Below, in pieces: positions 1 to 64,000 of a stretch of DNA of 64,000 bases. The notes below the pieces were generated by a model. The model worked only from the letters and a program-made list of their open reading frames with translations, was not told the DNA's origin and did no database searches. The position numbers were made by a program, and so were the translations under genes. How positions within the stretch are numbered: the first letter of the stretch is position 1; each line of letters begins with the position of its first letter. Source of the stretch: Candidatus Oscillochloris fontis (lineage in GTDB: Bacteria; Chloroflexota; Chloroflexia; Chloroflexales; Chloroflexaceae); the NCBI RefSeq assembly GCF_004138135.1, contig NZ_RYFD01000015.1, positions 1-64,000 of the forward strand. Direction: 5' to 3'.

Positions 1-107
1 TGACTGATTTCCCCTTCCATCAATGCGGACAACCCGGTTGCCGTCGTTTGACCGAAGGAGCTAATGAGATAATCACTATAGAGGTCGAACAGTTCATCGT
101 TTTTCAT
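1..107 (-). mobile_element. Transposase, N-terminal fragment (cut by window edge)
   Basis: Reading from an ATG at 107 toward the window start gives an open frame beginning MKNDELFDLYSDYLISSFG and continuing through a TTATGLSALMEGEISH stretch. This matches the start of DDE transposases of the IS4/IS701 kind as I remember them; the exact family is not certain. Only about 35 residues are visible, so whether the element is intact beyond the window is unknown. Its 5' end lies about 40 bp from the truncated start of the DUF1232 reading frame, so the insertion sequence end probably sits between 108 and 148 and may have removed the start of that gene. Confidence 0.7.
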
Positions 108-169
108 AGTTCAGATTGTAGCATATCCCTGATTTTCTGGGTGCGTAAGGTGAGTTATTATGTTCAGCG

Positions 170-466
170 TATCTACTCAATCCCTTCTTTGGGATAGATC
201 TTATTCCCGACTACTTTCCGCTATTTGGAAACCTAGATGATGCAGGGATAATTTATTTGCTGATTAGCAACATGTCGAGGATTGGATGGATTCGGTTGCC
301 CGCACGAAATCTTTCGGACAAGTCGCTCGGAGGTATTGCTGTAGCAGTGTTATGTGTAGGTTACCTACTCAATCCCTTCTTTGGAATTGATATCCTTCCT
401 GATCAATTACCTATCATTGGTAATTTAGATGAGGCAGGGATAACGTATGTATTGATGACTATCATG
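170..466 (+). repeat. Tandem duplication of a DUF1232 core segment
   Basis: Two diverged copies of the same coding segment lie in one frame, at about 170-274 and 362-466. Both encode YLLNPFFGID followed by (L/I)(I/L)PD, a hydrophobic stretch and GNLD(D/E)AGI. The first copy has no usable start codon: an in-frame TAA lies at 146-148 and no ATG/GTG/TTG follows before the copy begins. Confidence 0.7.
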
Positions 467-520
467 ACAAAGAGAGGGTGGATCACTGTACCACAGAAAC
501 AGATCGCCGCACAGAATTGA
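272..520 (+). CDS. DUF1232 (YkvA-like) small membrane-associated protein
   Basis: An 82-residue protein from the ATG at 272; a TTG at 257 is also possible, and neither has a clear ribosome binding site. The motif YLLNPFFGIDILPDQLPIIG followed by NLDEAG is the hallmark of DUF1232, a short hydrophobic domain of unknown function. The same frame is open upstream to 149 and contains a second, start-less copy of the domain, so the original gene was probably longer with two DUF1232 units and has lost its 5' end, perhaps to the neighbouring transposon. It may therefore be a remnant rather than a working gene. Confidence 0.5.
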   Translation: MSRIGWIRLPARNLSDKSLGGIAVAVLCVGYLLNPFFGIDILPDQLPIIGNLDEAGITYVLMTIMTKRGWITVPQKQIAAQN

Positions 521-541
521 TGAGACCTATGGATAATCAGA

Positions 542-3500
542 ATGATCTGGCGGTGCTCATCGATTCTATCCGGCAATGGCACCCCGACCGATAACCTGGA
601 GCAAGCCATCTCGTACTATGAGCAAGCGTTGATGGTGCGCACCCGTCAGAACTACCCCGACGATTACCGTGCGCTGCATGAGCGGCTGGCACGCTGCTAC
701 AAGCTGCGCACCTTTGGTGAGTGTACAATGAACCAGCGGCAGGCGATTCGCCATTACCTTCAACTGTTGGAGTATCTATCGCGCGATAAAGACCCCCAGA
801 AGTGGGCCAGTGTTCATGGTGAGTTGCTTGAACTCTATTACCACAGTTCGAGGGGTGGGGATCGGGCCGAGACGATTGAGCAGGCAATCTATCACGGACA
901 ACAGGCGCTCCAGGTGTACACACCTGAGTCCACTCCAAGCGATTGGGTGTGGGTTCAGAACTGGCTCGCCTCAGCGTATGCCGAGCGGATCGTTGGCGAC
1001 CAGCAACAGAACCTACAACAGGCAATTGCCTACTACTCCGCGAATCTAGAACTGATAGACCGTCAGGCAAGACCTCGTGATTGGGCAGTGACTCAGATCA
1101 ACATGGCAGACGCCTATGCGGATCATGTGCGTCAGATCCAGGCCGTTGATCTTGAACGTGCTATCTACCACTATCAGCAGGCGCTCGCATTACTGACACC
1201 TGAGACCTACCCGGCAGAGTGGGCGGGCGCACAGTGGCACCTCGGCAAGGCGTATCTCGATTCTGCCTACACGGATCGCGAGCAGTCCCTAGAGCACGCA
1301 ATCAGCCATCTGACAACAGCGCTGGCGCAGTTCAGATCGCAGAGCACGCCCCGCGAGTGGTTCACCGTACATAATCTGCTGGCGATGGCCTATGGCTTGC
1401 GTGTGCAGGGTGATCCGGGCGAGAACCTAGAGCTATCTATCTCGCACTTGGAAGCTGCGCTCGCTGGGTTAGATCCGAGGGATGACCCCGACAACTGGGC
1501 GATCATTCATACCAATCTTGCCAAAGCCTATGAGTTGCGGCGGCGCGGCAGCCGGGCTGAGAATATCGAGCGATCCATCTCACATTGCCAGCAGGCGCTG
1601 GCAGTATGCTCCCTGGAGCAGTATTCAGATAATTGGGCTGAAGTACAACTCACCCTGGCGATTGCCTATCGTTATCGCATCCTTGATAGCCCTCTGGCGA
1701 ATATCGAGCACGCTATCGAGCACTACAATCAGGCGCTGGCGGTCTACACACAACCACACGCCCCCGATAAGTGGGCCATGATCCATAATAACCTCGGTGA
1801 GGTGTATCGGATCAGGCTTGCCGGCGACCGCACAGAGAATATTGAGCGGGCGATCCTGCACTATGAGATCGCCCTTAGGGTGCGGACACGTGCAGCACAG
1901 CCCGAGAAGTGGGCCATGACCAAAAGCAACCTTGGCCTAGCTTATATTGAGCGCCTGCGCGGCGACCTCAGCCAGAATATTGAACAGGCGATCAGCCAGT
2001 ATCACGAGGCGTTGGAGGTGTATACGAGATCAGCGTACTGCGAACACTGGGGGGTGATCGAGCATAACCTGGGATATGCGTACTCTAAACGATTGGCAGG
2101 CAGCAAAGCGGATAATATTGAGCAGGCGATTCAACACTACGAACATGCGCTGGAAGTCCGTACGCGCACGAATCTACCTGAGAAGTGGGCGATGACCCTT
2201 TTAGATCTGGGTAATGCTCATATGGAGCGCGAGTATGGTGATCACGCTGAGAATATCCGGCAGGCGATTCGCTGTTACGAGGATGCGCTTCAGGTCTACA
2301 CATTTCAGGCTTTTCCTACAAGTTGGGCTACGATTCAATACCAACTTGGTCTGATCTATAGTCGCTACCTGGGTAACACACCGGCCATGTCCGAGCGGGC
2401 GGCGAACTACTATCAGGCGGCACTGCGCGTCTATCAGCCAGAGGTCACTCCGCATCTCTGCCGCTTGGCGAGCGGACAGTTGGCCAATCTGTTCTTCTCA
2501 CAACGAAACTGGCCTTCGGCGCTTGCGGCATATCAGACGGCGATGGTTGCCGGTGAGCAGATCTACCGCGCCGGTCTCTCAGTGGAGAGCAAGACATCTG
2601 AGATCGCCGAGAATGCTCGGTTTTACCGTCACGCCGCATATGCTGCTGTTCAGGCCGGAGAACTGGCTCAGGCGCTATCAATCCTGGATAGCGGCAAGAC
2701 TCGCCTGCTGGCGGATACGCTACGCTTGCGTATTCGGCGACCAGATGCTGTGCCAGATGATGTTTGGATTCACTACCAAGAATCAGTAGCTGTGTATCGC
2801 GAAACCCAGGCCATGGGCCAGCCGCTGCGAGATAGTGCAAATCAAATTACAAATTCATTTTCAAATATCGATCAGCAAGAATTGACTGAACACTACGCTC
2901 TCCTAGAGCAGCGGCAAAGGGTAGCAAATGAGAGCATGAACAGCGCAATAGGCCAGGTGCGTCAGTTCGTGCCGGGCTTTCTGGCTGACTCTGACCTCGC
3001 CACATGGCGTGCGGCTTTGCCCGATGCCAGCATGGCTCTGGTAGCGTTCTGTATGACCGACCAAGGCAGTGTTGCGCTCATCGTTACCCACGAGGGTGTT
3101 GTTCACGTAGACATACCTAGCTTTACCGAGAGCAACCTTACCCAGTTACTGTTTGGAGAGATGCTGGATCAGACAGGCGTGAGGGGTGGCTGGGTACGCA
3201 GCTACTATTCCAATAAAGCCCACTGGTACGATTCGATGGATGCTACGTTGGCGAGAGTTGGCGCGGATCTTCTGGCCCCCGTAGTTGCGATGTTACCACC
3301 AACGATAAAGCACCTGATCATGCTTCCCTCCGGTGGTCTATACCTGCTCCCGCTCCATGCCGCGCTTCTGCCAGATAGTGCGCAAACGCGCCTCTGTGAC
3401 CGATATCAGGTCAGCTATGCACCCTCGGTGAAGGTACTTGCCACATGCTATGTGAGAGCCTCTCACGCAAACGGGCAAGCGCTATTTGCGGTGATCAATC

Positions 3501-4198
3501 CGCAGGAAGACAGCAATCTGGCATATAGTCCCATCGAAGGTCTGGCGATAAGCGAACTGTTCTCTACGCACAGGATATTCAATGGGCGACTTGGACAAAA
3601 AGAGACTGTAAAAACAGAGACCAAACAGTGTACGTATTTACACTTCTCTTGTCATGGAATATATGATCGAAATGATCCGTCTACATCTGGCCTAGCACTG
3701 GCAGATAGCCGACTGACACTCGCAGAACTCCAGCAGGAGATCGTAGATCTCTCAGCAGCAAGGCTGGTGACGCTCTCAGCCTGCGAAACGGGTCTAAGCG
3801 ATGCACACGGTGAACTTGCCGAGGAGTATATTGGCCTTCCCGCCGGATTCCTGACCGCCGGGGTGCCGTGTGTTGTGAGCAGCCTCTGGTCAGTGCCCGA
3901 TATCTCAACCGCACTCCTGATGGAGCAGTTCTATCTCAACCACCATCGTGATGGGATGAGTATTATCGAGGCGCTCCACAGCGCCCAGAAGTGGCTACGC
4001 GAGATGAACATCCGTGATGTCGTGCGTTATGTTGATAAGGCATACCAACAGGCACGCCAATCAGGGGTCACGAAGGAGACGGAGATTCTGCTCTGGACTG
4101 ATCGGCGCCAGTATAGTCGGTTGGCTGAGCAAGACTCCACGAGCAGTCCGTTTGCACACCCATACTACTGGGCAGCATTTACAGTTAGCGGCGTTTAG
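542..4198 (+). CDS. TPR-repeat protein with C-terminal CHAT (caspase-like) domain
   Basis: A protein of 1218 residues. Residues from about 13 to 660 are a run of roughly 52-residue repeats of the form (A/E)NIEQAIxHYxxAL...W(A)xxxxxLGxAY, that is, TPR-like helical repeats. The C-terminal third is a CHAT domain, the HetF-associated relative of caspases: HFSCHG carries the catalytic His at 1038 and SACETG the catalytic Cys at 1081, with LPSGGLYLLPLHAAL before and AGVPCVVSSLWSV after. CHAT-TPR proteins are thought to be proteases acting in regulated cell death or defence; the target here is unknown. The N-terminus is doubtful: an ATG at 529 opens a different frame starting MDNQNDLAVLIDSI and stopping at about 594, which suggests a frameshift or a fusion at the 5' end. 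The gene lies next to tRNA-Arg and transposon debris, as expected of a mobile defence gene. Confidence 0.85.
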   Translation: MIWRCSSILSGNGTPTDNLEQAISYYEQALMVRTRQNYPDDYRALHERLARCYKLRTFGECTMNQRQAIRHYLQLLEYLSRDKDPQKWASVHGELLELYYHSSRGGDRAETIEQAIYHGQQALQVYTPESTPSDWVWVQNWLASAYAERIVGDQQQNLQQAIAYYSANLELIDRQARPRDWAVTQINMADAYADHVRQIQAVDLERAIYHYQQALALLTPETYPAEWAGAQWHLGKAYLDSAYTDREQSLEHAISHLTTALAQFRSQSTPREWFTVHNLLAMAYGLRVQGDPGENLELSISHLEAALAGLDPRDDPDNWAIIHTNLAKAYELRRRGSRAENIERSISHCQQALAVCSLEQYSDNWAEVQLTLAIAYRYRILDSPLANIEHAIEHYNQALAVYTQPHAPDKWAMIHNNLGEVYRIRLAGDRTENIERAILHYEIALRVRTRAAQPEKWAMTKSNLGLAYIERLRGDLSQNIEQAISQYHEALEVYTRSAYCEHWGVIEHNLGYAYSKRLAGSKADNIEQAIQHYEHALEVRTRTNLPEKWAMTLLDLGNAHMEREYGDHAENIRQAIRCYEDALQVYTFQAFPTSWATIQYQLGLIYSRYLGNTPAMSERAANYYQAALRVYQPEVTPHLCRLASGQLANLFFSQRNWPSALAAYQTAMVAGEQIYRAGLSVESKTSEIAENARFYRHAAYAAVQAGELAQALSILDSGKTRLLADTLRLRIRRPDAVPDDVWIHYQESVAVYRETQAMGQPLRDSANQITNSFSNIDQQELTEHYALLEQRQRVANESMNSAIGQVRQFVPGFLADSDLATWRAALPDASMALVAFCMTDQGSVALIVTHEGVVHVDIPSFTESNLTQLLFGEMLDQTGVRGGWVRSYYSNKAHWYDSMDATLARVGADLLAPVVAMLPPTIKHLIMLPSGGLYLLPLHAALLPDSAQTRLCDRYQVSYAPSVKVLATCYVRASHANGQALFAVINPQEDSNLAYSPIEGLAISELFSTHRIFNGRLGQKETVKTETKQCTYLHFSCHGIYDRNDPSTSGLALADSRLTLAELQQEIVDLSAARLVTLSACETGLSDAHGELAEEYIGLPAGFLTAGVPCVVSSLWSVPDISTALLMEQFYLNHHRDGMSIIEALHSAQKWLREMNIRDVVRYVDKAYQQARQSGVTKETEILLWTDRRQYSRLAEQDSTSSPFAHPYYWAAFTVSGV

Positions 4199-4388
4199 CA
4201 GAGATCGTCATTTCGATATGTTAGAGTGGGTTCGGGCCGACCTGATAGCCGAACAAGTGGCGGCGCTGCATGAAGCCGGTACGTGGATTGCGCGGATATG
4301 GATTCATGCCAAAAGAAAAAATCGCTATGAATAGCCATAGCGATAGGGGCGGTTTGCGGCTTTGGAAAGCCCTGTAATGCAGTTTGGC

Positions 4389-4461
<73 letters not shown>

Positions 4462-4498
4462 TCAACGTCGGGTAGTATAGCGCACAGCACGCGCCGTG

Positions 4499-5311
4499 TC
4501 AATCATTGATCGGCGCGTAGCGCACCAATGCCGCCTGTAACCCTACCTTCTCCGCTGGATGCCAGCCCTGCGGATCGAGGCTGATCTGATGCTGCTCGCG
4601 CAGACTAACCGCAAATGCGTCCATGATTGTTGCGGGGGTGGGGCGTTGTGGCACAATCTCATCCAGCCCTACTACCCGTTCCTGCATCTCGCTCACGAGC
4701 GCCTGCGCCTCTACAGCGCTAAGTTCAAGCAACTGCGCGAGTGCCGCCCCCGACCAGCGCATATAGACGCCCACCTGGAGCAACATCCCCTGGCGCCGCC
4801 GTACCTGCGAAAAGCCGACCAGTTTGCGTCCACCACTCAGAATTTCGTAGGGCGAACGCCCCGCAAAGCAGACCCGCCGCAGCAACAGCGGGAGCGTCTG
4901 GCGATCTTCACGCGCTTCGGCAATGCTCACCATGCTCGCCGCAACCCCCAACTGTGCCAGGGTCGCCAGCCACGCCTCGCCGAGCCAACGATAGGACTCG
5001 CTCACATCCGAGATCGCTAGGTGATGCCCGGCAGGTAGCGCGATGTCTTGCATTAGCAGATCGGGGCCGAAGAGCACCGCACTGCCCCCACTTGCCCGTC
5101 GGTGCAGCCGTACCCCCGCCGCCGCACAGGTAGCGCGGTTGATCTCGTGCAATGCCTGACCCGATCCGATTACCAGGGCGGGGGTTGGTGCGTGGTACCA
5201 GCGCAGCACGGGTTGCCCGATCTCACTCAGCCCCACCAGCATCGCCTCGGCGGACGCCAACTCATGTTGGGCGTCCCCGTCACTCTGCGGTAAAAATCGC
5301 CAGGTCTGCAT
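4499..5311 (-). CDS. Lipoate--protein ligase A family protein
   Basis: A 270-residue BPL/LPL-family protein. It has the RRASGGSAV motif (71-79), the family's RRxxGGG(T/A)V lipoyl-AMP binding loop, and GRKLVGFSQVRR with the expected catalytic Lys at 163, plus CFAGRSPYEI at 148-157. Such enzymes attach lipoate, or move octanoyl/lipoyl groups, onto lipoyl domains of 2-oxoacid dehydrogenases and the glycine cleavage H protein. It lacks the accessory C-terminal domain of E. coli LplA, so an LplA-like, octanoyltransferase (LipM-like) or amidotransferase role cannot be separated. The start at 5311 has a GAGGA ribosome binding site. It lies 13 bp after a membrane glycosyltransferase and may share its transcript. 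Confidence 0.85.
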   Translation of the reverse strand: MQTWRFLPQSDGDAQHELASAEAMLVGLSEIGQPVLRWYHAPTPALVIGSGQALHEINRATCAAAGVRLHRRASGGSAVLFGPDLLMQDIALPAGHHLAISDVSESYRWLGEAWLATLAQLGVAASMVSIAEAREDRQTLPLLLRRVCFAGRSPYEILSGGRKLVGFSQVRRRQGMLLQVGVYMRWSGAALAQLLELSAVEAQALVSEMQERVVGLDEIVPQRPTPATIMDAFAVSLREQHQISLDPQGWHPAEKVGLQAALVRYAPIND

Positions 5312-5324
5312 TATGTCCTCATCT

Positions 5325-7838
5325 TCATGGCCATAGTTGTGCCGCTAACCGTTCCGCTGCCGCACCACGTCCAAATACCAGCAGGATGGGCGTTGCGCCA
5401 TCCGGCTCGTAGGGCTGGTGGGGCAACCTACGCCCCGCTGGCCCCAAGGCTTCTAATGCCGCCGCTTGTGCCACTGGCGAAGCAGTGACGGGAAGGAGGA
5501 GCAGAATCGGGCCATCGCTGGGCAATCGGTCACCTGTATAGGCGTAAAGAGGAAGCCCATACCCCAAAAACCGTACCGTATCGGTGGCCAAAAACTTATC
5601 GGGGGTATAGACCTGTACTGCCTGGAGTTCAGGATCGTGGCTGCGGTACGGTGCTTGTAGCGCTTGGCCCAACGCAGTCTCAACCAGATCAAATTCGCCA
5701 TAAACCCGCGCATCAATCCGCATCTGGCCGAAGTAGAGCCAGCTATTCATCCCCAAACTGAGGAGCAGCACGAGCGCTGCCCGCAGATACCCCGCCCGGC
5801 GTTGGGGCTGGAGAAAGAGGTGATCCAAAGCTAAGCCCGCCAACATACATGCCGGAGCCAGCATCCCCAAGGCGCGCATGGCATGCGGCGCATCGGTACT
5901 GAAGACCGCCGGGAGCAGATAGACCGCTGGGATCACCAGCAACGCCAGCCGTTGTGGTTGGTAGGGGCGACGCAGGGCAAGCCCCAACCCCAGTAGCATC
6001 AGCAATCCGAGCACCGGATCAACCATGGGCACATCGGGCATGTGGTGACGCCCATTCAGTTCGCCCTGAACATGCCACATGAGCAGGTAGCGCCCGGTAT
6101 TCTCTAGCACCAACCCCAATGGGGTATGGGTATCCAGATAGTCGGATTTGAGAATCGCAACCTGACTCACCCGTCGGTTGTAGTCGGCATAGTTGTGGAG
6201 GATGTAGTTGAGCAGCGGAGCCATCGTCAACAGGCCCACGGTGGCAGCCACCAGCAACCCCGGCAGCGCCCGCAGCCACGCCCGCCGATCAAGCCCCAAG
6301 CGCACCAGCACCAGCAGTGCGAGCGCAAGCGGAGCCACCCGCCCGGTGTGGTAGGCGTAGGTGGCGAACCCGGCACATAGCCCGGCCATACCGAGCAGGA
6401 GGCTGGAGCGGCGCCAGTTGGCCGCCGGATCAAGGCCGCGCCACGCAAACCCTACCGCTGTCAGCGTCAGCAGATGATCGAGGGTAGCCGGGAAGGCCCA
6501 GCGACTCATACTGAGCGCCCAGGACGAACAGGCCAAGAGGGCAGCAGCGAGAAGCGCCGGACGCCGCCCGATCAGTGGCCGCGCTGCCCAGTAGAGCGCC
6601 AGCGGTGTCAAGCCCCCGATCAGCGCCGAGACGAGCCGAACCGTCCAGACCTGGGGGCCAAGCAACCCCAGCACCGGGGCCATCAGGTAGAAGAGCAGTG
6701 CCGGTAGATCGGCCCCTTCGGCCACATAGACTGGGCGGTAGGCGGGGTCGTTCCAGATCTTGAGTGCCTGTAGCCCATGGCGCGCCTCATCGCGCCATAA
6801 CGCCAGCGGTTGCCCGTCGAGGTTGACGAGGCGTAACCCCAAGCTCACCCCCACGATCAGCAGCAGGATGATCGGCGTTACCCGGACTTCCGTTTCACCC
6901 TCGCGCAGTGCGCTACTGCCCACCCACACCCCCAAGCCCAACCCAAGCATCCCGACTGGCCAGGGCAGGCCCGCCCGCATAGCCACGAGGCACCCCAAGG
7001 CCACGCCCAGCCACGCCCAGGCGAATCGTGGCCGCGCCGTGATCCATGCCCGACTGGCCCGTAGCCCCTCGGCGATCTGGAGGGTGAAGATCAAGCCGAG
7101 CAGCGGCAACAGCGGCCACCACGGCCAGCCCAACGTGGGCAGAAGGTAACTCGCTAGGGTTGGATTCGCACTTGCCCAACCCATCACCGGCACCGCCAAC
7201 AAGCCCACGCCCCACGCCCAGCCACGCCGCCCGGTGAGGCGCAGCACCAACAACCAGAGGATCAACGGCAGGCTGAGCAAAAAGATACTCCGCACCAGCG
7301 GCGGCAAGAAGAAGCGTTCAGCCGTTGGTTGGGCCGCAATATCAGCCAGCGCCACCCCCAAAGGACGCGGATCATTCCTCGGTTGAAATGGCGGCACGTG
7401 GAATAGCAGCGCCGTCTCTCCATATGCCGCTGTAGGAACGAGCAGATGGTACCGTACCCACCCACGACCAGACGGAAGTTCACCAAGATCGCTCTGAAGT
7501 GTGGGTGAAGTAAGCTGAGGTGTCGCCACCCCTTCAGGACGGGGTGAGGTCATACGCAACGAAACAAGTGCGGCGCGACCATCAAAACCGTACAGGTAGA
7601 TCCCAAACTGCCCTTGCGACCAACGGTAGGTTTCAGAATCATTCCGCTCAAGCGGAAAGACCTGCACCAGATAGCGCAAGATGTCGGGATCATCAACCCG
7701 GAGCCGAAATCCAGGAGTAGCCTGGATTGATCCTAGCAACAGCGCTATGCAGGTAAGGAGCAATAGTAGAGCCGGGGCAAACAGCGCCGCCCAGCGGCGC
7801 CGATGCCACCCCGACTCTCCAGCAAAGAACAGAGGCAT
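5325..7838 (-). CDS. Membrane glycosyltransferase, PMT/ArnT-like (GT39/GT83 type)
   Basis: An 837-residue polytopic membrane protein. A signal-anchor helix (about 16-38) is followed by a soluble extracytoplasmic stretch (about 40-180) and then many hydrophobic helices. The acidic motif RDE at 349-351, after the helix ending LRLVNLDG, is the site expected in PMT-type transferases that use polyprenyl-phosphate sugars. The N-terminal soluble insert before the PMT core is larger than in ArnT-type enzymes. The substrate is not predictable. A second, shorter protein of the same superfamily lies at 25762-27753. Confidence 0.8.
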   Translation of the reverse strand: MPLFFAGESGWHRRRWAALFAPALLLLLTCIALLLGSIQATPGFRLRVDDPDILRYLVQVFPLERNDSETYRWSQGQFGIYLYGFDGRAALVSLRMTSPRPEGVATPQLTSPTLQSDLGELPSGRGWVRYHLLVPTAAYGETALLFHVPPFQPRNDPRPLGVALADIAAQPTAERFFLPPLVRSIFLLSLPLILWLLVLRLTGRRGWAWGVGLLAVPVMGWASANPTLASYLLPTLGWPWWPLLPLLGLIFTLQIAEGLRASRAWITARPRFAWAWLGVALGCLVAMRAGLPWPVGMLGLGLGVWVGSSALREGETEVRVTPIILLLIVGVSLGLRLVNLDGQPLALWRDEARHGLQALKIWNDPAYRPVYVAEGADLPALLFYLMAPVLGLLGPQVWTVRLVSALIGGLTPLALYWAARPLIGRRPALLAAALLACSSWALSMSRWAFPATLDHLLTLTAVGFAWRGLDPAANWRRSSLLLGMAGLCAGFATYAYHTGRVAPLALALLVLVRLGLDRRAWLRALPGLLVAATVGLLTMAPLLNYILHNYADYNRRVSQVAILKSDYLDTHTPLGLVLENTGRYLLMWHVQGELNGRHHMPDVPMVDPVLGLLMLLGLGLALRRPYQPQRLALLVIPAVYLLPAVFSTDAPHAMRALGMLAPACMLAGLALDHLFLQPQRRAGYLRAALVLLLSLGMNSWLYFGQMRIDARVYGEFDLVETALGQALQAPYRSHDPELQAVQVYTPDKFLATDTVRFLGYGLPLYAYTGDRLPSDGPILLLLPVTASPVAQAAALEALGPAGRRLPHQPYEPDGATPILLVFGRGAAAERLAAQLWP

Positions 7839-7869
7839 GCCAGATCCCGTACTTCAATCCGTCAGGATG

Positions 7870-8070
7870 CTATTCCTTGGTCGAAATATTCAAGAAGATA
7901 TAGGCCGGGCAAATGCCAATCGAGGCCGTACCAATCGCAACGATGCCCACCAGCGCAAAGAAGACCTGCCAGGCACCACTCATGAAGATCAATGCACTAC
8001 CAAGAAAGCAGACTCCCAAGACCAAGCGTAGTACGCGATCCAATGAACCCATTTTGAACAGATTATCCAT
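7870..8070 (-). CDS. DUF2892-family small membrane protein
   Basis: A 66-residue protein starting MDNLFKMGSLDRVLRLVLG. GSLDR at the N-terminus, two hydrophobic helices and a short loop with GICPAYIFLNIST are typical of DUF2892 (YgaP-like inner membrane) proteins, whose function is unclear. An open frame continues upstream to 8112, but the ATG at 8070 is preceded by a strong GGAGG, so I place the start there. Confidence 0.8.
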   Translation of the reverse strand: MDNLFKMGSLDRVLRLVLGVCFLGSALIFMSGAWQVFFALVGIVAIGTASIGICPAYIFLNISTKE

Positions 8071-8263
8071 ACCGATCTGCCCTCCTCGCAGATACCATCG
8101 GCAACACACCACCCCTGCGCCTATGATGCAGTGGCGTCACAGCGGGTTACATTATACACGCCATCACTGATTCGCTAATCATGGTGTGCGCTTATCTCCT
8201 AGATGGTGTACACTAAGGTACTCGTACACCTCCAGGCAGGAGGAAACCACCAAGGACGTTGTT

Positions 8264-9694
8264 ATGCCCACCACCTCAATCCCACACACGCTCACACCGC
8301 TGCCGAAAGCTCCGAGCGGTATCAATGGCATTGATGTCATTACCGATGGCGGTCTGCCCCGTGGGCGGCCCACGCTGGTCTGTGGTAATGCTGGCTGTGG
8401 TAAGACATTGTTGTCCATGGAATTTTTGGTACGCGGGGCCATGGAGTATGGTGAGCCGGGGTTATTTGTCTCGTTCGAGGAGACTCGCGAGGAACTGATT
8501 AGTAATGTGAGCGCCCTGGGCTTCGATCTGGTTGACCTGGAACAGAAGAATCTCTTCGCGGTCGAGTATATCTTCCTGGATCGCAATGATGTCGAAGAGG
8601 TCGGTGATTACACCCTCGATGGCCTCTTCATTCGCCTCGGTCATATCATTGAGCAGATCGGGGTGCGGCGTATCGCCCTCGATACTATCGAGGCGCTCTT
8701 CGGTGGCCTTCAGAACGAAGGTATTGTGCGCGCCGAGCTACGCCGCCTCTTCCGCTGGCTGAAGGAGCGTGGCATCACCGCCGTCGTCACCGCCGAACGC
8801 GGTGAGGGCACCCTCACCCGCCACGGGATCGAAGAGTATGTCGCCGATTGTGTCATCTTGCTCGATCACCGCGTCCATGACCAGATCTCCACCCGCCGCT
8901 TGCGGGTCGTCAAGTATCGTGGCTCCACCCATGGCACCAACGAGTATCCCTTCCTGATTGATACCAACGGCCTGACGGTGGTGCCGATCACCAATCTCGA
9001 CCTCAATCATCATGTTACCAATGAACGGGTCAGCAGTGGAGTAGCCGCGCTTGATGCGATGCTGGGTGGTGCCGGATATTATCGCGGGAGCACAGTTCTT
9101 CTTTCGGGTACCGCCGGTACCGGCAAATCCAGCCTCGCATCAGCCTTTGTTAGCGGCGCATGCGAGCGGGGTGAAACCGCCCTCTTTGTCGCCTTTGAAG
9201 AATCACCGGCCCAGATCACCCGCAATATGGGTTCGATTGGGATCAATCTGCACCGCAATATCAAGGCCGGGCTACTCCACTTCCACGCCATCCGCCCGAC
9301 GACGGGAGGTCTCGAATTGCACCTCGCCATGATTGCCGACCGCATCATGCGCCTCAATCCCCATGTGGTGGTCATTGATCCCGTCACCGCTCTGATGAGC
9401 CAGGGCTTTCATGGTGAAGTGCGCGCATTGCTCACCCGCTTGATTGATCTCTGTAAGCAACATAGCGTGACGCTCTTGCTCACCAGCCTGACTGGCCCCG
9501 GCCAAGACCCCGAAGGTACCGATTTGGGGGTCTCATCACTGGTTGATACGTGGCTATTGGTACGCAACATTGAAACGAACCATGCCCGTACCCGTGGTCT
9601 CTACATTCTCAAGTCACGCGGTATGGCCCACTCGAATCAGGTACAGGTACTCCAACTCTCCTCAGATGGAATCAGCCTTGAGGAAGATGTATGA
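8264..9694 (+). CDS. kaiC: KaiC-like circadian clock ATPase, two RecA domains
   Basis: A protein of 476 residues from the ATG at 8264, chosen because AAGGA lies 8 bases upstream; the frame is open 26 codons further. It has two KaiC/RecA-type domains, with Walker A GNAGCGKT at 41-48 and GTAGTGKS at 282-289. In the second domain [12 protein letters not shown] aligns with the KaiC phosphorylation loop (TDSHISTITDT in Synechococcus), placing Ser424 and Ser425 at the positions of Ser431 and Thr432. The shorter C-terminus ends soon after the CII core, lacking the KaiA-binding tail of cyanobacterial KaiC. It overlaps kaiB by four bases. No kaiA is nearby, so an hourglass-type or KaiB-gated ATPase role fits better than a full KaiABC oscillator. 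Confidence 0.9.
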
Positions 9695-9996
9695 TGAACG
9701 AGCAAGCATCTCAACCCACCACAACTTGGTGCCTGCGACTCTATGTTGCTGGAAAGACCCCGCGCTCCATCAAGACCCTCGCCAATCTGCGTGCGATCTG
9801 CGAGGCCCACCTCGAAGGTCGGTATACTATCGAAGTGATTGACTTGATGCAGAATCCCCAGTTAGCGAGTCAGGATCAGATCCTCGCGCTGCCCACGTTG
9901 GTACGTAAGCTCCCGCCACCCATCCGTAAGGTTATTGGCGATCTCTCCGATACTGAGCGGGTTTTGGTTGGGCTAGAGATTGATTCCCTGGGGTGA
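9691..9996 (+). CDS. kaiB: KaiB circadian clock protein
   Basis: A 101-residue thioredoxin-like KaiB. The core [14 protein letters not shown], the [13 protein letters not shown] segment and [20 protein letters not shown] are diagnostic for KaiB, which binds the ADP-state CI ring of KaiC after a fold switch. It starts at an ATGATG overlapping the kaiC stop codon, with GAGGAAG inside the kaiC end as ribosome binding site, so the two genes are translationally coupled. A strong palindrome beginning at its stop codon probably ends the transcript. Confidence 0.95.
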
Positions 9997-10024
9997 TTGA
10001 GCTTCCCGGAAGTTCAATCACCCC
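9990..10024. terminator. Bidirectional hairpin between kaiB and glycogen synthase
   Basis: GGGGTGATTGAGCTTCC pairs with GGAAGTTCAATCACCCC, a near-perfect stem with almost no loop. It contains the kaiB stop codon and lies between convergent genes, so it can end transcription in both directions, although no T-run follows. Its centre CTTCCCGGAAG recurs at 31383 and 43981. Confidence 0.6.
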
Positions 10025-10032
10025 AGCCTCCG

Positions 10033-11250
10033 TTACCCCTCCACCAACGAACGATACAACTCTAGCGTGCGTACCGCGATGGCATCCCAACTGAAGTGCG
10101 CTTCAACGCGCTCGCGCCCCGCCGCACCAAACCGCGCCTGGAGCGCAGGGTCACGCGCCACCCGGTTGATCGCCGCCGCCAGATCCGCCTCGAAGGCCGC
10201 CGCATCCACCGGGGTGAAGGTGCCTGGCTGGAGTTCCAACGGTACCAGGATGCCGGTCTCCTCTGGAACCACCACCTCCTTGATCCCGCCCACCGCCGAA
10301 GCCACCACCGCCGTCTCACAGGCCATGGCTTCCAGGTTGATGATGCCGAACGGCTCATACACACTGGGGCAACAGAAGACCGCCGCGTGCGAGTAGAGTT
10401 GGATCACATCGGGGCGCGCCAGCATCTCCTGAATCCAGATCACGCCGGGGCGCGTGGCACTCACCGCCGCCACACCCGCCTGCATCTCGCGGGCGATCTC
10501 TGGCGTGTCGGGTGCGCCCGCGCACAGCACGACTTGGAGTTCGGGGTCAATCTGGGGGATGGCGTTGACGAGGTGGATGATCCCCTTCTGGCGCGTAATG
10601 CGGCCCACAAAGAGCACGAAGGGTCGCGTAGGATCGATCCCGTAGCGCGTTAAGGCTGCGGTGGTTTCGGCCTTACGGTACTCGGCCAGATCAATCCCGT
10701 TATAGATCACATGCACCTTCTCCGGCGCAATCTGGAAGTGGCGTAACACATCCTCACGGGTCTCCTTCGAGACCGCAATGATCGCGTCGGCCTGCTCTAT
10801 CGCCGTGCGCTCCATCCACGAACTCAGATGGTAGCCGTGACCCAGTTGCTCCACCTTCCAGGGGCGCAATGGTTCGAGCGAGTGGATGGTCAACACATAC
10901 GGGATGCCCCACAGCTTGCCCGCCAGCAACCCGCCCATATCGGTATACCAGGTGTGGCAATGCACAACCTGAGCATCAAGCGTATCCTTAGACATCATCA
11001 GCGAGCGGTTGAAGGCATCAACCGCGCCCACATAACGTGGATCGGTGTTGCGCTTCACCTCGTCCCAGAGCGGGTAGCCGCGCACCGTAAGATGCTCGCC
11101 ATCCACCTGCTGATCACCAAAACAGCGTACCTCCACATCCACCAACGTGGCCAACGCACGACTCAGATATTCGACATGCACCCCGGCACCACCGTAGACA
11201 TTCGGCGGGTACTCATTGGTGAAGAGGGCCACCTTGTTCAGTTCGGTCAT
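10033..11250 (-). CDS. glgA: Glycogen synthase, GT4 / actinobacterial-type GlgA (GlgM-like)
   Basis: A 405-residue GT-B fold glycosyltransferase. The N-terminal nucleotide-sugar synthase half starts VALFTNEYPPNVYGGAGVHV, with the GGAGVHV loop of the family. The C-terminal half has VLFVGRITRQKG and the E-x7-E signature YEPFGIINLEAMAC. It resembles the Corynebacterium/Mycobacterium-type glycogen synthase, whose mycobacterial member (GlgM) makes maltose-1-phosphate from ADP-glucose; which acceptor is used here is not visible. The start at 11250 follows a GAGGTG ribosome binding site; nine upstream codons in the frame are ignored. It probably works in storage polysaccharide synthesis. Confidence 0.85.
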   Translation of the reverse strand: MTELNKVALFTNEYPPNVYGGAGVHVEYLSRALATLVDVEVRCFGDQQVDGEHLTVRGYPLWDEVKRNTDPRYVGAVDAFNRSLMMSKDTLDAQVVHCHTWYTDMGGLLAGKLWGIPYVLTIHSLEPLRPWKVEQLGHGYHLSSWMERTAIEQADAIIAVSKETREDVLRHFQIAPEKVHVIYNGIDLAEYRKAETTAALTRYGIDPTRPFVLFVGRITRQKGIIHLVNAIPQIDPELQVVLCAGAPDTPEIAREMQAGVAAVSATRPGVIWIQEMLARPDVIQLYSHAAVFCCPSVYEPFGIINLEAMACETAVVASAVGGIKEVVVPEETGILVPLELQPGTFTPVDAAAFEADLAAAINRVARDPALQARFGAAGRERVEAHFSWDAIAVRTLELYRSLVEG

Positions 11251-11293
11251 GCAACACCTCATGGCTGAGAGAATCACGCCACCTCAGTATAAA

Positions 11294-11914
11294 CTATCCG
11301 ACCAGACTCCCCAAGGCTACTAGCCCAAATGCCAGGATGATCAGCCCAGCCAGCACATTCACCCAACGCAAGACCTGCGGGGTCACGCGGCTGCGCAGCA
11401 GGCTCACCCCACCACTCAGCAACAACCACCAGAGCGCCGAGCCACTAAACACCCCCACCACCAACATGATCCCATCCACATAGCTCGCCACCCCATTCGC
11501 TGCCCCCATCCCCGCAAAAACCGCCGCAAACGAGAGGATCGTCGCCGGATTGGTAATAGTCAGGGCGAAGGTCGAGACATACGCCCCCAGCAGGCCGCGT
11601 GCCCGCGCCTCCGCTGGACGCTCGGCGGGAGCCTCACGCAGAGTACGCACTCCCAAGTAGCAGAGGAAGATCCCGCCCACGAGGCGCGTCCAAAAGCTCA
11701 TGCCCGTGAGCACGTTGGCAACCGTCGTCAAGCCGAGTGCCGCAATTGCCCCATAGATCAGATCGGCGGTTGCCGCACCCATCCCCGACGCAAACCCGGT
11801 AGCGCGGCCATCAGCCAGCGTGCGCCGAATACACAACACCCCAATGGGCCCGACTGGAGCCGCAATCGCAAACCCGATCAGCATCCCGCGCAACAAAAAG
11901 CCCCACTCCAACAT
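11294..11914 (-). CDS. LysE/RhtB-family amino acid exporter
   Basis: A 206-residue membrane protein of about six helices. The N-terminus RGMLIGFAIAAPVGPIGVLC carries the conserved APVGP motif of LysE-type exporters, followed by GFASGMGAATADLIYG. These proteins export basic or other amino acids or related metabolites. The gene is preceded by its own promoter-like sequence, a folded leader and an intrinsic terminator (11936-12077), so expression is probably controlled by attenuation. The substrate is unknown. Confidence 0.88.
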   Translation of the reverse strand: MLEWGFLLRGMLIGFAIAAPVGPIGVLCIRRTLADGRATGFASGMGAATADLIYGAIAALGLTTVANVLTGMSFWTRLVGGIFLCYLGVRTLREAPAERPAEARARGLLGAYVSTFALTITNPATILSFAAVFAGMGAANGVASYVDGIMLVVGVFSGSALWWLLLSGGVSLLRSRVTPQVLRWVNVLAGLIILAFGLVALGSLVG

Positions 11915-11935
11915 AACACCCCTCCTTCAAGGGTA

Positions 11936-11972
11936 AACAAAAACACCCGCCGGGAATAACCCAGCGGGTGTG
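11936..11972 (-). terminator. Intrinsic terminator/attenuator in the lysE leader
   Basis: On the minus strand ACACCCGCtGGG pairs with CCCgGCGGGTGT around a TTATT loop, directly followed by TTTTTGTTT. It lies about 20 bases before the exporter start and downstream of its promoter, so it would block the gene unless antitermination occurs. Confidence 0.8.
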
Positions 11973-12077
11973 AGATCAGCGAAATGCACCGCGTCAGATC
12001 GCCCTACCTCCCAACCACTGGGAGCGGCGCTGCTGCTGGCAATTGCTGATCATGACATGTCGCATGGCGCAGAGTAT
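11973..12077 (-). promoter_or_regulatory. Structured 5' leader of the LysE-family gene (riboswitch or leader-peptide attenuator)
   Basis: A -10 like TATACT lies at 12077-12072 (minus). The following leader has GATCAGC (12051-12045) that can pair perfectly with GCTGATC (11981-11975), enclosing about 63 bases with an internal hairpin CTCCCA-GTGGT-TGGGAG flanked by CGCC/GGCG. The terminator follows directly. The region also reads as a possible leader peptide, MISNCQQQRRSQWLGGRAI, from an ATG at 12053, but no good ribosome binding site is seen. I see no T-box GGTGG-ACCGCG motif and do not recognise a known riboswitch class. Confidence 0.5.
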
Positions 12078-12086
12078 AGCATACTT

Positions 12087-12848
12087 CTAGGAACTAAAGC
12101 GCACCTCGTAGGTCGTATTGGTCGCATCCGCATTAAACACCACCAGATAGTAGTGCGACCAATCGTCATCATACACGCCACACGTGTTGGCATCCAAACT
12201 ACTACAGATCAGCCGCCCATCCTCGCGGTAGAGCAATGCCGCACTACTGCTCGATGCACTACGAAAGATCAGCCGCCGTTGCTTCACATCAGTACTTGTA
12301 TTATTGATACGGTAGAGTTGCGCTGCGTTGGCTGCCAGCGGCACCCCCACAAGATTGAGGCTATCAAAGGTGCTCTGCATGGATTGATTGATCAGCAGAG
12401 TGAAGAGCGCAGCACTCCCTGGATACTCCATGCTCACCTGTACCTCAGCACTACTCTGCGGGGTACAGATCGCCATGCCACTTGATTCGAGACTATTGAT
12501 CAGGTTGCTGCCCCCTGATCCGGTTGGGCAACCAACACTGATCCGAGGAAATGCATTGAGAGAGAAGGGAGCGACCTGAATCGCCCCCACCAATAGCGTG
12601 CTACCACTCGTTATACTGAGCCGATACTGGCCACCCTCTTCGCTACTCAGCCCCACTTGGCCAGGATTCAGACTCTCAGCCGTCGCAACATCACGCTCCC
12701 GCGTATGGATCTCTACCTGAGAGATACTGTTGCCCAACTGCTTTATGTCTTGGAACAGATCAGCATTGGGTGATGGTGGGCCACTACCTGAACACCCCCA
12801 TAAGAAACCGAGCATACCGACAAGGAGCATACGTTGAATGCGGTGCAT
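12087..12848 (-). CDS. Putative lipoprotein, paralogue of the next upstream gene
   Basis: A 253-residue protein from the ATG at 12848. Residues 1-19 are a lipoprotein signal peptide with lipobox LWGC (Cys19) followed by SGSGPPSPN. The mature part has no domain I recognise. It shares a C-terminal pattern with the neighbouring 12874-13641 protein: LLYR-DG-L-C, a TC or TCG pair, YD, YYLVV-N and a final TY-V-F. Both also share a central FDSL segment and a pair of cysteines. They are probably tandem duplicates of a secreted beta-rich protein. Confidence 0.7.
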   Translation of the reverse strand: MHRIQRMLLVGMLGFLWGCSGSGPPSPNADLFQDIKQLGNSISQVEIHTRERDVATAESLNPGQVGLSSEEGGQYRLSITSGSTLLVGAIQVAPFSLNAFPRISVGCPTGSGGSNLINSLESSGMAICTPQSSAEVQVSMEYPGSAALFTLLINQSMQSTFDSLNLVGVPLAANAAQLYRINNTSTDVKQRRLIFRSASSSSAALLYREDGRLICSSLDANTCGVYDDDWSHYYLVVFNADATNTTYEVRFSS

Positions 12849-12873
12849 AGCAACTGCCCTTCGAGAAACAACC

Positions 12874-13641
12874 CTAGGGTTGTACAAAGTCCACACCATA
12901 GGTATAACTGATATCGCCAGTATTCAGCACAACCAAGTAATAGTCGAAATAGTCCCCATTCTGATCATAGGTCTGGCAGGTCTGAGGTGCCAGAGTGCCA
13001 CACATCAGGCTCCCATCTGAACGATAGAGCAACGCGGCCGCCCGATAGCTGAGCGAAGGCGTGAAGACGAGGTTGCGTTGAGTGAGCGAGTTGTCGCTAT
13101 TCGACATGAAGAAAGTCTGGATATGACGTGGCGCAGAATAGAGATTCTCAAAGAGTAGACTATCAAAGGTTGTAGCGATTGAGGAGTCTAAGCGATGGAC
13201 AAAGAGCGCATAGCTTACCGCCGATTCGCTACGACTCGTCCCTTTCAGGGAGATGGTCACGGTCACATCAGAGCCGGTACTCGATGCGGGGCGACAGTAG
13301 ATAGCCTGACTATTCTGGGCCGTTATGGTCTGGGTGGTGCTCAGCATTGGGCAGGTGACTGCCACTTCAGGCGGAGCCGCTGCACCTGCTGGAACCTGAA
13401 TGGCATCCACATTGATCGCCCCAACGATAATCTGTTTACCACTCGGAACCACTACCGTATACGTAAGCACCGTATTCAGATCAATATCGCCCTTCACAAC
13501 CCAACCGAGACGCAGATTTGGTTCGTAGACAGCGCTAGGTTGCGCTGCAACACCATTCGGAATAATAACAGCAAGCGCCAAGAGCAGCAGCACGATACTC
13601 CCACGTAACCAGGGTTTGAGACTAGAAAGTTGAGACATCAT
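12874..13641 (-). CDS. Secreted protein of unknown function, paralogue of 12087-12848
   Basis: A 255-residue protein starting at the ATGATG at 13641, behind GGGG. A signal peptide (hydrophobic run IVLLLLALAVIIPNG ending GVAA-QP) points to export without a lipid anchor. The mature sequence is rich in Ser, Thr and Val, as in beta-sandwich domains, and ends in the same LLYRSDGSLMC...TC..YD...YYLVVLN...YTYGVDF pattern as its downstream neighbour 25 bp away. The pair is probably cotranscribed. No function can be assigned. Confidence 0.7.
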   Translation of the reverse strand: MMSQLSSLKPWLRGSIVLLLLALAVIIPNGVAAQPSAVYEPNLRLGWVVKGDIDLNTVLTYTVVVPSGKQIIVGAINVDAIQVPAGAAAPPEVAVTCPMLSTTQTITAQNSQAIYCRPASSTGSDVTVTISLKGTSRSESAVSYALFVHRLDSSIATTFDSLLFENLYSAPRHIQTFFMSNSDNSLTQRNLVFTPSLSYRAAALLYRSDGSLMCGTLAPQTCQTYDQNGDYFDYYLVVLNTGDISYTYGVDFVQP

Positions 13642-13712
13642 CGTACCCCTTTCGTTCGTATCCGTGACTACCAATATGGTCGCTGCTATTGTAGCATCTC
13701 GGTAGTACCATA

Positions 13713-14786
13713 TTAGATCGCATATTGCGCCAATGCGACTTCAAAATGGGCATGAACTTCACGGTTCTGCGTGTCACTCTTGCGGCGATCATTATTCAAT
13801 ACAAAACGTACCAACTTGATCTCAGGATGCTCACGCAGATATTCGACTACCGTCGCAATCGCCACCGGAGCCGCCTTCTCCACCGGGTAGCCAAAGATAC
13901 CCGTACTGAGGCTGGGGAAGGCGATCCGACTAATCTGATGCTCGCTGGCCAAGGCTAAACTGGCATGGTAGGCGCTTGCCAACAGACGTGCGGCATGGTC
14001 GGGGGTATAGCGCGAGTAGATCGGCCCAACCGCGTGGATGATATGCTGGGCCTGCAACTGGAACCCAGCAGTAAGGCGTGCCTCGCCGGTGGGGCACGCG
14101 CCAATTGCACGGCACGCCGCCTCTAGTTGCTCGGCTCCGGCTGCATCGTGGATAGCGCCACACACGCCGCCGCCATTGGCCAAAGATTCATTCGCCGCAT
14201 TGACCACCGCATCAACATCTTGGGTCACAATATCGCCCAATACTAATTCGATCAGTGCAGTACCGATTGGGATGCGGATCACTGGCGCTACGGAACTCAA
14301 GGCCGGTGGATTCGGTATGCGCCAACTTGCGATCAGCGCGGCCAAGCCGGTACGAATCGCGGGATTCTGAATCATAAATTCATAGTAGTGCGCCAGTATC
14401 GAGCGTGTTCCACCGGTGGGTTCGAGATTCGTCGTATTGAATCCCGCTGCCACCGCAAACCATGCCACCCGCATCTGCCGATCAACCAAGCCGATAGCTG
14501 GTTCTTCTTTGGGATTGATGATCTGCGGGGTGCCTTCAACTTGCACCAAGAAGACTGCGTGATCGGTGTTGACCGATAGATGGTGGAACAAGAAGAGTAC
14601 CGACCGCGCCTGTAAGCCAAACTCCTCACGTAACTCGCGCACTGCGGCCATCAACGAATCCTCACCCGGTTCAATCCGCCCACCCGGTAGCATCCAGAAG
14701 CCCTTGGGATCAGCATGTACGAGGATCTCTCGATCCGGCCCCCACTCGATAATGATGGTCGCACGCGGTCGGCGTTGGTTCGTCAT
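13713..14786 (-). CDS. Nudix hydrolase-macro domain fusion
   Basis: A 357-residue two-domain protein. Residues 1-130 form a Nudix domain with the full box GRIEPGEDSLMAAVRELREE followed by FGL (G36, E42, R50, E54, E55). Residues about 168-357 form a macro domain: LVLGDIVTQDVDAVVNAANE, the GGGV loop, GEARLTAGF and the phosphate loop SLSTGIFGYP. Macro domains bind or hydrolyse ADP-ribose and its protein or O-acetyl conjugates, and Nudix enzymes can split ADP-ribose to AMP and ribose-5-phosphate. The fusion suggests one protein that removes ADP-ribose and then destroys it. The order of action is inference; the Nudix substrate could be another nucleoside diphosphate. Confidence 0.88.
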   Translation of the reverse strand: MTNQRRPRATIIIEWGPDREILVHADPKGFWMLPGGRIEPGEDSLMAAVRELREEFGLQARSVLFLFHHLSVNTDHAVFLVQVEGTPQIINPKEEPAIGLVDRQMRVAWFAVAAGFNTTNLEPTGGTRSILAHYYEFMIQNPAIRTGLAALIASWRIPNPPALSSVAPVIRIPIGTALIELVLGDIVTQDVDAVVNAANESLANGGGVCGAIHDAAGAEQLEAACRAIGACPTGEARLTAGFQLQAQHIIHAVGPIYSRYTPDHAARLLASAYHASLALASEHQISRIAFPSLSTGIFGYPVEKAAPVAIATVVEYLREHPEIKLVRFVLNNDRRKSDTQNREVHAHFEVALAQYAI

Positions 14787-14889
14787 GACATGGCTCCTTA
14801 ACGGCTACCGAGATTCTTCACCTCGTACTATACTCATTTCATGCGGAAGTGCAAGAGAGCATCCCGTAGGGCAGCATCGCCCGCCGTGG

Positions 14890-15024
14890 GTAACTGTTCA
14901 CACTTCTCCTAGCTTCCAGTTTTTGACGCAAAGACGCAGAGGCGCAAAGCCTGCAACAATCCTTTACGTCCTTGCGCCTTTGCGTCAATACGAGATTTCT
15001 TTTACCCCAAGGGTGAACAGTTAC
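14890..15024. repeat. MITE-like palindromic element, copy 1
   Basis: Begins GTAACTGTTCACACTTCTCC and ends GGTGAACAGTTAC, with a core of GACGCAAAGACGCAGAGG facing CTTGCGCCTTTGCGTC. The flanks CGCCGTGG and CGCCATGG (one mismatch) look like an 8-bp target duplication. Confidence 0.85.
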
Positions 15025-15058
15025 CGCCATGGAGCAGTTGGCGGGCGATACTGCGCCC

Positions 15059-15430
15059 CTACGCCCCCCCGTCTCCTGCGGCCAACTGCTCGCGAACAGC
15101 ACGCGGCAACCCCCGTACAACCAGTTGGTAGGAACCATCAATCAGTTCCTGCACCAGCGCAGGATCGAGACTCCCATCCAGCGTGAGCGTCACCCAATGG
15201 CGCTTATTGAGGTAGTAGCCCGGCTGGATGGCCGGGAATGTCGCACGAAGCACCTCACCATAGTCGGGGTCCACCTTAAGCGAGAGCCGCAGAGGCGTGC
15301 CGGTTGTCGCCAAGAGTGCAAACATCTTGCCACCGACCTTAGCAACCAGAGTCACCGCATCGAACGGAAAGCTCTCCTCCGCACCGGGCATAGCCAGCAG
15401 GAGAGTACGCAGCGAATCGAGATCATGCAT
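15059..15430 (-). CDS. MmcQ/YjbR family DNA-binding-like protein
   Basis: A 123-residue protein from the ATG at 15430, chosen for the GAGGG 9 bases upstream. MPGAEESFPFD, KVGGKMFAL, LSLKVDP and PGYYLNKRHWVTLTLDGS are the standard blocks of the MmcQ/YjbR fold, a CyaY-like double-wing domain suspected to bind DNA; its function is not settled. The length fits the family. It marks the left border of the accessory region. Confidence 0.88.
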   Translation of the reverse strand: MHDLDSLRTLLLAMPGAEESFPFDAVTLVAKVGGKMFALLATTGTPLRLSLKVDPDYGEVLRATFPAIQPGYYLNKRHWVTLTLDGSLDPALVQELIDGSYQLVVRGLPRAVREQLAAGDGGA

Positions 15431-15551
15431 TGGTTTTTCCCTCTTAAACATGGTTCGTAGCAATGTGACCCATTGCTGCCGGATGGCCCTCACTCCCGGC
15501 CTTGTTCCTGCGTGCGGGAGCGGGGTGATTCCGCAGCGCGATGGGTTCGAT

Positions 15552-15581
15552 CCCCCCTCTCCCACTGCGTGGGAGAGGGGG
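15552..15581. repeat. GC-rich palindrome
   Basis: CCCCTCTCCCA pairs with TGGGAGAGGGG around a five-base loop, followed by GCTAGGGGGTGAGGGC. It looks like an intergenic palindrome of the short dispersed type and has no T-run. Confidence 0.6.
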
Positions 15582-15830
15582 CTAGGGGGTGAGGGCCGCC
15601 CGGCGCGGTGGGCGCGTCGCGAGCCAACGAACTTATAGAGTACCTGATCTGCCACGGGCTCTGCACACGCGAGTTCAGCACATTCAGCACACGCTCGCGG
15701 AACTCATCCCAGACATCGATCTACGCCTCGCCCCAGCAGGTGGCCCGTGCGGCCTACGGCCCTAACTGTAACTGCTGCCGCCCGGTTCGGCGATAACGCG
15801 CCGCCCGCATCTATCGTGGAGGAGGTGACA

Positions 15831-16640
15831 ATGCCCATCGAGGCTCCTGACCAGCCAATCCCGCTAACGATCTTGACCGGTTTTCTTGGCGCTGGAAAGA
15901 CCACGCTGCTTAACCGCATCCTGCGGGCCGACCACGGTCTTAAGGTTGCGGTTATGGTCAACGACTTCGGCAGCAGCAACTGTTCACACTTCTCCTAGCA
16001 TTCCGATTTTGACGCAAAGACGCAAAGGCGCAAAGCCTGGAGGCTAGGAGAAGTGTGAACAGTTACTGCCACCGATATCGTCGTACTGAGCAAGATTGAT
16101 CTGGTGGATACCGAGCAACGAGCCGCTATCGAGGCATGGGTGCGCCAGATCGTACCACGGGCACGCATCCTGCCAGCAGTCCACGGCGAAGTGCCGCTCA
16201 ACCTGCTACTCGGTGTCGGGCAGTACAAACTGGATCTCGCGCCAGCACGGACACACCACGACCACAAGCATGACGCGAGTTGTGGCTGCGAACACGACCA
16301 CGGGGCTGCCTTCCAGAGTTGGAGCTACACCAATGCGCAGCCGTTTGGGGTCAAGGCATTGCGCGATCTGGTACTGAGCCTACCGGCGGCGGTCTTCCGT
16401 GCGAAGGGTCTGCTCTACCTAGCCGAGGCTCCCTTACGTCGCGCCGTCCTCCAGGTAGTCGGCCCACGTGTAAGCGTCACTCTGGGCGAACCTTGGGGCG
16501 AGGAGCCACCCTGCACCCATCTGGTCTTTCTGAGCACGCCGGGCGATCTTGACACAACGGCGCTCCAAGTGGCCCTCAATGTTGCATGGAGGAGCTACCG
16601 CTGGAGCACGTGGTTGCCGCACAGCAGACCTGATAGTTAG
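15831..16640 (+). pseudogene. CobW/COG0523 GTPase (metal chaperone type), disrupted
   Basis: Starts behind GGAGGAGG and encodes [20 protein letters not shown], the Walker A motif of COG0523 GTPases, then VMVNDFG. The frame then runs into repeat copy 2 and stops at a TAG inside it (15996-15998). After the repeat the same frame resumes with DIVVLSKIDLV (the NKxD-like element), a His-rich stretch HHDHKHDASCGCEHDHG typical of zinc-related members, and the C-terminal CobW domain. About 90-100 residues expected between the two parts (CxCC motif, Walker B) are missing, so the insertion came with a deletion. COG0523 proteins deliver metals such as zinc; this copy cannot work. Confidence 0.88.
15978..16065. 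repeat. MITE-like element, copy 2 (shortened), inside cobW-like gene
   Basis: Has AACTGTTCACACTTCTCCTA at the left and AGGAGAAGTGTGAACAGTTAC at the right, but only one core half, so about 50 bp are missing. No matching flanking repeats are seen, consistent with the deletion of host sequence at this site. Confidence 0.8.
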
Positions 16641-16785
16641 TGGTGAGCAGTACGGTTCCGCCCTCGCGAGCAATCGTTCGCACACGATCCCAGATCGTTG
16701 CCCGCGAGTGCATATCCACACCCAGAATCGGCTCATCGAGGACGACTACGACGGGCTGGGTGAGCAGAGCACGAGCGAGGGCCAT
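16637..16785 (-). pseudogene. ABC transporter ATPase fragment
   Basis: About 50 residues beginning MALARALLTQPVVVVLDEPI with the Walker B LDEP, then GVDMHSRATIWD and a D-loop/H-loop region GGTVLLTTNY. This is the C-terminal half of an ABC-2 type (drug-export-like) ATPase. Walker A and signature are missing and the frame decays on both sides, so it is a remnant. Confidence 0.7.
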
Positions 16786-16969
16786 GCGGCGCTACATGCC
16801 GCCGAAAGAGGAAGCCATCGCCCGCTATGGTGGGCGCTTTGCCAGCCAGTCATTTGTGATGGAGGGCAAAGAACTAGGCTTCGAGGATCTGATCGCGCAT
16901 CTCGCTACGGACGGCAGGCTCTTAGTGAACAATAACACCGTCCTCGCAACGATCTACTGGGAGGTATGA
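16784..16969 (+). other. Short open frame of unknown origin
   Basis: A 61-codon frame from ATG 16784 ending in DGRLLVNNNTVLATIYWEV. The composition looks protein-like from about residue 10, but I do not recognise it and it has no clear ribosome binding site. It lies among gene fragments and may itself be the tail of a lost gene. Confidence 0.3.
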
Positions 16970-17008
16970 GCCTATGACAAGTAAGGTGAACCCATTTGGG
17001 CTCTGGGT

Positions 17009-17125
17009 TCAGTTTTCGTAGATGCTCCAGATCAGGATGATCGCGGCGATGGTGGTGATCGCCGTAATCGCCCAGGTCAGCACGGGGGTAAGGAGCGCGT
17101 TGAGGTCGGGCAATCCATTCCACAT
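17009..17125 (-). CDS. Possible 38-residue hydrophobic peptide
   Basis: From the ATG at 17125 the frame encodes MWNGLPDLNALLTPVLTW followed by a clear transmembrane helix (AITAITTIAAIILIWSIY). No ribosome binding site is visible; a longer in-frame start exists at 17263 but gives low-complexity, unlikely sequence. It may be a small membrane protein or a remnant. From 17126 to 17480 I see only a short hairpin (CTGCAC-TCC-GTGCAG, about 17413-17427) and no gene. Confidence 0.3.
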   Translation of the reverse strand: MWNGLPDLNALLTPVLTWAITAITTIAAIILIWSIYEN

Positions 17126-17480
17126 GGCGAGTAAGAAGGCGCAGGAGTGACGGGCGGCATGCCGACGAGCGCCCCTGTCCGGCGCTCTCCCTGGGCGACG
17201 AAACCAAGCGAACCGACATGAACCGGCGCGGGCATGCATGCGCTGCTGCTCCATAGGCACCACCTCCTCGCCGCGAACCAGGAACTCAGCGGATGCTGAT
17301 GGGCTAGGAGGGGGCGGGACATCGGTAGGAGGTGAGGAAGTGGGGGAGTAAATGTATCGTTTTTAGCGAGTATTTCAAAGGGCCAGCGCATTATGCTACC
17401 ATGTCGCTGTCTGCACTCCGTGCAGGTGACGGTTGATGCCCTCAAATTCTAGTCAACAAAACTCCTTGTAGAGATAGACG

Positions 17481-20321
17481 ATGACGCTTAGCTTGCTCGA
17501 AACGCTCAACAGTATCAGTACATCCCTGGCGATTTTGGCGCATCAAATCCGCGCCGAGGCGCTGGCCGGCCTTGGATCGCGGAACAAGGTGGCAGAGCAC
17601 GTTCTGCTTCCGGTGCTCCGACGCATGTACAACGCACCAGGATTGGCTAACACCAACGCGCTTGCGGCGAACTTTCCTGGTATAGACTTGTACGATTCAT
17701 CATCAGGGCTTGGCGTGCAAGTCACGTCTGAGGTAACGGCTGGCAAGATCACCCAGACGATAGAGACGTTGGTCGCAGGGAGTTTCCCGCTCACACGGCT
17801 TGTCTTCGCGCTTGCCGCCAATACCGTCCCGAGATACCGTACCGAGACGCGTGCGAAGTGGAGAATATCGACCAAGGGGCGCTTCACTTTTGATCCTAAG
17901 GCAGATGTGCTAGCCTTCGACGACCTGCTCACCCGCATCCAGCATCTACCGATGGCTGATATTTCAGCTATCGATGCCGAACTGCAAGCCCTCGTACGCG
18001 GCACGCATCAGATCCACTTGGTACCGCACCTCCAGAATCAGGTAAAGGCACAGCTTGCAGAGGAGCAACGGATCGCCCGGTACATCCCCAATGTGTTTGT
18101 CGAAACGCAAGACACCAAATATCAAGCCCGCTGCTTTGCTCACCCCACGCTGTTCATACAACGCATTGCCGCCTGGTTCAATCGCCAACCGTTAGCGGGT
18201 TTGAATCGCCTCGCTACGATGAGTGGGGTGCCGACCGTTAGCATGCCATCTACTGAAGCATTGGTCGCGGCCGACACACTGGAACGTGCCGTTGCCGCAG
18301 CGCAGGCATTCATGAAAGACATCGAGAATCTTGACATGATGCTGACGCCCTACTCCGAGATCGGCAGGTCTGGAGGGGCGGCAATACCGCGCGACACGGC
18401 TCGTGCACATGTCCTCAATGAGACGCAGTATTATATTGAAATGACTGCCGAGGGAACGAAATACCGTCTGCGAAATCGTAGTACAGAGCTCAGATGTGTG
18501 ACTGCCCGGGTATTCCTGCTCACGGGTCCAGCAGGACAGGGAAAGACCAACTTTCTGTGCGACTTCACCGAGCGATTTCTGCTTCGACACAATATTCCGT
18601 GTGCGTATATCACCGCACGTCAGATCAGCCGCTTTCCCTACTCAGATCTCAACGACGTTGTTCGTCAGCTGATTTTTCCGTCGGCCGTCACAACTCTTGA
18701 GGAAGGACTGACCACGCTGGCCGCCCCTTGTGCCGAGCGACAACAGCCCTTCGTACTCGTCATTGACGGTCTGAATGAGCATCCTGATGTTCGCACATTC
18801 GCCGGGCAACTCGAGCATTTCCTCGAAACTCTTGTTCGCTACCCTTATATACGCGTGCTCATGACTTGCCGCTCCGAGTTCCTGGAGCAGCGTTTCGGTA
18901 CACTGCTGTCTGGTCCGCTCGCACCCATCCTTCACCTTTCGAAGGCCCATGGGCAGCGGTTTGACCAGGAGCAGCACCGCGAGCTTGTTGCACGCTACTT
19001 CCGATTCTTCAAAGTACGGCCGAGTCGTGTTGCCCGTCGCGTCATCGATTTTCTCCAGCGGGATGTTCTACTGCTTCGGTTTTTCTGCGAGGCTTATGGC
19101 GCACGAGGCCGTAATAGTCAGTATAAGCAACCTGTAGTGGCAGGCATCTACCGCGATGAGATCTTCCGCCGCTATGTCGAGGATAAGTTGGGTCGTGCCG
19201 AGCACTCCGTTGTGAGCGATCGCTCAATGCCACGCCCGTTGGTTCACCGAGTAGAGTTGAGACGCGTACTTTCACTCGTCGCCGCACACATGCTCGATGC
19301 TGGGCAGTATGCAAATGTCTCCCGTACCGTGGTGGCGGCTGCACTGGATGCAGAGCTTACCGCCTTGCTTGATGAGGAACTCGTCTTGCGCCACGATCTC
19401 GGCCCAGCACCCTCGCTGCTTGCTGAACCAAACGAGGTGCTGAGCTTCACGTTCGATGAGATGCGGGACTTTCTGCTTGCGCAGCACCTGCTTGACGTGC
19501 ATGCACGGAATCCGGGTGAGTTCGCACGGCTTGTGGCATTGCAACAACCAACGCACACCCAGGGCGTAGAAGGCATGCAGCGCTTTCTCTTCTATGCGTC
19601 GCGCATACCTACCAACCGTTCGTTCTTCGAAAGCTACCGCACACACTCGTGGTACGGAGCCGTCTATGACACTGAGGTGTTTGCCGTACCGCCGATGTAC
19701 TTAGACGCCGAAGATCGGCAGATCGTCGAGGCTGTCTTAACATCTGGCGATGCGCGTGCTCAGCACTTTGCTCGAGAGATCGCGTTGCGCTGGGAAACTT
19801 CCGTCTTCCCGATTCTCAATTTGGAAATGCTACTTACTGTCGCTAGGCACGCAGACCAGTCATTTTTCTCAGATGTACTCGTTCCGACGTTTGGCCATGC
19901 TTCCTACGGTCAGAATACGCTGGGTGAAGAGTTTTGCCGCTTTGTCGAGACCAGGGTGCTTCCTGAGTTCGCACCTAATGAGGAGCATCCTTACGATCCC
20001 ATATTCCGCTTGCTGCTGCTCCTTCTTCCCATTGGTGCAAACCCAACGCTTGACTCGCCAGCAGTTACCGTTTTCCGTCAGTTAATCGCGGGCCACCCTG
20101 CATACGCGCTCGGTCTCTTGCAGGAAGCCCTCCATGACGGCTTGCGCTGGCACCGCGCCTTCGTGTGGCGCTTGCTCAGCGTGGCCGTTGCCAGCATCCC
20201 CGATCCTGCCCCTTTTATCGTCCTGGCACATGCAGATGCCACTAGCGACAGATCGGATACTTTGATTCGCCGCGAATCGGAAAGGTTTATCACTTGTGTG
20301 TCTGCGGAGCGCACGCTATGA
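17481..20321 (+). CDS. SMEK-domain STAND/NACHT-like NTPase, putative defence effector
   Basis: A protein of 946 residues. Residues about 1-170 match the SMEK domain: FPGIDLYDSSSGLGVQVTSE followed by VTAGKITQTIE fits the conserved AIDL...IAIQVTS...KI..TI core, a restriction-endonuclease-like fold found in conflict systems. A linker with YIPNVFVET leads to a STAND-type ATPase: Walker A GPAGQGKT at 349-356, Walker B VLVIDGLNE with Asp429, and the sensor-like VLMTCRSEFLEQ. The rest (about 620-946) is helical and may be the sensing arm. STAND proteins oligomerise when a trigger binds and then unleash an N-terminal effector, here probably nucleic-acid cleavage. Its stop overlaps the next gene (ATGA), so it heads a coupled operon with two unknown genes and a radical SAM gene. 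Confidence 0.85.
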   Translation: MTLSLLETLNSISTSLAILAHQIRAEALAGLGSRNKVAEHVLLPVLRRMYNAPGLANTNALAANFPGIDLYDSSSGLGVQVTSEVTAGKITQTIETLVAGSFPLTRLVFALAANTVPRYRTETRAKWRISTKGRFTFDPKADVLAFDDLLTRIQHLPMADISAIDAELQALVRGTHQIHLVPHLQNQVKAQLAEEQRIARYIPNVFVETQDTKYQARCFAHPTLFIQRIAAWFNRQPLAGLNRLATMSGVPTVSMPSTEALVAADTLERAVAAAQAFMKDIENLDMMLTPYSEIGRSGGAAIPRDTARAHVLNETQYYIEMTAEGTKYRLRNRSTELRCVTARVFLLTGPAGQGKTNFLCDFTERFLLRHNIPCAYITARQISRFPYSDLNDVVRQLIFPSAVTTLEEGLTTLAAPCAERQQPFVLVIDGLNEHPDVRTFAGQLEHFLETLVRYPYIRVLMTCRSEFLEQRFGTLLSGPLAPILHLSKAHGQRFDQEQHRELVARYFRFFKVRPSRVARRVIDFLQRDVLLLRFFCEAYGARGRNSQYKQPVVAGIYRDEIFRRYVEDKLGRAEHSVVSDRSMPRPLVHRVELRRVLSLVAAHMLDAGQYANVSRTVVAAALDAELTALLDEELVLRHDLGPAPSLLAEPNEVLSFTFDEMRDFLLAQHLLDVHARNPGEFARLVALQQPTHTQGVEGMQRFLFYASRIPTNRSFFESYRTHSWYGAVYDTEVFAVPPMYLDAEDRQIVEAVLTSGDARAQHFAREIALRWETSVFPILNLEMLLTVARHADQSFFSDVLVPTFGHASYGQNTLGEEFCRFVETRVLPEFAPNEEHPYDPIFRLLLLLLPIGANPTLDSPAVTVFRQLIAGHPAYALGLLQEALHDGLRWHRAFVWRLLSVAVASIPDPAPFIVLAHADATSDRSDTLIRRESERFITCVSAERTL

Positions 20322-20731
20322 TTATCCCCTTCAAAACAAGCGAACACGGGCAAGACGAGTACATCATCTGCCTCCGCTCACCTATGACAGTCGCGGAGCT
20401 TCGTGAGCGTATGCTACAGCGCGCCAAAGTAAGCCAAGGCTCTTATGCATATCAACTCATCGACAACCTACACGCTCAAATCTTTATTCGATCCCTCGAT
20501 CTCAAGGCAGATTATGCGATATACTTCGCCCGTGAGTACGCATCTTTCTTTGATTATCTACGCCGCCGGGAACGCCTCCCGTTGGAGATAGTAGCTAGGC
20601 TTGCAGAAGCCTTCGACATGAGTATCGGGATGTATTACTATAAGCTGGGGTATGCGTTTCTGACCGATACCTACGGCCTCGAGTTTCTGACACGCCTCGT
20701 TGAGGATATGCCTCAAGGAGAATTATCATGA
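20318..20731 (+). CDS. Unknown 137-residue protein in the SMEK-radical SAM cassette
   Basis: Starts at the ATG at 20318, which overlaps the upstream stop as ATGA; eight more upstream codons in frame are ignored. The sequence begins MIIPFKTSEHGQDEYIICLR and looks mostly helical, with DYLRRRERLPLEIVARLAEA and a Tyr-rich segment IGMYYYKLGYAF. I recognise no family and see no metal or catalytic motif. Its four-base overlaps with both neighbours imply that its amount is tied to the NTPase and to the motif-bearing small protein. It could be an adaptor, an immunity-type partner or a binding protein for the maturase. Confidence 0.8.
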   Translation: MIIPFKTSEHGQDEYIICLRSPMTVAELRERMLQRAKVSQGSYAYQLIDNLHAQIFIRSLDLKADYAIYFAREYASFFDYLRRRERLPLEIVARLAEAFDMSIGMYYYKLGYAFLTDTYGLEFLTRLVEDMPQGELS

Positions 20732-21132
20732 GAATACGCACAGGGTTCGTGTCCAATAGTTCGTCGACATCCTTCCTTATTATCACGGACGACGAACTGA
20801 AGGAAGGAGCATTCCTTGAACTCATGGGGGTCACATCCGACTCGCCGATTGCAGACCTATTCCGTGAACTTTTCAGCGATGTCATCAACGCGAGTCAGTA
20901 TGTTGACCTCAAACATGTCAACACACGGGTGTCGCCAGAAGCTTGGTTCAACACAGATCGGCTATCCCCAGCCATGATTGCACGTCTCCAGCAGGCTGCT
21001 GGACAAGGGCTTAAGGCATATTTTGGCACTCTGGACAGCGAAACCACAATGGTTCAGACATTCTTCTGTACGGATGCGTTCGAACTCGAGAATGAGCGAA
21101 TCTACTTCAACTACCTGGAGTGTGCATGGTGA
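20728..21132 (+). CDS. Small protein with N-terminal GFVSNSSSTSF motif, possible radical SAM substrate
   Basis: A 134-residue protein starting MRIRTGFVSNSSSTSFLI. A Ser-rich 'GFVSNSSSSSF'-type start is one I remember from scattered uncharacterised bacterial proteins; I cannot check how often it lies next to maturases. The rest is acidic and ends with NERIYFNYLECAW; it has two Cys, in TFFCTD and the C-terminal LECAW. It starts within ATGA of the previous gene, behind GGAG, and overlaps the radical SAM gene by seven bases. This linkage makes it the best candidate substrate of that enzyme, the motif being either the modification site or a recognition tag. It could instead be a regulatory partner. 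Confidence 0.8.
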   Translation: MRIRTGFVSNSSSTSFLIITDDELKEGAFLELMGVTSDSPIADLFRELFSDVINASQYVDLKHVNTRVSPEAWFNTDRLSPAMIARLQQAAGQGLKAYFGTLDSETTMVQTFFCTDAFELENERIYFNYLECAW

Positions 21133-22220
21133 CGAAGCGGCCATCTACAATCATCCTTAAGCGGTTTCCGAAGCAGCGGTACACTGCGATGTTCAATCCC
21201 CACTCCGGATTCTTCGCCCGGATCGAAGATGTGGGTGCGCCGGAGCCGTTCTGGGCCGAACACGGGCCAGAACTGCTGGACATCGCGATCACAAATTGGT
21301 GTGATCACGGCTGCTTCTTCTGCTATCGCAAGTCGGACGAGATGGGCCGCCATATGGGCCTGGACGACTATCGCGAGGTGATCCGGCAAGCACAAGTGAT
21401 GCATGCCTTCCAGGTAGCGCTCGGCGGCGGAAACCCGAACCAGCATCCTGACTTCGTGGAAATCCTGCGTCTCACGAGAGAGGATTTTGGGATCGTTCCC
21501 AATTACACAACGAACGGTCGTGGCCTTACTGAAGCGGTGCTCGAAGCGACACGGCGCTATTGCGGGGCAGTAGCAGTGAGTGCATATGCGCCTTATCGAG
21601 AAACCGCAGATGCTATCGAACGACTTACAGAGCACAAGATAACTACAAACATACACTTCATTCTCTCGAGTCGGAGTATCAATACTGCGATCACCTGGTT
21701 GCAAGATCCGCCGACGTTCCTAACTCGGGCACATGCACTGGTATTCTTGAATTACAAGCCGATCGGGCGGCATGCAAACGAAAGGCTACTTGCCAATCGG
21801 AGCCCACGAATCGAGGAGTTCTTCCGACTCGCGACGACTGTGCGACATCCATGGCGGATAGGTTTCGACACTTGTACCATCACAGGTCTTGCGCGTTTCG
21901 GAAATGCGCACGACGTTAGTCTCGAAGGTTGTGACGCTGGTAGGTTCTCGCTATTCGTCTCAGAGGATCTCAGAGTCTACCCGTGTTCATTCATGGTCGA
22001 AGCGGGCTACAAAGGCGTCCCATTGCGTGGAACAACACTGCGTGAAATCTGGCAACAGCACCCTGCATTCGCACGGATTCGTGCACAGCACGCGGCAGGC
22101 GGCTGCACTGAGTGTCAGACCCGTTCGCACTGTTTATCGGGCTGTCCGCTTTTCCCTCAAATGAACCTCTGCCCGATCAACTGCCGCACCAACTCATCTC
22201 AGGAGATAGAGGTGTCTTAG
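21126..22220 (+). CDS. Radical SAM protein with SPASM-like C-terminal Cys cluster
   Basis: A protein of 364 residues from the ATG at 21126. WCDHGCFFCYRKS supplies the CxxxCxxC cluster motif (Cys59, 63, 66) that binds the SAM-cleaving [4Fe-4S] cluster; ALGGGNPNQHP is the GGEP-like SAM contact. The C-terminal part has GCDAGRFSLFVSEDLRVYPC and the Cys series CTECQTRSHCLSGCP...CPINC, a SPASM/twitch-like domain for auxiliary Fe-S clusters. SPASM enzymes mostly modify ribosomal peptides or proteins by thioether, C-C or epimerisation chemistry. Overlap with the Ser-motif protein gene and the SMEK-STAND operon suggests it matures a component of that system. It is not viperin-like: it lacks that nucleotide-binding layout and has extra clusters. 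Confidence 0.88.
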   Translation: MVTKRPSTIILKRFPKQRYTAMFNPHSGFFARIEDVGAPEPFWAEHGPELLDIAITNWCDHGCFFCYRKSDEMGRHMGLDDYREVIRQAQVMHAFQVALGGGNPNQHPDFVEILRLTREDFGIVPNYTTNGRGLTEAVLEATRRYCGAVAVSAYAPYRETADAIERLTEHKITTNIHFILSSRSINTAITWLQDPPTFLTRAHALVFLNYKPIGRHANERLLANRSPRIEEFFRLATTVRHPWRIGFDTCTITGLARFGNAHDVSLEGCDAGRFSLFVSEDLRVYPCSFMVEAGYKGVPLRGTTLREIWQQHPAFARIRAQHAAGGCTECQTRSHCLSGCPLFPQMNLCPINCRTNSSQEIEVS

Positions 22221-22437
22221 TCCAACTTTGGCGCTTACGACCGAGAATGCGGGCTACAGAGCCCGGGCAGATGGTTCTCATCATGCCTCATAAACCAGTC
22301 GAAGAGGAAGCACCACAGCTAGGTCAGCCAGTACAAGAGCACCAAGCTACCAGGCGCGTCGGTATCTCTGGCACGGTCGTTGTCGTTGAGGCTCTGCGTC
22401 TAGTCAGTGCTGGTTCTGCCCACTGTGCTGCCAGCAA

Positions 22438-22782
22438 CTACTCGCCTGCATCATCCTCGATCAACATCTCCAACATCGCCTGCACGGTCGGGACAAGATC
22501 CGGTCGAGTGAGGAGTATGTGAACAATCGCAGCCAGCGTCGGATCCAGGCGCTCACGATGGGCCTCTGGCAGGAGATGGCTGCCGGGAATGCCAAGCGTA
22601 TCAGCGAGTGTCAGCAAGGTTGCGACATTGAGACCCCGGATGCCTTGCTCCCAACGTGTCACCGTCGCCCGCGTGACATGGAGCGCCTCGGCGAGATCGC
22701 GCTGTTTGACGAGTGCATCGAGCCGCTGCTCACGAAGAAGGGCACCCAGAGCCGCATCGTAGGGATGGACCGCCCCGCTCAT
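22438..22782 (-). CDS. XRE-family helix-turn-helix regulator
   Basis: A 114-residue protein from the ATG at 22782. Residues about 12-70 form a Cro/CI-type HTH: LGALLREQRLDALVKQRDLA, ALHVTRATVTRWEQGIRG, NVATLLTLADTLGIPGSHLL. Its ATGA overlap with a degraded upstream frame shows it was once second in an operon. It lies downstream of, and convergent with, the radical SAM cassette, so control of that cassette is possible but not shown. The 22221-22437 gap holds nothing I recognise. Confidence 0.88.
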   Translation of the reverse strand: MSGAVHPYDAALGALLREQRLDALVKQRDLAEALHVTRATVTRWEQGIRGLNVATLLTLADTLGIPGSHLLPEAHRERLDPTLAAIVHILLTRPDLVPTVQAMLEMLIEDDAGE

Positions 22783-23122
22783 AGCAGACGCTCCGGATCG
22801 GCCAGATCCAGCAGTGTCGCGGCGGGGTGGCCCGGCGGCGGCAACTGTACCAGCGCCTCGCTGAGGGTCGGGTCGCCAGAGCCAGTGACGACGAGAACCA
22901 GCGTGCCGTTCTCCATCGCCAGGGTGTCCGGGTTGGCCTGCGGCAGGAACTGGAGCGGGTCGGCCCAGGTACATACGCGCCCGGCGGCGGCTGACTCTCA
23001 GCGACGCCCGGCGCCTGGAGTGGCCAGCGGCACATGTCGGTACTCACACCAATATCCAGGCCGAGGTGCAGGTGGAATGAGCCGCCCGGTCTGGCCGAGC
23101 CAGCCAACGGTGCTGCCGACAA
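22779..23122 (-). pseudogene. Degraded secreted peptidase-like gene (M23-like)
   Basis: One frame encodes SFHLHLGLDIGVSTDMCRWP, reminiscent of the His-rich C-terminal motif of M23 (LytM-type) peptidases. A second frame, open only from 22997, continues with WADPLQFLPQANPDTLAMEN and ends LLDLADPERLL overlapping the XRE start. A frameshift near 22975-23000 joins them. Upstream of 23122 the sequence is GC-rich without a clear start. This identification is weak. Confidence 0.45.
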
Positions 23123-23212
23123 ACTGGCGGAGTCGGGGTGCCGAACGGCTCACTGGTGCCGGACGGCAGCACCGGCGGCCCACCGCCACGGCTGGAGCCG
23201 ACTCCCGTGCGG

Positions 23213-23716
23213 CTAGCCATCAATCAAGCGTCGGTAAATCCCAGGTGAGGAGTCCTCAATGACCTGGGCCTGCACCGTCTTGGCATAGAAATTCATCGCG
23301 CTGCGCGCCGGCCAGCCGATAATCGCGTAGCCATAGCCCTCGTCCCACATGGCGAGCAAGGACGTGATCAACAGGGCCTTGCCGACACCATTGCCCTGCG
23401 CCTCGCGTAAGACACCCATCGGGCCAAAGTAGCCTTTCGCGGTGGCATTGTAACAGGCGAACCCGATGATCGTGCGCTGCTGCACCGCAACGAAGCAGGT
23501 TGGTGGGTGATTCGCCATACTCGCTGCGCATTCCGCCATCCAGCTTTCTTTGGACTCCTGGGGCCAGTGGGCCTCCGCATTCGTTTCGATGAAGTGAATG
23601 ACGCGCAGGGCGTCGGGTGCAAGCACACGCTTGAGCGTGATCTGCTCTTGCGCAAGCCGGGCGATCAACAAAGGATCGGGCGTCACATGGTAGAGCTTGA
23701 CCAACATATCGGCCAT
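23213..23716 (-). CDS. GNAT-family N-acetyltransferase
   Basis: A 167-residue single GNAT domain. FVAVQQRTIIGFACYN is the beta4 region, and GVLREAQGNGVGKALLITSL contains the Q/R-x-x-G-x-G/A acetyl-CoA pyrophosphate loop (REAQGNGVGKAL). NFYAKTVQAQVIED fits the final strand region. The acceptor is unknown. It sits in the accessory island next to broken genes but appears intact itself. Confidence 0.85.
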   Translation of the reverse strand: MADMLVKLYHVTPDPLLIARLAQEQITLKRVLAPDALRVIHFIETNAEAHWPQESKESWMAECAASMANHPPTCFVAVQQRTIIGFACYNATAKGYFGPMGVLREAQGNGVGKALLITSLLAMWDEGYGYAIIGWPARSAMNFYAKTVQAQVIEDSSPGIYRRLIDG

Positions 23717-23729
23717 CGTTTGCTTCTTT

Positions 23730-24226
23730 CTATAAGTTCTTTGATGGGATGTATCCTCTAGCTATGCGCTCAATCATATGGGTGAAGACCAACGCTGTCG
23801 CCACGAAGCTTAGCCCCAGCACCGGCAGGCCCGGCCACCCCATTGCCTGATACGATGGCTGGTAGAGGAAGTACGGTAGATGCCAGAGTGCAGCGAGGCG
23901 CGGATCGGCTCGGTATGCTGTAACAGTCGTGGCATGGCAAAGCCGCGCCATCCAATCTCTTCACCGAGCCCGAAGGTCACGAGCCAGAGGAGGATCGCAC
24001 TGATAGGCGCCAGCAGCGGTAAGAAATCAACCTGCCCAATCAAGCCCAGGTCAGGCCAGACGCCGCTGGTGATCCACTGTCGATGCTGGCGCGATACTGC
24101 ATGCGGCGAGGCCCGGCCCCCGGTCAATGATCGACAAACTTGCTCGATCATGATCAACGGTGACACAAAGGGCGAGATAGGCGCCAGACGCAGCGTGACG
24201 CAGAACATTCTGCAAGCGTGCGGCAT
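23730..24226 (-). pseudogene. CPBP (CAAX) intramembrane protease, frameshifted
   Basis: The upstream frame encodes LLWLVTFGLGEEIGWRGFAM followed by PRLLQH, with the EExxxR motif of CPBP/Abi-type intramembrane proteases. Near 23930 the frame breaks; a second frame continues with YRADPRLAALWHLPYFLY, the conserved HxxW-like second motif region, and membrane helices to residue GYIPSKNL at 23730. The 5' end is also poor (an Arg/Pro-rich, non-hydrophobic start). Such proteases process membrane proteins or bacteriocins; this copy is inactive unless the frameshift is a sequencing error. Confidence 0.8.
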
Positions 24227-24389
24227 GGGAGGACAGTACTCCGCCGAGCAGATCGCCGTGATGAAGGCGGCCTACTTCAACCCACTGCTGGTGGTGGAAA
24301 TCATGCTGTTTGGCGCGGCCCTGTCAGCCTTGGGTTGCTGGGTCGGCGCGAATCTGCTGCGCAAGCACTTTATCAAGTCGGGCCTATGA
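24200..24389 (+). pseudogene. C-terminal fragment of an ECF transporter S component (MptD-like)
   Basis: About 60 residues, YSAEQIAVMKAAYFNPLLVV, a hydrophobic stretch GAALSALGCWVGANLL and the ending RKHFIKSGL. This matches my memory of the tail of MptD-type ECF S components. No N-terminal part is present, as the region upstream belongs to the opposite-strand CPBP wreck. Confidence 0.5.
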
Positions 24390-24464
24390 CCCACTCGATT
24401 GGTTCATAACAGCCTGTGGTGGGCGAGCAACCCACAAGCAGAGAAGGCGACCAATTGTACGAAG

Positions 24465-24496
24465 AACGCCCCTGGCAAGTTTGCCAGGGGCGTTTT
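24465..24496. terminator. Hairpin terminator beside tRNA-Gly
   Basis: AACGCCCCTGGCAA pairs with TTGCCAGGGGCGTT around GT, a 14-bp perfect stem. It is followed by TTAGG on the plus strand. It lies just 3' of the minus-strand tRNA-Gly, whose transcript it probably ends. Confidence 0.75.
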
Positions 24497-24502
24497 AGGT
24501 GG

Positions 24503-24574
24503 AGCGGGCGACGCGATTCGAACGCGCGACCATCTGCTTGGAAGGCAGATGCTCTACCACTGAGCTACACCCGC
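24503..24574 (-). tRNA. tRNA-Gly (anticodon TCC)
   Basis: Acceptor GCGGGTG with CGCCCGC, D arm GCTC-AGTGGTA-GAGC, anticodon stem ATCTG/CAGAT around CTTCCAA, and T arm GCGCG-TTCGAAT-CGCGT. Anticodon TCC reads GGA/GGG. The CCA end is encoded (24502-24500). It closes the accessory island and may have served as an integration site, but I found no copy of its 3' end at the other border. Confidence 0.97.
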
Positions 24575-24625
24575 ACACCGCTAATGTACCATATTCGGCC
24601 TAAGCCTGCAACTTACTCTCGCCCA

Positions 24626-24761
24626 GTAACTGTTCACACTTGGGGTAAAAGAAATCTCGTATTGACGCAAAGGCGCAAGGACGCAAAGGTTGTATTGCAG
24701 GCTTTGCGCCTCTGCGTCTTTGCGTCAAAACCTGGAAGCTAGGAGAAGTGTGAACTCTTAC
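24626..24761. repeat. MITE-like element, copy 3
   Basis: Begins GTAACTGTTCACACTTGGGG and ends GAGAAGTGTGAACTCTTAC, in the opposite orientation to copy 1. Both sides carry CTCGCCCA, an 8-bp target duplication. It overlaps the 3' end of the LPG-synthase-like gene. Confidence 0.88.
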
Positions 24762-25746
24762 CTCGCCCACCAAATAGGATAACGAGCCCGCCCAACGAAC
24801 TGACCAGCAGGCGAATACTGAAGGCGGTGAAGGCCAGCGCTAAGGCCGTACTGGTGGCGATTCCGATCTGGTTTAGGTAGAGCGTGAAGACCAGATCACG
24901 CGCCCCTAGGTTGTTGAAGAAGATCGGTGCCAGCCCGACAATGTCGGTCAGGGGTACCATGAGCGCGAAGAGTAGCAGCGGTGCGTCAATGTGGAGCGCT
25001 CGCCCACAGATGTAGTGCAGGCTGATCCAGAGCAGGTGGAAGAGTAACGAAAGCCCCATCGCCTTCAGCATGGTGCGCCGATCAGTGGCGTAGATGCCAA
25101 AGGCGTCCGCGATCTTCTGGAGCGGGTTGCGCACCGCCTTGGGGAGGTAACGCCCAAAATGGCCCAGCAACCATGGTGACGCAAACGAGACCACCACCGC
25201 CAGAATCGCCACTAGCGCAAAACCTAGCGCCAGGAGCGTTAAGGTGGGGTCGGTGACGAGCCGCGCTCCAAAGAGGTTGGTTGAGGTGAAGAGTAATGCT
25301 ACGTTGGCAATCAGGCTGAGCGCCAAAAAGCCGGTGAGCCGCTCCATAAAGACGGAGGCACTCGATTGGGCATAGCTGTTGATTCGGCGGCCAAGTTGGA
25401 CGATCCGTATCGCGTCGCCACCGACCGAGGTGGGCAGGAAGTTGTTGGCAAATTGGCCCACGAGGTAGGTGCCCAGCAGCCAACGATAGGGCTGTTGCTG
25501 GTTGTGCGCCCGTAACAACACCCCCCACTTCAGCGCACTCAGAGCGATGCAGAGCATCTGTAGCAGAATCGCCAACCCGATCAGCCAGGGGTTGGCGCGT
25601 TGCCACGCCGCCCAGATGTTGGCCGGGTTGGCTTGCCAGATCAGGTAGGTGAGTAACCCACCACTGACGAAAAAGCGGATGGCAAGCAGCAGGTTGCGCT
25701 GGCTACGCTGCGCTGACGCGGCTACCTCGGTTTCGGGGGCACTCAT
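24739..25746 (-). CDS. Lysylphosphatidylglycerol synthase TM-region family (flippase-like) protein
   Basis: A 335-residue protein of about eight helices from the ATG at 25746 (GGAG upstream). NFLPTSVGGDAIRIVQLGRR is the signature of the LPG_synthase_TM/UPF0104 family, whose members act as lipid flippases or unassigned membrane proteins. The last residues, GKSSHFS and the stop codon TAG, are encoded by repeat copy 3, so the natural C-terminus has been replaced. The loss is probably small because the last helix (LLVSSLGGLVILFG) is complete. It is next to a glycosyltransferase gene, suggesting joint work on lipid-linked sugars. Confidence 0.85.
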   Translation of the reverse strand: MSAPETEVAASAQRSQRNLLLAIRFFVSGGLLTYLIWQANPANIWAAWQRANPWLIGLAILLQMLCIALSALKWGVLLRAHNQQQPYRWLLGTYLVGQFANNFLPTSVGGDAIRIVQLGRRINSYAQSSASVFMERLTGFLALSLIANVALLFTSTNLFGARLVTDPTLTLLALGFALVAILAVVVSFASPWLLGHFGRYLPKAVRNPLQKIADAFGIYATDRRTMLKAMGLSLLFHLLWISLHYICGRALHIDAPLLLFALMVPLTDIVGLAPIFFNNLGARDLVFTLYLNQIGIATSTALALAFTAFSIRLLVSSLGGLVILFGGRGKSSHFS

Positions 25747-25761
25747 GCGTTGGTTCTCCAA

Positions 25762-27753
25762 TTAGGAATCGTTGGCAATCTCGATGCCCCCTAACCAGAG
25801 CGCGTTGGCACCGGCCATCCCAGGGTTGGCAGCTTCGCCTATGCTGAGGGGCAGCCGTTCTCCACTACGCGGATCGTAGAGGCCCATGACGAGGGTGTAG
25901 GTTCCGGTGGAGAGGTCGGCAGGGAGTACGAGTGGGATGGGGACTGCGATCTGCTGCCCGCTGCGCCAATCACTCGTCTGTGGGAAGGCATCTCCCCCAG
26001 GTGTGACGTCAACCCCGGCGACCCGCGTCCCCGTACTGTCATACAGGTGCAAAAAGAGTAGCAGATCCGCGCCGATTGGCCTACGTACATCCCACGCGGG
26101 GGTGACGGTCAGTTGCTGCGGTGTGTGGCTCAGGCTGTAGCCACGCAGATACAGACCGCTCCCGAACTGCGCCGGCCAGGGTGTCGTATACGCTTTGGGA
26201 AGTTGGTAGATCCAGGCGTAATCAATCCCATGAATCGTGATGGTAGTCAGAGGTGTGCCCGCCTGAATCCGAGCATAGTAGTCGGGGTTGGCCTCGCGTT
26301 GAAGCGACTCGCGGTAGACGACGGCGTAGTTGGCGTTGGCACGATCCAGGGCTTCGACTGCCTGCACTGGAACCGGCAAAAAGGGTTGTAGGGTGTGGGG
26401 TAAGGCGGAGAGTACCTGGCCCTCGTTGATGTCGCGCTGAGCAGTGAGCCACGCACCAACCCGATCCATCCCTTCGCCCCAGCCGATCAGAAACATGTGT
26501 TGCGCCACTTGGCCACCACCAAGCAGTGGGTTATAGTAGCTCAGGTAGTAGGGGTGGTACCAAGCCAGGGTTACACCTTGGAAGGCCAGCAGCACAGGGC
26601 TGAGCCAGCGCAGGGCAGGGCGCTGCTGGCGCATCCAGGCGCTGAAGTTATTCAGCCCCCAAGCGGCCAGGATCATCAGTGTGGGCCACGCCGGGAGCAC
26701 GTAGCGGTCAAACTTCTTTGGCCCACTGGTCATGATAAAGAACCAAAAGAGCACGAAGCCGCCCAGCACCAACCCCATCGGCCAATCGAACGTGCCGCGC
26801 TGGTGCCACATGAACAGCGGGATGCACAGCAAACCCAACCACTCGATAGGTGTCAGGCGGTAGGCACTTGAGATGAGATAAAAGAGCGGCCCTGGATCAG
26901 CATCGCTGCGCCCCAAGAAGAATTGGCCATCGCCATTAGCACGCCCACCATTGCCGATGATCTCGCTGAAGTAGCGCCCCAAGGCTTGATCGGGAACCAC
27001 CCAGAGTGCGGGCCAGAGCGCAACGACCACCACCAAGGCCATGCCGAGCCACACCAAGTAGCGCGGGATCGCCCCCATGATGCTCCGCACAACCCAGGTG
27101 CTGCCGCTAGGCCACGTCCATGTCGGGGGAGGTGGCAGGGCCAACGCCACCATACTCAGCCCGATACTCGGCAGCATGATCAGCGCTGGCCCCTTGGTGA
27201 GCAGCGCTAAGCCGCAGAAGAGGCTGGAGAGGGCCAGCCAGAAGCGTTGCGGTGGCTCGCGGTAGGCCAGGATGATCGCCAAGAGACTCAACGTGCAGAA
27301 ATCGGCCAGCAGCGCATCGAGATGGATCAGACGACCATGGGCCACCAAAAAGGGTGAGCAGGCCCACAAGAGTGCCGCTAACAGAGCATGACGCGGCATG
27401 AGGCGCTGCAAAAGCAAGAACCCCACACTGATGAGAAGCGCATGCGCCAAGACCGGGCCGAGCCGTAACCACGCCAGATGACCGAGCCGATCCGGGGCCA
27501 TGATCCAGCCCCATGCCAGCGCGGTGCGCTCCAGATGCAGCCCCAGGCTCGCCAACCACATCAGCGTCACCCCAGGGTGCCCGGTCAGGATCGTCTCAGC
27601 CCAGCGCCCTCCACTGATCGCCGCACTGAAGCGTTCGGTGCGCGTGATCCAGTGGTGAACCTCGTCAGCGGTGAGGAAATCGGCCAAGCCGATCACCCGC
27701 AACAGCAGGGCAACCAAAAAGACAAGTGCGACTTGTGCGCGCGAACGTTGCAT
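25762..27753 (-). CDS. Membrane glycosyltransferase, PMT-like (GT39 type)
   Basis: A 663-residue polytopic membrane protein. The first helix is followed by LTADEVHHW (Asp30-Glu31), the catalytic acidic pair of the PMT/ArnT superfamily, then by many helices to about residue 445. A C-terminal soluble beta-rich domain (about 480-663) ends in LVMGLYDPRSGERLPL, a lipoprotein-like 'mannosyltransferase-associated' sandwich common in Chloroflexota. It is transcribed just ahead of the flippase-like gene (15 bp apart). Sugar and acceptor are unknown. Confidence 0.85.
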   Translation of the reverse strand: MQRSRAQVALVFLVALLLRVIGLADFLTADEVHHWITRTERFSAAISGGRWAETILTGHPGVTLMWLASLGLHLERTALAWGWIMAPDRLGHLAWLRLGPVLAHALLISVGFLLLQRLMPRHALLAALLWACSPFLVAHGRLIHLDALLADFCTLSLLAIILAYREPPQRFWLALSSLFCGLALLTKGPALIMLPSIGLSMVALALPPPPTWTWPSGSTWVVRSIMGAIPRYLVWLGMALVVVVALWPALWVVPDQALGRYFSEIIGNGGRANGDGQFFLGRSDADPGPLFYLISSAYRLTPIEWLGLLCIPLFMWHQRGTFDWPMGLVLGGFVLFWFFIMTSGPKKFDRYVLPAWPTLMILAAWGLNNFSAWMRQQRPALRWLSPVLLAFQGVTLAWYHPYYLSYYNPLLGGGQVAQHMFLIGWGEGMDRVGAWLTAQRDINEGQVLSALPHTLQPFLPVPVQAVEALDRANANYAVVYRESLQREANPDYYARIQAGTPLTTITIHGIDYAWIYQLPKAYTTPWPAQFGSGLYLRGYSLSHTPQQLTVTPAWDVRRPIGADLLLFLHLYDSTGTRVAGVDVTPGGDAFPQTSDWRSGQQIAVPIPLVLPADLSTGTYTLVMGLYDPRSGERLPLSIGEAANPGMAGANALWLGGIEIANDS

Positions 27754-27902
27754 CGGGGCGATTATAGCATAAAGGTGGCTTGTATCTGCCTATGAAGCAT
27801 TCTGGTATAATGGCGAGCGTTCATGCAGAGACAGTCAATACCACAGAACCATGCCCGCACAGGCGATCTTGGATCGTCCTATGGTAGGCCGAAAGGTGGC
27901 CC

Positions 27903-28274
27903 ATGACTCAGTATAAAGGCACCATCTTCATTATGGATGATGACATGGCACTACAGACGGTGCTTGAATATGCGCTGCGTAATGCCGGGTATGATGTGCT
28001 TGTCGCCCGCGATGGTCAGGAGGGGCTGAAGCGCCTAGAAACGCTCGCACCTCATCTGGTGATCAGCGATATTATGATGCCCAATATGGATGGCGTCGAG
28101 ACCTTCCAACATCTCAAACAACGCTTGCAGGATGATGGTATTCCGATCATCATCATGACGGCGCTTAACCGCAAGCCTTGGTTTGCCGATCTAGAGGCCG
28201 AAGGCGCAGTAATTATTCAGAAGCCGTTTGAGGTGGATCGGTTGATCGGGTTGATCAATACGATGTTGGGGTAA
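27903..28274 (+). CDS. Single-domain response regulator (CheY-like)
   Basis: A 123-residue receiver domain and nothing else. The acidic pocket is DDD at 12-14, the phosphoacceptor is Asp56 (VISDIMMPNMDG), Thr86 and Lys107 (IIQKPFE) complete the active site. Without an output domain it must act by binding a partner or as a phosphate relay. TATAAT preceded by TGG, an extended -10, lies at 27806-27811. Its stop codon leads directly into the tandem repeat at 28274. Confidence 0.93.
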   Translation: MTQYKGTIFIMDDDMALQTVLEYALRNAGYDVLVARDGQEGLKRLETLAPHLVISDIMMPNMDGVETFQHLKQRLQDDGIPIIIMTALNRKPWFADLEAEGAVIIQKPFEVDRLIGLINTMLG

Positions 28275-28391
28275 TGGCGTGGGTAGAGACGCAAGATATT
28301 GCGTGGGTAGAGACGCAAGATATTGCGTGGGTAGAGACGCAAGATATTGCGTGGGTAGAGACGCAAGATATTGCGTCTCTACCCACGCCAT
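28274..28391. repeat. Four tandem 24-bp units ending in a palindrome
   Basis: The 24-bp unit GCGTGGGTAGAGACGCAAGA+TATT is repeated exactly four times (28277-28372) and then followed by the reverse complement GCGTCTCTACCCACGC. The last unit plus this tail form a perfect 18-bp-armed hairpin. It lies between convergent genes and could terminate both. The same GTAGAGACGCAA-type palindrome occurs at 40990 and 41215. Confidence 0.92.
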
Positions 28392-28882
28392 CACCGAAAT
28401 GCCGGTTGCAAACGCTGGTAGGTACCATCCAGATCTTCGGGGATGAGTTTGGTTCCACCAATGATCGGCATAAAGTTGACATCGCCACTCCAACGCGGGA
28501 CGATGTGCATATGCAGGTGTTCGGCAATCCCTGCCCCGGCGATGCTACCTAGGTTCATACCAATGTTGTAGCCATGCGGCGCGTAGACTTCGCCCAGAAT
28601 ACGCACGCAGCGCTGCGTCAGGCTGAAGAGTTCCTCCGCCACCGCTGCGCTAAGACCGGGCATGTCTGAGGTGTGCAGATAAGGCAACACCATCAGGTGG
28701 GCGGTGTTGTAGGGGTAGAGGTTCATCACCACAAAGCAACGTTCACCCCGGTAGAGGATGAGGTTCTGGGCATCATGGTTGGGCTCGGCGGCGGCAATCG
28801 CGCAAAAGACGCAACCGCCCGATTCTGGGTTGTCCCCGCGTTTGATGTAGTTCATCCGCCAAGGGGTGAATTTGGTCTCCAT
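28391..28882 (-). CDS. HIT-family hydrolase/Ap4A phosphorylase-like protein
   Basis: A 163-residue histidine triad protein. GCVFCAI near the start gives a CxxC zinc pair, NLYPYNTAHLMVLPY is the nucleotide site, and HLHMHIVPRW is the catalytic HxHxH motif. The C-terminal VNFMPIIGGTKLIPEDLD is typical of the bacterial Ap4A-phosphorylase/hydrolase type. It probably splits dinucleoside polyphosphates or nucleoside phosphoramidates. It is the last gene of the prfB-peptidase-HIT run. Confidence 0.9.
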   Translation of the reverse strand: METKFTPWRMNYIKRGDNPESGGCVFCAIAAAEPNHDAQNLILYRGERCFVVMNLYPYNTAHLMVLPYLHTSDMPGLSAAVAEELFSLTQRCVRILGEVYAPHGYNIGMNLGSIAGAGIAEHLHMHIVPRWSGDVNFMPIIGGTKLIPEDLDGTYQRLQPAFR

Positions 28883-28897
28883 GTCCTCGTCTCGCTC

Positions 28898-30250
28898 TTA
28901 ATTGCGCTTGTCCACACCGATTCGGCGTAACGCCACCAACAGCACCACCGCCAACAGCACCACCCCGGTCAGACAGAAGAGCGCCGAACCTCCCAACGTG
29001 ACCCAAGCAGGCAGTGCCGCCACCCGATCTCCAAGCGTGGTTGGGGCGGGGGTGGGAGTCGGCACGGGATTGATCGCCCCTACGGGCAGCACCGGCGGAT
29101 CACGGAAGCGATCTTGCGGGGCGACCTGTGGCCCACTCAGATCGGGCGCGGGCATGGTTGCAGCAGGAAGTTCGCTGCGCCACGCGGCGTCCAGTTCATC
29201 CACACTCATCCCCAAGGCGCTCTGTACAGCTTCTTCCACTGGGGTGGCCTCCGCAAACGCCATGATCATCGTCTGAAGCGGTTCTTCGCCGTAGGTGTCG
29301 AGGATGTACTCGACAATACTGCGGCTTTGCGCATACGAGAGCTGCGCCTGATCAGGGTCAGCCGGGAAACTCGAAGCGAGCGCTTCAAGTGGAATGAGCC
29401 GGTTCTCTTGCGCCGCCTCAATCAGCAACTGGTCGTACTCGCGGTCACGCACCTCCTGGTGATGCACCGCTAACCCCTCATCCAACCAGCGCGGCAGGTT
29501 GCCGTAGGGGTTCTCGATGTGCTGGTGGAGTACCTGATGGCTCAGTTCGTGTGGGATCATGCGCCGAATCTCGCGCTCGTTGTCAGGGGCAATTGCCGCT
29601 ACAATCACCCCTAGCCCGGTATTGGCCTGCCCGCCAATCCATTCGGCGGAGTTGGCCTGTAATGCCGAATACATATCGGGGATACTGGCGTAGATGTAGA
29701 TCCGCACCGGCGCACGCAGACTCGCCTTCAGCGTGTTGCTCAGGTTGCTCAATGTCTGCTCGACCGTCCCGGCCACTGCGTCACCAAACGCATCGCCCCC
29801 CGCATACCAGAAGATCGTCACCTCACCCACGGTGCGCTCTTGCCAGCCGAACCGCTCATCGGTATAGACAAACTGCTGCACCGGGGTTTCGATACTGTTG
29901 CCGTCGGCATCGCGGATGAGCCAGCGGTAACTCATCTCTGTACCGGGTGGGTAGTAGTAGACCTGGGTGTCCAGGCGGTGTTCCAGCCGTACCTGGGGCT
30001 GCGCCGGGGGTTCCAAATCAACAATCAGCGCCGCCTCGCTGCGGGTGGGGCCGTAGAGCAGTTGCACCGTACTGATCGCCGCTGCACTGCTCGTGGCCTC
30101 CAACGCAAACACGATCTCGTTGGGGAAATCGGGGCGGGCGCTGCTGCTGATCACCTGAATGGCTTCACTCGTCTGCGCATGAAGTGGCTGGCTGGCCATA
30201 ACACAGAGAAGCATCAGAATGCCAAGAAGTGCGCGCCAATGATAGTGCAT
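28898..30250 (-). CDS. Secreted, membrane-anchored metallopeptidase (peptidase MA-like, gluzincin)
   Basis: A 450-residue protein with a signal peptide ending near SQPLHAQ (24-26). After a beta-rich N-terminal domain comes MIPHELSHQVLH, the HExxH zinc motif, followed by the glutamate-bearing WLDEGLAVHHQE, which is the gluzincin arrangement. A Pro/Ala-rich stretch and a C-terminal transmembrane helix (VTLGGSALFCLTGVVLLAVV) with a short RRIGVDKRN tail anchor the protein facing outward. The substrate is unknown. It is 9 bp downstream of prfB. Confidence 0.85.
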   Translation of the reverse strand: MHYHWRALLGILMLLCVMASQPLHAQTSEAIQVISSSARPDFPNEIVFALEATSSAAAISTVQLLYGPTRSEAALIVDLEPPAQPQVRLEHRLDTQVYYYPPGTEMSYRWLIRDADGNSIETPVQQFVYTDERFGWQERTVGEVTIFWYAGGDAFGDAVAGTVEQTLSNLSNTLKASLRAPVRIYIYASIPDMYSALQANSAEWIGGQANTGLGVIVAAIAPDNEREIRRMIPHELSHQVLHQHIENPYGNLPRWLDEGLAVHHQEVRDREYDQLLIEAAQENRLIPLEALASSFPADPDQAQLSYAQSRSIVEYILDTYGEEPLQTMIMAFAEATPVEEAVQSALGMSVDELDAAWRSELPAATMPAPDLSGPQVAPQDRFRDPPVLPVGAINPVPTPTPAPTTLGDRVAALPAWVTLGGSALFCLTGVVLLAVVLLVALRRIGVDKRN

Positions 30251-30259
30251 AGGTTCCCC

Positions 30260-31364
30260 CTACTGGCTCACATTCCAACGCAGGTAGGCTTCGATAAAGG
30301 GATCAAGCTGCCCATCCAGTACCGCGTAGACGTTGCTGGTCTCGTGGTCGGTACGATGATCCTTCACCAAGGTCGAAGGGTGCAGGTAGTAGGTACGCAT
30401 CTGGCTACCAAAAGCCGCCTCGCGATGTTCGCCGCGCAGCCGCGCCCGCTCTTCAAGTTGGCGCTGCAACTCGCGTTCAAGCAGACGCCCGCGCAACACC
30501 CGCATCGCCGTCTCGCGGTTCTGGAGTTGCGAGCGCTCATTCTGGCACGTCACCACAACCCCGGTGGGAAGGTGGGTCAGGCGCACAGCGGAGTCGGTTG
30601 TATTCACCCCCTGGCCGCCATGACCACCACTGCGAAAGACATCAATCCGCAGATCTTCGGGCTTGATTGTCACCTCCGGCGCATCATCCACCTCCGGCAC
30701 TACCTCCACGCGGGCAAAGGAGGTCTGGCGGGTGTGCGAGGCATTAAAGGGCGAGAGCCGAATCAGACGATGCACCCCCGCCTCGGCGCGGATGTTGCCG
30801 TAGGCATACGGGCCGCGCAACTCCAGCGTGACACTCTTGATCCCGGCCTCGTCACCTGCGCTCATGTCCACAATCGTGACGGTATAGCCCCGCGTTTCAG
30901 CCCAGCGCAGATACATCCGCAGCATCATATCGGCCCAGTCTTGGGCATCGGTGCCACCCATCCCAGCCTGGATCGAGACAAAGGCGTCACGGTCATCATA
31001 GCGGCCACTCAGCAACAGCGCCAGTTCGCGTTGCGCCAACTCCCGCTGGGCAGTACGCAACTCAGACGCTAGTTCAGCATAGAGCGTCACATCACCTTCG
31101 ACCTCAATCAGATCGATCAGTTCATCCAGGCTGATCAACTGGGCCTCAAGGTTCGTCCAATGCACAACGTCATCTTTCAGGCGCGTGAGTTGCTGCATCA
31201 CCCCCTGGGCCGTGCGCGGGTCGTTCCAGAGATCGGGATCAGCGGAGCGCTCCTCCAGCGTGGCGATCTGATCCTGCTTGCTCGCTAAGTCAAAGATGCC
31301 CCCGGATCGAGGCAAAACGGGCGCGTAAGCTTTGAAGATCAGCACGTAGATCCTGGGTCGTCAT
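30260..31364 (-). CDS. prfB: Peptide chain release factor 2, with programmed +1 frameshift
   Basis: The 24-codon first frame, from ATG 31364 (MTTQDLRADLQSLRARFASI...), ends at a TGA at 31292-31290. Skipping one base after CTT continues the protein in the +1 frame at GAC (HL-DLASKQDQIA) to give about 367 residues. The body has GGQGVN (stop-codon hydrolysis) and SGGHGGQGVNTTDSAVRLTH, with the tripeptide anticodon region in IVDMSAGDEAGIKSVTLELRG. RF2 ends translation at TGA and TAA. The shift makes RF2 control its own level. It leads a run with the peptidase and HIT genes. Confidence 0.95.
31286..31305 (-). promoter_or_regulatory. prfB programmed +1 frameshift site
   Basis: The minus strand reads CGGGGGCATCTTTGAC: an internal Shine-Dalgarno-like GGGGG three bases before CTT-TGA-C, the classic slippery site where low RF2 leads the ribosome to slip from CTT to TTT. 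Confidence 0.93.
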
Positions 31365-31466
31365 CAGAAGGCTCCTTTATTAAACTTCCGGGAAGCTGGA
31401 CTTATAGTATGCTAGAGGCATGCTACCATAGTTCTTGGAGCCTGCTACGTGTGTAAAGAACTATCT

Positions 31467-31874
31467 ATGCCCACCACCAACCGACTCTTGATGCTCCTCG
31501 TCGGCGACATCATCGCCCTGCTGATCTTTGCCGCGATTGGGCGGAACAGCCACGGCGCGGCAATTGGCCCAGCGGCCTTCGCCCAGGTCTTCACCACCGC
31601 CTTACCCTTCCTCCTGGGCTGGCTGATCAGTGCGCCGCTCTTTGGTGCGTTTAGCCCACACACCACCGCCAACCCGCTCCAGATGTTGCGCACAACCAGC
31701 ATCGCCTGGGTCGCCGCGCTGCTGCTGGGGGCGGTGATCCGCGCCACCATGATCGGGCGTTTTAGTGAGTTCTCGTTCTACTTCGTCACCTTTATCGTGG
31801 CTCTCTTCATCCTCTGCGGCTGGCGTGGCATCTTTGCCATCTGGGAGGAACGTGGGTCACTGGGAAGAGATTGA
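31467..31874 (+). CDS. DUF3054 family membrane protein
   Basis: A 135-residue protein of about four helices from ATG 31467. The start LLMLLVGDIIALLIFAAIGR with NSHG and the later FLLGWLISAPLFGAF fit DUF3054, a small membrane family of unknown function. It overlaps nothing but is only three bases upstream of the dipeptidase gene, so both are probably cotranscribed. It is divergent from prfB; a CTTCCGGGAAG half-palindrome lies between them at 31383-31397. Confidence 0.85.
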   Translation: MPTTNRLLMLLVGDIIALLIFAAIGRNSHGAAIGPAAFAQVFTTALPFLLGWLISAPLFGAFSPHTTANPLQMLRTTSIAWVAALLLGAVIRATMIGRFSEFSFYFVTFIVALFILCGWRGIFAIWEERGSLGRD

Positions 31875-31877
31875 TTC

Positions 31878-32927
31878 ATGCACTGGCCAATCTTTGATGG
31901 GCATAACGATGTACTCGCAGAACTCTATCGGCCCCAGCCGGGCCGCGAGCGCAGCTTCTTCACCCAGAGCAACGTCGGGCATCTCGATCTTCCGCGTGCG
32001 CGCGCCGGGGGGCTGGGGGGCGGCTTCTTTGCGGTCTATATCACCAATCCGCCCACCGAAACCACGCCCGACCGACCACCCGAAGGGGCGTACTGCATGC
32101 CCCTGCCCGCACCCCTCGATCTGGCCTATAGCCAGCAGATGGCGCTGGGGATGAGCGGCCTGCTCTTCCGGCTAGAGACCGAATCCCAGGGGGCGCTGAA
32201 GGTGGTGCGGCAGGCCAGTGAACTGCGCACATGCTTGGAACAGGGCGTCTTGGCCGCCATTCTCCATTTTGAAGGTGCCGAAGCGATTGATCCGGGGCTA
32301 GAGGCATTAGACCTCTTCTACCAAGCAGGGCTACGCTCACTCGGCCCGGTCTGGAGCCGCCCCAACGCCTTTGGCCACGGCGTGCCCTTCGCCTACCCCC
32401 ACAGCCCCGCTACTGGCCCCGGCCTGACCGTGGCGGGGCAGGATCTCATCCGCGCCTGCAACCGCCTAGGAATCATGATCGATCTCTCGCACCTGAACGA
32501 AGCCGGTTTCTGGGATGTCGCCCGCATCTCCACCGCGCCGCTTGTCGCCACCCACTCCAACGCCCACGCCCTCTGCCCCAGCAGCCGCAACCTGACCGAC
32601 AAGCAACTCGCGGCGATCCGCGAGTCGGATGGGATGGTCGGGCTGAACTTTGCGGTGAGTTTCTTGCGCCCCGATGGCCGGAATGACACAGCAACGCCGC
32701 TCAGCATCATGGTGGATCACGTGCGCTACTTGGTAGAACATGTGGGGATAGATCGGGTCGGCTTCGGCTCCGACTTTGATGGCGCGAGCATCCCGGAGGA
32801 GATCGGCGATGTGGCCGGGTTACCGCATCTGATGGCGGCGCTCGCCGAGCATTTCGGGCCAGAGGATCTGCGTAAGCTGGCATATGCCAACTGGGTGCGC
32901 GTGTTGGAGCAGACGTGGGGGGGGTAG
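31878..32927 (+). CDS. Membrane dipeptidase-like enzyme (peptidase M19)
   Basis: A 349-residue TIM-barrel enzyme. FDGHNDVLAE supplies the first metal ligands (His and Asp), LHFEGAEA the bridging Glu, DLSHLN and THSNAHALC the further His ligands, and VGFGSDFDGA the final Asp. This is the M19 renal-dipeptidase pattern; bacterial members hydrolyse dipeptides, some with D-amino acids. No signal peptide is seen, so it acts in the cytoplasm. Confidence 0.9.
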   Translation: MHWPIFDGHNDVLAELYRPQPGRERSFFTQSNVGHLDLPRARAGGLGGGFFAVYITNPPTETTPDRPPEGAYCMPLPAPLDLAYSQQMALGMSGLLFRLETESQGALKVVRQASELRTCLEQGVLAAILHFEGAEAIDPGLEALDLFYQAGLRSLGPVWSRPNAFGHGVPFAYPHSPATGPGLTVAGQDLIRACNRLGIMIDLSHLNEAGFWDVARISTAPLVATHSNAHALCPSSRNLTDKQLAAIRESDGMVGLNFAVSFLRPDGRNDTATPLSIMVDHVRYLVEHVGIDRVGFGSDFDGASIPEEIGDVAGLPHLMAALAEHFGPEDLRKLAYANWVRVLEQTWGG

Positions 32928-32992
32928 AGGGGATGGTATAATACCCCCGGCAGTGTCGCCCCGATCAAGATCCTCATACCCAAGAGTATCTC

Positions 32993-33622
32993 ATGCGCAT
33001 CATCTTTGTTCGCCATGGCGAGACGCCGTGGAATGTCACCCTGCAATACCAGGGCCACGTCAATGTGCCACTCAATGAGCGCGGCCAGACCCAGGCGCGC
33101 CTCACCGCCGAGCGACTGGTGCGCCTCGATGCCAGCGCCCTCTATACCAGTGATATTGCCCGTGCTGCCGAGACCGCCGCGATTATTGGCCAGCATCTGG
33201 GCAAAACGCCCATCCCGATGCCCGAATTGCGCGAGATTGATGTCGGGAAGTGGGAGGGTCTGACCCCCGAAGAGCTTTACCGGCGCTACCCCGACCACAT
33301 GGCCGAGTATCAGCGCGACCCGGCGCGCACGGTGCGCCTCGGTGGTGAGAGCTACGCCCAACTGCAAGTGCGGGCGCTCGTGGCGTTAGAGAAGATCGCC
33401 GCCGCGCATCGCCCCGGCGAGACGATCATCGCCGTCTCGCACGGTGGCACCATCCGCGCGCTACTCTGCCATATCATTGACCTCGATCTGGGCAACTTCG
33501 GCAAGATGTGGCTCGATAATGGCTCGCTGACTGAGATTCGCTATGGCAGCCACGGTTGGCGTCTGGTACGCCTGAATGATGCGGCGCATTTGGAAGATCT
33601 GGTGGCTGAAGGCGGCGAGTAG
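32993..33622 (+). CDS. Histidine phosphatase family protein (phosphoglycerate mutase-like)
   Basis: A 209-residue protein with the catalytic RHGETPWN at residues 6-13 (phospho-His), ARLTAERLVRLDA and SDIARAAETA in the helix supplying Arg, the acidic EIDVGKWEGLTPEE and the second His in AVSHGGTIRALL. The branch with IxxVSHGG is usually a phosphatase (for example cobalamin phosphatase or sugar phosphatase) rather than a mutase. The promoter has an extended -10, TGGTATAAT, at about 32934-32942. Repeat copy 4 follows within four bases of the stop. Confidence 0.88.
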   Translation: MRIIFVRHGETPWNVTLQYQGHVNVPLNERGQTQARLTAERLVRLDASALYTSDIARAAETAAIIGQHLGKTPIPMPELREIDVGKWEGLTPEELYRRYPDHMAEYQRDPARTVRLGGESYAQLQVRALVALEKIAAAHRPGETIIAVSHGGTIRALLCHIIDLDLGNFGKMWLDNGSLTEIRYGSHGWRLVRLNDAAHLEDLVAEGGE

Positions 33623-33625
33623 GGG

Positions 33626-33752
33626 CGTTGTTCACACGTGGGGTAAGAGAATCGTTATTGTTCACGCGAAAGCGCGAAGGTTGTATTGAAGGCTTTGCGC
33701 CTTGGCGTCTTTGCGTCAATATCTGGATGCTACGAGTAGTGTGAACTGTTAC
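33626..33752. repeat. MITE-like element, copy 4
   Basis: A more diverged copy (CGTTGTTCACACGTGGGG ... GTAGTGTGAACTGTTAC). The 10-bp CGAGTAGGGG stands on both sides, a clean target duplication. It separates the phosphatase and ppc genes. Confidence 0.88.
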
Positions 33753-33774
33753 CGAGTAGGGGAGAACGACACCC

Positions 33775-36606
33775 ATGAATACCGAGCGTGACCCGCTGGC
33801 GACCAATATCCATGCCCTGGGAATGGCGTTGCGCCGCGTGATGACCAACCAGAGCGGGGCGAGGGCGCTCGAACTTGAAGCCCAGGTGCGCCAGATGGCA
33901 CGCGAACTGCGCACCCAGCCCAGCCCCGAATTGGCGGAGCGCCTCACCCGCCTGATTGCCGAGCGCCCGGTGGCTCAACTCTATGATCTGGTCAAGGCTT
34001 CGACACTCTATTTTGGGCTGGTCAATCTGGCCGAGAGTGTCGAGCGCCTGCGCATGCTGAGTGTGCGCGACCGCCAACGCTACCCCGCACCACGCGCCGA
34101 GGGTGTCACCGACGCCGTTGCTTCACTGCGTAGCCACAACGTTAGCGCCGAGGCCATCCAGGCGTGGCTCAATCAGGCGCTGATTATGCCGGTGCTCACC
34201 GCCCACCCCACCGAGTCGCGGCGGCGTACCACGCTCAATAAACTGCGCCGCATCTTCGATACGCTGATCGAGTTGACCCTGCGCACAACCCCGATGTTGC
34301 CCCACGAACATGTCGCCGCGATCACCCAGATCGAGCGCGAGATTGTGGGTCTCTGGCTGAGTGATGATGTGCGCGTCGAGAAGCCCTCGGTGCTCGATGA
34401 GGTTGAGAATGGCCTCTACTACTTCCAGCGCGTCATCTGGGATCTCTTGCCTAAACTTGACCGCGAGTTGGCTACGGCGTTGGCAGAACACTACCCCGAA
34501 CAGGATTGGCAGCTACGCCCCATCCTGCGCTTTGGCAGTTGGATGGGCGGCGACCGCGATGGCAACCCGTTTGTTACGGCTGAAGTGACGGTCGCCACCG
34601 TGCGCCTGATGCGCAGTGCCATGCTGCGCCACCTGATCGCATGTCTCTCTCCGCTCCATACCGACCTGAGCCAGTCGCTGCAACAAGCGCCGGTGAGCCG
34701 CGAGGTGTTGGAACGGATTGCCTACTACCGCGATCTGTTGCCCGCTACAGCCCAGAAGATTAGCCCGCACCACTCCCGCGAGCCCTATCGCCAGTTGATC
34801 GATTTCATCCGCGCCCGGCTGGAACGCACCCTCGATCATACCCGCCACACCCCGATCCACTGGGGTCAAGACCCGCCGCCCCAGCCGCAGCCCGACATCT
34901 ATTTCCATAGCGATGAGTTACTGGCCGATCTGGAGATGATGCGTACCAGCCTCAATGCCAACGGCGCGGCTCTGGTCGCCGATGGGCTGCTGCGCGATCT
35001 GATCGCCAAGGTGGCGATCTTCCGCCTGCATAGCGCCACGCTCGACATTCGCCAGCATAGCGGGCGGCATAGCGCGGCATTGCACGAACTCTTCAGTGCT
35101 GCCGGGGTTTGCGATAATTATGTCGAGTTAAGCGAGGCCGAGAAGATCGCGCTGCTGTGTGCCGAGATCGCCAGCCCACGCCCGCTCTCCGAGACGCGGC
35201 TCTCCAACTATAGCCCCGAAACCGCCGAGGTGATCCAGACCTTCCGCATGCTGGCGGCGTTGCTCGAACAGATTGACCCGCAGGTGATCGAGAATTACGT
35301 GATCAGCACCACGGGGGATGCCAGCGACATCCTGGCGGTGCTCCTCTTCTGCCACGAGGTCGGCCTCTACGAGCCGGGGCGCTTCAGTTTGCTGAATGTT
35401 GTCCCGCTCTTTGAGACTGGCGACGATCTGATTCATGCCCCGGCGATCATGGAGCGCTGCCTCACCCTACCCGCCTACCGCGAGCATCTGCGGCTGCGCG
35501 GCGATGTGCAGGAGATCATGCTGGGCTACTCCGACAGCAACAAGGAGGGCGGATTTGTGGCCGCCAACTGGGCGCTCTACCGCGCCCAAGTCGAACTCGA
35601 CACGCTCGCGGAGCACCACGGCATCCAACTGCGCCTCTTCCACGGGCGCGGCGGCGCGGTGGGGCGCGGCGGTGGCCCGGCGGGCCAGGCGATCCTGGCG
35701 CAGCCCGCCGGTACGCTCAAGGGCCAGATCAAGATGACCGACCAGGGCGAGATGATCTCGGATCGGTATCTCGATCCGCGTAGCGCCCACCGTCATCTGG
35801 AGCAAGTGGTCCATGCCGTCATGCGCGCCGGGTTCCCCGAAACCTTGCCCGCACCCGACGCGGCATGGCTGGAGGTGATGGAGCAGATCGCTGATCATGC
35901 CCGCACCACCTACCGCGATCTGATCTACGGCAACCCCGAATTTCTGACCTACTTCCGCGAGGCTACTCCAATTGCCGAGATCAGCCGCCTGCGCATCGGC
36001 TCACGCCCGGCGAGCCGCCGCAACAGCGCCCGCATCGAAGATCTACGCGCCATTCCGTGGGTCTTTAGCTGGATGCAGAGCCGCCACACCATCCCCGGCT
36101 GGTTCGGGCTAGGTTCGGGGCTGGCCACGTTTGTGCAGCAGCAGGTTGAAAGTGGCGAAGCAGCGAGCCACCACATGCCCCCAGCGGAATCGGCGCTCAG
36201 CCTGTTGCGCACCATGTACCGCCAGTGGCCCTTCTTCAGCACCCTGCTCGACAACGCCCAGATGATTATGGCAAAGGCCGACATGGGGATTGCGCGCCAA
36301 TATGCCGGGTTGGTCGGCGATCAGGAACTGGCACTGCGCGTCTTTGGTATCATCGAGGCCGAATTCAACCTGACCCGCGAGATGATCTGTGCGATTGCCG
36401 AGGTGGATGAAGTGCTCGGCGCAAGCCCCGCACTGCGCCACGCCATCCAGCACCGCAACCCCTATATTGATCCGCTGAGCTACATTCAGATCGAATTGCT
36501 ACGTCGCCTACGGAGCGAAGCCGATCCGGATGAACAGGAGCAACTCGAAACCACCGTCTTGATGTCCATCAATGGCTTGGCAGCCGGGTTGAAGAATACG
36601 GGGTAG
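33775..36606 (+). CDS. ppc: Phosphoenolpyruvate carboxylase
   Basis: A 943-residue bacterial-type PEP carboxylase. TAHPTESRRRT carries the catalytic His region, GSWMGGDRDGNPFVT the PEP site, GYSDSNKEGG the bicarbonate-linked loop, and FHGRGGAVGRGGGP the flexible catalytic loop. The C-terminus ends NGLAAGLKNTG, the conserved tail needed for allosteric Asp binding and activity. It makes oxaloacetate for the TCA cycle; in Chloroflexales this also feeds autotrophic metabolism. It is preceded by a GGGGAGAACGAC ribosome-binding region. Confidence 0.97.
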   Translation: MNTERDPLATNIHALGMALRRVMTNQSGARALELEAQVRQMARELRTQPSPELAERLTRLIAERPVAQLYDLVKASTLYFGLVNLAESVERLRMLSVRDRQRYPAPRAEGVTDAVASLRSHNVSAEAIQAWLNQALIMPVLTAHPTESRRRTTLNKLRRIFDTLIELTLRTTPMLPHEHVAAITQIEREIVGLWLSDDVRVEKPSVLDEVENGLYYFQRVIWDLLPKLDRELATALAEHYPEQDWQLRPILRFGSWMGGDRDGNPFVTAEVTVATVRLMRSAMLRHLIACLSPLHTDLSQSLQQAPVSREVLERIAYYRDLLPATAQKISPHHSREPYRQLIDFIRARLERTLDHTRHTPIHWGQDPPPQPQPDIYFHSDELLADLEMMRTSLNANGAALVADGLLRDLIAKVAIFRLHSATLDIRQHSGRHSAALHELFSAAGVCDNYVELSEAEKIALLCAEIASPRPLSETRLSNYSPETAEVIQTFRMLAALLEQIDPQVIENYVISTTGDASDILAVLLFCHEVGLYEPGRFSLLNVVPLFETGDDLIHAPAIMERCLTLPAYREHLRLRGDVQEIMLGYSDSNKEGGFVAANWALYRAQVELDTLAEHHGIQLRLFHGRGGAVGRGGGPAGQAILAQPAGTLKGQIKMTDQGEMISDRYLDPRSAHRHLEQVVHAVMRAGFPETLPAPDAAWLEVMEQIADHARTTYRDLIYGNPEFLTYFREATPIAEISRLRIGSRPASRRNSARIEDLRAIPWVFSWMQSRHTIPGWFGLGSGLATFVQQQVESGEAASHHMPPAESALSLLRTMYRQWPFFSTLLDNAQMIMAKADMGIARQYAGLVGDQELALRVFGIIEAEFNLTREMICAIAEVDEVLGASPALRHAIQHRNPYIDPLSYIQIELLRRLRSEADPDEQEQLETTVLMSINGLAAGLKNTG

Positions 36607-36609
36607 GAA

Positions 36610-36990
36610 TTATACCGTGCTTGCTGCTGCCATAACCGGCTGAACAAGCACAACGGGGATAATGTGCCCATCCTTTGGTGTATAGGCTGCAATACGCAAA
36701 ATGGTTCGCACCGGTAATGCACGAAGGATATCAAGTGCGAGATCGCGCGTTTCTTCGGAAAGGTCAGCTAACCCTGTCAGTGGAAATGTTCGTGGCCCAA
36801 ATGCTGTTTCTTGAACCAATAATGAGTAGTCAAGTAGGGTAATACTTGCTATCTGCTGTGTTGTTTTATTGATACGCAACAAGATATGATCAGTTAGTTC
36901 AATACCAGTTGCTTTTACTGCTGGTTCAAAAACAACCGAAAGCGTATCACTCTCTTCGTCGTAATTATATATTGGTTCGATCATTATCAT
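36610..36990 (-). CDS. DUF2283 protein, possible antitoxin
   Basis: A 126-residue protein beginning MIMIEPIYNYDEESDTLSVV, then EPAVKATGIELTDHILLRIN, the DUF2283 pattern (YDxExD-xLYI...). A C-terminal extension of about 70 residues follows. It overlaps the upstream 108-residue gene by four bases (start behind GGAGGTGGG), as in toxin-antitoxin pairs. Antitoxin function is inferred from this arrangement. It converges with ppc. Confidence 0.75.
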   Translation of the reverse strand: MIMIEPIYNYDEESDTLSVVFEPAVKATGIELTDHILLRINKTTQQIASITLLDYSLLVQETAFGPRTFPLTGLADLSEETRDLALDILRALPVRTILRIAAYTPKDGHIIPVVLVQPVMAAASTV

Positions 36991-37313
36991 CCCACCTCCT
37001 TCATATACGCAGTAACGATGTAGTTATTTGGTTCAGGTCTCCCTTGTTCGTCTTCACTAAAACGGAAGAGAACAATCACGACAATATGAGTATTATATTC
37101 AACGAGATCATCATATGATTTGCTATACCGGTATTTTTGCGGGTTCAATGTATCCTGTTTGCGGCGTCCCGTTTGAAGGGTATCCTTTATGTGTTCTTCG
37201 TAGTCGGCCAGTTCCGGATGATTTATGTCTTCAATGATATGATTCCATCGCTCTTCGGTAAGATAAATGTGATACCCATAACGATCTTGTATCGTCCAGC
37301 GTCGATTAAACAT
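36987..37313 (-). CDS. Putative toxin-like protein paired with DUF2283
   Basis: A 108-residue protein: WTIQDRYGYHIYLTEERWNH, HPELADYEEHIKDTLQTGRR, YRYSKSYDDLVEYNTHIVVI. The basic, Tyr-rich layout with conserved His resembles DUF4258/PBECR-type RelE-BECR-like nuclease domains as I know them, but the match is only by pattern. It heads the two-gene overlap with the DUF2283 gene, GAGG upstream of its start. Confidence 0.65.
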   Translation of the reverse strand: MFNRRWTIQDRYGYHIYLTEERWNHIIEDINHPELADYEEHIKDTLQTGRRKQDTLNPQKYRYSKSYDDLVEYNTHIVVIVLFRFSEDEQGRPEPNNYIVTAYMKEVG

Positions 37314-37399
37314 AGATACCTCATCTCGAACGCATTCTTGTAGAGTGAATTATACCATAGGGCAAGGGGTCTTTTCCTTCAGACGAGGTTATTCCGCCC

Positions 37400-40300
37400 A
37401 TGTCTACACTCCAATTACCACTCGCAGCCGCTCAACTGCATTTCAATCAGCAGCTCTTTTCCGATTACTACCTCGATCAGATTCTGCCTCAACATACCGA
37501 TTGGCGTCTGCTAATTGATGAGGCGGCGGCGGTGCTAGTCAAGATTCGGGCGATCTATGCCGGTTTTACGCCGAGTAGTATCGAGGCGCAGACTGAGGAT
37601 GATCTGATTAAGCCGGTGCTGGCGGCGCTTGGGCATAGTTTCGAGGTGCAGGCGGCGCTGAAGACGCCCGATGGTACCAAGAAGCCGGATTATGTCTTCT
37701 ACCGCGATCTGCCCGCCCGCGATGCCAATAAGGGCCGCGTTCTTGATGATGCGCTGCCCGCGCAGGCTGCGTTTGCGGTGGGTGATGCCAAGTATTGGGA
37801 TCGCCCGCTTGATGTGGCGCTCAAGTTGAAGACCGGCGACCCGTTTACCAATCGGAATCCCGGCTACCAGATTGCCTTCTATATCCAGCACTCCGGGTTG
37901 GAGTGGGGTATCCTGACCAATGGCCGCCGCTGGCGCCTCTATCATAAGGAGACGGCGCATAAGCTCGACCGTTTCTATGAGGTGGATCTGCCCAGTCTGC
38001 TTGAACGTAACGATCCGGCGGCGTTCCTCTATTTCTATGCCTTCTTCCGCCGCGCTGCGTTTGAGGTGCATCCGCTTGGCCTTGGTACGCTACTCCAGGC
38101 GAGTAGTGATTTCGCCCGTGGCATCAGCGAGAATATCAAACAGCAGGTCTATACCGCGCTACGCCACGTCGCCCAGGGCTTCCTCGATTATGCCCCTAAT
38201 GCGCTCCGACCTGACCCGGCGACGCTCAAGCTGATCTATGATCACAGTCTGATCGTGCTCTATCGCTTGCTCTTCGTGCTCTATGCCGAGGCGCGTGAGT
38301 TGTTGCCGCTGCGTGAGAGTGCGATCTACCGCCACAACTATAGTCTCGATGCGATCAAACGCAAAGTTGCAGAGAACATTGATAGTGGCTTGCCGCTCTT
38401 GACGAGCAGTGCGATCTTCTGGATACGCTTGTACACGCTCTTCGGCCTGATTGATAAGGGTGAGCCGCACCTCAAGATTAGTACCTTTAATGGCGGGCTT
38501 TTTGATCCATCGCGCTATCCCTTCCTAGATCAGCATAGCATCGGTGATGCCCATCTGCTCCAAGCGCTCGATCTGCTCACCCGCGTGAAACGGCAGTTTG
38601 TGGATTACCGCGATCTGGCCGAACGCCACCTGGGCACGATCTATGAGGGGTTGCTGGAGTATCATCTGGCTGCACTCGCTCCTCCCGGTGCAACGCCGAC
38701 GGACGGGCAGGTGGCGCGTAACGATGAGGATGCGGGCTTTATGGTCGCACTCGTCAATAGCGAGGGTGAGCGCCATCGCACTGGCTCCTACTATACCCCC
38801 GATTTTGTGGTCTACTACATTATTGATCAGACCCTCAGGCCGCTGCTTGATGCGGCGGTGGCTGATCAGACGAGCGATCAGGCCAAGGTCGCGGCGGTGC
38901 TGGCACTGAATGTACTCGATCCGAGTATGGGTTCGGGCCATTTTCCGGTCGCGGCTACCGAGTATATCGCACGCTATCTGATCGATCTGGGCATTACGGC
39001 GCTGGAAGAAGATGCGGCGGCTGAACCCGATCTGGCCTACTGGAAGCGCCGCGTGGCCCAGAACTGTATCTATGGCGTCGATCTGAACCCGCTGGCGGTG
39101 GATCTGGCCAAGCTCTCGCTCTGGCTGAGTACAGCGGCGAAGGATAAGCCGCTCTCGTTCCTCGACCACCACCTGCGCTGTGGGAACGCGGTGGTTGGGG
39201 TGCGCTTGAGTGACCTCGACCTGAGTGGGACGGCTCCGACCAAGCGTGGCCCCTCGAAGAAGACCCAGGCAGCAGTGGCCTCCGGGCAGCTCTCGATGCT
39301 CGACGATCACGACTTTACCCGCAGTATGTCCACGGCGGTCGATTCGATGTGGCTGATTGAGCGCTCGGCGGGCAATACGCTGGCAGAGGTGAAGGAGCAG
39401 GAGCAGACCTACCAGGTGGTGCGCGCCGAACTGAGCAAGCGCTATGCCCATATTGCCGATCTGGCGACGGCGGCGCAGGGCTTCGGGCTGGCGGTTGATC
39501 GCACGCTCTGGCCCGAACTGGTGCGCCAAGCCAGCCGGGGCCACGAGGCGCTGATGCTGCCCGCGATTACCCGGCTGCTCGCGCAGGCTGCGGCGATGGC
39601 CGAGGCGCAGCGCTTCTTCCACTGGGATCTGGAGTTCCCAGAGGTCTTCTTCGACCGCTTCGGGCGTCCGTTGGGCGAAAAAGCCGGGTTCGATGCGCTG
39701 ATCGGCAACCCGCCCTATGTGCGCCAGGAACAGATCGCGCCCTACAAGGGCTTTCTGGCGGCGGCCTTCAGCGAGACCTACCACGGCGCAGCGGATCTCT
39801 TTGTCTATTTCTACCACCAGGGGCTGCGGCTGCTGCGTAGCGGGGGGCGGCTGAGCTATATCGTCACCAACAAGTGGCTGAGGTCGGGCTATGGCGAGGC
39901 GCTACGTGGCTACTTCACCCAACATACCCGCATCGAACGCCTGATTGACTTCGGCCACGCGCCGATCTTTGCCGATGCGGATGTCTTTCCCTGTATTATT
40001 GTGCTAGAAAAACCCGCCGCATCTGACGCGACGAGCGACACCCATACCATCAACGTTACGGCTTTCCCCCGCGAGGCGCTCAAACTGCACAGCATTGCCG
40101 ACTACGAGGCCGCACATAGCTACCCTGTGCCCCAAATACGCCTGAGGCGCAGCGCCTGGAGCCTGGAGACCGCCGAGATCGAGGCGTTGATGGCGAAGAT
40201 CCGCCGGGCAGGTGTGCCGCTAACCGAATTTGCCGGGATCAAGCCGTATCGCGGCGTGCTAACTGGCTTCAACGAAGCCTTCCTGATTGACACCGCCACC

Positions 40301-41218
40301 AAAGAGCGCCTCATCCGTGAAGATCCGCGCTCGGCGGAGATCATCAAGCCCTACCTACGCGGCCAAGACATCAAACGCTGGTCGCCGGAGTGGGATGGCG
40401 TGTGGTTGATTTTTACTGGGCATGGGGTCGAGATCTCCAATTACCCTGCCATTCTTACCCATCTCACGCCCTTCCGCGCTGCGCTAGAGAGACGAGCCGG
40501 GAGCCAAGAATGGTGGCAAACCCAAGCTACAACAGCTTTTCATCATCTGTTTGCCCAACCTAAATTGATGTATCAAGAAATTCAGTATCACTCACGATAC
40601 TGTTTTGATAATCAAGGATTCTATGGGAATAACAAAACCTTCTTGATTCCCACTGGCAACCTGTGGCTTCTCGCCGTCCTCAACTCACCGCTGATGTGGT
40701 GGCACAACTGGCGTTTCCTACCCCACATGAAGGACGAGGCACTCAACCCGGCTGGCTTTCTGATGGAACAACTCCCCATCGCCCCAGCCAGCGACGCAAT
40801 CCGCGCCGAAATCGAGCCAGCGGTAACGCGGCTCATCGCCATCACCCAAGCCGAGCAGGAGGCGCGGCGCGACACCCTAGACTGGCTACGCAGCGAATTT
40901 GGGGTTGAGCAAGCGGGCCAAAAGCTAGAGAACTTCGCCAGCCTAAGCGCAGACGAATTCATCGCCGAAGTAAAGAAACGCCGCCCGAAGGGTAGTGGTG
41001 CAACATCTTGCGTCACTACCCCCGCCACACTCAAGGCACTACGGACGGGGTACAACGAACAAGTCCCACCCGTGCAAGCACGTGCAGGTGAAGCATTGGG
41101 GCTAGAGCGGCGCATCGCCGCGCTCGTCAACAGCGCCTACGGCCTCAGCCCCGAAGACGTGGAACTCCTATGGCGCAGCGCGCCACCGAGGATGCCGGTG
41201 GGGCGGGGAGAGAGGTAG
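37400..41218 (+). CDS. Eco57I/type IIG-like restriction-modification enzyme
   Basis: A single chain of 1272 residues. The N-terminal region has a PD-(D/E)xK-type nuclease: EAQTEDDLIKPVLAALG, Asp97 in PDYVFY and GDAKYW with Asp129-x-Lys131. A middle helical region leads to an adenine methyltransferase with motif I LDPSMGSGHF (Asp507) and motif IV NPPY (770-773). The C-terminal third is the target-recognition domain. Such enzymes methylate and cut without partner genes. Bases 40990-41021 are an in-frame palindromic repeat adding residues GSGATSCVTTP, probably in a surface loop. The stop codon lies in a second palindrome. Toxin-antitoxin-like pairs flank the gene on both sides. Confidence 0.92.
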   Translation: MSTLQLPLAAAQLHFNQQLFSDYYLDQILPQHTDWRLLIDEAAAVLVKIRAIYAGFTPSSIEAQTEDDLIKPVLAALGHSFEVQAALKTPDGTKKPDYVFYRDLPARDANKGRVLDDALPAQAAFAVGDAKYWDRPLDVALKLKTGDPFTNRNPGYQIAFYIQHSGLEWGILTNGRRWRLYHKETAHKLDRFYEVDLPSLLERNDPAAFLYFYAFFRRAAFEVHPLGLGTLLQASSDFARGISENIKQQVYTALRHVAQGFLDYAPNALRPDPATLKLIYDHSLIVLYRLLFVLYAEARELLPLRESAIYRHNYSLDAIKRKVAENIDSGLPLLTSSAIFWIRLYTLFGLIDKGEPHLKISTFNGGLFDPSRYPFLDQHSIGDAHLLQALDLLTRVKRQFVDYRDLAERHLGTIYEGLLEYHLAALAPPGATPTDGQVARNDEDAGFMVALVNSEGERHRTGSYYTPDFVVYYIIDQTLRPLLDAAVADQTSDQAKVAAVLALNVLDPSMGSGHFPVAATEYIARYLIDLGITALEEDAAAEPDLAYWKRRVAQNCIYGVDLNPLAVDLAKLSLWLSTAAKDKPLSFLDHHLRCGNAVVGVRLSDLDLSGTAPTKRGPSKKTQAAVASGQLSMLDDHDFTRSMSTAVDSMWLIERSAGNTLAEVKEQEQTYQVVRAELSKRYAHIADLATAAQGFGLAVDRTLWPELVRQASRGHEALMLPAITRLLAQAAAMAEAQRFFHWDLEFPEVFFDRFGRPLGEKAGFDALIGNPPYVRQEQIAPYKGFLAAAFSETYHGAADLFVYFYHQGLRLLRSGGRLSYIVTNKWLRSGYGEALRGYFTQHTRIERLIDFGHAPIFADADVFPCIIVLEKPAASDATSDTHTINVTAFPREALKLHSIADYEAAHSYPVPQIRLRRSAWSLETAEIEALMAKIRRAGVPLTEFAGIKPYRGVLTGFNEAFLIDTATKERLIREDPRSAEIIKPYLRGQDIKRWSPEWDGVWLIFTGHGVEISNYPAILTHLTPFRAALERRAGSQEWWQTQATTAFHHLFAQPKLMYQEIQYHSRYCFDNQGFYGNNKTFLIPTGNLWLLAVLNSPLMWWHNWRFLPHMKDEALNPAGFLMEQLPIAPASDAIRAEIEPAVTRLIAITQAEQEARRDTLDWLRSEFGVEQAGQKLENFASLSADEFIAEVKKRRPKGSGATSCVTTPATLKALRTGYNEQVPPVQARAGEALGLERRIAALVNSAYGLSPEDVELLWRSAPPRMPVGRGER
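40990..41021. repeat. Palindromic repeat inserted in frame in the restriction gene
   Basis: GGGTAGTGGTGCAA faces TTGCGTCACTACCC with two mismatches. It belongs to the GTAG-GACGCAA palindrome family seen at 28274 and 41215. It keeps the reading frame. Confidence 0.75.
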
Positions 41219-41254
41219 AGATGCAAGGTATTGCGTCTCGACTTGCATCTCTAC
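41215..41254. repeat. Palindrome holding the stop codons of two convergent genes
   Basis: GTAGAGATGCAAG and CTTGCATCTCTAC form a perfect 13-bp stem. The restriction gene stops at TAG 41216-41218 in one arm and the MazF-type gene stops at TAG (41253-41251, minus) in the other. It may be a two-way terminator. Confidence 0.88.
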
Positions 41255-41583
41255 GCTCGAAGAATCGTGAGGATTGCCGCGATCACAGCTTCGTTTGTTG
41301 CGTCGCTAATCCGTCCGATGCGATACAGAATCAATGCGCTATCGGCAGTAAAGAGGCGATTCGGGCGGATATTGCTCATCTGACGCAGCCCACCATGAAC
41401 GAAGTCCGTCTCACGCAAGGGAATAGCATAGGAATCGCGGATGGCCTGACTGGTGATCTGGCAAAGAATGACATCATCGCCATTCAGATCTGCCAACACC
41501 AGCGCAGGGCGGCGTTTACTCGCACTGAGGTCAGAGAAGGGGAAGGGAACCACGACCACATCGCCTTTTATAAATGCGCCCAT
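41251..41583 (-). CDS. MazF/PemK-type mRNA interferase toxin
   Basis: A 110-residue protein from ATG 41583: FIKGDVVVVPFPFSDLSASK, RRPALVL, VILCQITSQ and SNIRPNRLFT match the PemK/MazF fold, with the conserved KRRPA(L/V)V start of the active-site strand and the R(P/L)xxL segment. Such toxins cut mRNA. It overlaps the upstream antitoxin gene by 16 bases. Confidence 0.9.
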   Translation of the reverse strand: MGAFIKGDVVVVPFPFSDLSASKRRPALVLADLNGDDVILCQITSQAIRDSYAIPLRETDFVHGGLRQMSNIRPNRLFTADSALILYRIGRISDATNEAVIAAILTILRA

Positions 41584-41792
41584 GCAGAATCCTCCTCGGG
41601 GCGACTCCAATCGTGATGTAGCACCGACTCGCTCATCAGAGCCGTCTCTCGCAGATCGGGTTCAGCCTGGAATACAATCGCTATGGCATCACGTTCGATT
41701 AGATAAGAGATAAAATCGTAGACGACCGTGAGTTTCTCAGGCGATAAATGTCGTAGACGCTCATCAATTTCGCGGATAGTCACTGCCGTCAT
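41568..41792 (-). CDS. Antitoxin of the MazF-type pair
   Basis: A 74-residue protein, MTAVTIREIDERLRHLSPEK, then VVYDFISYLIERD, resembling DUF2281-like antitoxin N-termini, and an acidic/His-rich tail LHHDWSRPEEDSAWAHL that would wrap the toxin. RBS AGAGG at the right distance. It precedes and overlaps the toxin gene, the usual order. Confidence 0.8.
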   Translation of the reverse strand: MTAVTIREIDERLRHLSPEKLTVVYDFISYLIERDAIAIVFQAEPDLRETALMSESVLHHDWSRPEEDSAWAHL

Positions 41793-41927
41793 GACAACCT
41801 CTTTTCTGTGGGTTATCCTATAGATAGGCCAAACATTCGTTTCTATTGTAGCATACGTCTACCCGGTTTTTTACTCGATAACCTATCAGAACCAGAAAAT
41901 CTACCCAGACAGAGTTAAGGAGGCGCT

Positions 41928-42452
41928 ATGACCATCAGTATTGACATTGCCGAGCTGATTGCTCAGACCGACGCATCCAAAGCGCCCGTGCGGCTAGAGT
42001 ACGTGCGCGGGCATGCCAAGTGGGAGGCATCACCCGCAAGCCGCCACCAGAAGGCACTCCAGCGCATTGAACGCTCACTACATCCTATTCCCGGCCATCC
42101 GGGCGGCTGTGGCTGCTTTGCGCTTGCCGATACCCTCATCCGCTTTGGCGATCCCGACCGATCCATCAAGCGCCCCGATCTGGCCATCTTCTGTAGCGAG
42201 CCACCCGACTCCGACGAGGCGCTAGAGATCATCCCCGCAGCCGTGGTTGAGGTGATCAGTCTGGGCTACGAAGAGAAAGACCTTGGCCCGGATGGTGCGC
42301 CCTTCTATCTCGCCTATGGCGTGCAGGATGTCGTCATCACCGACCCCCGGAATGGCCAGGTCTACCACGAGCGTCCGGGTTGCCCCCGGCGCATGCTCAC
42401 TGCCCCGGTGAGCATTGATCTTGCCTGTGGGTGCCGGGTGACGGTGGAGTAG
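41928..42452 (+). CDS. Uma2-family (DUF820) putative endonuclease
   Basis: A 174-residue protein. KRPDLAIFC supplies the first Asp and AAVVEVISLGYEEKD the E-x-I/V-S plus downstream Lys of the PD-(D/E)xK core of Uma2 proteins. The family is greatly expanded in Chloroflexota and cyanobacteria; function is unproven but defence or mobile-element roles are suspected. The start follows AAGGAGG. Confidence 0.9.
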   Translation: MTISIDIAELIAQTDASKAPVRLEYVRGHAKWEASPASRHQKALQRIERSLHPIPGHPGGCGCFALADTLIRFGDPDRSIKRPDLAIFCSEPPDSDEALEIIPAAVVEVISLGYEEKDLGPDGAPFYLAYGVQDVVITDPRNGQVYHERPGCPRRMLTAPVSIDLACGCRVTVE

Positions 42453-42454
42453 AC

Positions 42455-43963
42455 TCACCGCCGCCCCAACAACGCCTGCCACGTCGCACAATCCAGGGTG
42501 GGGCTGGTGGGCAGGTTACGGCTGGCCTGGAATGCTTCGAGCGCCGTGCGGGTTTGATCGCCAAAGTAGCCATCTGGCGCCCCGGCCTGCAAGCCGAGGG
42601 CATTCAGGCGCGCTTGCAGATCGGCAGCCCCCGCCGAAAAGACCCGGCTGGCCGGGGGTTGCCAGCCAATCTGCGGCAGCAGACTGCAATCCCCGGCATA
42701 GAGCGGCTGATCGGTGTCGGCCCAGTGGGCCTGCGAACCAACCACCTCGGTACGCAGCGCCGCCCCGCCCATGCTCGGCACCCAGGTCAATGTTCCGGCA
42801 ATCGGGTTCTCCAACACCGCGTCCCACACCGTCAACAAGGCTCCGCTACCATCCTCGCGCCAGAGCGCATCGCTCAGCGGGAAGGATTGGGGATGTACTG
42901 GGATCACTCGGCCATCCATTGCCACCCGCGCCAGTTGGGGCGTGAAGGGAAATTCCCAACTGAAATCATCATACGAAGCCTGCTGGTGCAGCGCATAGAT
43001 CTGGCCATCGGCCAACTGGCGTGCCCCGGTCACCAACGGCACTGAATCCTCGCTCTGCTCCAAAACGGGCTGCTCCGCCCCGCTCACCAGATCGATCACC
43101 ACCAGGCCATAGCGCATATCGGGGCCGGGGCCACCGCCCGTGACGGTGATCGCCGTGCCATCGGTACTCCACACCGGCCACTCGCAGCATGTCCAGGTAC
43201 GCAAGCGGATCTGGCCCGCCGCGATCACCACCGCTTGGCCACCTGGAATCGCCGGGCCAGCCGCATCATAGGCCCACAGCAACAGACGTGAATCATTGGG
43301 CGCATAAGCAACCGGCGTATAGATCCACACCTCATCGCCACTAGAAGCATTCGGCCCATCGGCGAGGACGAGGCTAGGCCGCCCGCCGCGCACCGGCAGC
43401 GCCCAGATCCCATCGGGGGCATCGGGCTGCCCGGTGATGCGCAGCGCCACCGTCTGGCCATCGGGGCTAATACGTGGGAACCCCAACTGCCCGCTGAGCA
43501 ACTCGCGCCGCCCGGAGCCATCGAGCGCCACGAGTGTCTGCTGCTGCTCGTCACCCACCAAGTAGACCAGCGTGCCGGTGCGCTGCGCCACACTCAGATC
43601 ACGCACCGGCTGGGACTCAAAACTGATCTGGGTCAGCGTAGCGCCATCGGGTTCCAGACGCACGATCTGTTCATTGGGGTTCAGATAGTTGATCAGATAG
43701 ACCGGCGCGGGCAAACCCGTCGCCACCGCCAGCGTCGCGGTTGGCACAGGCACAGGAGTCGCCGGAAGAGGACTAGGCGAATCGGTCGGCTTCTGCGCCA
43801 ACGTCGGCACCGGGGAAGGCGGGATGCTGGTACTGGTGGGCGGCAGCGAGGTGGGTGGAAGTGGCGTGGGTGGAATGCTGGTGACAGATGGAGGGCTAGC
43901 CGTGCCACAGGCAGTTAGGAGCCAGAGCAATATAAACAGGAAAACCGGGTTATTTCGCATCAT
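42455..43963 (-). CDS. Lipoprotein with beta-propeller-like repeats and peptidoglycan-binding domain
   Basis: A 502-residue protein from ATG 43963. The lipobox LLTAC (Cys19) follows FLFILLWL; next comes a Pro/Thr/Ser-rich wall-spanning linker to about residue 90. The middle has TolB-like blades (LGFPRISPDGQTVALRI). The end, LQARLNALGLQAGAPDGYFG followed by DQTRTALEAFQ, is a PG_binding_1 domain. It is probably anchored to the outer surface and binds cell-wall glycan; its task is unknown. Convergent with Uma2 (two-base gap). Confidence 0.8.
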   Translation of the reverse strand: MMRNNPVFLFILLWLLTACGTASPPSVTSIPPTPLPPTSLPPTSTSIPPSPVPTLAQKPTDSPSPLPATPVPVPTATLAVATGLPAPVYLINYLNPNEQIVRLEPDGATLTQISFESQPVRDLSVAQRTGTLVYLVGDEQQQTLVALDGSGRRELLSGQLGFPRISPDGQTVALRITGQPDAPDGIWALPVRGGRPSLVLADGPNASSGDEVWIYTPVAYAPNDSRLLLWAYDAAGPAIPGGQAVVIAAGQIRLRTWTCCEWPVWSTDGTAITVTGGGPGPDMRYGLVVIDLVSGAEQPVLEQSEDSVPLVTGARQLADGQIYALHQQASYDDFSWEFPFTPQLARVAMDGRVIPVHPQSFPLSDALWREDGSGALLTVWDAVLENPIAGTLTWVPSMGGAALRTEVVGSQAHWADTDQPLYAGDCSLLPQIGWQPPASRVFSAGAADLQARLNALGLQAGAPDGYFGDQTRTALEAFQASRNLPTSPTLDCATWQALLGRR

Positions 43964-43980
43964 ACCCACCCTTCCAGCCA

Positions 43981-44010
43981 GTTTCCCGGAAGCTGAGGCT
44001 TCCGGGAAAC
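43981..44010. terminator. Perfect palindrome between two minus-strand genes
   Basis: GTTTCCCGGAAGC and GCTTCCGGGAAAC around TGAG. It may end the upstream amidohydrolase transcript. It shares its CTTCCCGGAAG core with the elements at 9990 and 31383. Confidence 0.7.
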
Positions 44011-44021
44011 TCACCACAACC

Positions 44022-45248
44022 CTACCCCGCCAAATCATTCATAAACCGCTCAAGCACACCAATCGCCACCGCGACATCCTCAAGCGTCACCGACTCGGCA
44101 GGATTATGACTCATCCCACCCTTACAACGCACAAAGAGCACCGCCGAATCGGTAATCCCGGACATCACCGACGCATCGTGGCATGCCCCACTCGGCATCT
44201 CCACCGGGGTATACCCGGCGGCACCAATCGCAGCAGACAGCCGATTGCGCATATCGGGAGCCATCGTCGTGCCACCCTGCACCTGCGCCTCATCCCACCG
44301 CAGGCTCAGGCCGCGTTCCGAAGCAATCGCCCTGGCCCGCCAGTGCAGATGGGCCAACGCGCTCAAACGCGCCTGATCATCCTGATGGCGCAGATCGAGG
44401 CTCAACGTCGCGGTGCCAGGAATCACATTGCGCGAGCCAGGCGCAACACACAACTCACCCACCGTCGCCATCAAACCCGAAATCTCCCGCGCATAGGACT
44501 CCACCGCGCCGACAAACTCAGAAGCACCACACAGAGCGTCGTGGCGCTGATCCATCGCCATCGTACCGGCGTGGCCCGGTGTGCCCATAAAGGTCAGCGT
44601 AGCCCGACTAATCCCGGCAATCGTACTCACAACCGCCACCGGCAGGTTCATACGTTCCAGGTTCGTATCCTGCTCAATATGCACCTCAAGGTAACCGAGT
44701 AAGGTTTGGCGACGCCGCGCCTCCTGCACGATCAAGTCGGGATGACCACCAAACTCGCGCACCGCATCAGCCACCGTTGTGCCATTCTCATCATGCAGCA
44801 AGAGCGCCGCCGGATCAAAACTCCCGGCCAGAACCCGGCTGCCCAAAAAGGAGCTACCAAAGCGCAGACCCTCTTGATCAATAAAACCAACCACCTCAAT
44901 CGCAAAGGGCAAGCGCCGCTTAGCTTGGTGAAGCCGCTCAACCACCGCCAAGCCAATCATCACACCCAGGATGCCATCGAACTTGCCCGCATCACGCACC
45001 GTATCGAGATGCGAACCGATGATCAGCGTCCGTGCTGCCGAGCGATTAGCCGTATAGGTACCCACCAGATTCCCAATACAATCTTCGTGGATCACCATCC
45101 CCGCCGCTCGCATCCATCCCGTTATCAGACCATAAACAGAGCGCATCGCGGGGGTGAAGGAGCGCCGCGTCAGCCGCCCTTCTTCCTCACTGATGGTTCC
45201 CAACTTCGAGCAGCGCTCCAAAACGATCTGTGCATGATCGACCGGCAT
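44022..45248 (-). CDS. M20-family amidohydrolase (allantoate amidohydrolase / N-carbamoyl amino acid hydrolase type)
   Basis: A 408-residue enzyme with GSHLDTVRDAGKFDGILGV, the metal-binding His/Asp motif, FIDQEGLRFGSSFLGSR with the Glu pair, and the lid residues in VHIEQ and GTPGHAGT. RNVIPGTATLSLDLRHQDD and the terminal SGACHDASVM(SG) and MSHNPAE fit allantoate amidohydrolase (AllC), N-carbamoyl-L-amino-acid hydrolase or ureidoglycolate-type relatives. The exact substrate cannot be told from sequence. It releases ammonia from ureido compounds. Confidence 0.88.
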   Translation of the reverse strand: MPVDHAQIVLERCSKLGTISEEEGRLTRRSFTPAMRSVYGLITGWMRAAGMVIHEDCIGNLVGTYTANRSAARTLIIGSHLDTVRDAGKFDGILGVMIGLAVVERLHQAKRRLPFAIEVVGFIDQEGLRFGSSFLGSRVLAGSFDPAALLLHDENGTTVADAVREFGGHPDLIVQEARRRQTLLGYLEVHIEQDTNLERMNLPVAVVSTIAGISRATLTFMGTPGHAGTMAMDQRHDALCGASEFVGAVESYAREISGLMATVGELCVAPGSRNVIPGTATLSLDLRHQDDQARLSALAHLHWRARAIASERGLSLRWDEAQVQGGTTMAPDMRNRLSAAIGAAGYTPVEMPSGACHDASVMSGITDSAVLFVRCKGGMSHNPAESVTLEDVAVAIGVLERFMNDLAG

Positions 45249-45317
45249 AAGTCCCCCTATAGTATAGCGTCACAAGCGCCGCAGCGGATACGTCTGTGTA
45301 CCCTCGTCATGAACCCC

Positions 45318-45710
45318 TCAAACCCCCTGCCCATACGCCTTCTCAAGCCGCACCCGCACGCTCATCCGTGGCGCATCGGGGCGGCGCTGGAGCCACACTT
45401 CAGCACCCTCAGGGCCAAGGTAGCGCAATGCTAAGCGTCGCCGCAGATCGGGGTCAAAGGTCTCAACCGTCGCCTGACCTTGGAGCGTCAGATAGCGTTT
45501 ACCATCAGCAATCATCACACTAATTGTTGGATTACGCACGAGGTTACGCACCTTGACACTATTCGCACCGACACTAAAACGGATCTCATCACTATCATCC
45601 AATACATACCAGACCACCGTTTGTTGGATACTGTTATCGGCGTTCACCGTAGCAATGACCGCATAGTGCAACTCATCAAGGTAGGCACGGCGGGCAGCAG
45701 TCAGAAGCAT
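45318..45710 (-). CDS. PPOX-class flavin/F420-dependent oxidoreductase
   Basis: A 130-residue split-barrel protein: YAVIATVNADNSIQQTVVWY, IRFSVGANSVKVRNLVRNPT, VSVMIADGKRYLTLQGQATVE. This is the pyridoxamine-5'-phosphate-oxidase-like family, members of which bind F420 or FMN. Cofactor and substrate cannot be distinguished here. Confidence 0.9.
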   Translation of the reverse strand: MLLTAARRAYLDELHYAVIATVNADNSIQQTVVWYVLDDSDEIRFSVGANSVKVRNLVRNPTISVMIADGKRYLTLQGQATVETFDPDLRRRLALRYLGPEGAEVWLQRRPDAPRMSVRVRLEKAYGQGV

Positions 45711-45839
45711 GAAGCAGAGCCTTTCGTTCGTATGTATGATCGCCTCTATCTGGCGTCGTAGAAGCGAGCATGATCCATTGTACCGCGAAATCCTGTTGGT
45801 TTAGAACCAATAACTACCAAACGATAGCAAACTAGGGGG

Positions 45840-45869
45840 TTGACTTTAACCATTGCATAATGCTATAGT
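45840..45869 (+). promoter_or_regulatory. Promoter of the 6S-like RNA
   Basis: TTGACT at 45840-45845 and TATAGT at 45864-45869 with an 18-base spacer, placing the start near 45876, just before the RNA's first stem. Confidence 0.75.
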
Positions 45870-45875
45870 ACCCAA

Positions 45876-46085
45876 AGAAAGACCAATGGGGTGCCCTGTC
45901 TGCGTCCCTCCATTGTGTGGATATTGCTGGGGTTTGAGGTTACGCTCAGCCCCATCTTATTGCCGCTATGGCAACACACGCCAGCGAGAGGGGCCTGAGC
46001 GTGGGATAACTGCGCTCCGGCCTTTCGACATCTCCACACCTGATACGACGCTGTATCGTACATGAGGTAGCACCCCACTGGCATA
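45876..46085 (+). ncRNA. Structured small RNA, probably 6S RNA (ssrS)
   Basis: About 200 bases without a reading frame, behind a good promoter. The ends CCAATGGGGTGC (45883-45894) and GCACCCCACTGG (46070-46081) pair with one mismatch. Inside, GTGTGGA (45915) pairs with TCCACAC (46033) and CGCTCAGCCCC (45943) with GGGGCCTGAGCG (45990); the distal part has hairpin TTGCC-GCTAT-GGCAA and the 3' side a GATAC-GTATC hairpin. This long irregular rod of about 200 bases resembles 6S RNA, the RNA polymerase decoy. It lies directly upstream of the main sigma factor gene. It is not tmRNA, RNase P or SRP RNA by motifs. Class assignment is inference. Confidence 0.6.
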
Positions 46086-46247
46086 TTGGTATAGCTCGCG
46101 TCCCCCCGCAGGATGCTTCTATGAAGCGCACATGACTTGACATATCCCGTATGCTAGTAGCAGGAAATACCCACACATGGGCGCATACAGATAGCTGCAT
46201 CTACGCATTATAGCCTGGGATTGTCAGATCATTGCGACAGGCAAGGG

Positions 46248-47423
46248 ATGACCACGCTCATTCAACCGCCCGTACAGGAGTTGGGATCGATGATGGAACG
46301 CTTACTTGAGATGGCGCGTGCGCGCGGTTATCTTACCTACAACGATATCCTTGAGGCGTTCCCACAGCCGGAACTGCATGTGGCCGAAGTTGACCAACTC
46401 TACGCTACCATGCAGGCTGAGGGTCTGAAGGTGGTCGAGTCGGCAGCAGAGTTGGAGGCACCCCAGCCTGCCGATGATGAGGCGCTGGCTGAATTACCCG
46501 ATTTGGCCGATATTGCCTTTGATGACCCGGTACGTATGTACCTTCAGGAGATCGGTCAAGTGCCGCTGCTCACCGCCGAAAAGGAGGTCGAGCTGGCAAA
46601 GAGTATGGAGGCTGGTGATATTGCCCGCCACCGCATTGACCGCGAAGAGTATACCAGTGGTCGTGAGCGGATGGAGCTTGAACGCTCCTATGCGCTCGGC
46701 TGTGAGTCGCGCCAGCATCTCATCCAGGCCAACCTGCGTCTGGTGGTTTCGATTGCCAAAAAATACACCTCCTATGGCCTGACCATGATGGATCTGGTGC
46801 AGGAGGGCAATATCGGCCTGATGCGCGCGGTTGAGAAGTTTGATTATACCAAGGGGCATAAGTTCTCGACCTATGCGACCTGGTGGATCAGGCAGGCGAT
46901 CACCCGCGCAATTGCCGATCAGAGCCGCACGATTCGCTTGCCTGTCCACATGGGCGAGGCAATCAGCCAAGTCAAGCGCACGTCGCACAAACTCCAACAA
47001 TCTATGCAGCGCGAGCCAACCCCCGAAGAGATCGCCGAGGCGATGGGGATCTCAGCCGGGAAGGTACGCCGCACCCTAGAGGCCAGTATGCACCCGCTCT
47101 CACTAGAGATGCCGGTCGGCCAAGAGGGTGAGGGGCGGATGGGCGATTTTATCGAAGATGATCGCATCTCGACGCCCTCGGAGGCCGCCGCCGCCGCGAT
47201 GCTGCGTGAGCAGATCGAAGAGGTGTTGCAGAAGTTGCCCGAACGTGAGCGCAAGATCATTCAACTGCGCTACGGCCTCAAGGATGGGCGCTACCGCACC
47301 CTTGAGGAGGTCGGGGTTGAGTTCGGGATCACCCGTGAGCGTATCCGCCAGATCGAGGCGGTCGCACTGCGTAAGTTGCGCCACCCGCACTTGGGCAAGA
47401 AGCTGCGCGGATATTTGGATTAG
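46248..47423 (+). CDS. Primary RNA polymerase sigma factor (SigA/RpoD type)
   Basis: A 391-residue sigma-70 from ATG 46248 (AAGGG upstream). Region 1.1-like N-terminus ([20 protein letters not shown]) is followed by 1.2 ([20 protein letters not shown]), 2.1-2.4 ([40 protein letters not shown]), 3 ([14 protein letters not shown]) and 4.2 ([20 protein letters not shown]). The 1.1-like start and full region set mark it as the main vegetative sigma or a close group-2 relative. The candidate 6S RNA lies just upstream. Confidence 0.95.
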
Positions 47424-47437
47424 GGAGATCTTATTTT

Positions 47438-47510
47438 TTTCTCGTATGTTGGCGGCTTCGCCGCCAACATACGAGAAAGAAAGTTCTTCGGGGGCGGCTT
47501 CGCCTCCCCC
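47438..47510. terminator. Double hairpin downstream of the sigma gene
   Basis: First stem TTTCTCGTATGTTGGCGGC with its complement (47438-47478), flanked by T and A runs, a convincing two-way terminator. It is followed by a GGGGGCGGCTTCGCCTCCCC hairpin. The same pairing of a T/A-flanked GGC-hairpin and a G-rich hairpin recurs at 55897 and 61002. Confidence 0.8.
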
Positions 47511-47544
47511 AAGCCCCCGCCAGGAGGAGCGTCGCGACGCGCCC

Positions 47545-48663
47545 CTACGATTCTAACAACACCCCCAACGTCTCGCGGGCGCAGCGCTCCCAGGTGAATT
47601 GGGCCGCCCGTGCGCTGCCGCGTTGGCGCAACTCGTCGCGCAGATCGGCATCGCTGGCAAGGCGCAGCAGGCTCGCTGCAATCGCCGCAGTATCGGTGGG
47701 GGCGACGAGTAGCGCGGCATCTCCGGCCACTTCGGGGAGCGACGAGGTGGTACTGGTGAGCACGGGTGCCCCACAGGCCATGGCCTCTAGCACCGGCATG
47801 CCGAAGCCCTCGTAGAGCGAGGGGAAGGTAAACGCCAAAGCCCCGCTCATCAGCGGCGCGAGGTCAGCATCGGGGAGGTAGCCGCACAGCCGCACCCGCC
47901 CGCTGAGGCCGTGCTGGGCGGCGCACTGCTCGATGCCCGCGCTCAGCCAGCCACGCCCGCCACCAATCACCAACTCCACATCGGCGAGTTCGGGCAGCCC
48001 CGCCACCTGGGCGAAGGCGTCAATCAGGCGCTCCAGGTTCTTGCGCGGCTGAAGTGTGCCCACATAGAAGAAGTAGCGCCGCCCAATCGCGTGGCGTTCA
48101 CGAGCCGCCGCGAGCACCTGCGGATCACGCACCGGCTGGAAGGCCGGGTTGAGGCCGTGATGCACCACCCGGATGCGCGCCGGATCGGCGCCGTAGTGGC
48201 GCACCAGATCATCTTTGGTGGCCTGCGAGATCGCAATCGTCTGCCGCGCCGCCCGCAAACTCCAGGCGGTCGTGAGGTGCAGTTCCAGGCGGCGGCGAGC
48301 CGTATGCGCCTGCGGGAAGGCCAGGTAGCCCAGATCATGGATGGTGACGACCGAGGCGGGCGGATGCACGAGCGGGATGACATGCGCCGGAACGAAGAAG
48401 ACATCGGGTTGCTGACGCAGCACCGCTGGCCCCAGGCGCGCATGCGTCCAGAGGCGCGGCAGCCGCAGGCTGCGCAGCGCCATGTTTGGCCCCAGCGGCG
48501 GCAATGCAGGCGGCAGACCATTCGTGTAGAGCGTATAGGTATTGAAGCGGTCAATCCGCGCCAAGGCGGCGATCAGTTCGTAGGTGTAGCGCTCGGTGCC
48601 GGTGCGCTGGGCCACGGCAATCCGGCTGGCGTCAATCGCAATGCTGGATGGTGATCTCTCCAT
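47545..48663 (-). CDS. Glycosyltransferase family 4 (GT-B) protein
   Basis: A 372-residue GT4 enzyme. The N-terminus SSIAIDASRIAVAQRTGTER has the R(xx)GTERYT loop; the C-terminal half has YFFYVGTLQPRKNLERLIDA and the E-x7-E signature FPSLYEGFGMPVLEAMACG. It transfers a sugar from a nucleotide donor, probably in cell-surface polysaccharide synthesis. Its promoter region is shared with the divergent tetR operator. A second in-frame ATG at 48672 is possible. Confidence 0.9.
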   Translation of the reverse strand: MERSPSSIAIDASRIAVAQRTGTERYTYELIAALARIDRFNTYTLYTNGLPPALPPLGPNMALRSLRLPRLWTHARLGPAVLRQQPDVFFVPAHVIPLVHPPASVVTIHDLGYLAFPQAHTARRRLELHLTTAWSLRAARQTIAISQATKDDLVRHYGADPARIRVVHHGLNPAFQPVRDPQVLAAARERHAIGRRYFFYVGTLQPRKNLERLIDAFAQVAGLPELADVELVIGGGRGWLSAGIEQCAAQHGLSGRVRLCGYLPDADLAPLMSGALAFTFPSLYEGFGMPVLEAMACGAPVLTSTTSSLPEVAGDAALLVAPTDTAAIAASLLRLASDADLRDELRQRGSARAAQFTWERCARETLGVLLES

Positions 48664-48683
48664 GGGCGCCATTGTACCATGAC

Positions 48684-48717
48684 TTGACACCTAGTATACC
48701 TTTCGGTATACTAGGTG
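48684..48717 (+). promoter_or_regulatory. tetR promoter with perfect 30-bp operator; leaderless transcript expected
   Basis: TTGACA at 48684-48689, 17-base spacer, TATACT at 48707-48712. The inverted repeat CACCTAGTATACC-TTTC-GGTATACTAGGTG (48688-48717) covers spacer and -10, so a bound repressor would block this promoter. The ATG of tetR lies just six bases after the -10, at the expected transcription start. Confidence 0.88.
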
Positions 48718-48718
48718 T

Positions 48719-49291
48719 ATGGAGAAAGATAACCGCAGCCATATTCTTGATCAAGCGTTACAACTCTTCGCCAAGCACGGCTACGACGGCGTAGGCGTGC
48801 AGGAGATCTGTAACGCCGCAGGCATCACCAAGCCGACGCTCTACCACTACTTCGGCAGCAAACGCGGCCTGCTCGAAACGCTGGTGCAGGAACGCGGGCG
48901 CTCGTTCCTCGCCGCACTGACCGTGGCCACCACCTATGCGGGCGACATGCCACTGAGCTTAGAACAGGTGGCGCGGGCCTACTTCGAGTTTGCCGCGCAG
49001 CAGCCGTTGCTCTACCGCATCTTGATCGGGTTCTGGTTTATGGTGCCCGAAAACGAGGCGTTCCAGGTGGTGTTGGCCTTCAATAGCGAACAACAGCGCA
49101 TGGTTGCGCAGATGTTTGAGGCGGCGGTTGCGGATCATGGCAATATGCGCGGGCGTCACCGCGTGTATGCGGCGACCTTTATTGGTACCCTGAACACCTA
49201 CGCCGGGATTGCCCTGAATGGCTATGGGCAGCTCGATGCTGAGACGGTGTATCAGGCGGTGCGCCAGTTCTCCTATGGGATCTATTCCTAG
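48719..49291 (+). CDS. TetR-family transcriptional regulator
   Basis: A 190-residue regulator. Residues 7-55 form the TetR HTH: ILDQALQLFAKHGYDGVGVQ, EICNAAGITKPTLYHYFGSK, RGLLETLV. The rest is a helical ligand domain. The gene is predicted leaderless and lies directly behind a perfect palindrome that it probably binds, giving autorepression. A weaker copy of the palindrome precedes the next gene (GH13). An alternative target is the divergent glycosyltransferase. Confidence 0.93.
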   Translation: MEKDNRSHILDQALQLFAKHGYDGVGVQEICNAAGITKPTLYHYFGSKRGLLETLVQERGRSFLAALTVATTYAGDMPLSLEQVARAYFEFAAQQPLLYRILIGFWFMVPENEAFQVVLAFNSEQQRMVAQMFEAAVADHGNMRGRHRVYAATFIGTLNTYAGIALNGYGQLDAETVYQAVRQFSYGIYS

Positions 49292-49363
49292 GAGGGGCGC
49301 AGCATCGCCCGCTATGCGGCAGGAGAAGACGAACGCAGCTAGAGGGCGCTGCTTCGCCCTCAC

Positions 49364-49385
49364 TATACCTACTGGTATGTATAAT
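49364..49385 (+). promoter_or_regulatory. Possible second TetR site and -10 ahead of the GH13 gene
   Basis: TATACC-TACT-GGTATG at 49364-49379 repeats the centre and four-base spacing of the tetR operator (TATACC-TTTC-GGTATA); TATAAT follows at 49380-49385. No good -35 is seen. Confidence 0.5.
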
Positions 49386-49397
49386 GGAGAAACACCC

Positions 49398-50768
49398 ATG
49401 AACCACTGGTCACAGGATGCCATCTTCTACCACATCTACCCCTTAGGGCTGTGTGGTGCCCCCAAACAGAACGATTTCCACTGCCCGCCAACCCCGCGTC
49501 TGCAAGAGCTACACGGCTGGATCGCGCATCTGCGCGATCTAGGGGTCAATGCGCTCTACCTCGGCCCGGTGTTCGAGTCGAGTGCGCATGGGTATGACAC
49601 CGCCGACTTCTACCAGGTGGATCGGCGTCTCGGCCAGAACCAGGATCTCGCCGATCTTGCGGCGGCGCTGCATCAGGCGGGGATTCGGCTCATCCTTGAT
49701 GGGGTCTTCAACCATGTCGGGCGCGATTTTTGGGCTTTCCGCGATCTCCGGGCCAATGGGGCGGCGTCGGCCTTCCGCGATTGGTTTGCGGGGGTTGATT
49801 TCTCCCAATCCAGCCCCTACGGTGATCCCTTCACCTACACGCCCTGGAATGGCCACTTCGATCTGGTCAAACTGAACCTCCAGCACCCCGATGTGCGCGC
49901 CCATCTGTTTGAGGCGGTGCGCTCCTGGTTCGCCACCTTTCAGATTGATGGCCTGCGCCTTGATGTGGCCGAGCAGATTGATCCCGCATTCCTGCGCGAC
50001 CTCGCGGCGCTGTGTCGCTCGATGCGCCCCGATGCGTGGCTGCTGGGCGAGCAGGTTCATGGTGATTATCGGCGGCTGACGGATGGAGCCAACCTTGATT
50101 CGGCAACCAACTATGAGTTGTACAAAGGGCTATTTTCGAGCCTGAATGATGCGAACTATTTTGAGGTAGCCTATGCGCTCAACCGCCAGTTTGGTATGGG
50201 TGGGATGTACCGTAATCTGCCGCTCTACAACTTTGCCGATAACCACGATGTGGCTCGTGTGGCCAGTCTGTTACGGCAGCCCCGCCACCTCGCACCACTC
50301 TACGCCTTGCTCCTCACCGCCCCAGGGGTTCCGTCAATCTACTACGGGAGCGAATGGGGCTTGGGTGGGGTCAAGGCGCACGACGACTGGCCCCTGCGCC
50401 CCCGGCTGGAGTTGGCGACGACCCAAGCGCACGCCCCACACCCCCATCTGCCTGCGCTCATCACGCACCTGATCGCGGTGCGCCATGCAACCCCGGCGCT
50501 GCGGTACGGCGATTACCAGCAACTCCATGTGGCAGCCGAACAACTAGCCTTTGTGCGCCGCTGGGAGCATCAGCGTGCGCTGGTTGCCCTGAATGCTGCC
50601 ACCACGCCGCACCACCTACACCTGCGGGTTGATCTCCCTGATGGAACGCGGCTCCACGACGCGCTCAATCCTGAGCAGGTGGTGGTGGTTGCTGGCGGCA
50701 AGATCGCGGTTGGGGTACCCGCCAACTGGGCGTGTGTGTGGGTGAATAGTCACATCTCCACCACCTGA
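49398..50768 (+). CDS. Alpha-amylase family (GH13) glycoside hydrolase
   Basis: A 456-residue GH13 enzyme. DGVFNH (101-106), GLRLDVAEQ with nucleophile Asp189, LLGEQVHGD with acid/base Glu218 and NFADNHDVARV with Asp284 are the four conserved regions. The absence of a signal peptide places it in the cytoplasm. Its size and the YYGSEWGLGG segment fit neopullulanase/cyclomaltodextrinase-like or maltogenic enzymes acting on maltodextrins. The start at 49398 is chosen over an earlier in-frame ATG because the earlier part overlaps tetR and is not protein-like. It may be controlled by the adjacent TetR. Confidence 0.93.
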   Translation: MNHWSQDAIFYHIYPLGLCGAPKQNDFHCPPTPRLQELHGWIAHLRDLGVNALYLGPVFESSAHGYDTADFYQVDRRLGQNQDLADLAAALHQAGIRLILDGVFNHVGRDFWAFRDLRANGAASAFRDWFAGVDFSQSSPYGDPFTYTPWNGHFDLVKLNLQHPDVRAHLFEAVRSWFATFQIDGLRLDVAEQIDPAFLRDLAALCRSMRPDAWLLGEQVHGDYRRLTDGANLDSATNYELYKGLFSSLNDANYFEVAYALNRQFGMGGMYRNLPLYNFADNHDVARVASLLRQPRHLAPLYALLLTAPGVPSIYYGSEWGLGGVKAHDDWPLRPRLELATTQAHAPHPHLPALITHLIAVRHATPALRYGDYQQLHVAAEQLAFVRRWEHQRALVALNAATTPHHLHLRVDLPDGTRLHDALNPEQVVVVAGGKIAVGVPANWACVWVNSHISTT

Positions 50769-51505
50769 TACTCGCGCCCAATCTCAGCCACGCCCGTATA
50801 ACCGCTGACGCGAACCTCAGCCAGCACCGCCTCTTCGGGCATTGTCCAGTGTGGGCTATAGTGAACCAGCACGAGCCGCCCGACCCCGGCTGCCTGCGCC
50901 ACCTCGCCCGCTTGGCGCGGCGAGGTGTGGCCGGGGAAGGGCGCGGGGGTGGTCGCCTCGTGGATGAGCACGGCGGCCCCCTGCGCCAACGCCGCGACCT
51001 CCAGGCATGGCTCGGTATCCGCCGAGTAGCAGAGCACCTCGTTCGGCCCCGATCCCTCAATCCGTAACGCAAGGCATGGCCGACTATGCGCGGTCATTGC
51101 GGTGTGGATGCGCCAACCTTCACTCAGCGCGATCTCCTGGCCGGGGCTGAGTTCATTCCAGATGATCGGAGGTTGGTACTTCTCTAACGCAAAGGCGGCC
51201 AAGATCGCCTGCACCAAATGGAGCGTGGAGGCAAGGCCATAGATCGGCAAGGGATCGGTGCGCCCGGCCAGCCGCATGCTGAAGAGCAACCCCGGCAGAC
51301 CGTTGATGTGATCGCAGTGGCTGTGGGTCAGCAAGATGCCCTGTAGCTGTTGTGGGTTCAGGCCCGCCCGTAACAGGCGCTGGTAGGTGCTACCGCCCGC
51401 GTCTATCAGCAGCGGGCCGCCCGGCGCATCCCAGACCATGTGGGTATTCTCGCGGTCGGCATCGGGGACGCCGGTGCCGGTGCCGAGCAGGATCATACGT
51501 GGCAT
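50750..51505 (-). CDS. MBL-fold metallo-hydrolase (RNase Z-like/AtsA-like)
   Basis: A 251-residue protein: MILLGTGTGVPDADREN, LLIDAGG, THSHCDHINGLPGLLFS (HxHxDH metal motif), HSRPCLALRI, YSADTEPC and HEATTPA supply the ligands of the beta-lactamase fold. The opening GTG(T/S)GxP and the HSHCDHxxGLPGL form resemble RNase Z/arylsulfatase AtsA-type enzymes; the exo-site of true RNase Z is absent, so a metabolic hydrolase is more likely. Its end overlaps the end of the GH13 gene by 19 bases. Confidence 0.85.
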   Translation of the reverse strand: MPRMILLGTGTGVPDADRENTHMVWDAPGGPLLIDAGGSTYQRLLRAGLNPQQLQGILLTHSHCDHINGLPGLLFSMRLAGRTDPLPIYGLASTLHLVQAILAAFALEKYQPPIIWNELSPGQEIALSEGWRIHTAMTAHSRPCLALRIEGSGPNEVLCYSADTEPCLEVAALAQGAAVLIHEATTPAPFPGHTSPRQAGEVAQAAGVGRLVLVHYSPHWTMPEEAVLAEVRVSGYTGVAEIGREYQVVEM

Positions 51506-51517
51506 GTGGTGGCTCCT

Positions 51518-52174
51518 TTAGTTTCCATCATCCATCGGCACCAGCCGCTTGCGCAGCGCATAGATCGCCACCTGGGTGCGATCTGCGAGGTGCAGCTTGG
51601 AGAGAATGTTGGAAAGATGGGTCTTGGTGGTCTTCTCGGAGATGATCAGCGTGTCGGCGATCTCCTTGTTGGACATGCCCTTGGCCACGAGGCGCAGCAC
51701 GTCCATCTCGCGTGGGGTAAGCTGGTCTACGGTCGTTTCGGAGGAGCGCGGGGCGCTAAACTCCTGCATCAGCTTGGCGGCCACCTCTGGGTGCAACACC
51801 GCCTCGTTGCGCTGCGCGGCACGGATGGCATGCGCCAACTCCTCCGGTGAGATGTCCTTGAGCAGGTAGGAGATCGCACCCGCCTTAATCGCCGGAAAGA
51901 CCTTGTTATCGTCACTGAAACTGGTGAGGACGATCACCTTGCTACTGGGGCTGACCATCTTGATCTGGCGGGTAGTCTCGACGCCATCAATCCCTGGCAT
52001 AACCAGATCCATCAGCACAATATCGGGCAACAGATCGCGGGCCAGTTGCACGCCCTCGGCACCACTACTGGCCTCGCCGATCACCTCGATATCGCCCTGC
52101 AATTCCAGAAAATCGCGCAAGCCCTGGCGCACGACACGGTGGTCGTCAATCAGCATGACAGTAATCATATCCAT
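51518..52174 (-). CDS. LuxR/NarL-type response regulator
   Basis: A 218-residue regulator. The receiver has IDDHRVVRQGLRDFLELQGD, phospho-Asp in PDIVLMDLVMPGIDG and VLTSFSDDNKV/LLKDISPEE. The output HTH is LTPREMDVLRLVAKGMSNKE, IADTLIISEKTTKTHLSNIL. It probably pairs with the histidine kinase just upstream, with which it forms a two-component system; the kinase and regulator genes are separated by repeat copy 5. The upstream open frame reaching 52240 is repeat-derived, so the start is ATG 52174. Confidence 0.95.
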   Translation of the reverse strand: MDMITVMLIDDHRVVRQGLRDFLELQGDIEVIGEASSGAEGVQLARDLLPDIVLMDLVMPGIDGVETTRQIKMVSPSSKVIVLTSFSDDNKVFPAIKAGAISYLLKDISPEELAHAIRAAQRNEAVLHPEVAAKLMQEFSAPRSSETTVDQLTPREMDVLRLVAKGMSNKEIADTLIISEKTTKTHLSNILSKLHLADRTQVAIYALRKRLVPMDDGN

Positions 52175-52195
52175 ACGTGGCTCCTTCTGCTCTTG

Positions 52196-52344
52196 TACTT
52201 GTTCACACTTGGGGTAAACAGAATTTTCGTGTTGACGCAAAGGCGCAGAGACGCAAAGACTTTGTTTGGGGGCTATCTTGAAAGCTTTGCGCCTTGGCGT
52301 CTTTGCGTCAAAACATGGATTCTAGGAGAAGTCTGAACAGATAC
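52196..52344. repeat. MITE-like element, copy 5
   Basis: TGTTCACACTTGGGGTAA ... GGAGAAGTCTGAACAGATAC, inserted between kinase and regulator genes. CTGCTCT stands on both sides, a likely target duplication. The longest copy, with an extended loop. Confidence 0.85.
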
Positions 52345-52350
52345 CTGCTC

Positions 52351-54537
52351 TCATTCTACTCGCCCGGCGCGCGGCACACTCACAATCACCTCGGTGCCGC
52401 CGCCGATCATCGAACGCAGATCCATGGTGCCACCGATCTCGGCGGCGCGTTCACGCATACTGATCATCCCCAAATGCCGCCCGCGCCCTGATGGCGTAGC
52501 TGCGGGATCGAAGCCTTGGCCATCATCGCTGACGCGCAAGAGAATGCGCTCGCTGCCAAATTCGAGAGTGACGGCCACATTGCGGGCATTGGCGTGCTTA
52601 ACCACATTGTTGAGTGCCTCCTGCACAATCCGGAAGAGTGGCTGTTCGAGGCCACGGGCGAGGCGATCATCGCCAACGACACTGAGCGCAATCGCCAAGC
52701 CTTCGCGGCGCGAGAGCGCCTGGGCGTGCTGTTGGAGTGCCGCCACCAGCCCTTGGTCGCGCAGTGCCGGTGGGCGCAGTTGGAAGATCAGGGCGCGCAT
52801 CTCAGCCAGCGCGGCGGTCGCGGTCTCTTGCAGACGTTCGAGTTGCAGCGCCACCCGCTGCGGGTTCTTCTCCAACTGCGCCCGCGCCGCCTGGGCAGTC
52901 AGCGTCATACTGAAGAGTTGCTGCGAGACACTATCATGCAGTTCGCGAGCCAAGCGGTTACGCTCCTCCAGCACCGCCGCCGCCTGCGCGCGCCGGTAGA
53001 GGCGCGCATTTTCGAGCGTACCAGCCAGCACATCGGCGATGGTCTCCAAGATCGCCACATCTTCATCGTGGAAGCCGTGCAGGTGCGGCGACTCCAGATT
53101 GATCAGACCCAGCGTGCGCCCACTGGCCATGATCGGCACACACAACTCAGCCCGGGTCGAACTGCGCTCAGCCACCGAAAAATAGCCCGGTTCGGCATGC
53201 ACATCATCAACCCGCACCGTCTGGCCACTCCGCGCCGCCCGCCCGATCAGGCCCAGGTTGAGGTGCTGGCGGTAACTACCCTCCATCGAGGGCAGGATAC
53301 CACACGAAGCCGCCATGACCATCTCGTTGGTCTCGTCATCCACCAGAAAGATGTCCACCTGATCATAGCCGAAGCCGTTGCGGATCTGGGCGGTAACTTC
53401 CGGCAGACTCGTCTCCTGCTCCAGTGTGGCGCTGGCGGTACGCGCAATCGCATTCAACACCGCCAGTTGATCGGCGTGGCGCTGGATATGGGCAGCGAGG
53501 TGCTGCGATTCCTGGTAGAGCTGGGCACCCGTAATCGGCCCGCCCACCTGGGCGGCAATCGCCTCTAAGAGATCGACATCCTCGAACGAAAAAGCCCCAT
53601 GAGTTGGGCTGCCCACATTGAGCGTCCCAATGATGCGCCCGCCACTGCGCAGCGGCGCAACAATACATGCGCGGTGGCGTGGGTTGAGCGGAGCAAACGA
53701 AGGATCACTGGTAACATCGGCGGTGAAGAACGAACGGCCCTGCTGAGCCACCCAACCCACCATACCATCGCCGACCGCAATCCGTTGCCCGATCAACGCG
53801 ACCTCATCGGGAGTAGCGGCAGCGACCACCAACATTCCATCTGGCTCGATCAGACAGAGCGAGCCACTCTCGAAGGCCAACGCCAGCCGCTCCACCGTGC
53901 GGCTCAGGATGTCGTTCAGATCGAGCGTCGCACTCACATCGCGGCCCAATTCGGCCAGCAGTTGCTCCTTGGCCAGCAGTCGGGCGCTCCGTTCCGCGAG
54001 GCGCACATTCTCCACCGCCAACGCCGCTTGGCGCGCAATCGCCTCCATCACATGCGCCGCCGCCTGATCAAAGATCGCGGGCGTCGAGATCGCAATATAG
54101 ATCACCCCAATCAGACGGTCGCCACGGCCACGCAGGGGCACCAAGAGCGTCGCCATATCGGGGGGCGCGGCGGCGGCATCGGCGGCGTTGGGGGCCGGGC
54201 TACCCGGCGGGAGCAAGAACGAATCACTCAGGCGCAATTCGGGACGCAGCAGGGTCGGGTAGGTACCGGGGAGCACCGGCTCGGCGCACAGGCGCGCCTC
54301 AACCTCGGCAGCCACACCCGCAAAGGCCGCCGCCTCAAAGGCATCACTCTCCACATTGCGCAGCCGCACATAGACCTGCGGGCTGGTCACGACGCGGCGC
54401 AAAGTCTCGGCCACCTCATGCAGAATACTCTCCGGGGTATCATCGGTACGAATCTGGCTCCCCAGCGCCAGCAGATCGCTGAGGGGCAGTTGGCGACTGC
54501 CCTCGTTCCGTGCTGTGCCGGAAGTCTGAGGACTCAT
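52351..54537 (-). CDS. GAF-domain sensor histidine kinase, NarL/HisKA_3 type
   Basis: A 728-residue cytoplasmic kinase. Three GAF domains occupy about 25-170, 190-340 and 355-500. The dimerisation helix has RELHDSVSQQLFSMTLTAQA with the phospho-His near residue 530; the ATPase domain has FRIVQEALNNVVKHANARNV and ILLRVSDDGQGFDPA...GRGRHLGMISMRERA. No membrane helix is seen, so signals are intracellular, such as small molecules or redox. Start overlaps the scpA stop by four bases (ATGA); the response regulator gene follows behind a repeat. Confidence 0.93.
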   Translation of the reverse strand: MSPQTSGTARNEGSRQLPLSDLLALGSQIRTDDTPESILHEVAETLRRVVTSPQVYVRLRNVESDAFEAAAFAGVAAEVEARLCAEPVLPGTYPTLLRPELRLSDSFLLPPGSPAPNAADAAAAPPDMATLLVPLRGRGDRLIGVIYIAISTPAIFDQAAAHVMEAIARQAALAVENVRLAERSARLLAKEQLLAELGRDVSATLDLNDILSRTVERLALAFESGSLCLIEPDGMLVVAAATPDEVALIGQRIAVGDGMVGWVAQQGRSFFTADVTSDPSFAPLNPRHRACIVAPLRSGGRIIGTLNVGSPTHGAFSFEDVDLLEAIAAQVGGPITGAQLYQESQHLAAHIQRHADQLAVLNAIARTASATLEQETSLPEVTAQIRNGFGYDQVDIFLVDDETNEMVMAASCGILPSMEGSYRQHLNLGLIGRAARSGQTVRVDDVHAEPGYFSVAERSSTRAELCVPIMASGRTLGLINLESPHLHGFHDEDVAILETIADVLAGTLENARLYRRAQAAAVLEERNRLARELHDSVSQQLFSMTLTAQAARAQLEKNPQRVALQLERLQETATAALAEMRALIFQLRPPALRDQGLVAALQQHAQALSRREGLAIALSVVGDDRLARGLEQPLFRIVQEALNNVVKHANARNVAVTLEFGSERILLRVSDDGQGFDPAATPSGRGRHLGMISMRERAAEIGGTMDLRSMIGGGTEVIVSVPRAGRVE

Positions 54538-55340
54538 AAAAGTACCTCTTCTGGTAGCGCTTCAAGATGTTCGTCACTGGCTTCACCAAGCTCAGCCAGC
54601 GGTGGCTCAATATCTAGCGCCGCACCGCGACCAATACTGATCATCCCGAAGGTCTGATCCTGCTCAACCACAATCACGCGGCGTTTGAGCAGTTCAAGGA
54701 TCGCCCAAAAGGCCACGATCAGATCCTGGCGGGTGATCGGTTCAATCAAGAGATCATCGAAACTGAACCAATGCTGACGGGCGAGGCGTTGGCGCACGGT
54801 GGCCGCAACATCGGCCACCGTGCGGCGGGGCGGCAGCACCACCTCGCTGGGTTGTTCGAGCGGCAGGGTGCGTTGTAAGCGGCGCTGGAGTGCCGTGATC
54901 AACTCGCTGACGGTATGGGTGAAGGTAGATGGCGGCGGCGGGAGATCAGGCCGCACCGGCGGCGCAGTACGCAGAAAGGTGCGCCGATCTTCTTCTTGCC
55001 AGCCACGCAGGATCGTGGCCAACTGCTTATAGTGCTGGTACTCACGCAGTTGGCGTGCCAGCGCCTCCGCGTCGGCATCCTCATCGTTGGAGGTGGTGCG
55101 CCCAGCGCTAGTGGGGCGGGGCAACAACGCCCGCGACTTGATCAGCAACAGCCGCGCCGCCATACTGACAAATTCAGCCAGCGCGTGCGGATCTGGCTCT
55201 TCCATGGTACGCACATGCAAGAGATACTGATCCGCGACCTGCGCCAGCGCAATCGTCGTAATATCCAATTCGGCACGCTCGATCAGACGCAACAAGAGAT
55301 CGAGCGGACCAGCAAACGTAGGCAGCGTAATTGTATACAT
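54534..55340 (-). CDS. scpA: Segregation and condensation protein A
   Basis: A 268-residue ScpA: FAGPLDLLLRLIERAELDIT, TIALAQVADQYLLHV, LAEFVSMAARLLLIKSRALL form the N-terminal kleisin region that binds Smc; the C-terminal winged helix is FWAILELLKRRVIVVEQD. It bridges Smc and ScpB in chromosome condensation. No scpB is in the window. It sits between an HD gene (5 bp upstream) and the histidine kinase (overlapping), an unusual operon. Confidence 0.93.
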   Translation of the reverse strand: MYTITLPTFAGPLDLLLRLIERAELDITTIALAQVADQYLLHVRTMEEPDPHALAEFVSMAARLLLIKSRALLPRPTSAGRTTSNDEDADAEALARQLREYQHYKQLATILRGWQEEDRRTFLRTAPPVRPDLPPPPSTFTHTVSELITALQRRLQRTLPLEQPSEVVLPPRRTVADVAATVRQRLARQHWFSFDDLLIEPITRQDLIVAFWAILELLKRRVIVVEQDQTFGMISIGRGAALDIEPPLAELGEASDEHLEALPEEVLL

Positions 55341-55345
55341 AGAGC

Positions 55346-55855
55346 CTAATGCTGCTCATCAGCCCACTGCAAGAGCGCCGCCATACCCTGTGGAACGGGA
55401 TCATGATAGTGGCGCAAGATCGCGATCATCGCGGCTGGTGCGCCTGCCTGGGCTGCCATCTGCGCCCCGCGCCAGGCATGTTCCGCATAAATGCGCAGCG
55501 GGCGTAACAGGCCGTAGCCATCCTTGGCCAGCGCGAGGTAGAGCGCAGGCCAGCGCTTGATCACCGTCGCCACAACATACCAGAGCAAGCCCATCGGGCG
55601 ACCATCATCATCCACCTTGCCACAATCATGGATGATCGCGGCACGCAAGAGCAGCGGATCGGTATGCTTGGCCGCCACCAACGTATGGTAGACATCGAGA
55701 CAGTGGCGCTGATCGTAGGCGGGCATCTGGGCGAAGAGATGCTGTTCGGATCGGGGCAAGAGCGCCGCCACTAAGTGCCGTTCCTCATCGGAGACGCGGG
55801 CATGCAGCGCGGCACTAAACTGGCGCACACGGTAAGCCAATGATTCGTCGGCCAT
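55346..55855 (-). CDS. HD-domain phosphohydrolase
   Basis: A 169-residue protein from ATG 55855. RHCLDVYHTLV, AAIIHDCGKVDDDGRP (HD motif), HAWRGAQMAAQAG and LRHYHDP provide the metal-binding His/Asp set of HD proteins. The substrate is unknown. It leads the HD-scpA-kinase-regulator run. An open frame upstream to 55975 overlaps the palindromes and is not used. Confidence 0.85.
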   Translation of the reverse strand: MADESLAYRVRQFSAALHARVSDEERHLVAALLPRSEQHLFAQMPAYDQRHCLDVYHTLVAAKHTDPLLLRAAIIHDCGKVDDDGRPMGLLWYVVATVIKRWPALYLALAKDGYGLLRPLRIYAEHAWRGAQMAAQAGAPAAMIAILRHYHDPVPQGMAALLQWADEQH

Positions 55856-55896
55856 AGGCGAACGTTTCCTCTTGGGGCTACGCACCAAACCCATGG

Positions 55897-55975
55897 TTTT
55901 GATGGTGTGGTTGGCCGCTTTGCGGCCAACCACACCATCAAAATACTCTTTTCCATGGGGGACTGCAGCCCCCAT
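55897..55975. repeat. Double palindrome upstream of the HD gene
   Basis: TTTTGATGGTGTGGTTGGCC...GGCCAACCACACCATC-AAAA (55897-55943) is a perfect hairpin with T and A flanks; a second, ATGGGGG/CCCCCAT, follows at 55955-55975. Same architecture as at 47438 and 61002. The rest of 55976-56207 holds a TATAAT at 56076-56081, probably the promoter of the next gene. Confidence 0.8.
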
Positions 55976-56207
55976 ACCCCCGCTACGAGCGTAGCTTGAG
56001 TTCTATAGGGCGCGCCACAACGTGCCCCTACAATTGTCTCCAATTATACCAGCGATACGACGTTCAGGGCTATGCTATAATGAATAGCCGAACACGTATG
56101 AAAGATGTGGTTCCAGGTTCGATTCATACAAATAGTACAACAACGCTACATCCTGAAACCCAATCCCGATCCCACCTCCAGAAAGCGAACACAGCGAGAA
56201 CCAATCT

Positions 56208-57353
56208 ATGTCGCTGTACATCCCAGAGAGCCTTCCGCCCATCATTCCGAATGCAATGGCGCGTATTGAACGCCACTTGCCCTATCCTGGCGAGATCTTA
56301 GTGCGCCAGGGCAGCCGAGTCGAGCCTGAGGATACTATTGCCCAAACGCTCAAACCTGAGCCACCCCAAATTATCAACATAGCCCGTGCGCTCGGCATTC
56401 CGCCCAACCAAGTCTACCGTGCTATGCGCCGCGAGATCCACAACAAGGTTGAGGCTGGTCAGGTCTTGGCACGTTCATCGGGCATTCTGGGGCGAAACTG
56501 CTTGGCTCCGGTAAGCGGCATGATCGCGAACATCGACTCGGAGACGGGCTATGTCACGATTGCCCCCGATCCGACCGAGTACCGCCTTCAGGCGACAGTA
56601 CGGGGTCTGGTGATGGAGATTGTTCCCTACGAGAGTGTAGTGATCGAAACCCTCGCCGCCCAGGTCTATGGGGCTTTTGGTATTGGTGAAGAGCGCAGTG
56701 GTGTGCTGCGCCTGCTGACCACCGATCCGAGTGATATTGTCCGCCCGGAGCAGATTGATGCACGTAGCGCCTATGCGATCCTCATCTGTGGGGCCGGGAT
56801 CGGTGCTGCTGCGCTGCGCCGTGCAGTGCAAGAACAGGTGCGCGGGATCATTGTTGGTGGGATTGATGAGGCTGAACTGCGTGAATTCCTCGGTTGGAAG
56901 AGCATAGCGGGGTGGCAAACCGGGCTACACTCCTGGCAATGGCCCGATCCAACTCTGGCACCCGACCCGAAGTTAACCATTGTGATGACCGAGGGCTTCG
57001 GGGTGCGTCCCATGAACCCCGACATCTTCGATGTATTGAGTAGTCAGGATCGCCAAGAAGGGTTGATCGAAGGGCTGACCCGCCTGCGTCGCCCCCTCCG
57101 GCGACCGCGTGTGGTTGTCCCGCTTACCCGCAGTAGCGGTGTCCAGGTTGAAACTCCCCGATCCAACCTCCAACCCGGGGCCAAGGTACGCCTCCTCGAC
57201 TATGCCCACCTCGGTGAGACCGCACAGGTACGCAGCATCTCTCCTGGGCCACGTCGGGTCGGTTCGCGGGTGAATGTGCCCGCTGTTGAGGTCATCACCA
57301 ATGATGGCCAAGCCTTCTGGCTACCGCGCACATGTGTGGAAGTGATTGCCTAG
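56208..57353 (+). CDS. Conserved hypothetical protein, carrier/barrel-sandwich-like domains
   Basis: A 381-residue soluble protein. Early residues contain PYPGEILVRQGSRVEPEDTI and CLAPVSGMIANIDSETGYVT, repeats of the biotinyl/lipoyl-like barrel-sandwich type but without an attachment Lys (M instead). A central region AYAILICGAGIGAAALRRAV, VRGIIVGGIDEAELREFLG looks Rossmann-like, and the C-terminus (PGAKVRLLDYAHLGETAQVR followed by SISPGPRRVGSR) resembles a KOW/SH3-like barrel. I recognise no assigned family; Chloroflexota-type proteins of this build exist. No signal peptide. It may be cotranscribed with the receiver-roadblock gene 57 bp downstream. Confidence 0.7.
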   Translation: MSLYIPESLPPIIPNAMARIERHLPYPGEILVRQGSRVEPEDTIAQTLKPEPPQIINIARALGIPPNQVYRAMRREIHNKVEAGQVLARSSGILGRNCLAPVSGMIANIDSETGYVTIAPDPTEYRLQATVRGLVMEIVPYESVVIETLAAQVYGAFGIGEERSGVLRLLTTDPSDIVRPEQIDARSAYAILICGAGIGAAALRRAVQEQVRGIIVGGIDEAELREFLGWKSIAGWQTGLHSWQWPDPTLAPDPKLTIVMTEGFGVRPMNPDIFDVLSSQDRQEGLIEGLTRLRRPLRRPRVVVPLTRSSGVQVETPRSNLQPGAKVRLLDYAHLGETAQVRSISPGPRRVGSRVNVPAVEVITNDGQAFWLPRTCVEVIA

Positions 57354-57410
57354 TTCAGGGTATACTCCTGCACAGTACCATCCTGTGCTAATCGAGAATC
57401 GAGATTCACG

Positions 57411-58583
57411 ATGACCTATCGCCTCATAGTTGTCACTGCGGAAAATGAGACCTTGCGTGCCCTGCAAACAACATTGGGCAGCGAGGTTCAGGTTCAAATA
57501 TTTGAGTCGGGGAATGATGCGCTCTGGGAACTTCGGATGAATCCGCCTGAGGCGGTCGTTACCGAGCTCGATCTTCCAGGGATGACCGGCATCGAACTGG
57601 CTGAGATCATCCCCAATTTTGAGATCGTCACCAATGTACTGATCTATAGCGAGACCCTGAACGAGAGTGCCAAGAAGCAATCTGATGGCTTGGGGGTCTA
57701 TAAATTCTTGCACGGGCCAGACGCGGCAGGGGCGCTGAAGGCAGCGGTTGAGGATGCACTGCATCATGCGCGCAAAGCGGCTGAAGAGGCCGCCGCTGCA
57801 CCACCGCCACCCGAACCGGAACCCGAACCCGAACCAGAGCCGGAAGTTAAGCCACGCCGCATGGGTACCCGTCAGGTCTCCGCTGCTCCCACCCCGACCC
57901 GTGCGAGTGCGAGCGCAAGTGCGAGCACAAGCGCAGGCGCAAGTGCGAGTGCGAGTGCAAATACGAGTAGCGAAGAGAAGCGTGACTTTACCCCGGCGCG
58001 GGTGGTGCTACCCTCCGCCCGCGAACGTGAACAGGCCGCCGCTGCCGCACCAACGCCCCCACCCGCACGCGGGGGCTTGGCTTCGCGTACCCGCGCTGCT
58101 GCCGAGCGTAAGCCAGAGGTGAAACCGAAGGTAGAACCAAAGGCCGAAACGATTGATATTCCTGGTCGGCGTGGCTCAGGAACACTGGTCGTCACTACTG
58201 AGAATGTGAATGCGATTCGGGCGACGATGATCGATCTGAGTAAAGATCTGGGTGCCCAGAGTGTCATGCTCACCGACCGCGCCGGGATGGTGCTGGTGGA
58301 TGTGGGGAGCACCGATAACCTGCCCATGGTGATCGTGTTGCCGCTGCTCTCAACCAGCTTCTCCACTGCCGGTGAGGTTTCGCGGCAGTTGCGTGAAGAG
58401 GACGCCCTGAGTGTCTATATCCACGCCGGGGTCAACTACGATCTCTACTGCTTCGATGTGGTGCAGCGCTTCTTGTTGGTGGTGGTCTTCAATAATAAGA
58501 TCGCTAGTTCTAAGATCGGCGCGGTCTGGATCAACTCCAAACGCGCTATCCGCGAGTTGCGCGAGCATCTGTCCAATACATAA
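57411..58583 (+). CDS. Degenerate receiver-linker-roadblock/LC7 protein
   Basis: A 390-residue, three-part protein. Residues 1-120 form a CheY-like receiver, but Glu52 stands where the phospho-Asp should be (VVTELDLPGMTG, P-4 rule). Residues about 130-230 are a low-complexity linker: EPEPEPEPEPE, then Ala/Ser alternation (ASASASASTSAGASASASAN), then basic/Ala-rich. The C-terminal 265-388 is a roadblock/LC7 domain: RATMIDLSKDLGAQSVMLTD, RAGMVLVDVG, LCFDVVQRF-like core, which in bacteria partners Ras-like (MglA-type) GTPases. It thus looks like an unphosphorylatable adaptor linking a signalling or motility GTPase; no GTPase gene is in the window. Confidence 0.85.
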   Translation: MTYRLIVVTAENETLRALQTTLGSEVQVQIFESGNDALWELRMNPPEAVVTELDLPGMTGIELAEIIPNFEIVTNVLIYSETLNESAKKQSDGLGVYKFLHGPDAAGALKAAVEDALHHARKAAEEAAAAPPPPEPEPEPEPEPEVKPRRMGTRQVSAAPTPTRASASASASTSAGASASASANTSSEEKRDFTPARVVLPSAREREQAAAAAPTPPPARGGLASRTRAAAERKPEVKPKVEPKAETIDIPGRRGSGTLVVTTENVNAIRATMIDLSKDLGAQSVMLTDRAGMVLVDVGSTDNLPMVIVLPLLSTSFSTAGEVSRQLREEDALSVYIHAGVNYDLYCFDVVQRFLLVVVFNNKIASSKIGAVWINSKRAIRELREHLSNT

Positions 58584-58587
58584 ACAT

Positions 58588-58660
58588 TTGACGCAAAGAC
58601 GCAAAGGCGCAAAGAGATCAACCGTTAGAATCTTTGCGTCTTCGCGCCTTTGCGTCAAAA
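58588..58660. repeat. MITE-like element, core only
   Basis: TTGACGCAAAGACGCAAAGG and CGCGCCTTTGCGTCAA form the core hairpin of the repeat family, without the GTAACTGTTCAC ends. It follows two genes' ends and can act as a terminator. Confidence 0.75.
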
Positions 58661-58679
58661 TAGAGATGCAAAGCCGACC

Positions 58680-60359
58680 TTATTCCCCTGCCGCCATCAG
58701 GCGAACCCCACTGTTACACGGCCAGATCTGCGGCGTCAGAACCCCATCCTTCAGCACCATATCGGCCCAACAGCGCTCGCGCTCGGCATTGGTGATCCGG
58801 GGCACGTACCAGATCACCGCCTCCGCATTGATCGCCTCCGGCGGGGTGATGAACTGCTCCGGCCCCTGCTGCTGATCGAGGTTACAGCATGTTCCGATGC
58901 TCGGCAGATCGCCCTGACCCTCGGACGGGTTGGGGCGGCTCCAGTAGAGGTAGGCGTGCTCGGCATCACCCCACAGCGGCGCTAGGCGTACCCCACCGAT
59001 CACAAAGCTACGTGGATCGCCCGCAGGCCAGGTGGCGACACCCTCATGGGTGATCGTGGTCTGATCATTGCCCGCATCCAGCCGCAGACCATCGCCAGCA
59101 GGCGGGGCGATCCGCAGCACCGGGTGGTAGACACCATCAATGCCACAGCCACGCCCGTCACTGCCCACCTCGGCGCTCAAGGTGCCATCGGGCGCAAAGG
59201 TGGCGCTCATGGTGTATTGGTAGTTGCAGGCTTGCGGCCAGTTGGGCGAACGGAAGGTCATGTGCAGGTGCAGCGTACCGTCGGCGTCCGTACTGATCGT
59301 GGGCAGTGTATAGGGAATGATCGCCGCCGATGAGAAGACCGGGCACCCCACGGTGTCGCTGAAACCCACCCGCTGCCCGTCACTCCCCGCCGCATAGCCG
59401 ACATGCCAATCCACCACCTTGATAGATTGCACGACCGGGCGACCCTGAAAGGTCACGTCGCGCAGTTCGAGGCCATCCGAACTGGTGAGCAGGTAACTGG
59501 CACGCCAGCCATGCTGTTCAAGGATCTGCGCGGTTTCGCAGAGCGGAGCCAGCGCCGCATCCTCCAGACTGGCCTCACTCACATCGCGGCGCTGCGAGAG
59601 TTGACCCTGCTCCGTCCACGTGGAGGCTCCCACCACACGCAGATCGGTCAGATCGACAATCACCCACAAGGCTTGGGTACCCCAAGCAAAGACCGGGCTG
59701 ACACACAGATGGCGACTACGCTCACAGGGCGTACCGATCATGTTCGTCTTGGTCGCGCTGGCATAGTCGAGCGCCATCGCCTCGGTAGGTGTGAGGCCCA
59801 ACGCGGCCGCCGTTGCGGGGCTATGCACCGCGATCTGGGTGGCCAGTTCGGCCAGTTCACGCGGAATTTCGGGCTGGCCACCCACCAACGACTGCACATC
59901 CAAGAGCTGATTCTGGGCATCCAGCAGCACCGTCAACGTCGTATTGTCGGAGTAACCATAGATCACCACCCGCACACAGGCACCAGGCGGGCAGCGTTCA
60001 GCCAAGGCCGGCGGAATATCACCCGCACTCGCCACCCCCACCGCCATCACCTCGGCCAGCAGGCGATCCCCGGTGGTCAGGCGGGTTGCGGCCTGCACCT
60101 GAGGCGACGCAGCGGCAGCGCGCTGGGCAGCATCAAGGCGCGCATCCAGAGCGGGGCGCAGCACAAGGTACGGCGGGGCAGTCAGCGCCACCCGCCGGCG
60201 CTCACGCTCAGCGTGGATGGCGGGCAAGTCGGGGGTACGGCCATCCCCCAGAACGACGGCGGAGGCAGCGGGGAGCGGCGCGGCAGTGGGAGGCGCGGGC
60301 GCGGGGCCGCAGGCCACCAAGCCCAGCGCCATAACCAGCAGCAGAAGGCGGTGGAGCAC
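58680..60359 (-). CDS. Lipoprotein of unknown function
   Basis: A 559-residue protein with lipobox LVAC (Cys17) and an Ala/Pro-rich linker to about residue 35. The mature part is beta-rich with several Cys (RCPPGACVRV, CERSRHLCVS, GTCCNLDQQ, WPCNSG), suggesting disulfides outside the cell. Segments such as WVIVDLTDLRVVGASTWTEQ remind me of copper amine oxidase substrate domains, but I see no NYD/E topaquinone motif, so I do not assign that function. Confidence 0.65.
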   Translation of the reverse strand: MLHRLLLLVMALGLVACGPAPAPPTAAPLPAASAVVLGDGRTPDLPAIHAERERRRVALTAPPYLVLRPALDARLDAAQRAAAASPQVQAATRLTTGDRLLAEVMAVGVASAGDIPPALAERCPPGACVRVVIYGYSDNTTLTVLLDAQNQLLDVQSLVGGQPEIPRELAELATQIAVHSPATAAALGLTPTEAMALDYASATKTNMIGTPCERSRHLCVSPVFAWGTQALWVIVDLTDLRVVGASTWTEQGQLSQRRDVSEASLEDAALAPLCETAQILEQHGWRASYLLTSSDGLELRDVTFQGRPVVQSIKVVDWHVGYAAGSDGQRVGFSDTVGCPVFSSAAIIPYTLPTISTDADGTLHLHMTFRSPNWPQACNYQYTMSATFAPDGTLSAEVGSDGRGCGIDGVYHPVLRIAPPAGDGLRLDAGNDQTTITHEGVATWPAGDPRSFVIGGVRLAPLWGDAEHAYLYWSRPNPSEGQGDLPSIGTCCNLDQQQGPEQFITPPEAINAEAVIWYVPRITNAERERCWADMVLKDGVLTPQIWPCNSGVRLMAAGE

Positions 60360-60378
60360 GGTACAGACCTCGTATCAG

Positions 60379-60621
60379 TCACCTTGGTGAAGCAGGTATG
60401 GAGGGCATCGTGGCAATCAGAGCACGCAATACTTTCTTGACTGCTTCCGGTGTTGTGAATACATGTGCGATATCAGGATCGAGGACGACAACCAAACTTC
60501 CATCGGTTTGTCGCTGCGCAAACCGATTTGGTTTCGCCTTCGTATAATCAAACTGATACTCATGCTTCATATCTTCGCGTTCAAATTCTGCCAAATCCTC
60601 TTGCTCATGTTCCTGATTCAT
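60379..60621 (-). CDS. brnA: BrnA-type antitoxin
   Basis: An 80-residue protein from ATG 60621 (AGGAG upstream). It has an acidic N-terminus (MNQEHEQEDLAEFEREDMKH) and a DNA-binding-like C-terminal part (LDPDIAHVFTTPEAVKKVLR). It overlaps the 3' end of the brnT-like gene by 17 bases, the usual toxin-first BrnTA order. Similarity to BrnA is by context and layout; sequence conservation in this family is low. Confidence 0.7.
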   Translation of the reverse strand: MNQEHEQEDLAEFEREDMKHEYQFDYTKAKPNRFAQRQTDGSLVVVLDPDIAHVFTTPEAVKKVLRALIATMPSIPASPR

Positions 60622-60889
60622 AGTCACGTTGCTCCTTTGATGTTGCCCGACGAGCACTAATAATACGAATAGAACCATCTCGCTCGGTAAAGCAGACGAG
60701 TATCAGACACTGAGAGATCGAATGCCCAATAATAATCTCACGAGTTTCATAGACAGAATGTATTTCATCATCAAAAATTACTGCTAATGGATCATCGAAC
60801 ACGGTTTTCGCTTCTTCAAATGAAATACCATGTTTTTGTTTATTTATATCTGCTTTTATCCAATCTCATTCAAACAGTAATTCACTCAT
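60605..60889 (-). pseudogene. brnT: BrnT-type toxin, inactivated by an internal stop
   Basis: From ATG 60889 the frame reads MSELLFE, then TGA (60868-60866), then DWIKADINKQKHGISFEEAK, TVFDDPLAVIFDDE and ISARRATSKEQRDYES, the full BrnT ribonuclease pattern. BrnT normally has FEWDxxK at the stop, so one TGG-to-TGA change explains it. Reinitiation downstream would lose the N-terminal strand. The antitoxin next to it is intact. Confidence 0.85.
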
Positions 60890-61001
60890 AAATAGTACCT
60901 ATTCATATGTCTACCTATACTATTGGTATTATACTTCTTGTAGTCTGGAGATGCAAGTGAAGCATCACTCAGGGCATGGGCAAAGTCACCTTCGGTGGGG
61001 G

Positions 61002-61079
61002 TTCGGGGGCGGCTTCGCCGCCCCCGAAGATATTTTTTGGTGTTGTTTGGCGGCTTCGCCGCCAAAACACTACCAAAAA
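61002..61079. repeat. Double palindrome upstream of the MFS gene
   Basis: TTCGGGGGCGGC-TTC-GCCGCCCCCGAA (61002-61028), then a T-rich/A-rich-flanked hairpin with GGCGGCTTCGCCGCC (61033-61079). Same arrangement as at 47438 and 55897, possibly a strong terminator isolating the MFS promoter. Confidence 0.8.
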
Positions 61080-61093
61080 TCCCTCCCCCACGT

Positions 61094-61145
61094 TTGACAG
61101 ATCCCCATGCTCTGCATATAATCACTTATTAGTCAATTCTGACTA
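61094..61145 (+). promoter_or_regulatory. MFS promoter with a downstream operator
   Basis: TTGACA (61094-61099), 17-base spacer, TATAAT (61117-61122). The palindrome TAGTCA-ATTC-TGACTA at 61130-61145 lies at the expected start of transcription, as for MarR-like repressors of exporters. No regulator gene is adjacent. Confidence 0.8.
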
Positions 61146-61165
61146 TACAGAAAGCATCGCGTGGT

Positions 61166-62542
61166 ATGATCGCAGATACCAATGTCGGCTCGATAGACAC
61201 CACCACCCGCCGTCGGATCATGACTGTCCTCTTTGTGGGCGTCTTTATGGCCGCCCTCGACTCGGCCATCATTGCCCCGGCCATCCCCGCGTTACGGGAG
61301 GCATTTGGGGTAGACAACAGCCAAGTTGGGCTGGTCACGATTGTGTTTGGTCTCTTCACGCTGAGTAGTACCGCGCTCATGGCCAATCTAAGTGACCGTT
61401 ACGGCCACAAGCAGATCTATTTGATGAATATTGTACTATTTGCGATTGGCTCATTGCTGATCGTCATAGCGCCCAATTTCCTCACCGTCCTGATCGGGCG
61501 GGCGATCCAGGGGGCGAGTACCGGCGGTATTACCCCCACAGCAGGCGCGGTGATCGGCGATGTCTTTCCACCTGAAGAGCGCGGCAAGATGCTAGGTCTG
61601 ATCGGGGCCACCTTTGGCATGGCCTTCTTGATTGGCCCGCCCGTCGCCTCGTTGATCCTCACGGTGCTGAGTTGGCAGTGGATCTTCTTGCTGAATCTGC
61701 CGGTCGCGGTGGTGATCTTCTGGTTGGGCCTGCGCAACCTGCCTAAAGCGCCGCATAGCGAGAAGCTCCCGCCCTTCGATTATATCGGGATGCTGGTGCT
61801 GGCGACGATGCTGAGTAGCCTGACCCTGGCGATCAACCGGGTGCTGGATACAGAACTGGGTTTGACGCTCTGGCCCTGGCTGTTTGGAATCGCGTTCGTT
61901 TCACTGCCGCTGCTGATCTGGATCGAGTCACGCAGTTCATCACCCATCGTGCCGCTCAGACTCTTTGGCACACGCCAACTGATCGTCACCTACATCCTGT
62001 GTAGTGGAGCCGGGTTTGGGATGGGCAGCGTGGTCTTCATCACCTCGGTGGCAGTCGCGGCCTTCAACACCCCCGCCGCGCAGGTCGGCTTCTGGCTCAT
62101 TCCGATGGTCATCTGTTCCTCCGCCGCCTCAATGATCTACGGACGCATGATCAACCGCCTCGGGGCGCGCATGGTGATGTTCCAGGGCTTTATTATCCTC
62201 ACCGCCGGGATGTTGATCCTCGGTCTGGGCGCAAGCAACTTCTGGCTCTACATGCTCGCCACACTCCTGATCGGTGCCGGGGTAGGAACCGTCGTGGGCG
62301 GCACACTGCGCACGGTAGTGCTGGAGGAGGTTCAAGCCCACGAACGCGGGATTGCTCAGGGGTTGGTGAACATGGGGATCGCGGTAGGTAATCTGCTCGT
62401 CGTGGCGGTACTGGGGGCCATCGCCGATAGTGGTGGGGGTGGGCTGCAAGGGTTGAGCCTGGCCTACCTCGTGGCAGCGGGTGTCTCCGGCGTGATGATC
62501 GTGATCAGTCTGGCACTGCGGGGCAGGGCGGCGACGGCGTAA
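61166..62542 (+). CDS. MFS transporter, DHA2-type (drug exporter-like)
   Basis: A 458-residue transporter. Motif A-like SDRYGHKQIYLMN, the LDSAIIAPAIPAL first helix and motif C GATFGMAFLIGPP are visible; about 14 hydrophobic helices fit DHA2 (EmrB/QacA type). It probably expels toxic organic compounds with proton inflow. A perfect promoter with an operator-like palindrome suggests induction by its substrate. It ends at repeat copy 6. Confidence 0.9.
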   Translation: MIADTNVGSIDTTTRRRIMTVLFVGVFMAALDSAIIAPAIPALREAFGVDNSQVGLVTIVFGLFTLSSTALMANLSDRYGHKQIYLMNIVLFAIGSLLIVIAPNFLTVLIGRAIQGASTGGITPTAGAVIGDVFPPEERGKMLGLIGATFGMAFLIGPPVASLILTVLSWQWIFLLNLPVAVVIFWLGLRNLPKAPHSEKLPPFDYIGMLVLATMLSSLTLAINRVLDTELGLTLWPWLFGIAFVSLPLLIWIESRSSSPIVPLRLFGTRQLIVTYILCSGAGFGMGSVVFITSVAVAAFNTPAAQVGFWLIPMVICSSAASMIYGRMINRLGARMVMFQGFIILTAGMLILGLGASNFWLYMLATLLIGAGVGTVVGGTLRTVVLEEVQAHERGIAQGLVNMGIAVGNLLVVAVLGAIADSGGGGLQGLSLAYLVAAGVSGVMIVISLALRGRAATA

Positions 62543-62674
62543 CTGTTCACACTTCTCCTAGCTTCCAGATTTTGACGCCAAGACGCAGAGGCGCAAAGCC
62601 TGCAACAAAACCTTTGCGTCCTTGCGCCTTTGCGTCAACACGAGATTTCTTTTACCCCAAGGGTGAATAGTTAC
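62539..62674. repeat. MITE-like element, copy 6
   Basis: GTAACTGTTCACACTTCTCC ... GGTGAATAGTTAC between the MFS and GNAT genes. GGCGACGGC (9 bp) or more stands on both sides. Both neighbouring stop codons fall in or at the element: the MFS TAA at the left edge, and the GNAT stop supplied by the right end. Confidence 0.9.
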
Positions 62675-63168
62675 GGCGACGGCGTAACTGGCCCCAACAT
62701 CACCACATACTCCTGACCACTGATCGGCGAGGTGAAGCGCTGGATGGTGCGAAAGCCCAGGGCGATATAGAGGCGGCGGGCGCGCAGGTTGAAGGTGGCA
62801 ACGGTGAGGCGGAATGCGGGCGGCTCGAACTTTTGGCGGCCAAAATCGAGTATTGCCCGCATATAGTCGCGCCCACGCCCCTGCCCAACACGATCCGGGT
62901 GGATGGCGATACCCACATCTAAGGCTGGTGCTGTATAGTCGCCACCCTGGATCTGGCTTTCGGTACCAAAACAACAAAACCCAACCAGGGCTACTTCTTC
63001 GCGTAGCTCGAAGTAGCCATAGATTGGGTTAGTGAAGATCGTGATCAGAAAAGTGGCATCTTCACTCAGGTTGTAGAAGTCGTAGGGGGGCGGGTAGCGC
63101 CAAGTAATCACTTCCTCAGCGGCAACCCGCTCCATCGGTACGAGGTGCAATGCGATCCTACTGGACAT
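62671..63168 (-). CDS. GNAT-family N-acetyltransferase
   Basis: A 165-residue GNAT from ATG 63168 (its start overlaps the hsp20 gene by 11 bases). It has LDVGIAIHPDRVGQGRGRDY, with the acetyl-CoA loop, and FRLTVATFNLRARRLYIALG, the conserved C-terminal part. Its stop codon TAA comes from repeat copy 6, but the flanking duplication shows the true end was GPVTPSP or near it. Substrate unknown. Confidence 0.85.
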   Translation of the reverse strand: MSSRIALHLVPMERVAAEEVITWRYPPPYDFYNLSEDATFLITIFTNPIYGYFELREEVALVGFCCFGTESQIQGGDYTAPALDVGIAIHPDRVGQGRGRDYMRAILDFGRQKFEPPAFRLTVATFNLRARRLYIALGFRTIQRFTSPISGQEYVVMLGPVTPSP

Positions 63169-63601
63169 TGATGGTGATCTGGCGCGGCTTGACCTCTTCA
63201 GCCTTGGGGAGGGTGAGGTGCAGAATGCCGTGCTCCAACTTGGCCTCAATCGCATCCGCCTTTACGGTGGTCGGGAAGGAGATGGTGCGGCTGAAGCTGC
63301 CATAGCGACGCTCCACGCGGTGATACTGGCGCTCCGTCTGCTCACTCGCCTGCTTGATCTCGCCTGTGATAGTGAGAACACCATTCTCGAAAGTCAGTTT
63401 GAGATCCTCGGACTTCATCCCAGGCACGACGACATCAGCATGATAGGCATCAGCCGTCTCACTCAAGTCGAGTGCGGGAACAAAGCTGCCGGTGCGGGCA
63501 TTGGGCAGGCTGGGCACCATGCTCTCCTCAAACAAGCGGTTCATCGCCTCACGCAGGCTCATCGCATCCTGTAAAGGGTCCCAACGAGTAATGGTTGCCA
63601 T
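63158..63601 (-). CDS. Small heat shock protein (Hsp20/alpha-crystallin)
   Basis: A 147-residue protein from ATG 63601 (GGAGG upstream). N-terminus ITRWDPLQDAMSLREAMNRL, alpha-crystallin core with PALDLSETADAYHADVVVPG, and the signature RRYGSFSRTISFPTTVKADA, ending with the LxLPKAEEVKPRQI tail containing the I/V-x-I/V-like IxINV. A holdase that keeps unfolded proteins soluble. Coupled to the downstream GNAT gene. Confidence 0.95.
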   Translation of the reverse strand: MATITRWDPLQDAMSLREAMNRLFEESMVPSLPNARTGSFVPALDLSETADAYHADVVVPGMKSEDLKLTFENGVLTITGEIKQASEQTERQYHRVERRYGSFSRTISFPTTVKADAIEAKLEHGILHLTLPKAEEVKPRQITINVQ

Positions 63602-63732
63602 TGTGTGCCTCCTCATGTGTTTTCTCTATGTCTTCTTGGTTGATTGCTACGTCCACGTCCCTTACGGGTTGCTCATAGCATACCTGAGGAGTGTTAGATG
63701 ACTATCGAATCGTTGTTAGAGAAATGTATATC

Positions 63733-64000
63733 TTATGGCCCTGGTGGAAATTGAACAGCACCATTGCGCGAGACATTATCACCACCCACAATCCCGCTAT
63801 CAACCAGAACATTACCGTAGGTATCGGTGATGCGGAAGGTGTAGGGACCAGCCCCCATCCCAGTCTCAACGACAAAGTAGTTGTAGTCCGTGCGCGCCAC
63901 ATTCACCCACTGCCCACTACTATTGCGGTACTCAAACTTGGCAATTGGGTTGCGGTGATTACGTATCTGGACGGCAGTCCACCACTGGTTACTGCCATCT
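63733..64000 (-). CDS. Bacterial expansin (EXLX1-like), C-terminal cellulose-binding domain, cut by window edge
   Basis: The last 88 residues of a larger protein: DGSNQWWTAVQIRNHRNPIA, KFEYRNSSGQWVNVARTDYNYFV and GAGPYTFRITDTYG. This matches the CBM63 domain of bacterial expansins such as B. subtilis YoaJ/EXLX1 (WW-A-QVRNHKYPV, MDYNHF). Expansins loosen cellulose or other glycans without hydrolysis. The N-terminal double-psi barrel lies beyond the window. No terminator seen. Confidence 0.75.
   Translation of the reverse strand, partial: DGSNQWWTAVQIRNHRNPIAKFEYRNSSGQWVNVARTDYNYFVVETGMGAGPYTFRITDTYGNVLVDSGIVGGDNVSRNGAVQFPPGP

Follow-up and report, generated by a model that had tools for sequence, protein, structure and literature searches.

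Results

Organization of the region upstream of lysE

The window, which is the whole stretch of 64,000 nucleotides that was analysed, carries on its minus strand a LysE/RhtB-family transporter gene (lysE) preceded by a leader that is read from position 12065 to 11935. Downstream of the end of the preceding gene (12087), we find in this order an extended -10-like box, an ATG, an ORF of 23 codons, its TGA stop codon (11996-11994), an intrinsic terminator, the Shine-Dalgarno sequence and lysE, with 22 nt between the TGA and the terminator (Table 1). The preceding gene is codirectional with lysE and ends about 115 nt ahead of the terminator. Two adjoining, similar-looking ORFs of about 270 aa each lie upstream of the leader on the minus strand (12087-12899 and 12874-13674), and neither has a Pfam or NCBIfam match. 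A scan with the consensus -35/-10 elements found no promoter at the leader; the TGC-TATACT box is a prediction.

The PF01810 domain of the lysE product places it in the LysE family. It scored under every cut-off of the curated NCBIfam models for named substrates, and a comparison of solved structures with the LysE profile gave no match.

Table 1. Features of the leader and of lysE in the window.
Feature	Position	Strand	Remarks
Extended -10-like box TGC-TATACT	12073..12081	-	Exactly 7 nt ahead of leader ATG; predicted; identical spacing in L022, L023 and L025
Leader ORF MRHVMISNCQQQRRSQWLGGRAI, 23 codons, apparently leaderless	11994..12065	-	Frame and C-terminal half kept in three other species of the genus; Gln-rich counterparts phylum-wide
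Putative regulatory codons CAG-CAG-CAG (Gln 10-12)	12030..12038	-	Last stall positions that leave the antiterminator free (0.7-0.8; one codon later 0.2)
Inner hairpin CTCCCA-GTGGT-TGGGAG, competitor of antiterminator	12008..12024	-	87.5% of cells paired, four species
Antiterminator strand CCCAGTGG, codons Ser-Gln-Trp	12015..12022	-	Partner 11967-11960 when ribosome is at QQQ; 90.6% of cells paired, four species
Antiterminator partner CCGCTGGG, portion of terminator 5' arm	11960..11967	-	Pairing computed at QQQ stall
Intrinsic terminator ACACCCGCTGGG-TTATT-CCCGGCGGGTGT	11943..11971	-	12 pairs; -24.4 kcal/mol
U-rich tail TTTTGTTT after terminator	11942-11935	-	Read from sequence
Shine-Dalgarno sequence AAGGAGG of lysE	11921..11927	-	Read directly
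LysE/RhtB-family transporter gene lysE	11294..11914	-	PF01810, E 5.6e-24

Folding of the leader and its conservation within the genus

The leader strand folds better than its shuffled versions (z -3.3), and so does its complement (z -3.3), so that folding energy alone decides nothing. The earlier note had described a strong terminator just before the start of lysE, an internal hairpin and a closing helix of GATCAGC with GCTGATC. The terminator is indeed present, is followed by a U-rich tail and exceeds shuffle expectation, and the internal hairpin is likewise present and is kept in four species of the genus. The closing helix can form in the window (12051-12045 with 11980-11974), and is not conserved: in three relatives of the same genus only its invariant CAG/CTG part is left, 60.7% of the cells are paired, and 387 of 500 shuffles were as good. 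The note had also reported a short frame with clustered Gln and Arg codons. This frame exists, and it probably begins four codons earlier, with the ATG that follows TATACT by 7 nt. The note had overlooked both the antiterminator and the fact that the ORF is conserved as a peptide.

The leader is present at lysE in four of the six genomes of the genus. Its peptide follows the pattern QQQRR, three to four variable residues, GG, one residue, A, I or V, and stop, and in all four leaders TATACT or TATAAT lies at the same distance from the ATG, while the upstream neighbour genes vary. Covariation of the antiterminator helix (CCCAGTGG:CCGCTGGG) and of the inner hairpin is not significant with four sequences. 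When the RNA downstream of a ribosome placed on the second Gln codon was folded, the long antiterminator helix formed in 4/4 genus leaders. The two other genomes, G001 and G004 (L024 and L026), contain lysE and lack the leader; judging from these sequences, leader control appears to have been lost or replaced there.

Gln-rich leaders of lysE genes throughout the Chloroflexota

The LysE orthologues came from three sources: the order itself, named GTDB genomes and a set of 400 Chloroflexota genomes. Many are preceded by a short ORF with QQ, QQQ, QQQQ or QRQQ that ends shortly before a terminator, as in L179 (QNQQVNQPDWRSG), L204 (AQQQQINQLLWRSG), L218 (QQQQSQRLYRSG) and L208 (QQQSQPKKRSG). When all loci of the LysE subfamily with a terminator at most ~130 nt upstream were counted without choosing, a Gln-pair ORF ending at the terminator was found at 31 of 41 loci, some of them mutually related, against 0.75 expected from shuffles. 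Gln makes up 14.2% of the leader residues, compared with 3.3% in six genes of the window, and both of its codons are used (CAG 119, CAA 47); Arg is also enriched (11.7%). A few LysE leaders carry Lys in place of Gln, and in one genus the leader of the lone lysE is rich in Lys (L067, L068 and L070). In L041, about 300 nt with extra inverted repeats separate the leader and terminator from lysE, as if by an insertion.

Across the phylum, the leader peptides share no motif beyond the Gln tract and the pairing codons, and the GGxA[IV] C-terminus is kept only within the genus. Nor is there a conserved unpaired RNA core; the Gln codons, the antiterminator strand and the terminator are the only conserved elements. 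Among 80 fetched loci, those from outside the Chloroflexota showed no Gln leader, although terminators may have been missed there. Weak DNA matches (L005-L020) were rejected as leaders, being coding sequence or chance CAG repeats, none with an ORF and a terminator.

The position of the ribosome determines the computed fold

To follow the switch, the transcript was cut before the 3' arm of the terminator, and the upstream pairing of the 5' arm was computed for each ribosome position. This pairing averaged 0.71 with Gln in the A site and 0.32 at least three codons past the tract (42/43 leaders). The Gln frequency is 28-45% in the six codons ahead of the drop and near zero after it, a difference that is partly conditioned, because the drop point was searched from the start of the tract. 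The leaders for the codon-position and arm-swap analyses were picked by eye for Gln; the count of 31 in 41 loci is the unbiased one. The Arg pair of the window comes only after the drop, which makes Gln the better candidate there. Of the clustered Gln and Arg codons to which the note had pointed, the Gln tract is the more likely sensor, since it occupies the computed stall positions that free the antiterminator and is common phylum-wide; the Arg codons of the window were rejected in this role.

The common antiterminator is GGTCTGG (codons R-S-G), which pairs with CCAGACC in the terminator. In this helix 94% of the cells are paired and three pairs changed on both sides, which none of 500 shuffles equalled; the terminator stem also covaries strongly (21 leaders). 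In leaders that lack the common arm, pairing is stronger with the leader's own arm (-14.8 kcal/mol) than with swapped arms (-12.6 kcal/mol; 1 in 20,000 permutations), a difference to which GC content could contribute. A comparison of LysE leaders, as proposed in the earlier note, supports the conservation of the terminator and the antiterminator and, within the genus, of the inner hairpin; within the genus it speaks against the closing helix. At equilibrium, the terminator wins in the full free RNA of nearly all leaders. The switch must therefore be kinetic and take place during transcription, as in known attenuators.

Related leaders with Lys or Arg codons

A covariance model built from LysE leaders only was run over 301 Chloroflexota genomes. 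Its full-length matches at other genes lie before homocitrate synthase/homoaconitase, LysW and argC. The homocitrate synthase/homoaconitase leaders have Lys codons, both in the window's own genome (G000:C98, MPIAISKQVKRVKKPAHRSG) and in several Chloroflexales (KQSKRAKKPDERSG). Single and weaker loci are the Lys-rich LysW leader (L292) and the argC leader with Arg codons (L296, FPRRPRPPRTTG). LysE leaders and lysine-synthesis leaders are sharply distinct in their Gln and Lys counts, with a p-value that is too small owing to related sequences. The Lys and Arg tracts occupy the same permissive positions as the Gln tract, and one genome (G044) has both kinds, a Lys-rich leader for lysine synthesis and a Gln-rich one for LysE. 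The codon tract thus tracks the gene that follows (Lys, Arg or Gln), which is the pattern expected of tRNA sensing, with the gene on when the codon is slow. A strict DNA-pattern search for other leader-bearing genes gave mostly chance matches and lexA-like starts; the covariance model did better.

Three further observations concern these regions. Between the terminator of the lysine leader and homocitrate synthase there is another short conserved ORF, which includes YTPRxCRPELFGSCQ and has no relation to the leader peptide (about 500-620 in L302, and the same place in L290, L291, L293, L295, L297, L298, L304, L305 and L309); it may be a small protein or a further control element. In L303 (G005:C40, about 370-480), a leader-like ORF (VQQNKLHRQRRQQPAIGPG) and a terminator precede a phosphatase-like gene and argJ; its codons are mixed Arg and Gln and its assignment to arginine is uncertain. 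Finally, lysE directly follows the gene for the homoaconitase large subunit in six genomes of a related family (L035, L040, L044, L045, L046 and L057), one of which has a Lys-codon leader ahead of the operon (L307). This arrangement appears to link the LysE subfamily to lysine synthesis.

Discussion

The leader of lysE in the window is most probably a ribosome-mediated transcription attenuator in which slow decoding of Gln codons turns lysE on. This reading rests on the ORF, on two folds that exclude each other, on where the Gln codons lie, on the recurrence in the phylum and on the Lys and Arg versions of the module. Computation finds what marks an attenuator: an ORF with clustered codons (predicted to be translated), a terminator before the gene and an antiterminator freed by stalling. 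RNA polymerase would start at or beside the leader ATG, and a ribosome would load on the presumably translated, leaderless ORF. When Gln codons are read fast, the ribosome would cover the Ser-Gln-Trp region; with the antiterminator strand occupied, the terminator would form and lysE would be off. If Gln-tRNA is scarce, the ribosome would wait in the cell at CAG-CAG-CAG and hold the inner hairpin open, and the freed CCCAGUGG would pair with the emerging 5' arm of the terminator, which would be blocked so that lysE is transcribed. Charged Gln-tRNA would accordingly be the signal. That read-through rises at shortage of the cognate aminoacyl-tRNA is suggested indirectly by the sequences of the Lys and Arg sister leaders.

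The attenuator account is weakest in that induction by shortage is odd for a member of an 'exporter' family. For an exporter, an arrest peptide would be the better fit: a nascent chain that has bound a small molecule (the transporter substrate or an antibiotic) would halt the ribosome, either within the Gln/Arg stretch or on reaching the stop codon, and the same RNA switch would turn the transporter on when this molecule is in excess. The GGxA[IV] C-terminus kept within the genus agrees with this, but phylum-wide there is no such common motif, related leaders have Lys or Arg in place of Gln according to the gene that follows, and the antiterminator of the window is not freed by a ribosome that has reached the stop codon; we regard an arrest peptide as improbable. 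It is also unlikely, if slightly easier to entertain, that a real attenuator senses general slowing of ribosomes, or Gln jointly with Lys and Arg, and not Gln alone. The enrichment of Arg points that way, as do the mixed Lys, Arg and Gln codons of L067, L068 and L070 and the Lys and Asn codons of L097, which has no Gln. Against it, the Arg pair of the window comes after the switch point and Gln is what the loci of the unbiased set have in common.

The earlier note had left the choice between a riboswitch and leader-peptide control, and the evidence favours the latter. That the leader binds a metabolite directly and that the ORF is accidental would suit the stable fold and the terminator, but the closing helix is unconserved, a conserved unpaired core is absent phylum-wide and the complement folds equally well. 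In agreement with the note, which recognised no known class, the Rfam search for riboswitches gave no match in the whole window nor at 12 leader loci (E up to 1). A riboswitch is therefore very improbable. We give equally little credence to an ordinary terminator of the upstream gene next to a chance short ORF. The codirectional gene ending so close by would suit it, but in relatives the genes upstream of the module are different or divergent ones and the Gln-pair ORFs far exceed the shuffle expectation. That the terminator serves upstream transcripts only, which the note had named as grounds for refutation, is unlikely for the same recurrence of the module, with its own -10-like box, beside differing neighbours.

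Classical amino-acid attenuators are listed for the trp, his, leu, thr, ilv and phe (pheA) operons (PMC1183508). The window leader shares with them a run of codons for a single amino acid in the leader ORF, competing hairpins, an intrinsic terminator and activation by stalling. It differs in its Gln codons, in controlling a transporter rather than the synthesis of the sensed amino acid, in its apparently leaderless ORF and in its occurrence in the Chloroflexota, and only the terminator and one antiterminator helix are clear. In Actinobacteria, leader peptides are described for trp, ilv (ilvB), leuS and, as candidates, cys, and no conserved element was reported at lysine or arginine operons (PMC1262725); these leaders resemble ours in having a short ORF with codon runs outside the Proteobacteria, and differ in the amino acids. 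In 2010, leader peptides were known only from Proteobacteria and Actinobacteria, to which the Firmicutes were added (PMC2965389). T-boxes, of Gln or other specificity (PMC2494555), also let tRNA charging control transcription antitermination, but they bind tRNA directly and need no translation, and the Rfam T-box models (core and specifier loop) had no match in the window or at the 12 leader loci. A published Gln attenuator or leader peptide of the Chloroflexota was not found in the open-access literature. The mechanism of ribosome-mediated attenuation is known; judged by that literature, its Gln version and its occurrence in the Chloroflexota appear to be new, and no Rfam family corresponds to the leader.

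In Salmonella, the amino acid sensed by the codons of the mgtL leader differs from what the controlled gene handles; this gene, mgtA, encodes a transporter. The codons of the speF leader of Salmonella are likewise reported to sense an amino acid other than that of the controlled gene (PMC6386406), and in this both leaders resemble the window leader. The termination or arrest mechanisms of both differ from that of the window leader, and no sequence relation is shown.

We lean towards a phylum-wide modular family of attenuators that reuses a single antiterminator/terminator module (the R-S-G codons GGTCTGG close to the end of the leader, and CCAGACC in the terminator) with exchangeable tracts: Gln at the LysE-type transporter, Lys at lysine synthesis and Arg at argC. 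Through Gln-tRNA made by transamidation, the version with Gln would respond to glutamine (nitrogen) status, with the transporter on under Gln shortage. In the window genome no glnS was found above cut-off and a gatB is present, and according to a published survey the Chloroflexi are without Gln-tRNA ligase (PMC2494555). Gln-tRNA should therefore depend on glutamine as amide donor, and the leader may read nitrogen status via glutamine.

If the attenuator is real, Gln would join the amino acids with classical attenuators in the literature searched, which are Trp, His, Leu, Ile/Val, Thr and Phe, with Cys as a candidate. Since Gln-tRNA should be made in these bacteria by amidation of Glu-tRNA, what such a leader reads would be free glutamine, which signals nitrogen. 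Its sister leaders with Lys and Arg yield predicted regulons and also serve as an internal standard for which way the switch works. With a shortage-induced 'exporter' that in one related family lies in a lysine operon, the substrate and direction of the LysE subfamily become a testable question.
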